A DNA stretch of 64,000 bases from Tetrahymena thermophila SB210 (lineage: Eukaryota > Ciliophora > Oligohymenophorea > Hymenostomatida > Tetrahymenidae). Positions within the stretch are counted from its first letter, which is position 1; the number at the start of each line of letters is the position of its first letter. The notes beneath the pieces were generated by a model. That model had not been told where the DNA came from. It searched no databases and saw only the letters and a list, made by a program, of their open reading frames with translations. Location: contig NW_002476559.1 in NCBI RefSeq assembly GCF_000189635.1, forward strand, positions 1,798,001 to 1,862,000, in the 5' to 3' direction. Position numbers and translations under genes: made by a program. Positions 1 through 64,000 of the stretch are shown here, one piece after another.

Positions 1-130
1 AAATTCAGCTATCCAAAAATAGAAAGAGGCTGACATCGCTGCAGAGCAAGCAAATAACCACATAGAAGATAAAAGCCAAAAAAAATCTAAAAAAGAATCA
101 AAGAAAAAATACTTTAAGCAAAAGATTTGA
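1..130 (+). CDS. 3' end of an unidentified lysine-rich protein (5' partial)
   Basis: The frame starting at base 2 is open from the window edge to TGA at 128-130, giving 42 residues. The tail is strongly basic, with clusters KKSKKE and SKKKYFKQKI, preceded by an EADIAAEQ segment that could be helical. TAG is used once as glutamine. Base composition drops to nearly pure A/T right after the stop, which supports this as the true end. No domain is recognisable in so short a piece; a basic tail could be a nuclear or RNA-binding extension, but that is a guess. Confidence 0.6.
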
Positions 131-2887
131 GTAATAAATCAATAAATGAGATTCAATAAATAAATAAATTTATTTATAAACTAATAAAATCTAAAATTAA
201 AAAAAATTTTATCAAATTTATTTTATTTTATATTTATTTGTCTTGGTAAATATATTTTATTGGATAGGTTTAATATAAATTTTAAATATTTACATAATCA
301 TTTAAAATATTATTCTTATTTCTTATAAGCTGATTTGACTTAAAAAGAGTAATATATATAAATAAATAAATTTTTCATTCTTAAATTCTTCAAAGATTCT
401 TCCTTAAATTAGATTTGATTAATCAAAAAGTATTAAAATTTAAATTAAATAACAATATTTAAACAACTATAAATAAATATCTTTTTAATTACAAGGGTAA
501 AAAATTGGTTAATATTTACTTTCTTTAAGATATTTCCTAATGTAGCTTTTTCATTCGCTAACCCAATCTATTGTTTTTATTTTTTCTAATAAAAATTAGG
601 TTTGATAATTTATAAAAAGATGATCACAATATATATATTTACCTATAAATAAAGAGGATCTACATCAACTTTAAATAATTTAACAAATAAATATGTAGTA
701 TTTAAAGAAATCAATATTCTTTTATTTCTTTTATTTGAAGACACACTAATTTTGTTGATTTTCTATACATATTTCTGATCAGACTTGTTTAAAAAGAATA
801 ACTAAAACCTGCTTAGCTTAAGAATTAATAAATAAATAAATAAATAAAAATAAATATTTAAATTATTAGCTCTATAATAATATAATTTTACTTTATGTAA
901 TAAATTACAAGCTTATTTAATTACTTAAATTTCAATAAATTTGAAATCAGTTATTCTACGGAACTAATAATACTGAATCCTAATCTTTAAATATTAAATT
1001 ATTCATTTAAATTTGTATAAATAAATTTGTATTAAACCTTATTTTCAGACTAAGTGAGCTAAGAAATTAAGCATTCAAAATATCTTAAAAATATTATTTC
1101 TTAAAATAACCTCTTCACATAATTAGTTAATTTAAAATATGGTTAAACATTATAATTAATTTAGAGAGAAAGATCATTTAAATTCTTTTAAATTTAATAA
1201 AATATAAATTTTTACTATTGGTTTCCAATATGTAAGAACTATAAATTTGGCATTTATGAAACAATATAACATTGACTATCTACTATACTTTCAATTGTCG
1301 GCTCAAAGTTATTCTATCTTTAATTAAATTTAAATAAAATTATTAAAAACTTAATTAATTTAAAGTTTTTACCCAACATCTAAATAGAATAATTTTAAAT
1401 TCCTAAAACCTAAAAGCGAAGTGTTCAAAATCTTAAATCCGTAATTATCCATTCCACATTTGCTTTATTAAGATTTAAATAATTAAAAAATGTATTTATT
1501 TATTTATTTATTTATTTATTTATTTTAAGAATATATTATGAATACTTTAAGTTCAGTTTTAATGATTATAAAGACATGAAATTGTAAAGGAGTAAACTTA
1601 TTTCCTAAACACCTTCTTGCTTAAGTGGGTTATCTCTTTTGATATTTATTTAAAGCATAAATAAATAAATAAAAAATTTTAAGTAAAGTAAGCAAATAAG
1701 TACTTTAAATTTAATGAAAAATATTCTATTTATGACAGTTTAGATAGGTATTAATTGATATATTAAGCTCCTATATAATTTATTCCTGTTTTTCTTAAAA
1801 ATAATAATTTTTTATTGAGAAATTAAATTTAATTTCTGTTTTTTTTACTGCAAACCCAAAGATAATTATTTTATCTAGCTTAGTAAGCATAAACTTGGAA
1901 GAAGATCTTTTAAATCAAGAATCTCTATCTAATTTTTTCTATAAACCAATTAATTATAAATTGATGCTAAAAATATTTGTTAATTTTACTTGAATTGTAA
2001 ATTTAGAAATTAAATTTTTTTGTTTCTTCTCAAAAGTTCTGCTACCAATTTTATGGTAGGTCTTCCTAATGAATAAGGTCTTTTATTAATTAATTTTATT
2101 ATGAATTTTTATAAACTTTTCAATCAGCTTACGGAAAATTAATAGTAAGATCTATTATATTTGTTAGCTGATCTATTTGTGTTATTTACTATAGAGCAAC
2201 GAATTGTTAAATTTTATTACTTAAAAATAAATTAAAAAAGTATTTTTAATAGTTTAATTAATATTAATGTCAAACTTTATTAGATCTAATCTTAGCTTTT
2301 CTAAGTTATCATACTAAACATCCTAGACATAATTTTATTTAATATTATTTTAATTTCACTTCAAAAAATCATTTTCTTTACTTTTGATTTGCATTTATTA
2401 TCGTTTGGGAGTGTGTTTAGCATTAAATTTTTATCAAAATAAAAAATTTACAGCTTATTTAAAGTTATTTAATTAGTTATTTATTTATATTAATTTTAAT
2501 TTCTTTTAAAATTCTCAAAATTTTTAAACTCAAATTTTAGAATTAAATTTTTATAAGTTAACAAAAGTATTTTCTGTATTCTAAAAACTACATTTTATTA
2601 TTTAATTATTTTAAGAAGTTTTAAATAAAATAATTAAGCAAATTTAACTAAATATTAAATGAAATAAAAATTAGTTTTTATTGCATAAAATATATTAATT
2701 ATTAATTGAATTGAAGGATTAATCATTTTTGAAAATTTTTTAGATAAAACATTTTTAGCTCAAATTTTTTGTAGCATTTCATGCTCTAATTAAAAAACCA
2801 ACAGAAATTAATTAATAAATTAATCGAAAATATCTTTAATTATTTATTAGAATAAAAAATTTGTGATTGAAATATTAACAGATAGAT
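131..2887. other. AT-rich intergenic spacer
   Basis: About 2.75 kb of nearly pure A/T between two + strand genes. Only simple repeats stand out, chiefly the TTTA run near 1493-1526. No ORF with coding-like codon use, RNA gene or mobile element was seen. The promoter of the nuclease-fold gene must lie in its right part. Confidence 0.6.
1493..1526. repeat. (ATTT)n simple repeat
   Basis: About eight tandem copies of the tetranucleotide ATTT in the spacer. This motif recurs in nearly every spacer and many introns of the window. Confidence 0.9.
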
Positions 2888-4555
2888 ATGAATATTAATT
2901 TACTCAAATGCTTAAAAGAATAGGAAGAATATGATAATATTCTCAAGAAAAACTTTTCAGGGAATCTTTGCCCTTCAGACTACAAGCAAGTAACTTCAGT
3001 GTTTTACTAGCTGAAAAATGAAAATAAATCTAAAGATTCTAAATTATAAAGATTTCATAGTGACTTGAAACAATTAAAAATATTGACTATAAACATTGCA
3101 GAATTTTCTGAATAAAGAGTCGGGCTGGCTCAATTAGAAAAGATAATTTAGTCTGAAGAAGTAAAGGGAGAAGTAGATATTATATGTTTAACTGAAATTC
3201 TAGCTGAGACATGGAATTAGTTTGTAACTGAGCGAATTTTCGAAAATAAAAAACCTGAAAAGATGTCAGTAATTAACATTAATGGAGTAAATTACGAATG
3301 CTTTATTAACTTCTCTAAGCAATTATCTTAAAGAAGTAAGGGAAAAACTAAATTGAGGAGCTTAGAAAATAATAATATTGCTGGCTGTGCAGTTTTGATT
3401 AGCACTAAATTTAAAGAGAGACCTCATACAGTTATGTTTGATATAAATCCCACTTTTGAATAGTAGGAATAGTTTGCAATAGATGAAGAAAATTATCTTT
3501 GTTTGGATTAAGAGGGACGAATAGTTACTCTTCTTTTCAATAAATTTTGTTTAATAAGCATTTATGCTCCTAAAGACTCCATAAAATACTAAGAGCAATT
3601 TGATATTTGGTAATAATACTTCATAAACTACATATAAAGTCTCTAAAAAGAATTAGATAAGGATTATACTTTCATTTTAACAGGAGATTTCAACATCTAA
3701 AGATCGCATTAAACCTACTAAAATTTAGTACAAATTTGCGTATTAGAAGAAGTGAAAGGGATATCACATTCCTTCTACAAATAAAATAGCTAAGATAAAC
3801 TTTAAATAGATTACACATTCGTATCAGCAAATAACAAGCTATTCAAAAGCATGAAAACTGAGCTTGTGTAATCCTTTGACCACTTATTAGAATTAACCAA
3901 ATATCACATACCATTCTAAACAATATTCTAACATGAAATACAAGCCTAAAATCTCAAAAACCCTAAAACTAATAAAATCAAATAAGACGAGGATAGTGAA
4001 GAATCAGAAGATGATATTTAATATTTAACTTCAATGTAATTAATTAATTAAATCTAATTTCATTTAAAATATTTAATTTAAATCATTTATTTTTTGTCAT
4101 TAAATAGAAATAACAAAATCAAAGCTGCTTAATCCTAAATAAGCAATATCAAAGAAGAACCTTAATCCTAAGAAGTAAATTAAGAATAAGATGAATTTAG
4201 CTTTTTGTAATTATTTTTTTATTTTATCTATTTATTTACTTACTTTCTTTCTTATTTTCTTATTTTTTTACTTACTTACTTACTTATTTTTTGCTAAAAT
4301 ATATTTAATATTAAAAGGAACTAGAGATTATCAGAGCTGAACTTAGAAAATTAAAATATTAATTAGAGCAACGATAGTCAGATTCAAATCAAAGTAGTAC
4401 AAGATTAAATAATAGATTAAAATGAAACAAAATAAGTGTAATATAATAATTAAAATAATTTGAGCCCAAAAAAACAAAAATCTCATGGAATTCACAAGTA
4501 ATTTTAAATTCCTTCTACTATTAAAACTTATAAATCAAGTGAAAGCCAATAGTGA
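2888..4555 (+). CDS. Endonuclease/exonuclease/phosphatase (EEP)-fold protein
   Basis: Exons 2888-4035, 4108-4206 and 4318-4555 give 494 residues ending at TGA. The first half carries the EEP (exonuclease III/DNase I-like) signature in order: LTINIAE strand, the metal-binding Glu in ICLTE (about residue 103), LISIYAP, LTGDFNIQ (GDFN at about 266-269), IDYTFVS (about 307), and the terminal SFDHL (about 329-333) carrying the catalytic Asp-His pair. These residues act together in phosphodiester hydrolysis in the family. The last roughly 120 residues are Q, N, S and K rich and look disordered. Which branch it belongs to (AP endonuclease, deadenylase or other) cannot be told by eye; no reverse transcriptase is near, so a LINE origin is unlikely. 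The first intron (72 bp) is a multiple of three and lacks TGA, so its removal is inferred from base composition. The gene is convergent with the golgin gene. Confidence 0.75.
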
Positions 4556-5110
4556 ATCAGTGAGTGAATGAGCGATCAATTGATTACAAAATAATAAATT
4601 TTATATTAATTTAAATAATAATTAATGAGCTTATTTATATTTTTATTTATGTATTCATTTATACATATTTAAGTATGGATGAATTTATACAATACTTGCA
4701 TTTATCAATTGATTATTTATTTATTTATTTAGATATTTATAATAAATTTTTTAAAAAATGATTTTATTTTTTTGTCTCATTTTTACAATAAAATCTATAA
4801 TTCAACAAATAAAAATTATTTTTATATTATTAATTTAAATAATAATTTATAAAATTATTTATTTATCTATCTATTAATTTATGTACATGTAGGTATGCAT
4901 GAATTTATGTAATATTTACAGTTATTAATTAATTAATTAGTTGGTTAGCTATTTATTTATATTGATATTTATTTTAGTTATTTATATATTTTTTTTTAAA
5001 AAGGGTTTTGCTCATTTTTCTAATGTATTTTGTACTCAACAAAGTTTATTATTTTTATAAAATCAATGTAGTAAATTTTATTTATTTATTTTTTTCAAAG
5101 CTGTTTTTAC
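4556..5110. other. Spacer between convergent genes
   Basis: A 555-bp AT-rich stretch between two gene 3' ends. It holds short TTTA runs and must contain both polyadenylation regions. Nothing else is seen. Confidence 0.6.
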
Positions 5111-8100
5111 TCAAAACCAACTTTTCTTTTTTGTTTTTGATCTGGCTGAAATAATATTATCTTTTTCAGGTTCGCTGAATTCTAGTAAGTTAAGCATAAC
5201 ATTCAGATATTACGTAGCTTCTTGGTTTTGGCTTTCTGTTTTGCTCTTCAGTTATCTATTTATGAAAAAATATTTTATTTTTTAGTTTAAGATTTTTTTA
5301 TTTACATGATATTTAAGAATTTAGGGAGGATTGTCTTGAGAGTTTGTTTGATAATCCTAGAGCCTTCGTCTATGTTTTAGGATTAAAGCTGCTTAATTTC
5401 TTGTTTTAATAAACTTATTTGGCTTTGAACTCTCTCTTGCTCGTTTTCGAAATCTCTTATTTCCATTTAAAGTCTCTCATTTTCTAGCTCTAACTAGTCT
5501 CTTTCATAAGTGAGGTCTTAAACTTAGTATTTTAATTCTCTTACTTCGTCTTTAAGTTGCTAAATTAAAATAAAATAAATATTTTTATTGCTTTTATTTA
5601 AAGTAATTTTACTTGTAGATTTTTAGCAGATTTTTTAGGGGAAGCTGATGGAGAGGAAGGCTGCTGTATTTACTGCTCCTTAGGGGAATGAGGGTTTATA
5701 TCGATTCTTGACACATCTGGGTCTTTTTCATTTATGTCTTGGACAATTGACCTTTTTAGAAGCTTTTAGACATTTTGAAGTTCTTAAAGCTTTTAGTTTA
5801 AGAATGCAATTTGCTCATCTTTTTCTTCCAGCTTTGCTTGAAGTTTTTCTATCCTTTCATTATCTAAAGTTCTGTTGGAAGTAGATTTGTGAATCTTTTC
5901 CATCAACAATCTGAGATTTTAAGAAATAGAATTTGAGCAGAAAGATTGATTCTTTTCTATATCGTTTAGCTCTTCGTTGCAATCCATATCCCAAACAATC
6001 TTCTCCATAGCTTAATCAATTTTTTGTAAGACTGCAAAGCCTTCTTCGACACTCAAATTACTGTTATATGGCTAGTTATTTTAAACGTTAGTTTCTTCAT
6101 CCTGCTAGTTATTAGCATTAAAGTTCAATCCCTACAGGATATTCGATTGCATACTGTTAGAGTTGCGGATATTAGAGTTTTATTAATTGTTTTATTAAGA
6201 TCCAGATGCTTAAGCAAAGCCTCTTCCTAAAGTATTGCTTGCATTTATGTCATTCACATTGACAACTATTTCGGCTGAAGTGTGCACTGATCCTCTGTGA
6301 GCATCTTCTTAATGAATGTAATCTTCAAACTAATTTTCTTCAAATTGACTTCCTTCCTGCTCTAAGAAACTAATATTTCTGATTTTCACATTCTAATTCT
6401 ACAGCTGATTGGGGATATGTTGTTGTTATTGTTATCTGTTATTATTATTTCCTTCAGTGCTGTAAACTGTATATTCTTACTAAGAGCTTAACTTGTCTGC
6501 ATACTATTGCAAGAATCTGATCTCATTTTCTTTTTCAATAAGCTTATTCTTAACATTATTAAACTCAATAAGTAGGTTATGGTATTGCTATTCTTATTGC
6601 TCTTTTTATTATATGAATTCCAAGATATTCTATTCGTTTTTCACAATTTACTCATTTTATTTTGATATTTATTCTTGCAATATCTGCACCTGTAGCTCAA
6701 TATCTGTATTTTATGTTTACAAATCTTGTGCAGGTTTCGATGCAGATTAGCTAGCAGTATTTTGACCTGAGACGGGATTAGTTTATTGTAAAGTAACACT
6801 GTTGTCAGCATAATATGAGTATTCTTCCTTCAGTTTGTCATTTTCTTCCTTCAATCTTTAGTTTTCTTGAATCAATCTTTAATTTTAAGAAATCAAAATT
6901 TAGTAATGATCTTTTTCTGCAGATGTTTCTTAGTTATTTTCTCTTCTTTGCATAGGAGCTTCGGCTTAAACTTTGAGCTTTATTTCTTCGTTTAGGAGGT
7001 TGCACTTTTCTTTTTCTTAATTAAGCAAGGACTGCAGATTTTCAATTTCCTTTTTATATTATAATATAATTTTGTCTTGATCTTCTCTGTAAGATTCTAC
7101 TTTCTTTGCTCTGCCAAGTGACATAGTCGGTGATATATCATTGTCACTTCTTAAAGTAGCTGTGTTATGGTCATTAATTGAGTGTGTTGATTGGATAAGC
7201 TCTTATGATTTCTTAAGAACTTAAATCTCGTCTATCTTTTTATGAAGATACTTTTCTTATTATAAAAGTTAATTTTGCAAATCTTAGTTAAGCTGTTTTT
7301 CTTGCTCAATATTTTGCTTCAATTCTTAAACTTATTTATCATTTTATGTAATTAGTTGCTTTTGTTCTTCTAAATTTAATTTATATTAAGTAAGTTCGTC
7401 TTGCAACTTAGAAATTTGTTCATCTTTTTGTTTGATTTCTACTTCATGCTTTGATTATAAGTCCTTTTAGGTGTCAATCAATTTTTGTTAGAATTCTTAT
7501 TGATACTGCTTCTTTAAATGAGCAGATTCTTAAGCATGAGTGCTTTTAATCAATTTAAGCTAATCTTCGTGCTAGGCTTAAAAGTTTTCATATTTTTGTT
7601 AAACAATTTAGTAATCTTCTTTGCAATGAGTAATTTCTTTTTGCAAGTTGGCTTTCTCAAATTTTTCTTTCTGTATTTCATGTTAAAGATCAAGGTATTT
7701 TTGATTAATTTATTTAATTAAATTGTTAAGTTGCTCTACTTCTGTTTACAAATCCTCAATTTTAGTGTTTTACTGATTGCTATTTTCATTCTATAGAGAA
7801 ATTTGTTGTTTCAAATTACTTTATTCTTTTAAACTTTCTTCAAGCTTAGCATTTGTCTGATCTAACTAAGCCTTGAATTTACTTATTTTCTCTTAGTATT
7901 CGCTCTTTTACTCATTGAATTCAGTTTCTTTTTAAGTTAAACTGCTAATTTCATCATTTTATTAAGAAATTTATTACAAAAGTTGATCTTTTTCTTTTTC
8001 TAAAATAGATTTTTCATGCTGGAATGATAGCTTTAATTAGTTTTGTTATTCTTTTTATTCTTCAAGTTAACTTTCTTTAAGTGTAATTGATTCTTCTAAT

Positions 8101-11100
8101 CTAGCCTTTTCTTATTAATTTTTAGCATTTAATTAAGATATTTTTGTATTTGCCTCATGCAATTAGTTATTCAGCTCAGTGTTTTGATTAACAAGATCGA
8201 CTATTTTTTATTCTCTTTAAAGTATTTAGCTATCAGCATCTGACTGGGATTTTTATTGATATTATTTGATCTAATCTTGAAGCATTTGAATGTTATTATT
8301 TGATGCAATAACTTAAGAGTTTAATTATTCTCTAATAATGTTAATTTCTTCTTAAGAAGAGCTACTTAAATCTGCCAAATTTTGACGTAAATTAGCAATT
8401 TCGGTTTGGTGCTTTTCTAATTTTTCCTATAATTACAAAACCTTTCTGTTTTCTTCGTTTAATTATTAATTTAATGTTTCTTCTTTGTTTTTGAAATCCT
8501 TCTCTTTTCTCTCTTTTTCTAGAGTGACTTCGTTAAGCATTTTGGAGATTTCATTCTTCTCATTCTAATTTATATCAATTTTATTTTGTAATTAGTTTAC
8601 ATTTTCTTATAATTCATCTTTATCATATTTAATTTAATTAAGCTATTGTTCTAACTTTTAAATTTCTTCTGCCTTGCTCTGGTCGCTTTATGAAATTTTA
8701 GTTCTTTCTTGTCTTAATTCATTTATGATATCTTTATGAGAAGCTATTTAGGCTCTGAGCATGCTCATTTCCTCTTCTCTTTATTTCTCAATATTTAATT
8801 CTAAATTATTTTTTTCTTTTTCTAAATGTTCTATTTAATCCTTTAAAATTTATATTTCCCTTTCTTTTTCTTTCTTAAGAGTATCATTTTGTTCATGCAA
8901 TTATTATTTAATTGAATTGAATTCGCTTTCTTATTCTTATTTTGCTAATACTTCCTTCTATAGATCTGAATTAAATTACTCTCTTTCTTGATTCAACTGT
9001 TCAGTTAATTCGTTAATTTTATCAATTTACTCATAAACTAAGTTGTTAAGATCTTTAATATTTATTCTTAAATCATCTATAGTTTTTTCGTTCTATGAAA
9101 TAGTTTCATTAAGCTATTTCTCTTTATTTCTAGCCTAAATTAGCTATTAATTGCATTGGTTTATTTAATCTTCATATTAATTTTATGATTATAAGAATTA
9201 TTGGTTTAATGATTCCAATTTTTACTCATATTCTTCAATTTTTTTCTGCTAATTCCTTTTTTAATCAGAGTTTTACTCTAGCTTTTCTTTACTTTTACTT
9301 TCTGAAACTTATAGCTAGTTTTTGAGGTTTTAAATTTGCTCCTTGTGAGATTTAATTTATTCATCTATTAAAGCAAATTCTTGTTCTCTCACTTCCTGAT
9401 TTTGCTTAAGCAATTCATTTTCTGCTTCAACTTCATTTAATTGTTTCTCAAGAATTGCTATTTTCTATTACTTGAAAGTAATTTGCTTTTATAACTCACC
9501 AGCTTTTTCAAGGGAAGCATCAAGTTTTTAAGTGTATTCATCAATGATTTTTTACTAAATTTATAGCTGCTCCTAAGAAATATTCTAAGAAATGTTATCT
9601 TCAACTAGATTTTAGATTTTCTCTTCATACTCCTAGATTTTTTCTTCTAATTATTGAATCTTTTCTTCTAATAATTATGAGTTTTCTTCTTTTTGCCAGA
9701 TATCGTCTTACAATTAATGTATTTTCTCTTCATGTTACAATAATTTTCCTTCTAATTATTTAATTTCTTCTATTTTTAATTGAATTATTTCTTCTTTTGA
9801 TTCAAGGATTTCTTCTTTTTATTGTAAATCCTGTTTGAGTTGTTCCATGCTCTACTCGAGGAAGATTATTTTTTCTTCGTTTCTTGCTGTTATTATAAAC
9901 TACTTCTATAGATCCTATTAGAGCCTTTCTGTTTCTTCTTTTAAATTAGAATTATCAACTAAAATAGTATTCTTCTCCTCAAGATAATTCTTTAACTGTT
10001 CTTGTTTGTGTTAAGCTTATTCACTTAGTTAAACTGTCTGTTGATTTAACATTTTTTAGCTCTCCTCAAAGTCAGATTTTTATTAACTCAACTCCTATTA
10101 TAATTTTTCATTTTCTATCAAAAGACTATCAATTTATTTTTATTAATCAGCTTAAATTTATTAAAACTTTTCTAATTCTTTATCCTAATTGACGAAAGTT
10201 TGTTTATTTTTTTAAATTTCACTTAAAGTATTATAACTACTATTCAGCTATCTGTTTAGAATATCTATTTATCCCTAAAGATTAGTTATTTCATCAGTCA
10301 GACTCTCTGCCTATTCTTCTAAAACTTAGATTTTTTAGTCTTTCTCAATTTAAATAGATTAAATTTAAACATTCTTTTACTCTTCTTACGTTAAATCCTC
10401 TTTTAATCTTTGAATTTAGCTCAGTTAATCTCCAATTCTATTCTGTAAATCTTGAATATCTCTATCCTTTTCTTCAATTCTATTGTTTAGATCCTCAATT
10501 TAATTATCGAAATCGAAATTTTGTTTGCTTAAATCTTAAATCTATGAATTGAGCTACTAAATTTAATCTCTAAGCTAATCATTTTAATCAATTAAACTCT
10601 ACTTTTCTTGCTCTAAAGTATTTAATTGTTATTAGTCTTATTAATTTAACATATCTTCTTATTAATTACCAGATTAAGATAATTTTTATACTTCTTGCTT
10701 TAATTTTAAATTTTCTTTCTAAGCCTCTCTCAATTTACTTTCAGCTACATCAAGCTATTCATCCTTAGATTTATACTGATTTTCCATTTCTTATTTCATT
10801 TCTATGTACAAGTTCATCTATTGCTTCAAGTCTATGATTTCACTAGTCTTCTCTTTCAAATTCTTTTCAACATTATCTTCATCATCCTTCATTTTTTACA
10901 GCACACCATTGTACTCTTTAATCTGCTCTTAAAGTATCGAGCAATAATTTTCTTTATCAATCAAGGATTGTTGAACTTATCTCAGCTTATCTTAAACTTG
11001 TTTGTTTATTGTTTTTGATACTTGCAATTCGTCTTAGGTACCTTTGTATAACATCTCATATTCACTCTCTTTCTCAGCCTATTGCTCATACTATTATTAT

Positions 11101-14100
11101 ATTTCAGCAACCTAACTCTTGATCTGCTGCACTTGCTGCATCAATGCGGAGTTATCTTCTCTCAAGGAGCTATTTTCCTCATCTAATTCACTGTTTCTTT
11201 CTTTTAGTTACAAGCAGCTCTCCTCCAGTTTTCTTACTTCTTCAAGTATTCTTTAGTTTTCATTAATCAATTATTAATAATCTCTTGAGAACTATTCGTT
11301 TTCTTCTTTTAATTAATTGTATTTTTTTTGCCACTCTCTTTCAGGCGAATTGCTTAGAGAAGATTGATTCAACTAGTCTTCCTTTTTCGAGCTAAATCTC
11401 CTGGAGCTATTCATCCTCTCACTCTGCTATAATTGTTATTCTTGATCAAATATCACTCTAGATTAACGTTCTATCTGCTTTTAAAGTTTGGCAGATTTTA
11501 AATCGCTTTCAGCTTAAATTTTTTAGAATTCTCTCTGTAGCAAATTGAAGTCACTCAATACCTTCTCACACTCTTACTAAGCCTTCTCGTATTCCTATTA
11601 CCAGAATTAAATTTATTTAGAAGCACTGTGGACCTAATCACTAGTCTATCCTCTTTCATTTCTGAGTCTCTTGAGCTCCTCCAAATTTTCTTCAAGAACT
11701 TTCTGCATTTACTCTCTTTCATTCTCGAAATTGACCTTCTGCATCTCAATAAGCTCATCTTATCTCTAGACATTTTCTTCAATCTCGGAATTCAATTAAC
11801 TGACCTACTCTTGCAAGTACCTAATTTCCTATTGCTACTAGTTCACTTTATCTTTGAGCATTAAATTTTCTTAGTTCATCTCATCAATATACGAGTCCTT
11901 TGTCCTCAAATCAATTTGAAGTTTTTCTAAATCTCTTTCCTGTCCTTCAATTTGCATTCTAGCTAGTTCTAAATCAGAAGTTCCCTCATTGCTTTCGCTG
12001 CTATTTCTATCCTAATTCGATGAATTTTCATTGATCTAATCATGCTTTAACAAGTTATACTCCTCTTTTTCATTTTTAAGTAGATTTATTTCTTAATTTT
12101 AAGCTTAAAGTCTTGAATTCAAGCTTTAATTGCGCTAGGTCAGCTGCTGAATTTCATTTTAAAATTCTTCAACCTCTCTCCTAAGCAGTTCAATTTCCTT
12201 CTACTTCTTTTCATTAATTTTTTGAGATTCCAAGTATTTATTTTGTTACTACCTTATTTCCTCCTTTAACTCTATAATCTGTTCTTCATTTAAATCTTCA
12301 CTTTCATATTGCTTAAGCATTTATCTATCATCATAAGCTGTCCTCTTTTATTTACTTTAAATTTCATTTAAACTATCATTCAAAGATTAACTAGACTGCA
12401 GTTCAAATTGAAGTCTTTTAATAGTCATATCCTTTTCATTCAATTTATTTTTCTAATTCTAAATTTGCTAATCCAATTTTTCTAACTTTCCAGCAAACGA
12501 CCTCTTTTCATCCTCTATCTCCTAAAATAAAATAAAAAATTTAACATCAAACAAAAAGCATAAAATTTACCTTCTACTTTTGTTGCAAAGATTCTTATTG
12601 AAGTCTGAACTTTTGCTAGAGCTGTGATAGCTCTTTTTGTGTGTCTAAGTTATTTTATTCTATTTAAAGTTTTTCATCAAAGACTTGATTCAATTTAATT
12701 TAAGTTTTATTCAATTTTTCTTCGTATTCATTAATTATTTTTTGATAATCCATGTTGTTCTTAGAATTTTCATCGAGTTGCTGATTAGAAAGAAGCTCTT
12801 ATTACTTAAGTTTGCTGTAGATACCTTCATAGTTACTTTAAATTTCTTTAAGCTTAAAATTCAACTAACTAATTGTTTCTCTTTATTAATCGATATTTAT
12901 TTAACTCTTGTCAATTTATTTAATTAAGTCTTTGTTCTCCAATTGAACTTCTTGCATTTGCATAAGAAGCTATTAATTTTGTTTAAGTAACTCCTAGTTT
13001 TACTTTTACAAATCTCTAATTTATTTTTGCTATTCAGCAGCTTCTATCGCTAAATGTTTTCCCTCTGAATTTTTATGTGAGTCAGACGAACCAAGAATTC
13101 TTGCTTCTTTAAAAGCACGAGTGACTTCTGAATTCTATTTAGCGAGTTCAGCATTTGCTTTAGAAAGTTCTTAATTTTGTTTTGAAAGTTCTGAAATTTA
13201 ATTTGCCAATTCTGAATTCTGTCTAATCTTCTCATCATTTGATCTTTGAAGCTCTGAATTAAGCTTTGAAACTTCCTTGAAAGCCTTTGACAAGTCTTTC
13301 TTCTCTGTGTAAAGCTTTTTATTTTTTTGTTCCAAATCAGCCTAGTTTTACTGTAATTCGCTCATTCTTTTCTTAATCACAGTCAAATCTTAATTAAGCT
13401 CTTCTGTATTAGAAGAATACTGATCTTTATTATTCTATTACTGCTGCTATTGCTGGTTGATTAATTTATTCTTGAGATCATTAATAATCTAATTTAAATT
13501 CTCAACTTGCTCATCAGATTGAGAATACTTTTTCAGCTGAGTAATAGCTTGCTATTGATCTGAAATCATTTTTTACATTTTCTTCCTTTCGTCCTTACTC
13601 TTTTCATATTTAGATTTTACCTCTTTATAGTTTCTTTGCATTTCTTGGATCTTCTGTTCAATGATATCTCTTTCTCTAACTACTTCATTGAATTATACTT
13701 ATTACTGCTAGTACTTTGAGAACAGCTAACTATACTGTGAAGAGTTATCATCATTGTATTTCGATTACTTTTATTGTAATTATAAATAAAAAATATATAT
13801 CTTAAGCTAAATTTTACTTAGCTTGATTTATCTTTCTATCTGAAAATATCTAATTAATCTCTCAATTATTCTATTCTTTCTCTTTATCTGCCATTTTCTT
13901 CTTATAAATCAGAGTTTATGCTTTATTCTCTAAATAAAAAAGTAAGAATTTATGATATTATTTTTCCAAAAGAAGATAAATAAAATAATCAATTAAATTT
14001 AAAATTACTATTAGAGCAAGCTCTTTAAGTTTTATAATTATGAATCAAGCTGCTTTATAATTTCAGATTTTTAACTATTTTCGCTTATTAAATTATTTTA

Positions 14101-16847
14101 AAGCTGATTTGTGAGATTTTCTTAGCTTTAAATTGCTATTTGCAGTTATTATTCGAGTAATTATATTTGATTTTCATGCATTTTATAAGAATTAACAACT
14201 TCCTTTATAGCTCCAAGAGATTCTCCTAAGTTCGAAATAGATAAAGAAACCAAGTTTCTTTCATTCTAATTCAAAGTTTCTACATCACTTTGAACTTAAT
14301 CTTAAATTCTTAATTAGTTTAATAAAATTTACAATTCTCCAATAAACTTCTCAGTTTCTTTTTCTTTCAATAAAAATTATTCTTAAAGTTATTCGTTTTC
14401 TCTTTCAAGCATGATATTCTTATTGCAGTATTCTTCAATTTACATTCTAAGTTCTGCAATGTCCTATTTGTTACCTTCCAAACTATTTGAGCTTCCAACA
14501 CTTCCTTTAAAAAATTATAAAAAAATCTAAATAAAACAAAAAAGCAAAATAAAATTATAAAATAACAAACAAAAAAAATCTTTAACCAACTTAATCAATA
14601 AGTATTTTATTTATATTATTCAAATTTATCTTTAAAGCTATTAAAAAAACAAATTTTTTATTGAGACAAATAACTAAAAAGTGTTAAAATAAATATTTAA
14701 ATAAACGACTTATTTTTATCAAAAAAACAAATTTAAATTGAAGTATAAAATTCTTAAAGTTATTTATAAAAATTTTGATAATTGATTAATTAATTAAATA
14801 AATAAATAACTCATTTAGTTAAAATAAAAAATAAATGGAAGAATGGATGGATTATTTTTACTTGAAAAATGAATTTAGATCTAAAAAATTTTGTTCTAAA
14901 TTAAATTCAAATCATTGAAATGAATTGGCTTATTTTATCTAAGAAAATATTCTTTTTTATTATAATATTTTTAATTTATTTACCATGTTCTTGGTCATTT
15001 TCAACATCAGGATGAGTAGCTTGGTAATCTATCAACTCTATCATTTAGTTGTTAATGTGGCTTATTATTTATTAAATTTCCTAGCGCTTTTGAGTCGGTA
15101 AATTAGGGTTATTTTATATTATATCTACTAAATTCTCACGTTTAGCTTCTAGGTCCATTTTTTTAGCTCGAATAAGCTATTCTTGATTGACTGTATTTGC
15201 ATTTTAATTTCTCTTGCTAGTGTTGTTTGATAAAGTGAATTCGATAGGACTTGATAAATCTATTTTATTGTTACTTGTTATGTTCCTTTTTGATAGATTA
15301 AGATTCTTAATTTAGTCTTCTAGATTTGCAATTATATCATTTTTTTAATTCACTGCCCTTTCAATTTGATGGAATTGATTCAAAAAAGATTTTTCTACTT
15401 CAGCAAGTTATCTAGCGAAATCATCTTTTATTTAATTAATAATTATAGAATTACTAGCAGCAGCTAAAGAAGCTGAATTTTATTATATAGCATTATTGAA
15501 ATTATTCATGTTATTATTATTATTGTTGTTGTTTGCCTATAGCATTTTAATTTAATCGTCTTTTTATTGAAGAATGCTGTAAACTTATTTCAAACTAGCT
15601 TTTCTGTCTGCAGACTTTTTCTCTACCTCAGCTAATTTAGCTTTTAAAGTTTTTATTTTGGTTTACAAAACTTCATTTTCATCAGATAATATTTTGTTTT
15701 CATGCAAGACATTTCTACTTTCCTGCATTAACTTTTGAATTTATTCTTTTAAATAATTAACTTCTTCTTCTTTTTAAGACATTTAATATTCTGTTTGCAT
15801 TGTTATCGCCTCCTTGTCTTTAAGTATTTTATTGTATTTATATTTATAATATTCTTTCTCGCTTCTATTTGCTTTACTCTCTCTAATCACATGAACAATT
15901 TATCTGTCAATATCTTCATTTTCGTTTGTTGGGTAAGTTTATTCTAATTGATCATCGTAAGGCGAGTGTTATTGCCTATTATTATAATAAGGAGACTATT
16001 GATTATTATTATTATTATTATTATATGGTGATTGAGATGTTCCTTAATTTTGATTTTCATTATTCCTATAAGGAGAAGCTCTTATCACCCCAAATTATTG
16101 GTGAGGTTGAAACTGCTGCAATTATTGCTATTATTTTTAAACGATGTTTTACACTTGGGCTATATTATCAATATTATTCCTATTATTATTTATAGAGCGA
16201 TTGCTATGATTTCTAGGTTAAGGAGATATATTTTGTTCTTATTACATATAATTTTAGTATTAACTCTATCTATTTATATATTAATTATTCTAATTTTATT
16301 GATCATTTCCAACAAATCTCCCTTACACACTGCTTCTCTTTTTATTATAAGAGTTTTCATCATTGTTTGAACTTGGAAATTTGGAAAATTTTTCATTGTT
16401 TGCAGCAAATCCATTTGATTAAGCCAACACTTATTTATTTTTTTCAGTAATGCTTCTTTAGCCATCTTAATTATTGCCTTTATTTTAATGCTAAATTTGA
16501 GATCCATTGTTATATTTATATAATGAACTATTGTTAAATTAGTTATTAGAATCTTAAAATATAGATGAATTTCGAGAACCGTGAGTGTTAACAGAATTTT
16601 TCATAGAATCCAAAACCCTCTTCTAAGGGCTTGATTATATTACTTCATCAGAATAGTGAGTTCTTCTCTCCTCTTCAACCATAGGACTTATCTCTCCCCT
16701 TTCAATATTATTTATTTTGTTCATAATATTCTCATTTTTTTTCTCTACATACTTAATCCTATTCTTCAAGAATTCAAACTCCAAAGATAAGTCTCTCATT
16801 TTCTCTTCTTTGTCATCCAAAATTGACTTATTCAAAAATTCACTCAT
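5111..16847 (-). CDS. Giant golgin-like coiled-coil protein with C-terminal GRIP-like domain
   Basis: Seven exons read on the minus strand: 16847-14984, 14504-14009, 13929-13818, 13767-12571, 12521-5613, 5559-5306 and 5255-5111. They sum to 10,977 nt, or 3658 residues, with all phases consistent; many checked places in the 6.9-kb exon show no in-frame TGA. The start begins MSEFLNKSILDDKEE. Residues about 80-320 are N/Q/S rich and look disordered, and about 320-3550 are almost continuous E/K/Q/L heptad coiled coil. The last 67 residues match the GRIP pattern: TLKTILPKFL (family YLKNVVLKYM) then YLNVMLNLLEFSEPEKDNI (family LLPVIATLLQFSPEE). GRIP domains bind Arl1 GTPase and dock golgins on the trans-Golgi; tethering of vesicles is the inferred role. 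The family's Arl1-contact Tyr is Thr here. It could instead be a cytoskeletal coiled-coil protein if the GRIP match is fortuitous. Confidence 0.8.
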
Positions 16848-17185
16848 TTCCGTATACTTTTCAATTTAAAAAAACAAACAATTCAATCAAAAAATTATTT
16901 TTTACATTTAATAATCATTAATTCTTTATTTATAAATTCAAGTATTTATTTATTTATTTATTTGTCGATATTAATTATTTCTATTATCTGTTTGTTGGTT
17001 TTATTTCAATCTTTTGATATTGCATATTTAACATTACATTACATTAAACTAAATATTAGATTGTATGTATTTCATCTCGTTGTTTTTGCAACAAATAAAG
17101 TTCGTGGAATTAATTAAAATAAATACCAACCAATTGAAAGATAAATATTATTAGAAACATCTACAAAGCTTATATCTTATTGATT
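16848..17185. promoter_or_regulatory. Upstream region of the golgin gene
   Basis: 338 bp between the stop of the small minus-strand gene and the golgin start codon. It is AT-rich with a TTTA run near 16944-16965. It must hold the golgin promoter and 5' UTR, but no specific element is recognised. Confidence 0.4.
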
Positions 17186-17988
17186 TCAAAAATCAACTCG
17201 AATTTTAAACTTAAAACAATAATTTACGCTTTTTAAATCGCATGATAAAGGTCTCTTTTTGTGAGAAGACTGTATTGGCTTGTTAGGAGATTAAGAAAAG
17301 CTGCTATTTGAACCATCTTTTTTGCTTTTACTCTTCTCACTACTATTTTTGATACTCTTTTTTAATATACTTGTATTATTTTAGATATTTTTGTTAATCC
17401 TATCAGGTGACTGAAAAATGACTCTGTCAGTTAAATTCTTTTTTACATCTGTAAATTTTATATATTTGTTAAGTTTATCTTAGAAGTCTGATTATTTGTA
17501 TTTCGAATGAGCGGCTACTGTCTACTTATTCCCGTTATTCCTTTCTGAGTCAATTTATACTCTCTAACTAGACTTGCTTGATTTGTTAGAGGAATTCGAA
17601 TTTTATCTGCTATGATGTGCCTAGTTTTGCTATAGTGGAATTTAATTTTCATGAGAATATATTTTCTAATTGTTAAACTTTATTTTATGACTATTGTTAT
17701 ATGAAAAATTTAAAGGACTTCTTTCAGGAAGACCCGAGTTATTGTTGTTAGTAAAATTAGGTCTTTCATGAAAAGATGAATGTGGCCTCTAAGGAGATTT
17801 TTTGTAATCTTGTTATCTGTTTTGCATTTGAGATTAAACAGAGAGCTAATGAGGCTATATATTTTAATGCTACCTAATAATTAATATAACATTTAATGTT
17901 AGATACTGCAAAAAAACATGTATAAAAACTTCAAATACCCTCTTTCATTTGAGGCTCTGCTAATTTAAGAGAGTAAAACCTTCTTCAT
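17186..17988 (-). CDS. Unknown S/N/Q/K-rich disordered protein
   Basis: Two exons, 17988-17939 and 17873-17186, join across a 65-bp intron to give 245 residues. The protein begins MKKVLLSQISRASNERG and is dominated by Ser, Asn, Gln and Lys, with segments such as QRPHSSFHERPNF and KKSIKNSSEKSKSKK. No folded domain or membrane segment is visible. The second exon is richer in G/C than the flanks, supporting a real gene. It lies just upstream of the golgin gene in the same direction. A second open frame upstream of the ATG (about 18105-17940) overlaps this start in another phase and could be a leader ORF or part of an alternative first exon. A late GTAAAT within the last exon could also be a donor, so the C terminus is less sure. 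Confidence 0.6.
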
Positions 17989-19306
17989 TGATATTTAACT
18001 ATTTAGCTTTAGTATAAGTTTGATTGGTTGCTTTATTGATACCTAGTTTCACTCGCTACCTATCTATAATTTGTGAACGATTATTACTTGTGAGCTAGCA
18101 AATAAGGTTCCTTTAAGAAAATAAATAAATAATTCTTTGGTAATTGATTTGTTATTTAATTTGTAATTTGATTAATATTTCCTTTTTAGGTTAAATTTTT
18201 CTGTTTGCGATACTCAAAATTGAATTGGCTAATTATTTAATTAAGTCAATTGGTTAACATTAATTAATTAATTAGTAAATAAAGGGATTTTAGGAATATT
18301 TAATTGAATTTTAATGATAGATAGATAGATAGACATACATACAGACAGACAGATCAACATAAAAAATTAACAAACAAATATAAAAATTTAATTTCTTTTC
18401 AAATTTTACTCCCTTAATTCAAATTTAATATGTAAATATGATTTCAAAAAAAAAATCAAACTAAATTATAAAAAATAAATATCTGAAGATTCATTTCATT
18501 CTATTTGCAGATTAAATTATAAAAACATAGATTTAAATCTAAACTCTTCATTTTGTATTTTTCATTAACCAATTATTAATTTGTAAAAATAAATATTTAA
18601 TTCAACTTTTATTATTTATTTTTTTATCTATCTATCTATCTTGATTCTTCTTTCTTTTTAGTATCTTTATTAAAAATGCAAAAATTATTTTCAAAAAATT
18701 TGATTGTATTTTTGAGATATAAAAGTATAACAAATAATAATTAAATATTTTTTATTTTACAGTATGTAAGTTTGTATTAATTGATTAGTATTAAAGCAGA
18801 TTTAAAGAATTGATTTTATCTAAAAAAAACAGAAAAGTTGTAAATGAGTTTAAAAAATTAAGCAAACTAATTTTTTATCTTTGTAAAATAAATTTTATTT
18901 GATAATTTTTTAGGTTTTTTTTAACTATTTGCTTTGAAACTAAATAATCTTGTGAATGCATTTTTTAGTCTGTTAAATATTAGCAATTTGATATATTTTA
19001 TTCGTTTCAAATTAATTTTCAATAAATAAAATGTTTAGTAAGTAATATAGAAGTGAGAGAGTTTTTATTAAGTTTCCTTTTAAATTTGTAATAAAGATAC
19101 AAAAACAAATATGAAAATGCTATTTTGAATAATTTAATTGATCATTTTTTCTTAATAAACATAGATTGAAATGAGAAAAAATATTCGAAATAGCGATTTA
19201 ATAATTTATGTTTTAGTGAAATTTGTTTGTTTGTTGCTTCTTAGAAACCAACTTCAATATTAGCTAATTGGAGTTGGTGAAATAATCAAATTCTTCATTA
19301 GGTTTT
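17989..19306. other. Spacer between two minus-strand genes
   Basis: About 1.3 kb, AT-rich. The part near 17990-18110 is less AT-rich and open in one minus-strand frame; the rest holds simple repeats. It contains the 3' end of the RCC1 gene and the promoter of the small gene. Confidence 0.5.
18316..18353. repeat. (GATA)/(CATA)/(CAGA) composite microsatellite
   Basis: GATA units pass into CATA and then CAGA units, a compound tetranucleotide repeat in the spacer. Confidence 0.85.
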
Positions 19307-22276
19307 TCAGTTGACAATAGCAAATCTAATACCATAAGAACCACCAAGATCAACAACCTTGCCTTCGAAAGCCTTGCTATCAGCAACATTGTAATCGTTA
19401 CCAACTTCATTAGTGGAGACACCAACGAATTCGTTGAATTAATAAATTTTACCAGTTTCTATTTTTTTAAATAAAATTTTAATTTAAACAAAAAATTAAT
19501 TAATTAATTACCAGTGACGGCAGCAAAAGTGTCCTTAGAGGCAGCAAGCTTGACAATCTTCTTGTCAGTAGGGATTTCCCATCTGATGGGTTAATAAGCT
19601 AATTCCAAACCACTGAAGAAGACTTCGTTTTTATCTTTAATTTTTAAATAACAATAAACAAAATTACTTGAAAAAAAAATTGTTATTACCAGTAAGGAAG
19701 ACGAGGGTGTTCTCACCAACTTCGAAGTCAACAACCTTTTGACCAACAAAGTGTCTGTCAACAACAGGGGTAGGGAGACGAGCATTTTAGTCAGTGTTGT
19801 GACCAAGGTTTTCACGGATACCTAATTAGCCTTGAGTGTTAACACCGAAAGTGTATAATTTACCGTTAGATAATAAGGCAGCAGAGAAGTGACCAGCAGA
19901 TTTAATGGATTAAACAGTGAGTCCTTCGTGTTCCTTCAAGTGCTTGAAGTAAGCGTTAACTTCAGGAGTGAATAAAGGATAGTCGCTTCCGTTACCCAAA
20001 GAACCGAAAAGACCAGTACCCCAGTTAATAACTTCACCAGATTAATTGACCAAAGTAGCAAAGTTGTCACCACCAGAAATATTCTTGTATCCGTCTGCCT
20101 TCAAGTTAGCAATTTATTAGGGAGTTAATCTATTCTTGTTATCTCCAGATCCCAAAGCACCACATCCTATTTAGATTATTAATTTTTTAATTCAAACAAC
20201 ATTTAAAATTTTAATTCTAAGTAAAAAATTTGTATGTTTGCTTGCTTATTTATTCATTTATTTAGACATTAATTTATTTAATTCATTATTCATTATTTTG
20301 GATGCAATCATTTTTAATTCTATTATATTAAATTTTATATGTATATGTATGTGTTTGTCGTTTGAAATTCTAATTTGTTTATTTTAATATCTTAAAGTTG
20401 CAAATTATTGAACTGATTATCCCTAATCTTTATCTAATTCTCAATTCCTATCCATTTGAATATATATATTTTTATATATTAAACATTTATCAACATTTAT
20501 TTTGCTCTTTCCAAAAATAGTTAGTTCAACCAACACATTTATTTCCTCTAAATAAAAATTATTTAGTATGAATGTATGTATCCATCTATCTATCTATATT
20601 TCTTTCATTCTATCTGTTAATTCTACATTAAGAAGATATATTTGGTTGTTTTCTTGCTAATAATTATGACTATATTTTCTGAGAACTATTTTTTGAAATA
20701 TTTCAAATAATAAAGATTTGATTTAGTCTATCTAACTATCTATTTATCTAAATAACTACGTAGCAATCTAATCTATCATTCTATTTTTTTATTTTATATC
20801 TAATCTATCTAAAATGCTTATTTAATATCTATTGAATAGTTGAATATTGTAAAATCTATCTTTCTTTTTGCTTTCTTACTAAATGATTATGAAGAAACAA
20901 ACCTAAATTAGAGACTGCAAGTATACCTATTAAATGTTTTGGTTGGTGGTTAAAACTAGGCTTTTTTACTATAGGTAAACACTATATAATAATTACATAA
21001 TGATATCATTCCCATTTATTTCTTTAACTACATGCTTTGCTAAAATTTTTACTATTATCTTATATCTTTGTTAGAATGTATGAATTAGGTACGTAAGTAC
21101 ATATATATATATATATTTAGGATCTTATTGCAAATTTTAAATCTTATCTAAACAAGCAAACAAACAAGCAAGTTAGACTATTTATTTGTTAAATATCTTA
21201 CTTTGAGGTAAAATAGCGTTTCTGAAGAAGTCAAGGTTGATCTTGCTGGAAGGTTCACCACCATAACCCCAGGAGTAAACTTCACCATTTTCTTTAAATA
21301 TGTTAGAATAGTGATTAACGATAAAAATAAATAAATTTATTGTTTCAAACAATCAGAACAAATAAATATTCATAAATGCTATTCTTACCAGTGACGGCAA
21401 TAGTGTAGCTTTCACCAACTACGACGTCCTTAACCTTGAGTTTCTTATCGTTGAAGAAGCTGACAGGGCTGGGAGATAATTAGAATTCCTTAGCACCATT
21501 ACCGAGAGCACCGTTTTAACCCCAACCAAAAGTGTATAAAGAACCGTCGTCTATATATTTATTTTTTCAATTTAATAAATCAACATTAATTCAAAATAAA
21601 AAATGATCATTGATTTAATTTAATTTCGCTATCTATTTGCTAATTGAGAATAAAGCTACTAAAGTAAACTTTTATAAATACGAAATGCAATGCTAATATT
21701 TACTGGTAATAACGGCAGTGTGATAAGGACCCATAGCAACCTTGGAGACATTGCCTGAGAAGTAATCAACCTTTCTGGGGACAGCAGAGGCGGTCTCGAA
21801 ACCGGTACCACTGGCGTATTAGCCCCAAGTGTATAAATTTCCACCTTTTGATATATGAAAAAGAGGATTAAGGGATTGAAATATGATACTAAATAGTTTG
21901 CTGCTAATGCTAATAATTTAAAGCTTTGTTTTATATTTATTTGATCGAGATTGCCTACGACCTCATCTATCAATGTATTACTAATAAGCTACTTATTTGT
22001 ATAGGATTTGCATACAAAGCAGAAAGAACACTCAATTAAATAAGACAGACAGACTTTCTTTAATATGAATGAATAGACTCTTCTGATAAGATATAAAATC
22101 AAAGAAAAAAAGCCTTTTTTTCAGATAATCCTATTTAATTTTTGCAAAGATAGATGAGGCGCAAGCAAGCTGCGTATATACTAAACTAATTTTTGAAATG
22201 CCCAACCCTTGACAGTAGAGAATGATTTTGAACTCAATTGGAATAATCTTGCGAAGGCCTAGGTTTTTGAAATCAT
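19307..22276 (-). CDS. RCC1-repeat beta-propeller protein, predicted mitochondrial
   Basis: Seven exons (22276-22207, 21844-21704, 21550-21389, 21291-21202, 20166-19690, 19634-19512, 19458-19307) give 404 residues ending FAIVN. Repeated RCC1 blades are clear: NLYTWGQYASGTG, SLYTFGWGQNGALGNG, EVYSWGYGG, CGALGSGDNKNRLTP, VINWGTGLFGSLGNG and KLYTFGVNTQGQLG. The N terminus MISKTQAFARLFQLSSKSFS has Arg, Lys, Ser and Phe but no acidic residue, as in a mitochondrial presequence. Mitochondrial RCC1-like proteins are known in other eukaryotes (RCC1L), so that is the closest guess; a Ran-GEF is less likely given the presequence. Codons are biased to GGT, AAG, TTC and GAC, suggesting high expression. 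The first exon uses an unusual donor (GTTGGG), so that junction is the weakest part of the model. Intron 4 is 1035 bp. Confidence 0.85.
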
Positions 22277-24568
22277 TTGCGGATTCGATCTTCTTTCCTT
22301 TTCTTTTTTTATTATTTCAATCTTTTTATTTTGTTTTTCTTTCTTTTTATTTAACTTAATTTGTTTATTTTTCCCCTTATTCAATTTTTCTTTCTTTTAA
22401 CTTGAAGAAATCATACAAAAGCACATACATAAATGCATAAATAAATACATGCAAACAAACAAATTAATCAAGAATCTATCAAACAATAAGAAAAAATGCA
22501 AATAAATGCATTCAATTTAATAAATAACAAAGACAGTATCTAAAATTTATTAATTAATAATCTATTGTTTTTATTCATTAATGTTTCTCCTTCACTCTTT
22601 CTTTTCTTCATTTTCATGTTTATTCATTTATTAATTAATTAATTTATTTTATTTATTTTTTTATTTATTGTTTCAAGGCCAATTAGCATATATGAAAGCA
22701 TTCAATTTATTTATTTCTTTTTTAATTATTTCTTTATTTGTTTGTTTGTTTCTTCTTTATTTTAATTGAATTGAACTATAAAGTTTATTTTAATTTATTT
22801 AGTTATAAAGATATTCAAAATAAATATTTACTACTTTTAAAATGAATGATTTTGATTTTGCATAAAAGAAACCAAGCCAAGCCAAACCAAATCTAATCAA
22901 TATCTTTATAATCAATTTTAATAATTTAATCGATATCTTTAAAAGATATTTCAGAGTGTTTGCTTTGTTTATTCTTTGTTCTCTTTTTTATTGCTAAAAA
23001 TTAATATGACATATGAATAAATGTATGAATAATGTATGTATCTATTTATCTACCAACATTTTCACTGAAATAAAACTTTATTAATTACAATTATATTATA
23101 TAAATTTATTTTATTTTTATTTAATTAAATCAGTGAATTATTTATTTATTAGTTATTTAAAGTTCTTCTAATCAAAAGTGTATTAAATAATTTAGATTAA
23201 GATAGTTAGCTAATTACCTATTTAATTACAAAAATAAATACTATTTAATAGTTAAATAAAAAAATTTTGTAAATTCTTATAAAAGCTTTTTTTTTGATAA
23301 AAATATTTTAATTTTTATGGCATATAAATAAAAATAGATGATAAATTTAACCAAAATTAAAAGTTAAATATAATGTTAACCTTGTGTTTATCAGCTGCTG
23401 AATCATGCTTATTGGATCAAATAGTGCTAATTAATGTTATTTTTTTATTGATTTTTATAAAAATGATAAAAAAATTAAAAATAGTTTATATTTTTTATAG
23501 ACTGATTAAACAATCAATTTTTAATAAAAATAAGAAAAACTTTATCTTTAAATTCATATTGGTTTATTTATTCATTCAAAAAAATTTTAAATATTTGAAA
23601 ATTATTGTTTTATTTTCAAAAAAATAAAAATTCAAATATGAAAATGAAATGAATTTATTAATTATTTATTTATTTGAATATGTTTAAATGAATCATCCAT
23701 CCATCCATCGATCCTTTTTTGAATAACCAATTTTAAAATAAAATAATGAAAGAAATTATTTATCAATTAATTTTATTTAAATAAGTATAAAAATTTAATT
23801 TTAAATAATATTAAAATAGTCATATGGTTTCGGATGAAATATTATACTAATCATTACCAATATTCACTAAACTTAAATGTTTAAATATTAAAGAACCATA
23901 TGAGTAAGTAATTATTTTTATATGCTCAAATTTAAGTATTTTTTATTTTCAAGCTTTTTTATATATATAAATTACTGATTTAGGCTTAGCTTTAAGCAAG
24001 TGATAAAATTTGACTTGTTTAGAAATAGATTTAGAAAGATATAATTTTGAGTAAGAATATTTACTTCATTCACACAAAATTAAATTAAACAAATAATTTT
24101 TTATAGAGTTGAGGAAGTAAATGAATTCTTTAGAGGGATAGCCAACTGTTAAACTCTAAGAAATTTTAAGCTCAAAGTTGAGTAATAGATTAATTAATTT
24201 ATATATATATATAAATATATTTATCTATAGCCAAAATAACTAATCTTGATTGACTTATAAACTAATTAATTAAACATAAAAATTAAATTTTAATTTAAAT
24301 TTTATAAAATAGTTTATAACATTAAATTCTTGAAATATCAAATGAAGCTATTTAAAAATGTGAAAATTTAACAACTATTTGCTTATAGTAAGTCTTAATA
24401 AAATTTCTCTTTTATTATTATTATTAATATTACTCATTTATTTTTTCATTAAATAAACTGCCTTATAAACTACAACTTATTCATAAAGAATAAATTAACT
24501 GTCTTTTCTATAACTAAATCGTTAATTTTAAATTAAAATATGTTTTATCTATCTATCTACCTACCTAT

Positions 24569-24604
<36 letters not shown>

Positions 24605-25455
24605 AACTTTTAATTAATAGTGATCCTAACATGTTAAAAAATGAAATTTTATATTAGTCTCTTAAAAAAATGAAAAGATTAATTCACTGGGTACATGAAA
24701 CAAACTACTGAAAAATTAAAACTAAGAAATTATATTTAAAAATTTATATCATTTTCACTCAAATTTCTTATTTTTTTTAATTGATTACTACTCATTCAAT
24801 TTATGAACCTAAATATTATTTTTTTATTTATTCATTTGTTTTAAATAAATAAATAAATTAACTATTTATTAAATCTACTTATTTATTTATTTATTTATCA
24901 GTTTATTAAGCTAATTACTTAAAATAATATTAAAATAAAATAATTATCAAAATTAAATAAATAAATATTCTTTTCCTTATGCCAAGAAAAAATTGAATAA
25001 GGATTAAAAATTAAAAAAAATATTTGTCAGGCAGGCTAAAATAAATAAATAAATAACTAGTAAATATCCTAATTAATTAAAAATGATTTACAAAAAATAA
25101 ATCAAAAAAACAAGATAGATATTTTATTCATTACAATTTATCGATATTATATAATTGATTCCATATTGTTTTTATTTGTAATTTATAAACCTTTTTTTCA
25201 TTCATAAAATCATTTATAAACTATTTATTTGTTTGTCTATCTCTTTATTTTAAATCTTTATTAACAACAGAAATAAATAGATATGGAAAAATTAAGGTTT
25301 GAAAAAATAATATTTAGATAAATAAATGAAAACTCTCTCTATTTGTTTATTTTAGATATTTATTTGTTAATAAAGAAATACTGAATACAATAAATAATTT
25401 GCTTTTATAAAGAATAATTAATTTTTAATTTGCTTTTAAGGCAGGCAGTTTGTTT
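22277..25455. other. Long AT-rich spacer
   Basis: About 3.2 kb between two minus-strand genes, with no convincing gene. A + strand open frame at 23373-23627 is AT-rich and rich in F/I/K, as expected by chance with one stop codon. Simple repeats and a 10-bp inverted repeat (23820 and 23894) are present. Confidence 0.55.
24546..24604. repeat. (TCTA)n passing into (TTTA)n simple repeat
   Basis: A short TCTA/CCTA run is followed by about nine perfect TTTA units, the longest such tract in the window. Confidence 0.9.
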
Positions 25456-27120
25456 TCAAAATGGCCTAAAGTTATTTTTCATATTTGCTCTGCCCTTTTT
25501 TTTGCTTTACTTTTTTTGATTTAAAAGAAAATTAAATAAAGTTTTATTTTTTAGTTAAAAATTATTTACATCATTTGATTCATTGTTTTCATCATCCATA
25601 AACATTTGATGAGCTTCTTCATCCATCTTAGAATTAAATTCTTAGCCATTATTTAAAATATCTATCTTCATTTAATTTAATAAATCTTCATCAGTTTTTG
25701 TTATCACTTGAAGACTTCCTTCTTCGCCAACAGTAATATAAACATTGTCATCTATTTTCTTGATTTATCTAATTTATTTTGTGTGTTCAGTTTTTATGAC
25801 CCTGCAGACTTATTGTTAGATCTAATCATCAACCTTTCTAATTATTCTCTCTTCGACATATCCTCTTTTATGTTAAAATAATATTGAGTAAGTAAATGAA
25901 TAATTCAAATTTATTTTATTATATTTTAAGTTACTTACTTTTGCTTTCCTACTAAAATTTTAAATTCATTAATATTGGTATCATTGTAAGCATCAATAAG
26001 ATAATCTTTGTTGAATTCATTCTATTTATTTATTTATTTATTTATTTATTAATTCATTAATATAATTTTAAACAATTTAAAAAAGTTTGCTTTCATTAAA
26101 TCTAAGACAAAATAAAATTATAATTTTTATAGTTGCTACAAATTATCAAAAGATTAATTCTAATTTTGTATTATTTTTGATCAGATTGTTTATTTGTATG
26201 TTTGTTTGTTTGTTTGCTTGCTAATCTTTATTTAATAAAATTAATTTACGTATTCGATTGCATTGATGTTTTGCATAATTGTTTCAGTTTAGCTATTCAT
26301 AATGAAGACAGAATCAACAGTGGTTATTCCATAAACTATTTCATTATTGATATAACCGCATCTATCTACGGGTTAATCGGTTCTGATGATTGACTAGCAG
26401 GCTTCTTCTTCGTTTTATTGAGAAAGATCAAATAAGCAAAGGATTCCATCTAAGCTGCTACTTACAAACTAGGTTGGAATATTTTCATTGAATTTGACAC
26501 ATGTAACTTCCTCATTATGAGTTTCATTGAATTAATTTCTTTGCTTCATAGTTCTAAGATCCCTAATTAATATAAGAAGTATTAATTAATTAATCTAATC
26601 AAATCAAATCAAATAAGTGAGATTTTTCTATACCAGAATACAATTCCAGATTCGTTGGCACCAGCTAAAATGTGCTTTGATTTAGAAATTGAGTAGATTT
26701 CATGATTAACTATTTATTTTAAAATTATAAAATGCTTATTTATTTATTTTTTCTTTAACTTTATTTTTTTTTACGATTAAATGCTTTAATTAACTTATTA
26801 GCCTTTAAATCATACAAACGACATTATTTGTCATTTGAACATGTGTATAGAACATTCTCGTTGATGAATATATCATTTATTCTTTTTGTGTGCTTATTCT
26901 CACCCATCATCCCTCCGAATTTGACATATCCGTCTTAAGCGAGAGTGAAGTAGCCTATTTCAAAATTAGATAGTGCACAAAAGATGTAATTTTTGTCTTC
27001 TGTCAAATCAAACTTCAAAACATACTCTTCATCTTCTAAAATTTCTCCCTCACATATGTTTTTATTTTCAACAAAGCAAGCTTTTTTTGAGGTCTTGAAA
27101 GACTAAACTATTGATTCCAT
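25456..27120 (-). CDS. WDR89: WD40-repeat protein, WDR89-like
   Basis: Exons 27120-26775, 26709-26634, 26562-26250, 26021-25939 and 25864-25456 give 408 residues, or 388 if a further 60-bp AT-rich segment (25510-25569, GTAAAT to AAG) is also spliced out, which seems likely. WD blades include HTKRINDIFI with CSNDKQCRLYDL, HILAGANESGIVFWDLRT, and HNEEVTCVKF with SSSLDGILCLFDLSQ. The segment after the third blade (NEEEACQSIIRTDQPVDRCG) and the basic tail KKKGRANMKNNFRPF match the arrangement in WDR89. WD40 propellers are protein-binding scaffolds; WDR89's molecular role is not well established. The start MESIVQSFK is the first in-frame ATG after a plausible upstream region. Confidence 0.8.
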
Positions 27121-27708
27121 GTCTAAATAAATAATAACTTAAACAAACCTATCTATTTCTTATTTTAATTTTTAAGTGATTAATTTCTACTTACTAACTT
27201 ATATTCAAAATTAATTACTGTCTGTATTCAATTATTTATTTATTTAAGATTGGATAAAATTATCTATCTATTTATCTATTTATATATATATCTTGCTTAT
27301 TTCATTGACTTATTGATTGATCTAGAGCTAATCAAATCAAATAAATCCAAAACAAAAATAAATTAAATCAAATGCAAGGTTCTTTTAATATCTTATTCAT
27401 TTTAACAAATAAAAAATAAGCAATTAATTATCAATCGTATTTATATTCGTTATCGCTTATTCGTCCGCCAATTAGTATGTATATTTTTATTTTTCAGTAT
27501 AAAAAAGTAAAAAAAAATAGAATAATTTTATACTTAAACCTAACAAAAATACAATTTATTCAAAAAAGAGTCATCTACAAAAATTAATAAATTTAGTAAT
27601 GAATAGCATTTAATGTAGCGAAGAATAAATTAAGATTATTAGCAAAATTATTTTTATTATTTCTACTTATAAAACACAATTTATAAATAACATTTAAATA
27701 GCATTCAA
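27121..27708. other. AT-rich spacer
   Basis: 588 bp between two minus-strand genes. It is AT-rich with TCTA/TTTA runs near 27260-27290. Nothing gene-like is seen. Confidence 0.55.
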
Positions 27709-28050
27709 TCATTTCTGAAGCTACATAACTTAGTTTTAACTTTTATTGTTGATAATTAAAGAGGAAAGACAATATCCTAGCCCTATAGTAATAGGAAAAA
27801 TAAGAATCGATTTAAATAAAAACATACTTCCTAATCCAACAGGAATAGAGAAAGGAAGTGATTATTTTAAGTTGTCTTAACATCTTTAATTAATGCGTGA
27901 AAGAGTTTTAAATTTTTCTGACTCATAATATTACTTGTGTTCATTAACTTTTATCTAAGCATCATTTTCTTCCTCAAGCTTCTTCCTAAAAGCTATCAAC
28001 TTTAATTCTAAAAATATGTCTTCTTAATTTTACTTTTCCTTTTTACTCAT
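27709..28050 (-). CDS. Small two-helix membrane protein, unknown
   Basis: A single exon of 113 codons starting MSKKEKQNQED and ending VMQLQK. Residues 1-60 are charged and probably helical (IAFRKKLEEENDAQIK). Two hydrophobic stretches follow at about 67-81 (SIPVGLGSMFLF) and 82-99 (ILIFPITIGLGYCLSSL), each with a GLG motif, then a polar tail. G/C content is higher than in the flanks. The paired glycine-motif hairpin recalls small mitochondrial membrane-shaping proteins such as Mic10, but the match is weak and the name is not assigned. No intron is needed. Confidence 0.7.
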
Positions 28051-30086
28051 ACAAAAACTGAATATAAATATATCTGATTAGTTTGTTTATCTTGTTGTTT
28101 AAATTACTGATTTTAAATCTATTAATAGTTTTTTCTAAATCTTTCCTAAAGAACAAAAATTTATTTAATTATTTGTCTGTTTATTTGTTAATTTGTTTGT
28201 AGTTAATTTTCTGATATAAAATTATATAAATTATTATTCAAGTTTTCAAATTTATATAAAAAATAAAAGACCATTCTAATTAGTTGACATTCATTTTTAA
28301 AATATTTTATAAAAAAATAATCAATTTTATCATTTTTTCTTAAATAGCCAAAATATTTATTAAAAATATTTAGTTTAAAAATAAATAAATAAAATCAGAA
28401 ATTTAAAATTTTAGGATTTGATGTGAATTTATATGATATTAAATAAAGCAACCCTTTACTTAAGATAAAATATATTTATTTACCTTATAGTTGAAGGAAA
28501 TATTTTAAAAAATACAGTTTTATATAAGGAGAGATAATAAATAAATAAATAAATAAATAATAAAGTATTTATTATAAATAAAAGGAAGTTTTTAATTTGA
28601 TCTATGAAAATTCAAATATTTATTTTTATTTTAAAAAATTAATATAGATATTTAATTTAATTAATTAATATAAATTTATCAATTATTTCCTAAATTTAAA
28701 AATTTATATTTTTGTTGCTTTTTTCTTATCATTATTTATCTAAAATATATCAATAAAAAAATATCCTAATTATAAAGATTCTGAGTTTTTTTCACTAGAT
28801 AAATTAGCATATTTTTTTATATCTTATAAACCAATAAATATTTATTTTAATAATAATATTTATTTTGGCTTCAGAACTCTAAAATTTAAGTTTAAATTAT
28901 TTTACTATTTATAAATAATAAAGTAAATAAGTTTATATTAAAGTAAATTTCTGTAAAAAATAATTTATTCATTTATTTATTATTAATAAATGAATAGTGA
29001 TATATAAATCTGAATATTATTTATTTTTATTTAACTCTTATTAGAATAGAAAATTTCAGATACTTTGATAAAAAAATTGTTTATTTAGCTAATACTTACA
29101 AATATAACATATTTAAAATTTTAGAGCTTGTCTTAATTGCTAATTTGTTATTCATTTAGATTGGCTATTTTGAGATTTTGAAAAACAGGTTTAAAATTTT
29201 TCAATGTTTGTCTTTTTTATTTTTGGTAAAAGAAATTAATAAAATTTTCTATTGAATGACGAAAAACAATCAAACAAACAAACAAATAAACACTCCAAAA
29301 TTCTAAATATCTTTCTAAAATTAGTATAATCCATAATCAAAATTATTTATATTATAACTCTATTTTATTTTTTGTATTAACACTTTGATTTCATAATATT
29401 TATAAATTTTTATCTAAATTTATTCTTACTTAGTAATTTTAAACATAAAAAAAAACATTTTCTTATCACTTAAAATATTCAAATAATTTATTCAATAAAT
29501 TTTTAACCAGATTATTTTTATTGAAAATTTCATATTTTTAAAAGCTTTTAAGATTATAAAAAGGCTTTCTTTTTGTAATTTCGAAGTTTTGAGTATTTAG
29601 CAAATATTTTGTAATTTGAAGTGTTAAATTTAGCAATCAGTTACTCTCAATTTAAAATGTATCAATTATATTTTTACTAAACTTACCTCTCATTCTTATT
29701 AGGTTAGCTAAACTAGTTAATAATTAATTAATTTATTTATTTGTTCGTATATAAGTTTGCTTTAATTGAATTGATAAATGCAAGCAAAATAAGAGCTGTG
29801 TTTAGATGATTTTTAATTTTCTGATAGTGAATCTAATTAGCTAGTGATTTTTAATTTAAACCTTTGTGTTTTTTTGCTTTTACAAAATTTAAATTAATTC
29901 TAATCAAAAGCTTTGTCTTTAAATATCGAATTGAGTCATCTAAACAAGAAGCAATACTATCATTGATTGATTGATAATAAAGTAATAGAAGAAACTTGTA
30001 TAATATTTTGATCACAAAAATAAATAAAGTTAGAGATATTGAATACAAATAATTCTTATCTTGTTCCATCAAGGAAGTGACTTAGA
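28051..30086. promoter_or_regulatory. Divergent intergenic region
   Basis: About 2 kb separating the start of the small membrane protein gene (-) from the start of the TOG-array gene (+). It must hold both promoters. Nearly all is A/T with TAAA runs; the last 300 bp are slightly less AT-rich and may be a 5' UTR of the TOG gene. No defined element is recognised. Confidence 0.45.
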
Positions 30087-33000
30087 ATGAGGTAAGAAGA
30101 TGAAAACTAAAAGGGGAATTTATTACTTTCTCCTCCTATCTAGTAGCAACAAAAGTTCTAAGAATGTCAGAAGAAAAAGGAGTTTAAGTGGACTGAAATA
30201 GTTGCTGAGCAAGAAACTGTATCGGAATACATTCTTTCAACTATTGCTAACTGGGATAAATTTCCTTTGAATATGAAGATATAAGTGTTAGAATAATTCA
30301 ATTTAATGATTGAGTCGACTAACTTTGAGGAGGAGGAAGATATTGTTTTGAAGTCCAACTGCAATTTCATTGATATGCTTAAACATAATAATCCAAAGAT
30401 TGTCTAAATAACTCTTAAAATACTCATTCTATACACACAAAAAGCATAATCGATAAGTAAAACATTCACTTCAATCTTCATAGCATTTCAAACATATTTT
30501 CATTTACAAATACGGTGAATTGTACAACATATTCATTCGATCATCCAAATGCTTAAAATAGAAATTAAAATATTTACTTTTTTATTATTTTTTGAAGATT
30601 TATTTGCTAGAAATCGATAGAAATAACTCCATTTCTAACTAAATAACTTCGCATTATTCAAAAATAACTTAATTTTTAACAAATATTTAGATTACAACGT
30701 GCCTCATTTAGTCAGTTAGCTGATTTCAAAAGTCATGATTAGAAAGGAATTCAGAGAGGCTACAATAAAACTATTTATGCTCATATTTAATAAATGCAGA
30801 GACGGACTAAACTTTGGAATATAAGAATTATTCTCGTCTTCAGCTCCTAAGCCTATTTGTGAGACTCTTAACTTGTTTGAATTACTCTTGCTCAAAAAAG
30901 AAATAGGAATGAAGGAATTTCTGAAACAGTATCTTTCTTAAGTATACGAATACACGCAAAATCAATACTAAGAAGTAAGATCCTAAGCTCTTAAACTTTT
31001 TGTTTCTCTTATAAAAGAGTATGGAGAATCGTTTATTGTGCCTTATAAATCGAAGCTGAAGAGTAATCAAATAGATTTTGTCAATAAATAATTACAGAAA
31101 GATTCAAATGCTAATTCATTGAAATCGCCTAACATTAAATTAGCTGTAGTTGTTGTCCAAAAGAAGTAGCTTTCTAACCAAAGTTCTCATTCTAATTTAT
31201 CTAGGCCTTCTCAATCTAGCTAAGCACCAAACGAAAAACCATCAGCTGCTACTTTTAAAAAGATTCCAATCAATCACACTTAAAATAACAATAATGGAGG
31301 AGGATCTAACAATGAGGATTAAGCTATAAATAATTAAAAAATAAACAATGAATTGAATACATTATCTCGAAAGGTTATTAAACATTTTGAAAAAAACATT
31401 TTTAAGAAAAAAACTGAGCTTTAAAGTAAAAGTTTAAAAGATGAATAAATATTCAGTATGAATGACTTGTCTAGATCAAGATCTAGCATTAATTCTAAGA
31501 AATAAAAAAAGAAACATTCTGACACATTTAGCTAAGCTGATTAAGAAGACAGCTCTTATGAGAAAAACTCTGAGTTTAGCATGAAAACTAGCAAAGAAAA
31601 CAGTTTAATCGCTAATCCTCAATTAGTTTAACTCAAAAAAGCTACAAATATTTATGAAAAGGCTGTTGTTAAATCAGAATTAGCAGAAATTCTTGAAGCT
31701 GGAATAGGAGAAACTAAAAAAAAATACCATCCTAAGATTGAAATAAAAAATAGAGATAAAAAGGCATCCTCTGTTTATAAAAAAGAAAAAAGTGTTGCAA
31801 TTTCATCTAAAAAGGGCAGCGAACTAGCTTCTGTCTCTTCAAAGGCAGCAATGTCAAAATCATCATCTCAATCGTCTCTGGCTCCTATTTCAAAGAAATT
31901 CAAATCAGAATAAGATTTAGTTTTTAATAAACCAAAAGTAAAATAAGGACAAAGTGATAAACGAGTTGATGTATAAAGCAGATAGTCAATAACTCCAAAT
32001 GGAGTCGATGAAGACTCTTATTATGCAAGCCCTATTCCAAATAAATTTGGAAGCACTAAAAATTCTCCAAATAAAAATGTAGATTTAAACTTAAATACGG
32101 AAGTGAATAACATTTAATACAGCTTTTCTAAAGATCTCAGTGCATAGCAAAACGAAAGTGAGTCTGGTTATAAGTTTTTGCAAGATTTGTTGCACTTTGA
32201 AAATAAAATAAAACTTGAAAACAGCAAAATTTTTAATGATAAGTTTGTTTCAAACGATTCATCAATTCAAATTTAAGAAGAAGAAACACCTTTTGGAATT
32301 GATAATGATGACTTTTATGCTGCTCCAAATCTTGATTACAACTCTGATTCAGATTAGAAAGGTTAATTCAATTAAGATTAGTTTTCAAAGTAAAGAAAAT
32401 CTCCTTAGAAAGCAGATAATGTTACTCCAAATGGAGTTGATGATGATTCTTGTTATGCCTAACCAAACAGTGAACAAGATCTAGACGAAAGCTTATAAAG
32501 TGATAATATTTAAAATGAAGAAACGCAGCAAGGAGATGCCATGCTTCAAAAACTCTAATAAAACTAAGAAAAGTAGTAAACCAAAGTTAAAAAAGATTTT
32601 GCTAAAAAGAAAAACGAAGAGCCGAAACAAAAAAGTAGAAACTCAATTTGCTCATAAAAATCAACACCAAATGAAGATATTCAAAGATAAAAAGAGGAAA
32701 GTGAAAACAAAATGAAGTAGCAGGAAGAAGAATAATAAAATGTAGACAATGAAATGGTGCAAAGCATTGTACTACAGAAAAAGCAATACCAACTTAATTA
32801 AGATGAGCTATCTCAAAGCTTACTTCAAGTCGTAGAAGAAGAATCTAATAAATTGAGTTACGTTTCTGCTGCTAAACAACTTTCAGATATCTCATTATAG
32901 ATGAGTTTTTTTAAGTAACAAGCAGACAATAATAATGATTTGTTAAACAATCCTTCAAATATCATAGAATCAAACTATCTAGGCTAATTAAGTGATGTCT

Positions 33001-35860
33001 TAAAATTCAGTAATAGAAAGGAGCAAAACATTCCTCATTTCTACCAAGATGCCAGTGGAGCAGAGGAAGACAAAGCTAACAATATTAGCAACTTTTATCA
33101 CTTTTAAGACGAACTGAACTTTTAATCTCAGCAAAAAGAAAATAGTTAAAACCAAGAAATTAGAGGATACTTTTTTAACTAGGATTTAAAAGATATCCTT
33201 TCGGTTGTAGAAAGTGCTGAATAAAAGCATTACTTCTTTAATCAATAAAAGCTTCCATAAAATAAATAATAAAACAGTTTATCTCCAAACAGTTAGCAAA
33301 ACAACTAGCTACCAAAGCCAAAAGAATCCATTTAATAAGATAATAAAATTAAGAAAAAAAGTTCAGTACATTCACAGCGCTCAAGACAGCCTTCTCAGTC
33401 TCCTCACAAACAACAATTCTACAATAATAAAGAGAAAAACGGTATTAAAGATGAGGAAAGAGAAAATGCAAAATAAATAATAAACAAATCTTAGTAAATG
33501 AATGATACTGTGCTCAATTCTTACATTTTTCTGTTCAATGACAAATTAGTGAATAAACTTTTCCAATAGCAAAAAGATAAAATTATTTATATAGTCAACA
33601 AGGATACAGTCAATTAATGGTTTAACTCGAGAGAATATGATAACGTCAGTATCATTTCCTTTTTGATTCACTATATAGGACACTAATTCGAACGTGAAGA
33701 TTTTTCCTATCTCTCTAAATTTTGGAATTTCTAGAAATTCTTATCATTTAACAATGCTTTGATTCAGAGTCTTACAATTCATGTCATGCACTAATACTTT
33801 AAGAAAATTTAGAAATACAACTATATAAAATCAAATATTAAGCCAAAATGCTTGAGAGACACCATTAACAAACTTATTAAAATTATCCCAGTTTCAAGAG
33901 ATAAATTGTTTGATGAATCCTTTGCCTTTTTAGATTTCCTATTTGAATTAGACATTTATAACGACTATATCTTCGATGCTATATCTGAAGTCCTACAATC
34001 AAATGTCCCCAAATAAATTGTTTCGTCATTGAGAATCCTTTCCAATTTCTTACGTTTATATGGTGAAAAGCGCCTAAATTCTTTAAAACCATTTATGCAC
34101 ATCATCAAGAGCATATCATTTTCAGCAAATCTCTAAGTGAGAAATGCAGCCATTGAGTTTTACTAAGAAGCATATTCAGTAAATAATAATTTCATTTCAT
34201 TCATTCATTTTTTACCAATGAATTAAATTTTTTAGAATTTCATTTATTATTTTAGATGAATTTCTTAATAAAATAAAATAAACTTAAAATTAATTTTTTA
34301 AGAATATTTTATTAAAAATATTAATTTTAATAAGAAAATCAATAAAAATAAAATAGCTCAAAGCCATAATTTTAATTAGATATTGATTTAATTTTTATTC
34401 ATTTATTACTTAGAAATGCAACATAATTTTAATTCGATATTATTATATTTTTTTGATAATTTATAACTTGAAATTAGTTATTTATTTTATCATAAAACAG
34501 TTTTTAAATATATTTAATTTTGCTTGAAATATTTTTAAATAAAATAGCAAATGAATATCTTGATGTTTTGATTGATTATTGTTTTAAATTAATAAAATAA
34601 ATTAACTAAATTATTATTTATTGTTCAAAATAGTGGATGGGTGACTCTATCTTTGAATACACTAAGTCTTTAAAAAGAACTTAACTTTTATAACTTGAAA
34701 AGGCGTTTTCATAAGTAATTTTAAAAGAAAGAAGACCTTTGAAATGCCCAATAGAAGTGTTTTAGCCTATTATGAATGATTCGCTTTATGAGAAAGAGTA
34801 AAATATATTTACAAGCGATGTTGATGAGGAAATTTAAAAACAAGTATTTTCATTCATTTTTATTAAATTTAATATTAATTTTTTGGACAATATTTAGGAA
34901 TCATACATTAGGAAAGCTCTAGCTGTTCAGGAATGGGTTAACAAAGATGACTTGATTCAAAAAATAGTTGATGATGCTTCTAACTAATTAAAACTCAGGG
35001 AATAAAATTATTCCAATATCATATAAATAATTTTAGAATTGTTAGGTGACTGGAATAAATATTTGATTGAAAACACTCTCATTTTGATTAAAAATTTAGC
35101 ATAAAAACTTAAGAAAGATTTTTGTCAAGGCGGAATTGAGCTTTTTGAAGCTGTTTTTGAGCTTTATTCTGTAGACAAAAGTATTAACAGAGATAAAATT
35201 AGCAAAGCCTTAGTGAGTCTGTTTGTGGTAGCAGGACTTAAGCAACTGCTTAAAATAATCTTAAAAATTCTTGCAAAGAAGAGAAACATTAAAGAAATTT
35301 TAAACGTGCTAAATTTCGGATTAAGGAAAAGTGATGCTGGATGTGTTATAAAAATAATTTAAGAAGTTTAAATCTACTTGAGCGATAAAGACAGCAACAC
35401 TAAGATAGCAGCTTTTGATTTGTTTGGAGTAATAAGATACATTTATGGTAATCCAATAATTGAACAAAATCTTAATTAAGAGTATAAAAATAACAGGTTT
35501 ATACTCTAAAAGATCTAAGAGAGTCATGTTAAATGTGCTAAAATGAAAAGCTTAAGTATTCAAAAGAAGAAGTTGGAAGAACTAAAGAACTCTATCAGCA
35601 ATAGCTATTCAAACTCTGAAATGAGCACTGCTTCTTATGATAAATAATACTTCTATGTCTAAATACAAAATTGCTCTTTTTCTTCTAAGAAGGGTTAAAT
35701 GCCCATATAGTAATTCAAAATATAGAAAAAGTAAGAACTCTTGCAAAAGTAAATGTCAGAAGAACCCATTACAGAGGTCTATCAAGGATCTTTTGTCCAT
35801 GAGTTCTTGTCAGAGTAGCAAAAATAACCTCATTAAAATGAAGATGTAGATGAAATTTGA
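30087..35860 (+). CDS. TOG-array microtubule-associated protein, XMAP215/Dis1-like
   Basis: Exons 30087-30456, 30691-34178, 34634-34843 and 34898-35860 give 1676 residues. Three helical-repeat regions resemble TOG domains: about 30-260 (NVPHLVSQLISK, EVRSQALKLFVSLIKEYG), about 1060-1350 (QVRNAAIEFYQEAYSWMG then LKRTQLLQLEKAFSQV), and about 1357-1580 (SYIRKALAVQEW). The motif of VR-type helix, then G, then L-K-x-x-Q-L-x-x-L-E-x-x-F ends TOG domains in the XMAP215 family, which bind tubulin and promote microtubule growth. Between the first two lies about 790 residues of S/Q/N/K-rich, probably disordered linker carrying three copies of a short motif (see findings). The C-terminal 90 residues are coiled-coil-like and Q rich. 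TOG domains are also found in CLASP and TOGARAM proteins, so the subfamily is uncertain. Start chosen at the only in-frame ATG after an upstream TGA-containing region. Confidence 0.6.
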
Positions 35861-37998
35861 AATTAATAAAAACAAACAGTCGTTACAAACTAATTTACTA
35901 ACTATCTAAGTAATTAATTAATTACTTACTTATTTACTAACAAACTAATTAATTAAATAAATATCATAAATGCTAACTTAAATAATGTAAAACAAACTAT
36001 TTAAATCAATCAAAACTAATTAAAAATATAAATAATAATTCCAATAAATTTAAATTAAATTAAATAAAAAATGTTTATAAATAATTAAATAACTAAATAA
36101 ATAAATAAAATAATTTATTATTAACTTATTTCCATGTTCGTTTGTTCATTTTTGAAATTTATATTTATAAAACTTGAATGTATTACTAATAATAGCTTTT
36201 AAAACTATTTAGTCACTTTCTTTCTTTCAGATTTTTAAATATCTCATCATTAAATTAAAATACATACAGTACATGCTTATTTACCATCAATATTACTTAA
36301 GATATTAAATTTAATCATCATATGATTATACATATTATGAATCCTCATTAACTAATAAAGAGAAAATTAAATTAAGGTAAAAAATAGGATTAGCTTATGT
36401 TACATAATTTTTATAAGTCAAGGGGATGGTATAATTATAAATTCTTTATTGTATGTAATATGGTTTAAAATTAAATTCTTAATAATTGACTAAGCACAAA
36501 TTTTTATTTGGTTCTATGTAAGATTGAAATATATAAACAAACATATATGACTTAATAATAACAAGAAAGAGCATGTAAGTAAGTAAGTATTTAAGTAATA
36601 AAATGATAGAATTAACTTTTTCTTACTAAAATATTAATTAAGATAAAGAAATAAAATTCAGAAACAACGATTAAGAAATATTTGATTTAAACACTAAGTA
36701 AGTTAAGTAAGAAAGATGAAAATTATTATTAAGGATTAATTAATGTTATTTTAAATTATTGAAAATAGTTTTTTTATTTATTTATTTATTTTTGATAGTC
36801 TTATTTATTTTTACATAGGACAAGGAAGATAATTTACACAAAATTGCTTTGATTAATTAATAAATTTTTTAATCATAAATCCTGAAATGTTTTTGTTTAT
36901 GTGTGTTTAAGTACAGTTAAGAGCAGATTTACGAGATTTTGTTTGTTTGATTGATTGATTTTTTAAAAGAATTAAATTATTTGATAAGATAGATAGATTG
37001 ATTGATAGTTATTAGTTTTTATTTGTTTATTTTATTGCTAAGCAATTCAATGTTTATATTAATTTATGATAGTAACCAAAATTTCACAAACCAACTAATG
37101 TAAATGATACTAAGGTAAGTATATTGATATTAATGAATGTATTTAAGTGGTTGGTAGATTAGGTTAGGCTAGCTAGCTAGCTAGCTAGTTGGTAGATTTT
37201 TAAGTTTTTATGATGTATTTATGCATTTATGTATGTATGCATACTGTAAGTATTTATGTAAGATTTATTTGAAAATGAATGATAGTTTACATAAAATATT
37301 ATTTACTTATTTACTTACTATTCTAAATGAGAGAATAAATTAATGAGATATTTTAGATTGATTTGTTTTCTTTTTTTTGTTTTTTTTTCTTTTCTTTTCT
37401 TTTTTTTTTGAAACTTTTTGAATGAATTTATTTATTTATTTATTTATGAATATAGAGCATCTAAATTTTTAAATCTTAATTTATAGTATCTTTAGCTATC
37501 TTTGATAGCCAATAAATCTCAACTATGTTATTTATTATAATTATTATTATTGATTTGTTTATTTAATTTATTTACTAATTCATTTACTTAAGTTTCTTTA
37601 TTTTAAAAGTAGTTATTATGTATGTATGTATGTAATATGTTATGTGTGTGTGAGTGAATTTAGTTGAGTTAGTTATAAAATTTATAAGGTGGTGTGTATA
37701 ATCAATAGAATATTTAAAAATTAAATTGGGTTTGTAAAGTGGGTAGCGAAGAGACTAATTTTTATTTTAATATTTAATGAAATCGTGATTGATGCTGGCT
37801 TTTTAGCTTATATCTTATAAATTATAATAATTTAATTCATTCAAACGAGTAAGATATCTATCTGATAATTTATCTTCCAATCTTTTGCTTGTTCTAACTA
37901 AATAAGGCTAATCAATTAATTATAATCAGGATTAGTTTTTTAATTTAAATAACAATAATAATCATAATAATCTCAAAAAAGCAGTGCATTTCTTTTTT
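35861..37998. other. Spacer between convergent genes
   Basis: About 2.1 kb between the TOG gene end and the DP gene end. AT-rich with many simple repeats, including TAAG, ATTT, a GCTA run at 37168-37188 and ATGT near 37618. No gene is seen. Confidence 0.55.
37168..37188. repeat. (GCTA)n simple repeat
   Basis: Five GCTA units, self-complementary, so able to fold or pair as a palindrome. Confidence 0.85.
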
Positions 37999-40150
37999 TC
38001 AGTCATCTAACTCGATTTCGTTGTCAAAGTTATCACTTTTTTCTGTCTTTTTACAGGATATTTTAACAGATTACTTTTGGTTGTTCTTAGGTAATTGGGG
38101 TTTTTTGAATGCACTTACTTTTGCCTTTTTAGTTTGTTTGATTGAAGAATCATCGATTTAATACTTAGAATTTTCATGAGGATTAAACTACTATTTGTTT
38201 ACAGACTAAACTAAATTTTCATTAAGATACTAATTATCTGCCTATTCTATACATTTTTCTCTATTGCTGCAGTTGCTAATATTAGAACTCTCGTTTGATT
38301 AATCTGATTAAGGTGCAAAGAAAGAGTTTCCAACTAAATATTTTGAAATGAATTCTTAATTAAGATATTTGGAAGCAAACTATTGATCAACTTAGTGCAT
38401 TTTCATTTGCAAAAGAACGTCTAAGTCAGCATGAACTATCATTTTAGACTGACTGAAAAATTTTCCATTCTTTTGGTCTTTACTCATCTTTACAATGACC
38501 TAGACAATAAATAAATAAACAATTATAAAATTCAAATTATAATAATTAATTAATTAATTGATTTATTATAAAAATTCTATATAATTATTTGAAAAAATTA
38601 AATTGTGCACTTTGTAAAATAATAAATAAATAAATAAAATACCTTGGAAGACTCGTTTTCAGGAGTTGGTACAGAAATAAGGATAAGGGGAAACTTAAAA
38701 ATATGGCTTTGTCCATTGGAAGGTTGAAGATCTGTGAGGATTTTATCTTTTAGACTTATTTAATCCTTAATTGTGTTCATTCTTTGACTTAATTCTTAGA
38801 CTTAATCTTGATTATTCAAGAAATCAACACTTTGTTGTGACAATTAAACATTTAGCTTTTCCTATTCTGTTTTTTTGTTTCTTTCCATCAAATTCATGAG
38901 AGCTAAGTATTTAGCAGCATACTCAGTTAAGATTTTTTGCTTCTAAAGTAAAGTTTCTCTAATTTTTAGGTAAATAAATTTATTTTTTAATTTTCATATA
39001 ATTTATTTTAAATGATTTTTTACTTTTTTTTATCCCTTTCAGACTCAACAAGCTTAACATTTTTCCAGTTATCAGCTTACAAGCATCTTCCTTTTATTAT
39101 TCAAACAAAATTAGTTCTAGAAAGCGAAAATACAATCAAATAAACAAACAAAATCTTAAATAATTTTAATAAAATAGATTGATTACCATTTAAGTGTGAT
39201 TTATCACAAGATTTGACAACTTTTCCAGTTTTTTCAATAACCTTAGAGGCAATTAATACATTTAATGCATCATAAACTCTTCTTTTGATATTTTGTTCGT
39301 CTTTTTACTATTTTTAAATTTTTAATTAATTGATTAAATAAGAGTTTCTTTAAATTCTATATAATACTATGTCTTCAGGTTTCATTGAGCCCAGAGATTG
39401 ACTTTTGAGCTCGTCAACAAGCTAATCTGCCACTTCTTTGTAAGATGTTTATCCCTTTTAGACTACTATTTGTTTTACTTTAAGAGACAAATTACGGAGA
39501 CCTCTTGAGGAACGCTCGCCTTTATCATCATCTTTATTTAAAATAAATGGTAAAATTTAAAATAAAAATAATAAGCAGAATATTTAGTTAAAAATAAATA
39601 TTTAATTTGGCTTATTTGAATCGATCATCATATGTCATTACTGTAAAGTTAAGTGAATTGACAGTCTAATGAATCTTTTGAAAAAACTTAAAAGATATGA
39701 AAAGAAATATTTGGTTGGTTGGAGTGATATCGAGTTTTTAAAAAGGTGTGAAAAATTGAAAAAGAAAGATATTTTGAAGATTTGAGAAAAATTATTTGTT
39801 TAAATCTAGAGAATGATGGAGTGTAAGTAGATATTTGTGGCTAGGAAAATAAAAAATGTTAAGCCTATTTAAATTGTATAAGGTGGGGAGTTGATTGATA
39901 GAGTGCGTGTTAATCAACAAAATTAACAAAGATAAAATTAAAGAATTGATTGATTAATAGCACTCTAAAAAATCTTTATTTAAACAAAGTAATGTTGAAA
40001 TTTTCTGTTTAAATAAATAGAGGAGTAATAAATTGATAAATAAATTTAAGGTGATTAGTAAGCAATAATGAAAAATTAAGATATCATCAAAATAGTATTT
40101 TTAATAATTTAAATTACTTATTTATTTATTAACTTTGGTGAGATAGAATA

Positions 40151-40181
<31 letters not shown>

Positions 40182-41601
40182 AAATAAATTAAAATTATTA
40201 AAAAATATAATTTGTTTGTTTGTTAATTTGATTTTTATTTATTTATTTATTTATTTATTTGCTTATGGATTGATTGATATCCGCCAAATTTAAATCGAAA
40301 TATTATCAAAGAAATTTTATTTTTCAGACTTGAACAGAAAAATATCGCGCCACCGCCTGGCAAAATCAAAAGATTAGAAATAAATTAAAATTCTAAAATA
40401 AAATATAGTTGTTACCATCTAAGTAGTTAGTAGAATTATTCAAGTTGACATTGCTGTTGAGATGACTCATTGTTGATGGTGTCAAAGCTTACTCGTTCGC
40501 TTTGCTGTTGCTTCTTTTGTGGAAACTGCTTTCTCCAAGTAAATTTTTATTTAGCTGCTGCTTTAAAGTTCCATTTGTTAATAAGTTCTACTCACTTGCT
40601 TGCAAATTTTTTTGAGTTAGGGCTTGAAGGACTGAAGGGTTTGTCCAAAGCTAAGACAAGGACTCGTTGTTGAAAACTTCGCCTTCATCATCTTCCTGGT
40701 TGTTGATAGAATGCAATTATTGTTGGTAAAGGTTTGAGTTTAGAATTAATTTAGAGGTGCTCTGGTAATTCCATTTTTGAGTATTATTTGAATTTCCAAC
40801 TAAAATATTTGTGTTATTTTTTACACTTTTATTTTTCAAAGAATTAAATTAGTTAAACGAATTTTGATTATAAGTTGGAGAGGAAAAATCAGCATTTATC
40901 TAAATATTTTAAATCATTTTTCCTCCTTCATAATTTTCATTTGCTTTGAAATCGCTAGTGTTGTTATTGTTATTGCTGCTATTTTTATTGTTGTTATTGT
41001 TATTCACGTTCGAATTGTCAAAAAATAATGATGATGAAAAATTATTTAGACTGTTTTCGCATGGAATATTTTTAATGGTTTTAAGTGGGTAATTTTGAAT
41101 GCTGTTTCTAATGTTCGAGAAGTTATTTTAGAATCCGCTTATTCCCTTGCTTGTTGTTAAATTCAACGAGTAGGAAGTAGTATCCTTCAATGAATCAAGC
41201 ATGTGATCTTCGAAGTGACTGGTTGAATTGCGCGATTGAGTTGCTGTAGTTTTTGAATTATTTTTATGATTTGAAGATTCAGGATCGTCGGAAGTTTCCA
41301 ATATTGCCTTGGCTGAAATAATCGCTTTGCTGCTAGAAAGGAAAAGCTTCTTATTCCCGTTAATTTAAAATCCATTCGAATTGCTTGCACTGCTTATGCC
41401 ATTTGAAAGAGCAATATTGTTACTAAAAAAATTCTAATTTTAATCTGAAGTATTTAATAATGTCGAATTGAATTAACGAGTGCTATTGTTAAACAATCTT
41501 GAACTGGCAAATGGGCTAATATGGTTGCTGCTATTATTCTTTGGTGAAGGAGATTGCTCATCTCCGCTTTGCTAACCTTAAGGCATCTTGCATTCCAGCA
41601 T
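37999..41601 (-). CDS. DP-family transcription factor (E2F dimerisation partner)
   Basis: Exons 41601-40416, 39531-39368, 39307-39187, 39090-39024, 38958-38643 and 38499-37999 give 784 residues (779 if the ATG at 41586 is used). The first 395 residues are N/S-rich and disordered, far longer than in animal DP proteins. The winged-helix domain at about 400-490 shows RGLRNLSLKVKQIV, KGQTSYKEVADQLV and EQNIKRRVYDALNVLIAS. The RRVYDALNVL form is diagnostic of DP, since E2Fs have RRIYDITNVL. A coiled coil (NLMERNKKTEQEKLN) and the DP dimerisation domain follow (IFKFPLILISVPTPEN, MIVHADLDVLLQMKM). DP proteins bind E2F promoter sites with E2F and control S-phase genes. The C terminus is acidic (NEIELDD). 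Intron 1 is 884 bp and contains a GC-rich patch. Confidence 0.92.
40343..40366. promoter_or_regulatory. GC-rich E2F-like patch in intron 1 of the DP gene
   Basis: TATCGCGCCACCGCCTGG followed by CAAAA lies in otherwise AT-rich intron sequence. On the minus strand it reads GGTGGCGCGATA, close to but not identical with the E2F/DP site core (TTTSSCGC, GGCGCG). A regulatory role is inferred only. Confidence 0.3.
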
Positions 41602-44600
41602 ATGGCTGCTTTTTAAAAATAAATTTTCGTTAAAACTTTTATTTTTTTACAAAATTTAAACACAAATAAATATGCATGAACAAATGAATAATCTAAATAT
41701 TGCAATCACAAATCAAAGAATCATTCAATAAATAAATAAATAAATTAATCAATCAATCCATCAATCAATCAATCAAAACAAGAAGAAAGTTAAAAAAATT
41801 GAAAAGGATTAAGAAATTAATGCTTATGCTTCTTTCTTTCTTTCCTTCCTTCCTTCCTTCCTTCCCCTTTTCTTAGAATTCTTTACATCTTAAAAATAAT
41901 TACTCTATTCTCTATCTCATTTGATGATTCAACCAATTTCAAATAAACAAACAATCAAGCTGCAAATAAACCAATTATTATCCAACCAATTTATTGTTTT
42001 ATCTTACTTTTCATATTTGTTCAATCGTCAAATAACTCAAATTTTGCATAAAAGATATACGCGCTTACAATTTGCTTATATATTTTTTTTAGTATTTGCT
42101 AATTTGCAAAAATGAGATAAGTAAAGTAAAGTATTCAGTCTACTTCCAAATATAAATAAATAAATAAATTTAGTTTTATTTTATCAAATTTAAATTTGGG
42201 AGTGGGCGGCTGATCTCACTCACTCAATTCATTCACAAACATATTACTCACTCAAACAATATTCACCACTGTTTGTTTGTTAATTTATAGCAGCATCGTT
42301 TGTAATTAAACATTTTTGGAATACAATCTATTTTCTAACATAAAATCAAATCTAAATTTAGCACTGCTTTTTTCTCAACAATGTGATTAACAAAACAGTT
42401 ATAGTAATTTTTGAAATTATCTCTACTATATAAGTAGAATAAATATCACCAAGATTTTTTTAGTATTTCAAAAAAAACACCGTTTTTGAGTTGCGGGTAA
42501 TTGTATTAGTGAGTTATTGAGTCATTTACTCTTAGAAAATACTATAAATAGATTGTTTAAATAGTTAAAGAGTATAATCTCTCATTACTTAATATTATTT
42601 ATTGGTTTCTAGATAATAATTGAATCATTTTATTTGCTTGGATCGGCCAGTCACTTTTACTTTTGAACATTTTGTTTGTTTATTTTGATTTGTTGAGATT
42701 TATCCTATAAAAGAACAATTTGCTTTTCATCGTTTTTTCATTGATGATGGAAGATGATTTATTGATTTATTTATCGTGTTGCGGTTGTTATTCATATTGA
42801 AATAAACGGAGAATGAAGGATTTTACAATTGGTTGACGGAGTTGAAAAGATTGTCCTCTTTTATGTGGGGATTTTCAGCTAATTTGATATTTAGAATAAA
42901 ATTAAAAATATGCTATTAAATTAAGTTATAAAATTATCCTTTTCTTAAATTAAAAATTTATATTTATATCTATCTATCTATCTCTCTATTTATGTATGTT
43001 TTTATCTATATTGAGAACCATAATGTGATTCGGGAATAGAATTTTGTCATTGTGATAATTAATTATTTTAAATATTTAGTTTATTAAAAATGAAAATTTT
43101 TATTAAGTTTTAATTTCACTCATTATTAATTTTTTAACAAATTATGTTTTGAAAATAATTAATTAGTTCAAAAATTTTAATTGAACCTATTTTTAATCAA
43201 TTTAAAGATCTAGTTAAATATTATTTTTTAAATTTTAATTTAAAAATTCACCAGAAAATTACATTTAAGATATTATTTTTTAACTATTTTTAATTTCAAA
43301 CTTTTTCATTTTTTTTCATAAAATAATTATTGAAACAATTTTTTTTGATAAAATTTCTAACAAAACGCTACAAAAAAATTAAATGTTGATTCTAATTATA
43401 CTTTTTTGGTGTGTTTTTATCAACTAAAGACTAATTGATAACTTAAAAGCGTGTTTGTACTCTTGATAGTTGAAAACTTTTTAAGTTGGCTTTGGAATTC
43501 ATTTTTGAATAATAACTCTTATCTAAAGATAAAGGGGAAACAAAAATGGATACTTTTGAAGAGATTGGTTTTGATTTGATTTATTGAATTAGATAGATTG
43601 ATTTTCTGATTGATGAATAAAATTTCATCAAAATAAATTAACCAATTTGAAGAGGATAATTATTAATTAATTAATTTATTTATTGATTTATTAACTTTGA
43701 TCCTAAAAAAATATTCTTTTAAAATAAATGGAAAAAACTTACTTTTAAACATTAATTTTTTGTGTGTTCCCTGTGTCATACAAGAATAATTTGTAGGTTT
43801 TTCTCACTCAGGATGGTTTCTTCTTTAATTTTATTGTCAAAATGAGTTCCAAACACTATCGTACAGCGCTAGATTTAATGCAAAAAATTTGTATTTTTTT
43901 GAGGATTTTTTCTTTTTCTTCTGGTTTATGATTTTTTTGACTTTTGATTTCTGCAGCTTGATCGCTTTCTTTCTTTCTTTCTTCTTTCTAATGTGTTGAT
44001 TGATATTAATTTATTTAAGATTGATTAACTTAATTATGTATTTGGATAGTTTGCTTATATGCTTGCTTATGTGTTTGTTTATTTATTTATTTATATATTA
44101 ATTTATTTATTTGATTTTTTGTTTGTTTGTTTGTTTGTTTTCCCCTCTTATCTTCTTTTCTAAATTTTATTAATTTATCAAATTAAAAAAAATTATCAAA
44201 ATTTTCTTTCTTTCTTGTTTAAAGAAGTTTTGTTTGTCTCTTCATCTTTTGAATATGTATACTAAGATTGATTAATAGATACATAGATAGATATCTTAGA
44301 TGCGAATACAAACAAAAAAATACCAAACAAAAATAATAAATAAAAAAGAAAGAAGGACTAGTTAATTAATTTTTTAACTCTTTCTTTTAGAGATAAGTAG
44401 AATGCTTTTATCTTTATAGATTATTAACTTTTTTTCTTTTTTCTTTTCTGATTCTTTCTTTTCTAAATATAACTATTTCGTTTCGATCAAACAAAATTTT
44501 ATTTAGATGATATCCCAACCATGCTCACTCATCTCATCTCAAAATATTATCAAATATTAAAATGCATTTTTTTAAATATTTTTCACAAATCTTAAACGGA

Positions 44601-45598
44601 TTGAGTCGCAAAATCTTAAAAAACTATAATTCTAATATAAAACAAACGATGAGGCCTTGTTGATATATCTTAAAATTGACATTTCGAGCATTAACTAACT
44701 AAATTGATTTTGATAATTTAATTACAATTTAAAATAAAACCAATATAATATGAGCTAGTTAAAGTATTATAAAATTTAAAAATTCCCTCCAAAATGCGAA
44801 GTCTTACAAGTCTCCTAGCAAGTTTTTAGAAAATATAGCTGGAAAGTATCCAGAGGATCAATTCCTATAAATTAAATTTTTTTTAATTTTAAACCTATAA
44901 TTTTAATAAAAAACTAAAATTTTTATTTAAAAATCAGTCAAATATGAAAGATAAATTTGTATTTTAGATGCTTATTTATTAGGAAGCAAAAAAAGTATTT
45001 TATTTTTTATTTAAATCTAAACTAAATTGTACTTTAAGTTATATTTCAAATATCTTATTCCTGAAATTTATTAAAAAACCAACCTAAAAAATGGTTTGAA
45101 TTTTGAAAAAAAGCTATTCTTTTTTGTAAAAAATAATTAAAATCTTTGATTTAATTCAACGATTTGAATATTTTATTAAGATTTTAATTTAATTTTGAAA
45201 ATTTAATTTAATTAATTTAAGAAATCACCAAAAACTTAATTTAATTAAAAAAGATAAATTAATTAATTAATTAATTAAACACAATTTAAACCATAAATCA
45301 GATTAATTTAATTTCTAAAAAAACAACAGATAAATAAATAAATATTAATTCAATAGTTAAATTTGAATGTTATCTCAATTAATACAAAATTATTTTGTTA
45401 GATTTCACAGATAAAACAAAAATAAACACAGAGATTTGCTAAGATATTATGTAAATAAATTCCATTTTTACTTTTTACTATTTTTATATTCAAAGAGTTT
45501 TTCAAAATGCCTTAAAAAATAATAAATAATTTTATTAATTTATCTGCTGCTTAAACAATAAATGTTGATTGATTTTTATTCATATTTTATAACTAAAT
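41602..45598. promoter_or_regulatory. Long upstream region of the DP gene
   Basis: About 4 kb between the DP start and the end of the Tvp15-like gene. Several islands are less AT-rich than the rest: 42185-42260, 42640-42860 and 43740-43960. The last ends in a minus-strand GTAAGTT donor-like site, so it may be a non-coding 5' exon of the DP gene. Simple repeats include TCTT/TTCC at 41831-41867. No protein gene is convincing. Confidence 0.4.
41831..41867. repeat. (TTTC)n/(CTTC)n pyrimidine repeat
   Basis: A run of TTTC units changes to CCTT units and ends in CCCCTTTT; an all-pyrimidine tract upstream of the DP gene. Confidence 0.85.
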
Positions 45599-46613
45599 TC
45601 ATTAATCGATGATAATTTAATCTGCCTTTACTCCTTTATTTGAAGCACTATCGCTATTCATGTTTATATCTCCCTGTTTCTTATCTATGCTACCAGTCTG
45701 AGGAAGGTCCTTTGTGTTTTTACTCTAAATAAATAAATAAATAATTTATATAACAAATTACAATTTTATTATTTAATAGCGAATTAAAATAAAAATTGTA
45801 TGAGCTATTTCAAAAATTCATATTTATTTTGCTATTTTAATACATATTTATTTATTTATTTAATGCCTAAAAATAGCTATTTTATCCTTTGTGTTATTTT
45901 TATTTAATTTTTTTTTACCTTATGATGAATGTAAAGGACTATAAATCCTAACGCAATATTAAGCAAACCTATTTATTTTTTATTATTTGTAGAAAACTTT
46001 AATTTCCTCTATTTTATGCAAATTAAATTGATTACCTATGGCTAGAATGTATGCTGGTAAACCTAACATGATAGTACCTATACTATATTATTATAATACA
46101 AAATTTTTATAATTTCTTAATTTTCTGTTTTAATTAATCATTTTTATGTTGCTCTGTTCTGATAAAAGTGGAGCTTTTCGCATTGCGGATAATTGAAATT
46201 TAAAAATGAAAGCTCATTGAGCTAATTTATCTTACAATATATGGAATAATCCTCTGCCAAGCTAAGTTTCTAAGAAATTGAAGTATGTGAGCAATATTTT
46301 TAAATTGAATTCAGCCAATATAATCATCAATCCAAATACTCTATTAATTATTTTGAACAAAAATTGTTAAAAAAATAACACAAAGAGACTAAATAAGTAA
46401 ACAGACAGATAGGCAAGGCATCTATCTAGCTGCTTATTCTAAATGAGTTAAAAAATTAAATGCAAATAATTACATCCAGTAAAAATTCCATATCTAATCT
46501 TTAAGAGACCATGGTTTTTGATCAGAAGAATAAACAAATCTTATGATGGGAACAATCATTACAATTAAACCATCTAAAATAACAACAATTTTCAAGATAG
46601 TTTTTGGCTCCAT
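45599..46613 (-). CDS. Tvp15/COPI-associated-type four-helix membrane protein
   Basis: Exons 46613-46474, 46340-46236, 46082-46036, 45968-45919 and 45724-45599 give 155 residues. Four hydrophobic segments are visible: ILKIVVILDGLIVMIVPII (about 6-24), WIVFGLMIILAEF (about 46-58), GLFHIFIGTIMLGLPAYILA (about 79-98) and LLNIALGFIVLYI (about 101-113). The pattern ILAEF, then a YFNFLETQLGRG segment before helix three, is that of the small Tvp15/COPI-associated membrane protein family, found in Golgi membranes. The tail from about 117 is polar (KNTKDLPQTGSIDKKQG). All intron phases agree. Its function in traffic is inferred from the family. It is divergent from the first copy of the unknown duplicated gene. 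Confidence 0.7.
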
Positions 46614-46965
46614 TTCTTTTTCTGTTTTTATATATTAATCTGATACACGCTTTTGATAAATTAAAATGATATGTTTGATAGTTATTTTATTAATTGATAT
46701 CTACCTATTTACTTAGTGTTATCTTTCTTTCTTTCTTGCTTGCTAACTAGTTGGTTTTATTCAAAAAATTTGTAGAAAAATTAATTTTAATTAATTCTTT
46801 ACAAACAAATTCAAAATAGCTCATAAAAAATAGCTGGAAATAAACAAATAGTCATTCACTACGAAAGGAGAAATAAGATTTATCATCTAATGTAGAGATT
46901 TTAATTAATATTAGATTTAACAAATTCCATTCAAAAACTTTTAATAAAACTATTTAATTAAAAAA

Positions 46966-46996
46966 GATATATATATATATAAATATATATATATAC
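46966..46996. repeat. (TA)n repeat
   Basis: Alternating TA interrupted once by AAA; about 31 bp. Confidence 0.85.
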
Positions 46997-47324
46997 TTTA
47001 TTGATTTTATGAGCAGATTTATTTTTTCTATTTCTGGTTGTGCTAATTAAATACTAATTGTAGTCTTTTTAAATTCTTTTAAAGTACTATTTAATGCAAT
47101 ATAAGGATCGTTTATAACGCCATAAATTATAAGAAATATAAGGAATGTTTGATTATAAAATCAAATAAATTTAAAACGGGATTTATTTATTTATTTTCAT
47201 CATGAAAAATGAATACATTTTTTATTAACAAACTCAAAAACAAAACAAACACAAAATCCTAAAAATAAATAAATAAATATATTTTGTTAAAAGAAAATAA
47301 TCTTTTTTTATATTTAAAATAACT

Positions 47325-47325
47325 T

Positions 47326-47357
<32 letters not shown>
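47325..47357. repeat. (TTTA)n simple repeat
   Basis: About eight units of TTTA in the divergent region. Confidence 0.85.
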
Positions 47358-47724
47358 TTTGAGTGTAGAGTTTGTTTTATGTATATTAGAATTATCACAC
47401 AAAAATGAACTAAAAAGTTTGATGAAATATTTTTGATTATGAATTATTTTACTTTAATATGATTAGGAATTTAACTGAGCAAAATAAAGTAATATAATAT
47501 TTATTTATTTAATTACTTACTTACTCAATATTTATACTGAATAAGAATCTAATTTAATTATTTTGAAATTTAAAAATTTTATCAATTTCTTTCATTTAAT
47601 TGCTTAAAATAATTGAAAAAAATTAAATAAAAAATTATAATTATTAATTAATTCATAAAAAATTTTAATTTCTTTAAAAAAACTAAATCGATAGATAAAT
47701 AAATAATTAAACAAATTAATTAAT

Positions 47725-49796
47725 ATGGGAAAATAAAGGGCAAAGGCAATAAAGTTTGATAAAGAAAAAGAAAAACAAAATTAAAATGATGTGGAAGAGA
47801 GAGATGAAAAAAATCAATTAGTTTCTCAGAATAAAAAAATAAGAAAAGCTAAATGGAAATATATATGCAGCATTTATCCCACAATACAATAAATTCAGAG
47901 CTTTTATTTGTATGGCTCACTAATTCTTCACACTAATTACGACCCAGATACTGTTTTTTCTAATTAAGCAATAGATCTAGTTCTACGCCATTAACAAATA
48001 TAAAGTGTAATTATTGACAAATAGATTGGAGCTATTGAAACTAATTTTAATATTATAAATCCTGGCTTAGTTGATTTTTCCTTCTTAGTTGAACACTACA
48101 AAAATAAATAATTATAAATATATTTTGATTTTGCCAAGAGTCTCAAGGATTTCTAAATATTTGTGAATGTAATCAACTAAAAAACAATAGACAAACAAAA
48201 TGAATTGAAATCAAAACCAACACTGTTGGATGTATTTGATAAATAATATTTAGAATTTGAGAAGTGGGCTCAAAATTTAATTGAAAAACACTTTAAAGAT
48301 GAGTTTTTTGGTTATAGCTTATACTAAGCTAACTACAGAAAAGGCTACGTTGAAATGAAAAAATAAGTAAATTCATAAAATTCCATTTCGCTCTTTGGTG
48401 AATCTATGAATGATGTTTATGAGGCTGAAATCTGTAAAATGAAGAACAAATCAGTTATGTTTGAAAAATGTAATTTATTTATTTAAACTCATTTGAAAAT
48501 TGGTTCATTAAAAATAAAATTCTAAATTTATTCCTGATACTGGTTTTAATTTATATTAAAGATTTTTAAAGCAAAAACTAGCTAAAAATTATTTTTATAA
48601 ACCAAATGTTTAATTTTCAGAAACATCAAAAAAATAATTAATATTTAGAAAAGCCCATCATATCGAAAGGAGAGGGATATTAAAAATACACTTATTTATT
48701 TATTTTTGCTTAATAACATTTTATTTACTTTGATGATTCTGAATTTTTTAATAATAAATTTAATTATTTGTATTTATATGCATTTGATTAAATTTTTTTA
48801 ATTCATATCTAATTGAAGTTATTAAATGCTAAATGCAAATAATTAAAATAATAAAAAATGTAAATACTCTAAATTCTCTATTATTTATTTATTTATTAAA
48901 TTTAACACCCCTCCCCCCAAAAACAAAACTTTTTGGCTGAATTTAAAATTTTTTATGTTATAAAATTTCGCTGAATTAATGAGGATTAATAGTAATTAAT
49001 TATTATTTTTAATAATTAATTAGATTAAGATTTTAATATAGATTTAATATTGGAGTGTCTAGCTTTTGAAATTAGTGCTAATGCTAGCTCGCTGCCTTAC
49101 TAAAAAAAATACTTATATTTTAGTACTATTGAGGGATTTTAACTGCCTGGAACTTTGGAAATTTATAAAATAAAATTTTATGATTACAAGAAAAATGATC
49201 CGAATTTTTATTTTATATAAGAATTTGATTACTCTATGACTATTAATGTTCTTAAAGTTGATAATTTATGGTTAAAGAGGCTGATTAATATCAGGAAGGA
49301 GCTAGAAAATTATTAAATACCTAATAATCCACCTTTTATATTTGAAAATTCTTCAGAATTCAGCAGTCATAATAATATCTTAAATTTTAACGAAGAGGAT
49401 AGTGATATTTTAAGTACAGTCAAAAATAATAATTTTATGCAGTCAGAAAAATTTGATTAAATGATAGATACCTCTTAAAATGGACAATAATATATAATAG
49501 GTAGTTTATAAGCAAGCAACTTTTTAGGTAAAAATGATAACAAATTAGCTAATGCAGATACAGACCTATATTTTACTCCTGAGGTAATAGATTTAGCTGG
49601 CGATATAGATCGCTAAGAATACTTAAATAAGCAAGTCCTATAATTGCAATAGAAGGAAAAAATTGTTCAAAACTTAAATTAATTTTATTCTTATAAAAAG
49701 CAAGAACTAGAGCTATCTAATATTGAATATTCTTGTCAAGTTGAATACTTTTTAGATAAATATTACTCAGATCACGATAGTTCAAAGAATAGCTGA
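47725..49796 (+). CDS. Unknown protein, tandem family copy 1
   Basis: Exons 47725-48469 and 49042-49796 give 499 residues, starting MGKQRAKAIKFDKE. I do not recognise the family. The N-terminal half after a charged leader reads KAKWKYICSIYPTIQQ, FYLYGSLILH, SVIIDKQIGAIE and KSLKDFQIFVNVINQK, and looks like a folded alpha/beta domain. The middle has EKWAQNLIEKHFKDEFF, NYRKGY and DVYEAEICKMKNKS, and after the intron STIEGFQLP and KFYDYKKNDPNF. A Ser/Asn-rich linker leads to FTPEVIDLAGD and a Q-rich coiled coil. The exon junction is fixed by comparison with copy 2 (52965-54967), which is open in the same frame on both sides. No signal peptide or membrane helix is seen. Both copies keep the same single-intron structure. 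Confidence 0.8.
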
Positions 49797-50643
49797 TTCA
49801 AAGTCATCTGAGCAGCATTTAAAAGCGGCAATAAATGACAAATCTCCTTTTTATTTATAAATTAAAAGATTTTACAAAATATTTTTTAAATTGAAAATTA
49901 AACTTATTGATTGATTATTGTGAGTGAATTAAGCCATATCTAGAAGATCAACCAACAATAATAATAGTTAATATATTATTTAGATAATCAAAACCGCAAA
50001 CTTTATTCAATAATCAGTAAGTAATTACAATTCATCATTAAATAACTAACATACTAATGAAAATACAAAATTTATAAATTAAAATACCAAATTATCTAAA
50101 TAATTAATTAAATCTATATTAAATAAATACTAAATTTATTCAATAAATATAAATAAATATATATTTCTTAATTTATTTTATTATCATACTAATATTCAAA
50201 ATTGAATTTTTGTTAATTTAAAGATATAAATCAGTTTTTCTATTTAGAATAAATTAAATTTATTGCTGAATTTATAACCACTGTTAAACAAACAACTTTA
50301 GTACATAAATATTATTTTCTTATCAAATAAAAATATTTAAATATTAGTTAATTTAATAGTTTATATAAAGTTTTTTTTATTTTAGTATTTATTTTATTTT
50401 AATATTTATTTAATTGATTGATGATACGTTTAATTCTTTATTTATTTATTTGTTAGCAAAAATAAGATTTTTATTTTTTTTAGGTATCTATCTATCTATC
50501 TATCTTACTTTTGTTCAAGGGTCTCCTTTGATTGATTATTATTAATTTGCAAATAGCGAAATAAAAGAGTTAACACATAAATATTGCTTGAAGTAATAAA
50601 TAGGCAACAAAATATAAATAATTCAGCAGATTAAACGAAAGAA
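49797..50643. other. AT-rich spacer
   Basis: About 850 bp upstream of the UMP-CMP kinase gene. AT-rich with a TCTA run near 50487-50505. It must contain the kinase promoter; no element is recognised. Confidence 0.5.
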
Positions 50644-52077
<1,434 letters not shown>

Positions 52078-52964
52078 TTTTCATATATTAAGCATATATG
52101 TATCTATGTAAATATTTATATTCTATTGTAAATTAAGCCATTTGAATGATGTAAGTAAAGAGCTAATTAATCAAAGTAATAATTGTAAATTTAAATAATT
52201 TATTATTATTGATGGTGAAGTTTGGATGAATGGATGGATGATTTTTTGTTATTACATTTTGCTTAATTAAAAGAGATTAATTATTAAAATTTAAAAAATA
52301 AATTTTTTTAACTTGATAAGTTGTTTATAAAAATCTATTTACTGGTAGGAAAATCTTTTATTTTAGTTTAATTGGGTATAAAAAAGATAATGAATGAATT
52401 TCAATATTTAATTAAGTTTAAAATATTCATAGTAGTATATTACTTACTACTCATCAAAAATAAATATATTAGTTATTTATTTTACTCACTTTACATTATT
52501 TCTTTAAATTAAGTTATTAAATATTTATTTAAAGTTAATTTGTAGATAGATAAATTAATTACAAAGCAGTTAAAGCATTTAATTTTTATAAATAGATTTT
52601 TTTTTATTCAGAAAAACAAATTTACTAAAATATGATATAAATTTAATCAAAAATATAGATTTTTAAGCAATCATTTTGTATATTCGATTAGGTTTAAGAT
52701 TTTAGTATAGGATAGTAAATAATGACTAGATTATTTACAAATTAAAATGATAATTTTGTAGCCAAACAAATAGATTAAGAAACACTTATTTAGATTTATA
52801 TTTATAGAAGCAGTGATAATTAATAAATTAATAAATAAATAAATAGTTAATTAGTTGGTGACTAAATCATAATTGTTAAATCATCAAAAATTTTCATTTC
52901 TTCTAAAAAACTAGATTAATTAGAAAAAAGATAAGTAAATAAATAAATATACATACATATTACT
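52078..52964. promoter_or_regulatory. Spacer with conserved upstream block of copy 2
   Basis: About 890 bp, AT-rich. The segment 52880-52964, next to the start codon of copy 2, aligns with 47652-47724 upstream of copy 1. The rest shows nothing distinct. Confidence 0.5.
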
Positions 52965-54967
52965 ATGGGAAAATAAGAACTTAAGGCAATTGAATGCGAT
53001 ACAGAAAAGGATCAGCAAAAAGAGGAAGAAGTTCAAGAATAAAATAAAAAAGTTGTTTCTTCCCGTAAAAATATAAGAAAAGCCAAATGGAAATATAGAT
53101 GTGTCATGTATCCTACCATACAATAGAATTTTTGCTTTTATTTATATGGATCATTGATTCTTCACTCTGATTATAATCCAGTTAATGTATTTTCTTCAGA
53201 CACAATGGATCTAATCCAAAGACATTAATAAGTAGAAAGCGTTATTATTAACAAATAAGTTGGCGCTATTGAAATTAAATATAATATTATAAGTCCTGGA
53301 ATTCTGGATTTTGCCTTCTTAGTTAAACACTTTGAAAATAAATAATTACAGTCATTTTATAATTTCGCACAAAGTCTCAAGGATTTCAAAATATTTGTCG
53401 ATGTAATCAACTAAAAAATTATTGACAAAAAAAAAATATTGAACAAGATGCCAAAGGTATTGGATATTATGGATTAACAATATTTCTAATTTGAGAAATG
53501 GGCTAACGATTTGATTGAAAAACATTTTAAAGATGAGTTTTTTTCGTATAGCTTATATTAATCAAACTACAGAAAAGGCTACGCTGAATTGAAAAAATAA
53601 GTTTCTTCACACAACACCATTTCTCTCTACGGATAATCAATAAGTGATGTTTATGAAGCCGAAATATGCAAAATGAAGAACAAATCAGTTTAGTTTGAAA
53701 AATGTAATTTATTTTTATCAATTCATTTAATCATCAATAAAAATAAAATTCTAATTTAATTCATGCTGCTTTATCTGAATCTAATCTAGCAAATTTATAA
53801 AACATATAAAGCTAATGTAAAAAAAATAAAATTAATTGACATTTGGTTTATAATGCTTAAATTTAAATTACTTCATTCACTTTATGTTTAAATCTATTCC
53901 CATTCATTTTTTACAAAATAATTTATTTTTTTATAAATTAAATAAATTCTTTGAAGTATTTATTGAAATAAATTTTTGCATTAGAAATCAATTTATTTGC
54001 TACAACAAACACTTTATCATACAATTTTTTTATTTGTTGAATGGTGTTAAAAATAAATTGATAAAACTTTTATTCATTTTAGAATTTTATTAAGAATAAA
54101 TATCATCAATTTTGAATTTTTGTTCATATTTAAAATTAATTGTAATTAATGGGCTGTTTTTTATAAAAAGACTAAGATTTCAATATAGATTTATTGATGG
54201 AGTGTTTAACCTTTATAATCGGAGCTAATGCCAGCTAGCAATCATTTTAAAAAAAAAATCTCTAAATGAGCACCATCGAAGGGTTTTAATTACCAGTAAC
54301 TATAGAAATTTATAAATTAAAGTTTTATGACTACAAGAAAAATGATCCAAACTTCCACTTTGTCTCTGAATATGATTACATGATGATAATTAATGTAGTT
54401 AAAGTTGACGATTTGTGGCTTAAGAGACTAATTGATATCAGAAAGGAATTGGAAAATTATAAAAAACCTAATAATCAGCCTTTTATGATTGAAGCATCAT
54501 AAGAATTCAATCATATAAATAGTTTACTTTTCAAAGAAGAAGATAATGAAATTTTAAGAACTGTGAAAAAAAATAATTCTTTTAATCATATGCAGTTTGA
54601 ATCGTTTGAAGATGCCATGGATTCATCTTATAAGGTAAATGAGGGTTTAATCAGCAGTTCCCATATAAGTTCTGTTGGAGTTAAAAGTGATAATGAAACA
54701 ATTAATACAGATACATGCGAATATTTTACTCCTGAGGTAATCGATTTAGCTGGAAATAAAGAGCATTAAGAATATCTAAATAAACAAATAATGTAATTAC
54801 AATAGAAGGATTAAATTGCTCAAAACTTAAATACATTCTTTTAGCTAAAGCAATAAGAAATAGAGCTATCTAACATTGAGTATAGCTGCCAAGTTGAATA
54901 TTTTTTGGACAAATTTTATTCTTCTGACAAAGAAGATTAAAAATAATGTCAATTCAAAGTGGTTTGA
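52965..54967 (+). CDS. Unknown protein, tandem family copy 2
   Basis: Exons 52965-53703 and 54189-54967 give 505 residues, beginning MGKQELKAIECD. It is a clear paralogue of the product of 47725-49796, with the same intron at the same codon (EK|Y), the same donor sequence GTAATTTATTT, and shared blocks KAKWKY, FYLYGSLILH, EKHFKDEFF, YRKGY, DVYEAEICKMKNKSV, STIEGFQLP, FYDYKKNDPNF, LWLKRLI and YFTPEVIDLAG. Divergence is concentrated in the charged leader and the Ser-rich linker before FTPEVIDLAG, as expected if these are disordered. Function unknown. The copies are separated by the UMP-CMP kinase gene, so the duplication is dispersed-tandem and not strictly adjacent. Confidence 0.8.
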
Positions 54968-56070
54968 ATTAATTTTTCTCTTTAAAAAGTAGTAACAGTC
55001 TATCTATCTATCTCTGCTTAAATTAATTAACAAATAAATAGTAAAAAATTTCTAAAACACAAGATAAACTCTTTTTGACTCTTTAAAATATGATCTAATT
55101 ACATCTTGAACAAAATAACCTTTGCCCACTATCTGATATATTTTGTTTATAAAATTAAATAAATTATCTATAAATTTAATTTTTTTCGAATCAGTAATAA
55201 TCAATAGACAAAACAATCAAACAAGCAAACAAACATATAAAAATAAATATAAACAAATTCACTCTATCAAATAAAAAATTATATTTAATCATACTTATTA
55301 TATACAAAAAATATATATAAACAAACACTTATACTCTAAATAATTAATAAATAAATTTATATTTTAATTACTGTCTTTCTTTCACATATTCAAAACTCTA
55401 TTATCCTTAAATAATTTATATTCATTAAATTTGCAATAATTGATTCTAATATTTTAAAGATTCACTTAATAATCTTCATAATTAATTATAATAACTACTT
55501 TAATTTTTAATTCTAAATCTATTAAAGTAATTTATAATAAATTTTGAATAAATTATGTTTTTGTAAATTTCTTTAAAAATTATTGACTTCAATAAAGCCC
55601 TATTTCATCAGTAAATATTTGTTATATAGATTTATTTATTTCAAAGGAATTATAATAATTATATCTAAATTTAATTTTAATAAAGTTAAATTCGAAATAA
55701 ATGTGAAGTGGCTGGCTAAACAGAGCTTTATTAAGTTAAAAAATAATTTATATTAGAATGAATTAAATTAGAATAAATTTAAAAATAAATAATTTAAAAT
55801 TCAAAAAAAAGTTAGAATTAATTAGGAATGCCAAAGAATTTTCTATAACTAATAATTTTAAATAAATGAAAAATAAAACCAATATTTTGAAGATGTAATA
55901 GGTTTATATGTTAAATGATCTGATTAATTAATTATTTATTTATTAATTTAATTAGAAATTCTATCTTAAGTTTAATCATTTTGTTTTTATTATTTGATAA
56001 TTTAAAAGATATATATATATATATATTAGTTACTTTGCATAAATTTCTTAAGAATTATCAAGCAAGCATA
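54968..56070. promoter_or_regulatory. AT-rich spacer and upstream region
   Basis: 1.1 kb between two + genes, almost pure A/T, with a TA tract at 56009-56027 about 45 bp before the next start codon. No other feature seen. Confidence 0.5.
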
Positions 56071-57052
56071 ATGACTACTTTAAGTGAAAGTGAAAAGATT
56101 TGGCAAAAGTATAAAGAAAGATTCAGAAAGACAGACTATTCTCAATTTAAAAAGAAGAAATTCTATGAACCTATCAATATTGATAAGGAAAATGAAATTA
56201 AATCTGAGTTAACTAAATAAAAATAGTACGAAAGCTAATTTCCATATTATGAAGAACTTCCAAGGTAATCAATCAATCAATCAATTCATTATATTTTTTA
56301 TTATGAAAAATCCCTCATTTTTTATTTTAAACTTGGCTCCTTATTAAAAAAAGAAATTTTATCCATTTTAGAATAATTTAACTAATATGTCATTCAAACT
56401 AAGTTAAAGCTTTTTGATAAATAAAAAACAGATTGAGCAGAAGATAATTGCTTCCTCGCAAAGGAATTGCTAAAATAGAACATTTCGGATATTTTGGAAT
56501 ATTTCTTGGAGCTGCATTTGGTAAACTTTTAGCAGAAGTGTATTATGGTAAGCTGAAATTAAGAATTTATACATGTTTTAAATAAGTAAATATATTTATT
56601 GAATTTATAATAGGAAATTTAGTAACAAGCTATAAAATCATGAAAACAAGATTTGTAATGGGCATGTTTTTTTCTACTTCTTTAAGTAAAGATTAATTTA
56701 GAATGAATACAAACTAAATTGACTATTTTTTGAAAATAATAAATAAAAGTGCTTATTACTAGTTTTACATTAGACTTTTAACCACAAAATCTGTAAATTA
56801 ATAAAATTATTTTTATAAAATTATATCAAATGTTGTTAATAAAAATAATTTTATAGAGGAATCAATGAACTCTAACATTTTGATGAAGTTTCAAACAGAT
56901 ATTTCGACTTGTAATTTGATGCATTTAAAGATGTTAATGATATAAAATATAATGATCAAAGAATTGAAAAGAAAGATTATAATGCCATTTTGGATATTTT
57001 AGAATAAAGAAAATTAGAGTATAAAAAGAAGTAGTTGTTTGATCAGCTTTGA
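56071..57052 (+). CDS. Unknown small membrane protein with glycine-rich helix
   Basis: Exons 56071-56264, 56432-56547, 56614-56685 and 56859-57052 give 191 residues starting MTTLSESEKIWQKYKERFRK. The N-terminal 65 residues are charged. One hydrophobic stretch, GYFGIFLGAAFGKLL (about 83-97), has glycines spaced as in a packed transmembrane helix; a second, FVMGMFFSTSL (about 117-127), is shorter. The C-terminal 60 residues are charged and helical (DAFKDVNDIKYNDQ, ILEQRKLEYKKKQL). I do not recognise the family. Exon 2 uses the acceptor CAG at 56429-56431 in preference to an earlier TTTTAG because only this keeps the frame open; the last acceptor (ATAGAG) is chosen for the same reason. The arrangement would fit a mitochondrial inner-membrane subunit, but that is speculation. 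Confidence 0.65.
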
Positions 57053-58514
57053 TTAATTCGTAGTATGATTAATTGCTCAATAAAATGCCTACTAAATATA
57101 CAGTTTAATCACTTCTCTTTTCAATAAAGCTTTATTGCAAAAAATCTGAAAAGTATAAAAAAACTTCCTCTCTTTTTTGGCATAAATTTATGAATGAACA
57201 TATTAAAATAATTCCCTGTTTAAATCAAAGTAGGTTAAATTAAAATATGTTTAAATTTTATATAAAAAGTTATTTTGAGGTAACTAAATAAATAACTAAC
57301 TAAAAATCTAAATCAAACGAATAAACAAGCTAAATTAAAAATAAAATCACAAATTTTGTATCAATATATTCATCATAAAAGATATTTTTTTGTTATACGT
57401 TTTATGTAAAAGCTTGTTTTAATTAGATTCTTAAAATTGATTTTCAATTAATTATTAATTTTATTAAATTTTCATCTTAAATTATTATTTATTAATACAT
57501 AATTTTCAAATAATTGAATAATTATTTTATTTATAAATTCGCAGAGAAATTTTGGATCGATAAATAATTCCATATTTAAATAATCATTTAGACCAATATA
57601 CATTTAAATTACAAATTATAGTAAAATAAATTGATTAATTCTTTAATTAATTTAACTTATTTAAAATTTAATTTTTATTTAAAATTGTATGCTCTTTTAT
57701 ATTTTAGAAAATATTCCAAGAGATTTAAGCAGCTGGGTATTTCTTTGTTGAAAATGTTATTTATTTCTTCTGAATTTTGTTTAAAATCCATAAAAATTGT
57801 TTTTTAATTACTTTGAATATTTATTTGACATGCCTCTGAATAAAAGATAAATAAACTGTTAATTTAAATTTCAATTATTTTTAATTCTTGAATTAACTAA
57901 ATAAATGGAATATTTTATTGAAATAGATTTTTAATTAAGTTTCTGTATCAAACTCAAGGTAATGTATCTTTGTAAATTATAAAATGTCTACAACTATTGA
58001 TCTGTTCGTTCAATCTTATATTCTAGTTTAAATAGAAAAATAAAGTAGAAAATAGATAAAACAATTATTGAAAGAAGAAATAGATAAAAATATTAATAAA
58101 AAATCAAAATTTTAAAAATTCATTTGAAATAAATAGTCAGAATGTATGTTTTTTTTCTTTCTTTTTTTTGTTTGCTAACAAATTTACAAATTCAAGAATA
58201 AAAACATTAATTAAATTACTTGTAATTTATTTATTTAATTTACTAATTGCTTTCAAATATTTAAGAAAAGGTTCATCTTTTTGTGCATGTTTATTAATTG
58301 AATATAATTAATTTTATTTTGTACATTTATTCCTAAGTAAGTTTGTATTCAATTGATTGTTTGTTTTTTTATAAATTATTGAATTAAGCACTAACAAAAT
58401 TTATATTTTTTTTCTAAAAAGATTAAAATTTTAATTGTTAAAAATTTAATAAAAACAAACAAGAGATACTTTTATTTAGCAAAGGTTCTATAAAAAAGCT
58501 TACATTTATTCAAG
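57053..58514. other. AT-rich spacer
   Basis: About 1.5 kb between two + genes. A 16-bp perfect palindrome containing AATAAA lies at 57122-57137 soon after the upstream stop. The remainder is AT-rich without further features. Confidence 0.5.
57122..57137. terminator. Palindrome with AATAAA, possible 3' processing site
   Basis: CAATAAAGCTTTATTG is its own reverse complement and includes AATAAA about 70 bp after the TGA of the preceding gene. Its placement suits a cleavage/polyadenylation signal, possibly usable on both strands; this is inferred. Confidence 0.35.
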
Positions 58515-59704
58515 ATGTCAATTATTCACGCAGTTATTTGCAGAGGCAAGGAAACAACATTAGTCGAATATACTACAGCATCTGGTACATTCCCTTAAAT
58601 CGCCAGAGAATTATTGAAAGTTGTCGACACAGAAACTAAATAGTTTATTCCATACAATGATAAATACGTCTTCCATTACATCAACGAAAACGACTTTACT
58701 TACATGTGTTTAACTGATGCTCACTTTTCTAAAAAGAATTCTTTTGGTTTTTTGACTGACCTTAAAGAAAGATTCTTAAATACCTTCACCTACGACTAAA
58801 GAATGGGCGCAATTAACTATTCCTTAAACAATGCATTCGCAGAAACTATTAAGAAACTTATGGTAAAATTCATTGATTATTTATTTATTTATTTCTAGCT
58901 TTATTTAAAGCAGAACATTCTGACTGACAATTTTAAAAAGCTTATAGCAATTGAGTTGAGATGAGCAATCCAAACAAATTTTATATGCAATTAAATAAAA
59001 AGCAGATTTATTGGAAATTCAGATAATTTAAATATTTTTATTGTTAAAATATAGAATCAATACAGCAGCGACTTAGAAGATGATAAATTGACTTAGTTAA
59101 AGCATTAAATTAATGACTTAAAGAATATAACAGCCGCAAATATTGGTAAATTGATTTGTTTTAAGCTAGTATTTTGACAATCAAGAACATTTAATGAAAG
59201 TCAAGTTAAACAATGAACAAAAATAGCAAGCATGACATTAAAAAATTAAAATAGATAAAAATTTAAGCAAAAATAAATATAAAGAAATTAAAATTGAAAT
59301 AGATTTAAATGAATAAATTAGTCAAAATATATTTAAATCAATTTAGTATTTCTTGTTGTTAATAATGCATTTACCAATTATACTTAATAAATAAATTAAT
59401 AGATAATTTAATACAAAGATCAAACCGTATCGAATTGCTAGTTAGGACCACTTCCTCTATGAACGTTACTGCCAACAACATGAAATAACAAGTAAGCTTT
59501 TTTGGCCAATAAAAATCATGTTTAAATAATATTTTAATAAGCAATTATTTGCCTTGTTTTTTATATTCATCAATTTTAAATATTTCTGTTAAAAAAAAGG
59601 CTGGACAAATTAGAAGAGAAACTTATTTAAGAAGCATTAGAGTAAAATTAATAGTTGGAGCTGCTGCCGCCATTGGTACTCTCGGGTTCATATTTCTCGT
59701 TTGA
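58515..59704 (+). CDS. Longin-type R-SNARE, VAMP7-like
   Basis: Exons 58515-58862, 59055-59145, 59403-59491 and 59600-59704 give 210 residues, typical for VAMP7/VAMP72 proteins. Residues 1-116 form a longin domain (MSIIHAVICRGKETTLVEY, ITYM-type core FTYMCLTDAHFSKK, AFLTDL-type FGFLTDLKERFLNTF). The SNARE motif runs about 120-178 with NIDNLIQRSNRIELLVRTT, where the Arg of IQR is at the expected zero layer. A single tail anchor VGAAAAIGTLGFIFLV ends the protein without lumenal extension. R-SNAREs on vesicles pair with three Q-SNARE helices to drive endosomal, lysosomal or secretory fusion. Codon use is less AT-rich than neighbours, suggesting good expression. Confidence 0.92.
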
Positions 59705-59772
59705 GATTAATACAATTTAAAAAGTTATAATAACAATAAATCTGACACTATCTAACAAATAATCAGCAATAT

Positions 59773-59793
59773 ACATACACACACACACACACC
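59773..59793. repeat. (CA)n microsatellite
   Basis: About nine CA units, the only CA tract of this length in the window, just after the R-SNARE gene. Confidence 0.85.
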
Positions 59794-62700
59794 CTAATAA
59801 ACAAATAATATAAAAAATTAATTTAATTAAAATCTTTATCTCTCTCAACTTTCATAATACCTATTTGCATTAAGTTTCCGTTTAAACATTCTTTCTTTAA
59901 TTAATTCATTAGTTCCATAATTCGTTCAATTTATCAAATATTTAAAAATAAAGATATGAAAATTGTCAATTAAAAATTTAACAAAAAATGTAAATAAAAA
60001 ATGTATTAAAATTGAATGTAAGAAATATTATAAAAATTAATCAAAATAAGTATTGTATGTAAGCAAATTATGTTTTTTGTAAATTTTCTTCATTTAGCTT
60101 TAATAAAAACTTTAAAGAATTGTAAGTAGATAATATAAACAAAATAACCAATAAATTGAAAGAAATTTTTAATTTTTTATTTACTGATTCATAAAATTTA
60201 AATTGATTCATGTAAATATTTAAAATAAACAAATGATTTTCTTTTAAATTTTTTATTTTATAAAGGAAACTATTATTTATTTAGAATTTGATGTTGATCA
60301 AGAAATGATTAATTAATTTATAAATTAAGTCGTTTTTTATATTAGAAATATTATTGAGATTTTACTATTAAAATGTAAAATTAAAAATATGTATTTTGAT
60401 ATTTTTTTTACTCTAGGATGATGATTTATTAGAAATATTAAAGCAATTTTTAATAATTTATTCATTCATTAATATTATTTTTATGGCGGATTTTTAAGGC
60501 TGTTAATATTTTAGTTTAATCTTGGTTATATCTTTTTAAAATACATTTTTTATACTTTGCTGAATCAAAACGCTGTCTGTAAAAAGACTGCTAATATATA
60601 AATTAATTAATATAGAAAAAAATTAAAGTCATTTTTTAATGGGTTAATTTATATTTATTATTTTAAATTTATATTTGATTATGAAGAATAGATTTTCTTT
60701 TTAATAGCCAAATTATTTATTTATTTATTTGTTCATTGATTGAATCAATTTTTTTTCTTTCTAATTGGTAGCAAATAAATAACATAATCAATCACAAATA
60801 AATTAAGGAAAATGTTTGAAAATTTTGCTTTATGCAGAATTAAAATATTTGGGTGCTTATTTGTTTTTAGTTTACAAGTTATTTGCACTTCAAAAAAGAA
60901 AAAGCTAATAAGGAAATTCAGTAACAATTATTAAGTATTTTGTAAAATTAATATTTTTGAAATTGATTTAAAAAGCTCTTTATCAAGTTAATATTTATAA
61001 ATCTTGTAAAAGCTTAAGTATTTTTTGACTGGTAACTCTTTGTTTGTTTGATTGTTTCTGAATTATTTTTGTATACTTGCTAGCTAAGAGGAAACAAATA
61101 AACAAACAATATCAAATTATTAAAATTTATAGACTCTATAATTAGAACAAAATATTTTTGGTAATAAACTTCAAAGCTCATATTTTGAAAAAAGTAAGTA
61201 AAGTATGTGGTCAAAATTAATAAAAAAAATACATTTTTTTTTTTAGTTTAGTATAGGAATATTTAGAAATAGTAAAAATATCAATAGCAGCTTATTGTCA
61301 TTTTATGTGAATTATGTTATTGTTACAGATTTTAATTTTTAGAAACAGCAAATAAATTGAAGTTGATAAAAAAATCTATTTAGACTTGGTAAATAGATTA
61401 ATTATAAACAATTCATTCATTATTTTTATGATTTTCTAGTTATCTTTTAAAGTTTTAAAAATATTACAACCAAGAAATCAATCAATTATTCATAGAAGAA
61501 GAAGAAATAATCTTTGAGTATTTCTAAATTTATAACCTATTAAAAAATTTCTATCAACTAATTATTTTTATAAATCGATCAATCGCTTTCTTTCTTGCTT
61601 GCTCGAAAATTTTTACGATTTATGATAATTTTTCTTAAATTTGCTTGTTAATAAAAGAATTAATGTTATAAATATTAAATAATAAAATAACTATAATAGC
61701 AATATGATTTTTAACTTATATATAAAATAAGATTTATTTGATCTATTTTAATCCTTTAATGTTGAAATAACATTTTAATTTTTTAGAAATCTTCTTATAT
61801 TTTTACTTAATGGAGCAATCAAATAAATACTTTTTTATTATGTTTAAACTGGAAGTATCTAATAGAGTTATTGAAAAAAAAATACATACAATCTCTAAAT
61901 AAAATATTTCCTAAATATTCAATTAAATTTTGCAATTGAAATAAATTTTTACATAGAAAAAGTATGACAAGTTTAATGTAGCCTTTTTTCTTTAGTGCCT
62001 CTATGATTACTGATAGTTTTTTAAATTTTAAGCATATATTATCTAAACCAATAGCTAGTAGAAAGAATAGATAATTTAATTGATAGAGAGAGAGAGTGAG
62101 TGAGTGAGATAGATTCGCAAATCAATATTTTTTTAACTTAAGTAAATAAATCTTCATTTGTTCCAGAATAATAAGAAAGTCAATCAATCTAATATACTCC
62201 TGTCTATTGATAAATTAAAAATCATATCTGATATGACTTAAAAGCATTTATTTATATGTTAGCAACTAGATGATTTAAAATTATACTAAATGATAACTTG
62301 AATAAATTTAGCTATTTTAATATAATTTGTAATTTGAAGGCGAATTTGCTGTGTGGTAAAAAAATGATAATTTTATGTGGCTAATTTTTTCAAACACTCT
62401 GTTTTGATTTGGTTGGAGAGTATTATTGTTCAAATTAGATTGTAATTAGCTTATATGTTGAAAAAAATATAAATTTGCTTTGAAAAATTTTGATTGAAAG
62501 AATATCAAATTTAAGTGGGAAAAACAAACACAAACACAAACACAAAAACAGTCAGTCATACAAATTTTAATTCAAAAAGACTACATAAGAAATTAATAAA
62601 TAAATAGATAAATGATTTGATCAATACTAATTAAGAAATATTATTATTATCAATTTGTTATTATTTAATCGAAGAAAGGAAGAAAAAAATATAATACTCT

Positions 62701-63195
62701 AATTTAATCAAATTCATTCTGTTTTGTTTGTTTGGTTTCGAGCAAGAGCCTATTAAATAAATTAAATTATTTTGGTGATGAGTGGCAACTTCCTATAATT
62801 TTAATTAATCATTAAAAAAAGAAATTTACTTTTTCTAAAAAAAACATTAGCAACACAAACAAATAAATAAGTTATTGCTTGCTGAAAATAGAATTTGTAA
62901 TAAATTATATAAGTACAAACAAGTATTATAAAATAACTGAAATATTCTACACTAAATAAATATCAATTAAATTTGTTAAATACCAAACAACAAACAAAGA
63001 AAGAAAGTATTTATTATCTCTCCATTAAATATTTTAAAACTGCTTTTTAAGATTAGCAATTAAGAAATTCATTCCATCGATTAAATCTCTGTATAAAATT
63101 ATATCCTCTGTTTCTTCTAGTACAGTACACTCATCTAAATATAATTAACAATATAATTCATTTACACTATTGACAATCTTAGCAAAGGCTAGTCG

Positions 63196-63227
63196 TTCAT
63201 TCATTCATTCATTCATTCATTCATTCT
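63196..63227. repeat. (TTCA)n simple repeat
   Basis: About eight TTCA units, 70 bp before the start codon of the next gene. Confidence 0.9.
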
Positions 63228-63298
63228 ATTTATTAAATAATATTATTGCAGTCTGTCTGATTTATTTGTTAATACACTTTTGAAATTCACTTAAGAAC

Positions 63299-64000
63299 AT
63301 GTTTTCATTTTTCAAGAAGAAAAAACACAACAAACATTCCTCAAAATCAAAAGAAAATAATTCAATTTGTGATGAATCAGGTAGTTAATCGAACAGATTC
63401 ACTCTAGAAACACAAGAAGGCGAAATATCTGCTAAATTTAAGAAGGCGCAGACTATCAGTGCTTACAATAATCATGGTTCGACCTAAGAAAATAATAACA
63501 GTAATTCAAGCACTAAATCTAACTCACCACAAATACCTAATCTGCAATAGACTATGTCTTGTCCTCCAATATAACAAAAAGTCTTTATAGAATACGCGGT
63601 TCAGAAGGAGGAAACATTAGAAGACATATGTTTGAAATTCAAAATGGACAAGAGCTTTTTGATGGAGATAAATTAAATATGGGATGAGGATTAAGTCCCA
63701 AAATTTATAGTAGTAGAAGCAACTCCTATTTAGTAATAAATAATTAGAAATCATGCTCTAAAAGAAGAGACTATCAATATTATTGAAAAGAATACCAACT
63801 TGCTTGGAGAAAATAAGAATAACTCATTCAATAATGATAACTAAGACGATATGGAAGAACTCAAAAAGAAAATTGCTTTCTTCTCAAATCTTGAAAAAAA
63901 TGAGGATTTTCCCATGAAGCTTGTTACTGAGAATGGGATCATAAACGGAACTTTGATAATAAATAGCTTCATGATACACTTTTCGCCTGAAATGAAAGAT
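63299..64000 (+). CDS. LysM-containing OXR1/NCOA7-like protein (3' partial)
   Basis: Open from ATG at 63299 to the window edge, 234 codons without a visible intron. It begins MFSFFKKKKHNKHSSKSKEN, a basic leader, then a Ser/Asn-rich stretch. Residues about 103-150 form a LysM-like domain (FIEYAVQKEETLEDICLKF, then DKSFLMEINQIWDEDQVP). From about 208 the segment MKLVTENGIINGTLIINS followed by IHFSPEMKD matches the GRAM-like region that follows LysM in OXR1 and NCOA7. In those proteins a C-terminal TLDc domain comes next and is linked to oxidative-stress protection and V-ATPase binding; it would lie beyond this window. The family call rests on domain order and two short matches. Confidence 0.7.

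Follow-up and report, generated by a model that had tools for sequence, protein, structure and literature searches.

A predicted seven-exon gene on the minus strand

The 64,000-nucleotide stretch of Tetrahymena thermophila DNA analysed here (the window) contained 111 open reading frames of at least 150 aa when translated with table 6 and none with table 11, from which we infer that it uses the ciliate code. On the minus strand, from 16847 down to 5111, seven predicted exons (Table 1) joined under code 6 into a protein of 3658 residues followed by a TGA stop. This is exactly the length that an earlier reading, made from the letters of the DNA (the sequence-only reading), had assigned to 5111..16847; the plus-strand frame of the same interval was interrupted by stops. 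The six introns (479, 79, 50, 49, 53 and 50 nt) all had GT-AG borders and a GC content of 9–14%, against 28–31% in the four exon stretches measured and 15% in the two flanks. These steps in composition coincided with the exon borders, which supports the predicted model, also for the 479-nt intron 1 and for the small exon 7. In the last intron, a second in-frame acceptor was found 12 nt further in (exon 7 would then span 5243-5111), the use of which would give a protein of 3654 aa; this version aligned over a longer stretch with the GRIP domain of another protein of the same genome (L001, described below).

Table 1. Predicted exons of the minus-strand gene, in order of transcription (positions in the window)
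Feature	Position	Strand	Content
Exon 1	16847-14984	-	N-terminal 621 residues
Exon 2	14504-14009	-	
Exon 3	13929-13818	-	
Exon 4	13767-12571	-	
Exon 5	12521-5613	-	6909 nt; bulk of the predicted heptad coiled coil
Exon 6	5559-5306	-	Predicted end of the coiled coil, which leads into helix 1 of the GRIP/GRAB-like domain; holds Thr3599, Pro3605 and Phe3607
Exon 7	5255-5111	-	Predicted helices 2-3 of the GRIP/GRAB-like domain, with Leu3635; C-terminal tail ARSKTKKKSWF

Two plus-strand open frames of the window were also inspected. One, at 30549-34259 (1236 residues, code 6), had no match in Pfam (E up to 0.01) or in the PDB (E up to 0.001); the other, at 2867-4555 (562 residues), had a weak endonuclease/exonuclease/phosphatase match (E 0.00016, below the cut-off).

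A long predicted coiled-coil rod behind an N/Q-rich N terminus

As in golgins, most of the 3658-residue protein is predicted to be coiled coil. A lenient heptad score, which is a simple heuristic rather than a dedicated coiled-coil predictor, covered 2920 of the 3658 residues. The core of the coiled coil spanned residues 614-3020 (about 2400 residues) and was free of proline except for Pro1616; the figure of more than 3200 residues of coiled coil given in the sequence-only reading was too high. Since a coiled coil usually rises 0.15 nm per residue, the rod would measure about 360 nm at most. The exon 5 DNA contained direct repeats at 9595-9819 with a spacing in multiples of 21 nt, as expected from heptads.

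Residues 101-300, encoded in exon 1, were rich in Asn and Gln (39 and 47 N+Q per 100 residues). A Pfam scan that covered exons 1 and 2, residues 3228-3526 and the C-terminal tail gave nothing above the curated cut-offs; the sole match of exon 1 was Csm1_N (E 0.0016, below cut-off). Searches of the genome with the first 437 residues and with residues 3378-3526 matched only the gene itself.

The C-terminal domain is a predicted divergent relative of GRIP and GRAB domains

The tails of 71 and 67 residues that result from the two acceptors matched neither GRIP (PF01465, cut-off 24.4 bits) nor GRAB (PF10375, cut-off 26 bits) in Pfam at E up to 10, and for a 134-aa version of the tail the 25 families listed, out of 36, included neither of them. 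The same kind of scan did detect the GRIP domain of L001, at 47.5 bits. A protein search of the genome with the tail (E up to 10) returned the window itself only, missing both L001 and the GRAB golgin L002. In the PDB, the tail found no GRIP domains, only USP46 chains (best E 0.35); this says little, because the GRIP domain of L001 likewise had no match there. A further query, a fragment taken to represent a GRIP domain, gave no match and was set aside.

The sequence-only reading had named the lack of a significant GRIP profile match as evidence against a GRIP-like domain. Pfam indeed gave none, yet more sensitive tests still showed homology. Compared by hhalign with a profile of three GRIP and GRAB sequences, the tail scored 29.0 (second acceptor) or 24.1 (first acceptor), while the highest control scores were 17.9 among 200 shuffles and 13.6 among 200 segments of the same protein, so that none of the 400 controls reached the score of the tail. 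The comparison of the tail with the GRIP/GRAB profile had a probability of 83.7 and an E-value of 8e-6.

Chimeras in which helices of the window protein were joined to the complementary helices of L001 were then scored on the Pfam profiles. Helix 1 of L001 followed by helices 2-3 of the window protein matched GRIP at 36.9 bits (E 3.3e-9; best of 50 controls, 5.9e-7). A chimera with window helices 2-3 also scored on GRAB (E 2.8e-6, against 3.9e-5 for the best of 25 controls); the good GRIP score of these helices is therefore non-discriminating, and was dropped as a pointer to GRIP. Window helix 1 followed by helices 2-3 of L001 matched GRIP with an E-value of 5e-5, which none of 25 shuffles of helix 1 reached, though the signal of this helix was weak (23.5 bits, with 21.5 bits for one shuffle). 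When Thr3599 was replaced by Tyr in silico, the entire window domain became a GRIP match (E 0.0012, 19.1 bits), still below the cut-off.

Pairwise, the tail was closer to the GRAB domain of L002 than to GRIP, and its similarity to this GRAB domain was beyond chance. Against golgin-245 alone the similarity lay within chance (489 and 498 of 2000 shuffles; 27 of 100 in a separate test), so the homology beyond chance to known GRIP and GRAB domains does not extend to that single comparison. As judged from these alignments, the C terminus is homologous to the GRIP/GRAB superfamily, of which it is a divergent relative rather than an assignable GRIP domain. The kinship proposed in the sequence-only reading thus stands, while the name GRIP was too specific, given the lack of a Pfam match and the closer pairwise similarity to GRAB.

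A threonine at the position of the Arl1-contacting tyrosine

The register of the domain was set by the chimera Pfam match together with the alignment. In this register the motif TLKTI corresponds to residues 3599-3603, and Thr3599 (codon ACT, away from the splice sites of its exon) occupies the position of golgin-245 Tyr2177, bearing out the earlier observation of Thr in place of a near-invariant Tyr. Lys3601 falls at the position of AtGRIP Lys719. The two dimer-interface positions of golgin-245 appear by alignment to be kept, Tyr2185 as Phe3607 (aromatic, although not Tyr) and Leu2202 as Leu3635. The roles of these residues of golgin-245 and AtGRIP are those given in PMC4047078. By hand count, the distance from the pocket residue (Thr in the window protein) to the interface Leu was 32 or 36 residues, depending on the acceptor, versus 25 in golgin-245 and 31 in L001. 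Pro3605 falls within helix 1. In single-sequence mode, AlphaFold modelled exon 6 as a single helix from residue 2 to 82 of 84 (mean pLDDT 95.4), which makes an uninterrupted helix plausible in this region.

According to PMC4791371 and PMC4047078, golgin-245, golgin-97 and AtGRIP are no longer targeted to the Golgi once the Tyr is lost. The general form in which the sequence-only reading had put this consequence does not extend to GCC185: PMC4791371 describes the Tyr as indispensable for golgin-245 and golgin-97, while its mutation in GCC185 barely affects localisation, and Rab6 aids recruitment. GCC185 is thus a precedent for a GRIP golgin that tolerates a change at this position. It differs from the window protein in having the Tyr, and its unusual Pro lies in helix 2 instead of helix 1.

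GRIP, GRAB, Arl1 and Arf genes elsewhere in the genome

A GRIP domain bearing the Tyr (EYLKNV; 49.6 bits) was found on C82 (about 141230-143000, plus strand; L001, also labelled L040); the tail that follows the domain contains a Trp, and a probable coiled-coil exon lies upstream of it. A GRAB golgin (L002, also L039) was found at C429:6903-9998, minus strand, with a GRAB match of 36.8 bits. Its open frame has at least 1032 residues, mostly coiled-coil-like ahead of the GRAB domain; it lacks a Tyr at the pocket position and continues for about 45 residues past the domain. A second GRAB candidate (L003) was sub-threshold (17.2 bits, E 0.527).

The Arf profile gave 68 matches in the genome, including exon pieces and Rab-like proteins. 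No Arl1 was evident among 30 of these loci when compared by their best open frame. An Arl1 gene split into exons was found on C60 with human ARL1; the part of it that was spliced had 94 PDB matches with an E-value of 1e-20 or lower, and the top six of the 60 listed were named Arl1. All eight pocket residues named in PMC4956616 (Ile49, Gly50, Phe51, Val53, Trp66, Ile74, Tyr77 and Tyr81) were conserved in the alignment with this gene. The codon for Ile49 lies just past a splice junction, where the bases fit Ile. The window protein thus coexists with a predicted ordinary Arl1 pocket and a predicted Tyr-bearing GRIP protein, which indicates that the loss of the Tyr is specific to the window protein and not a trait of this ciliate as a whole. 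The suggestion in the sequence-only reading that the ciliate in general uses a different GTPase or contact is contradicted by the same two genes.

The Arf family is expanded in this genome: five Arf-like genes lie in tandem on one contig (C363:163217-169861), with a sixth nearby (181315), and a conventional Arf1-like gene was found at C67:144260 (the Arf-family loci on C363 and C67 carry the labels L007-L011, L015 and L020).

Possible modes of membrane attachment

With a probability of roughly one half, the protein is a giant golgin-type tether whose C-terminal GRIP/GRAB-superfamily domain has ceased to rely on the contact between Tyr and Arl1. With the GRIP golgins (golgin-245, golgin-97, AtGRIP and Imh1; PF01465) it shares a long coiled coil, a domain that follows this coiled coil and ends the protein, an aromatic residue and a Leu at the dimer-interface positions, and a Lys where AtGRIP has Lys719; it differs from them in the Thr at the Arl1-pocket position, in the Pro of helix 1 and in escaping Pfam detection. 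Some 2400 residues of coiled coil would project from the membrane, presumably that of the Golgi, and a three-helix C-terminal domain, probably dimeric, would dock the protein. Since the dimer-interface positions are kept and the pocket Tyr is Thr, docking would most likely occur via another contact, either an Arf-type GTPase, as with GRAB, or a Rab beside the domain, as with GCC185. Without the residue that normally contacts Arl1, the protein may be attached to the membrane by different means, or may lack attachment altogether.

It is possible, if somewhat unlikely, that we are dealing with a genuine GRAB-type domain that binds Arf1; the absence of the Tyr would then call for no explanation of its own. 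The best pairwise similarity of the tail is indeed to L002, a member together with GMAP-210 and Rud3 of the GRAB golgins (PF10375), and L002 also lacks the pocket Tyr. However, the tail has no PF10375 match, and the GRAB match of the chimera with window helix 1 starts only at profile position 17, so that helix 1 adds nothing. The gain of helices 2-3 over the best control was larger on GRIP than on GRAB, the protein ends with an ARS...W tail like that of L001 and without the extension seen in L002, and a GRAB golgin is already present in the genome.

That the domain is a decayed GRIP domain in a protein that now has its role in another place, such as that of a scaffold in the cytoskeleton or cortex, is quite unlikely. 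In its favour, Thr3599 and Pro3605 both depart from the norm in helix 1, Pfam does not detect the domain and L001 is available for the canonical role. Against it, helices 2-3, the dimer-interface positions and the location behind the coiled coil are all kept, although simple drift would be expected to blur them. A chance resemblance of a short helical C terminus unrelated to GRIP or GRAB would agree with the lack of a family or PDB match and with the failure of the tail to find L001 and L002, but it is highly improbable, as none of 400 controls reached the hhalign score and none of 50 the chimera score.

The reading as a golgin-type tether can be carried further, tentatively and with rather low likelihood, to a ciliate giant golgin with a domain between GRIP and GRAB, which would be recruited by a non-Arl1 GTPase, perhaps a member of the expanded Arf-like set, and would provide a third membrane address beside GRIP-Arl1 and GRAB-Arf1. 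Should the domain function independently of the contact between Tyr and Arl1, it would offer a natural experiment on the choice of GTPase by GRIP and GRAB domains, with a built-in control in the Tyr-bearing GRIP protein, the GRAB golgin and the intact Arl1 of the same genome.

Among the matches listed in literature searches for Tetrahymena or ciliates with GRIP domain, golgin or Arl1, the titles and abstract openings included none that dealt with this protein or with a GRIP golgin from a ciliate, which is not proof of absence. As described in PMC5840792, a survey of GRIP domains used a cut-off of 25 bits outside Metazoa. The present case suggests that fixed GRIP score cut-offs can miss such proteins, especially when the domain is split by an intron.
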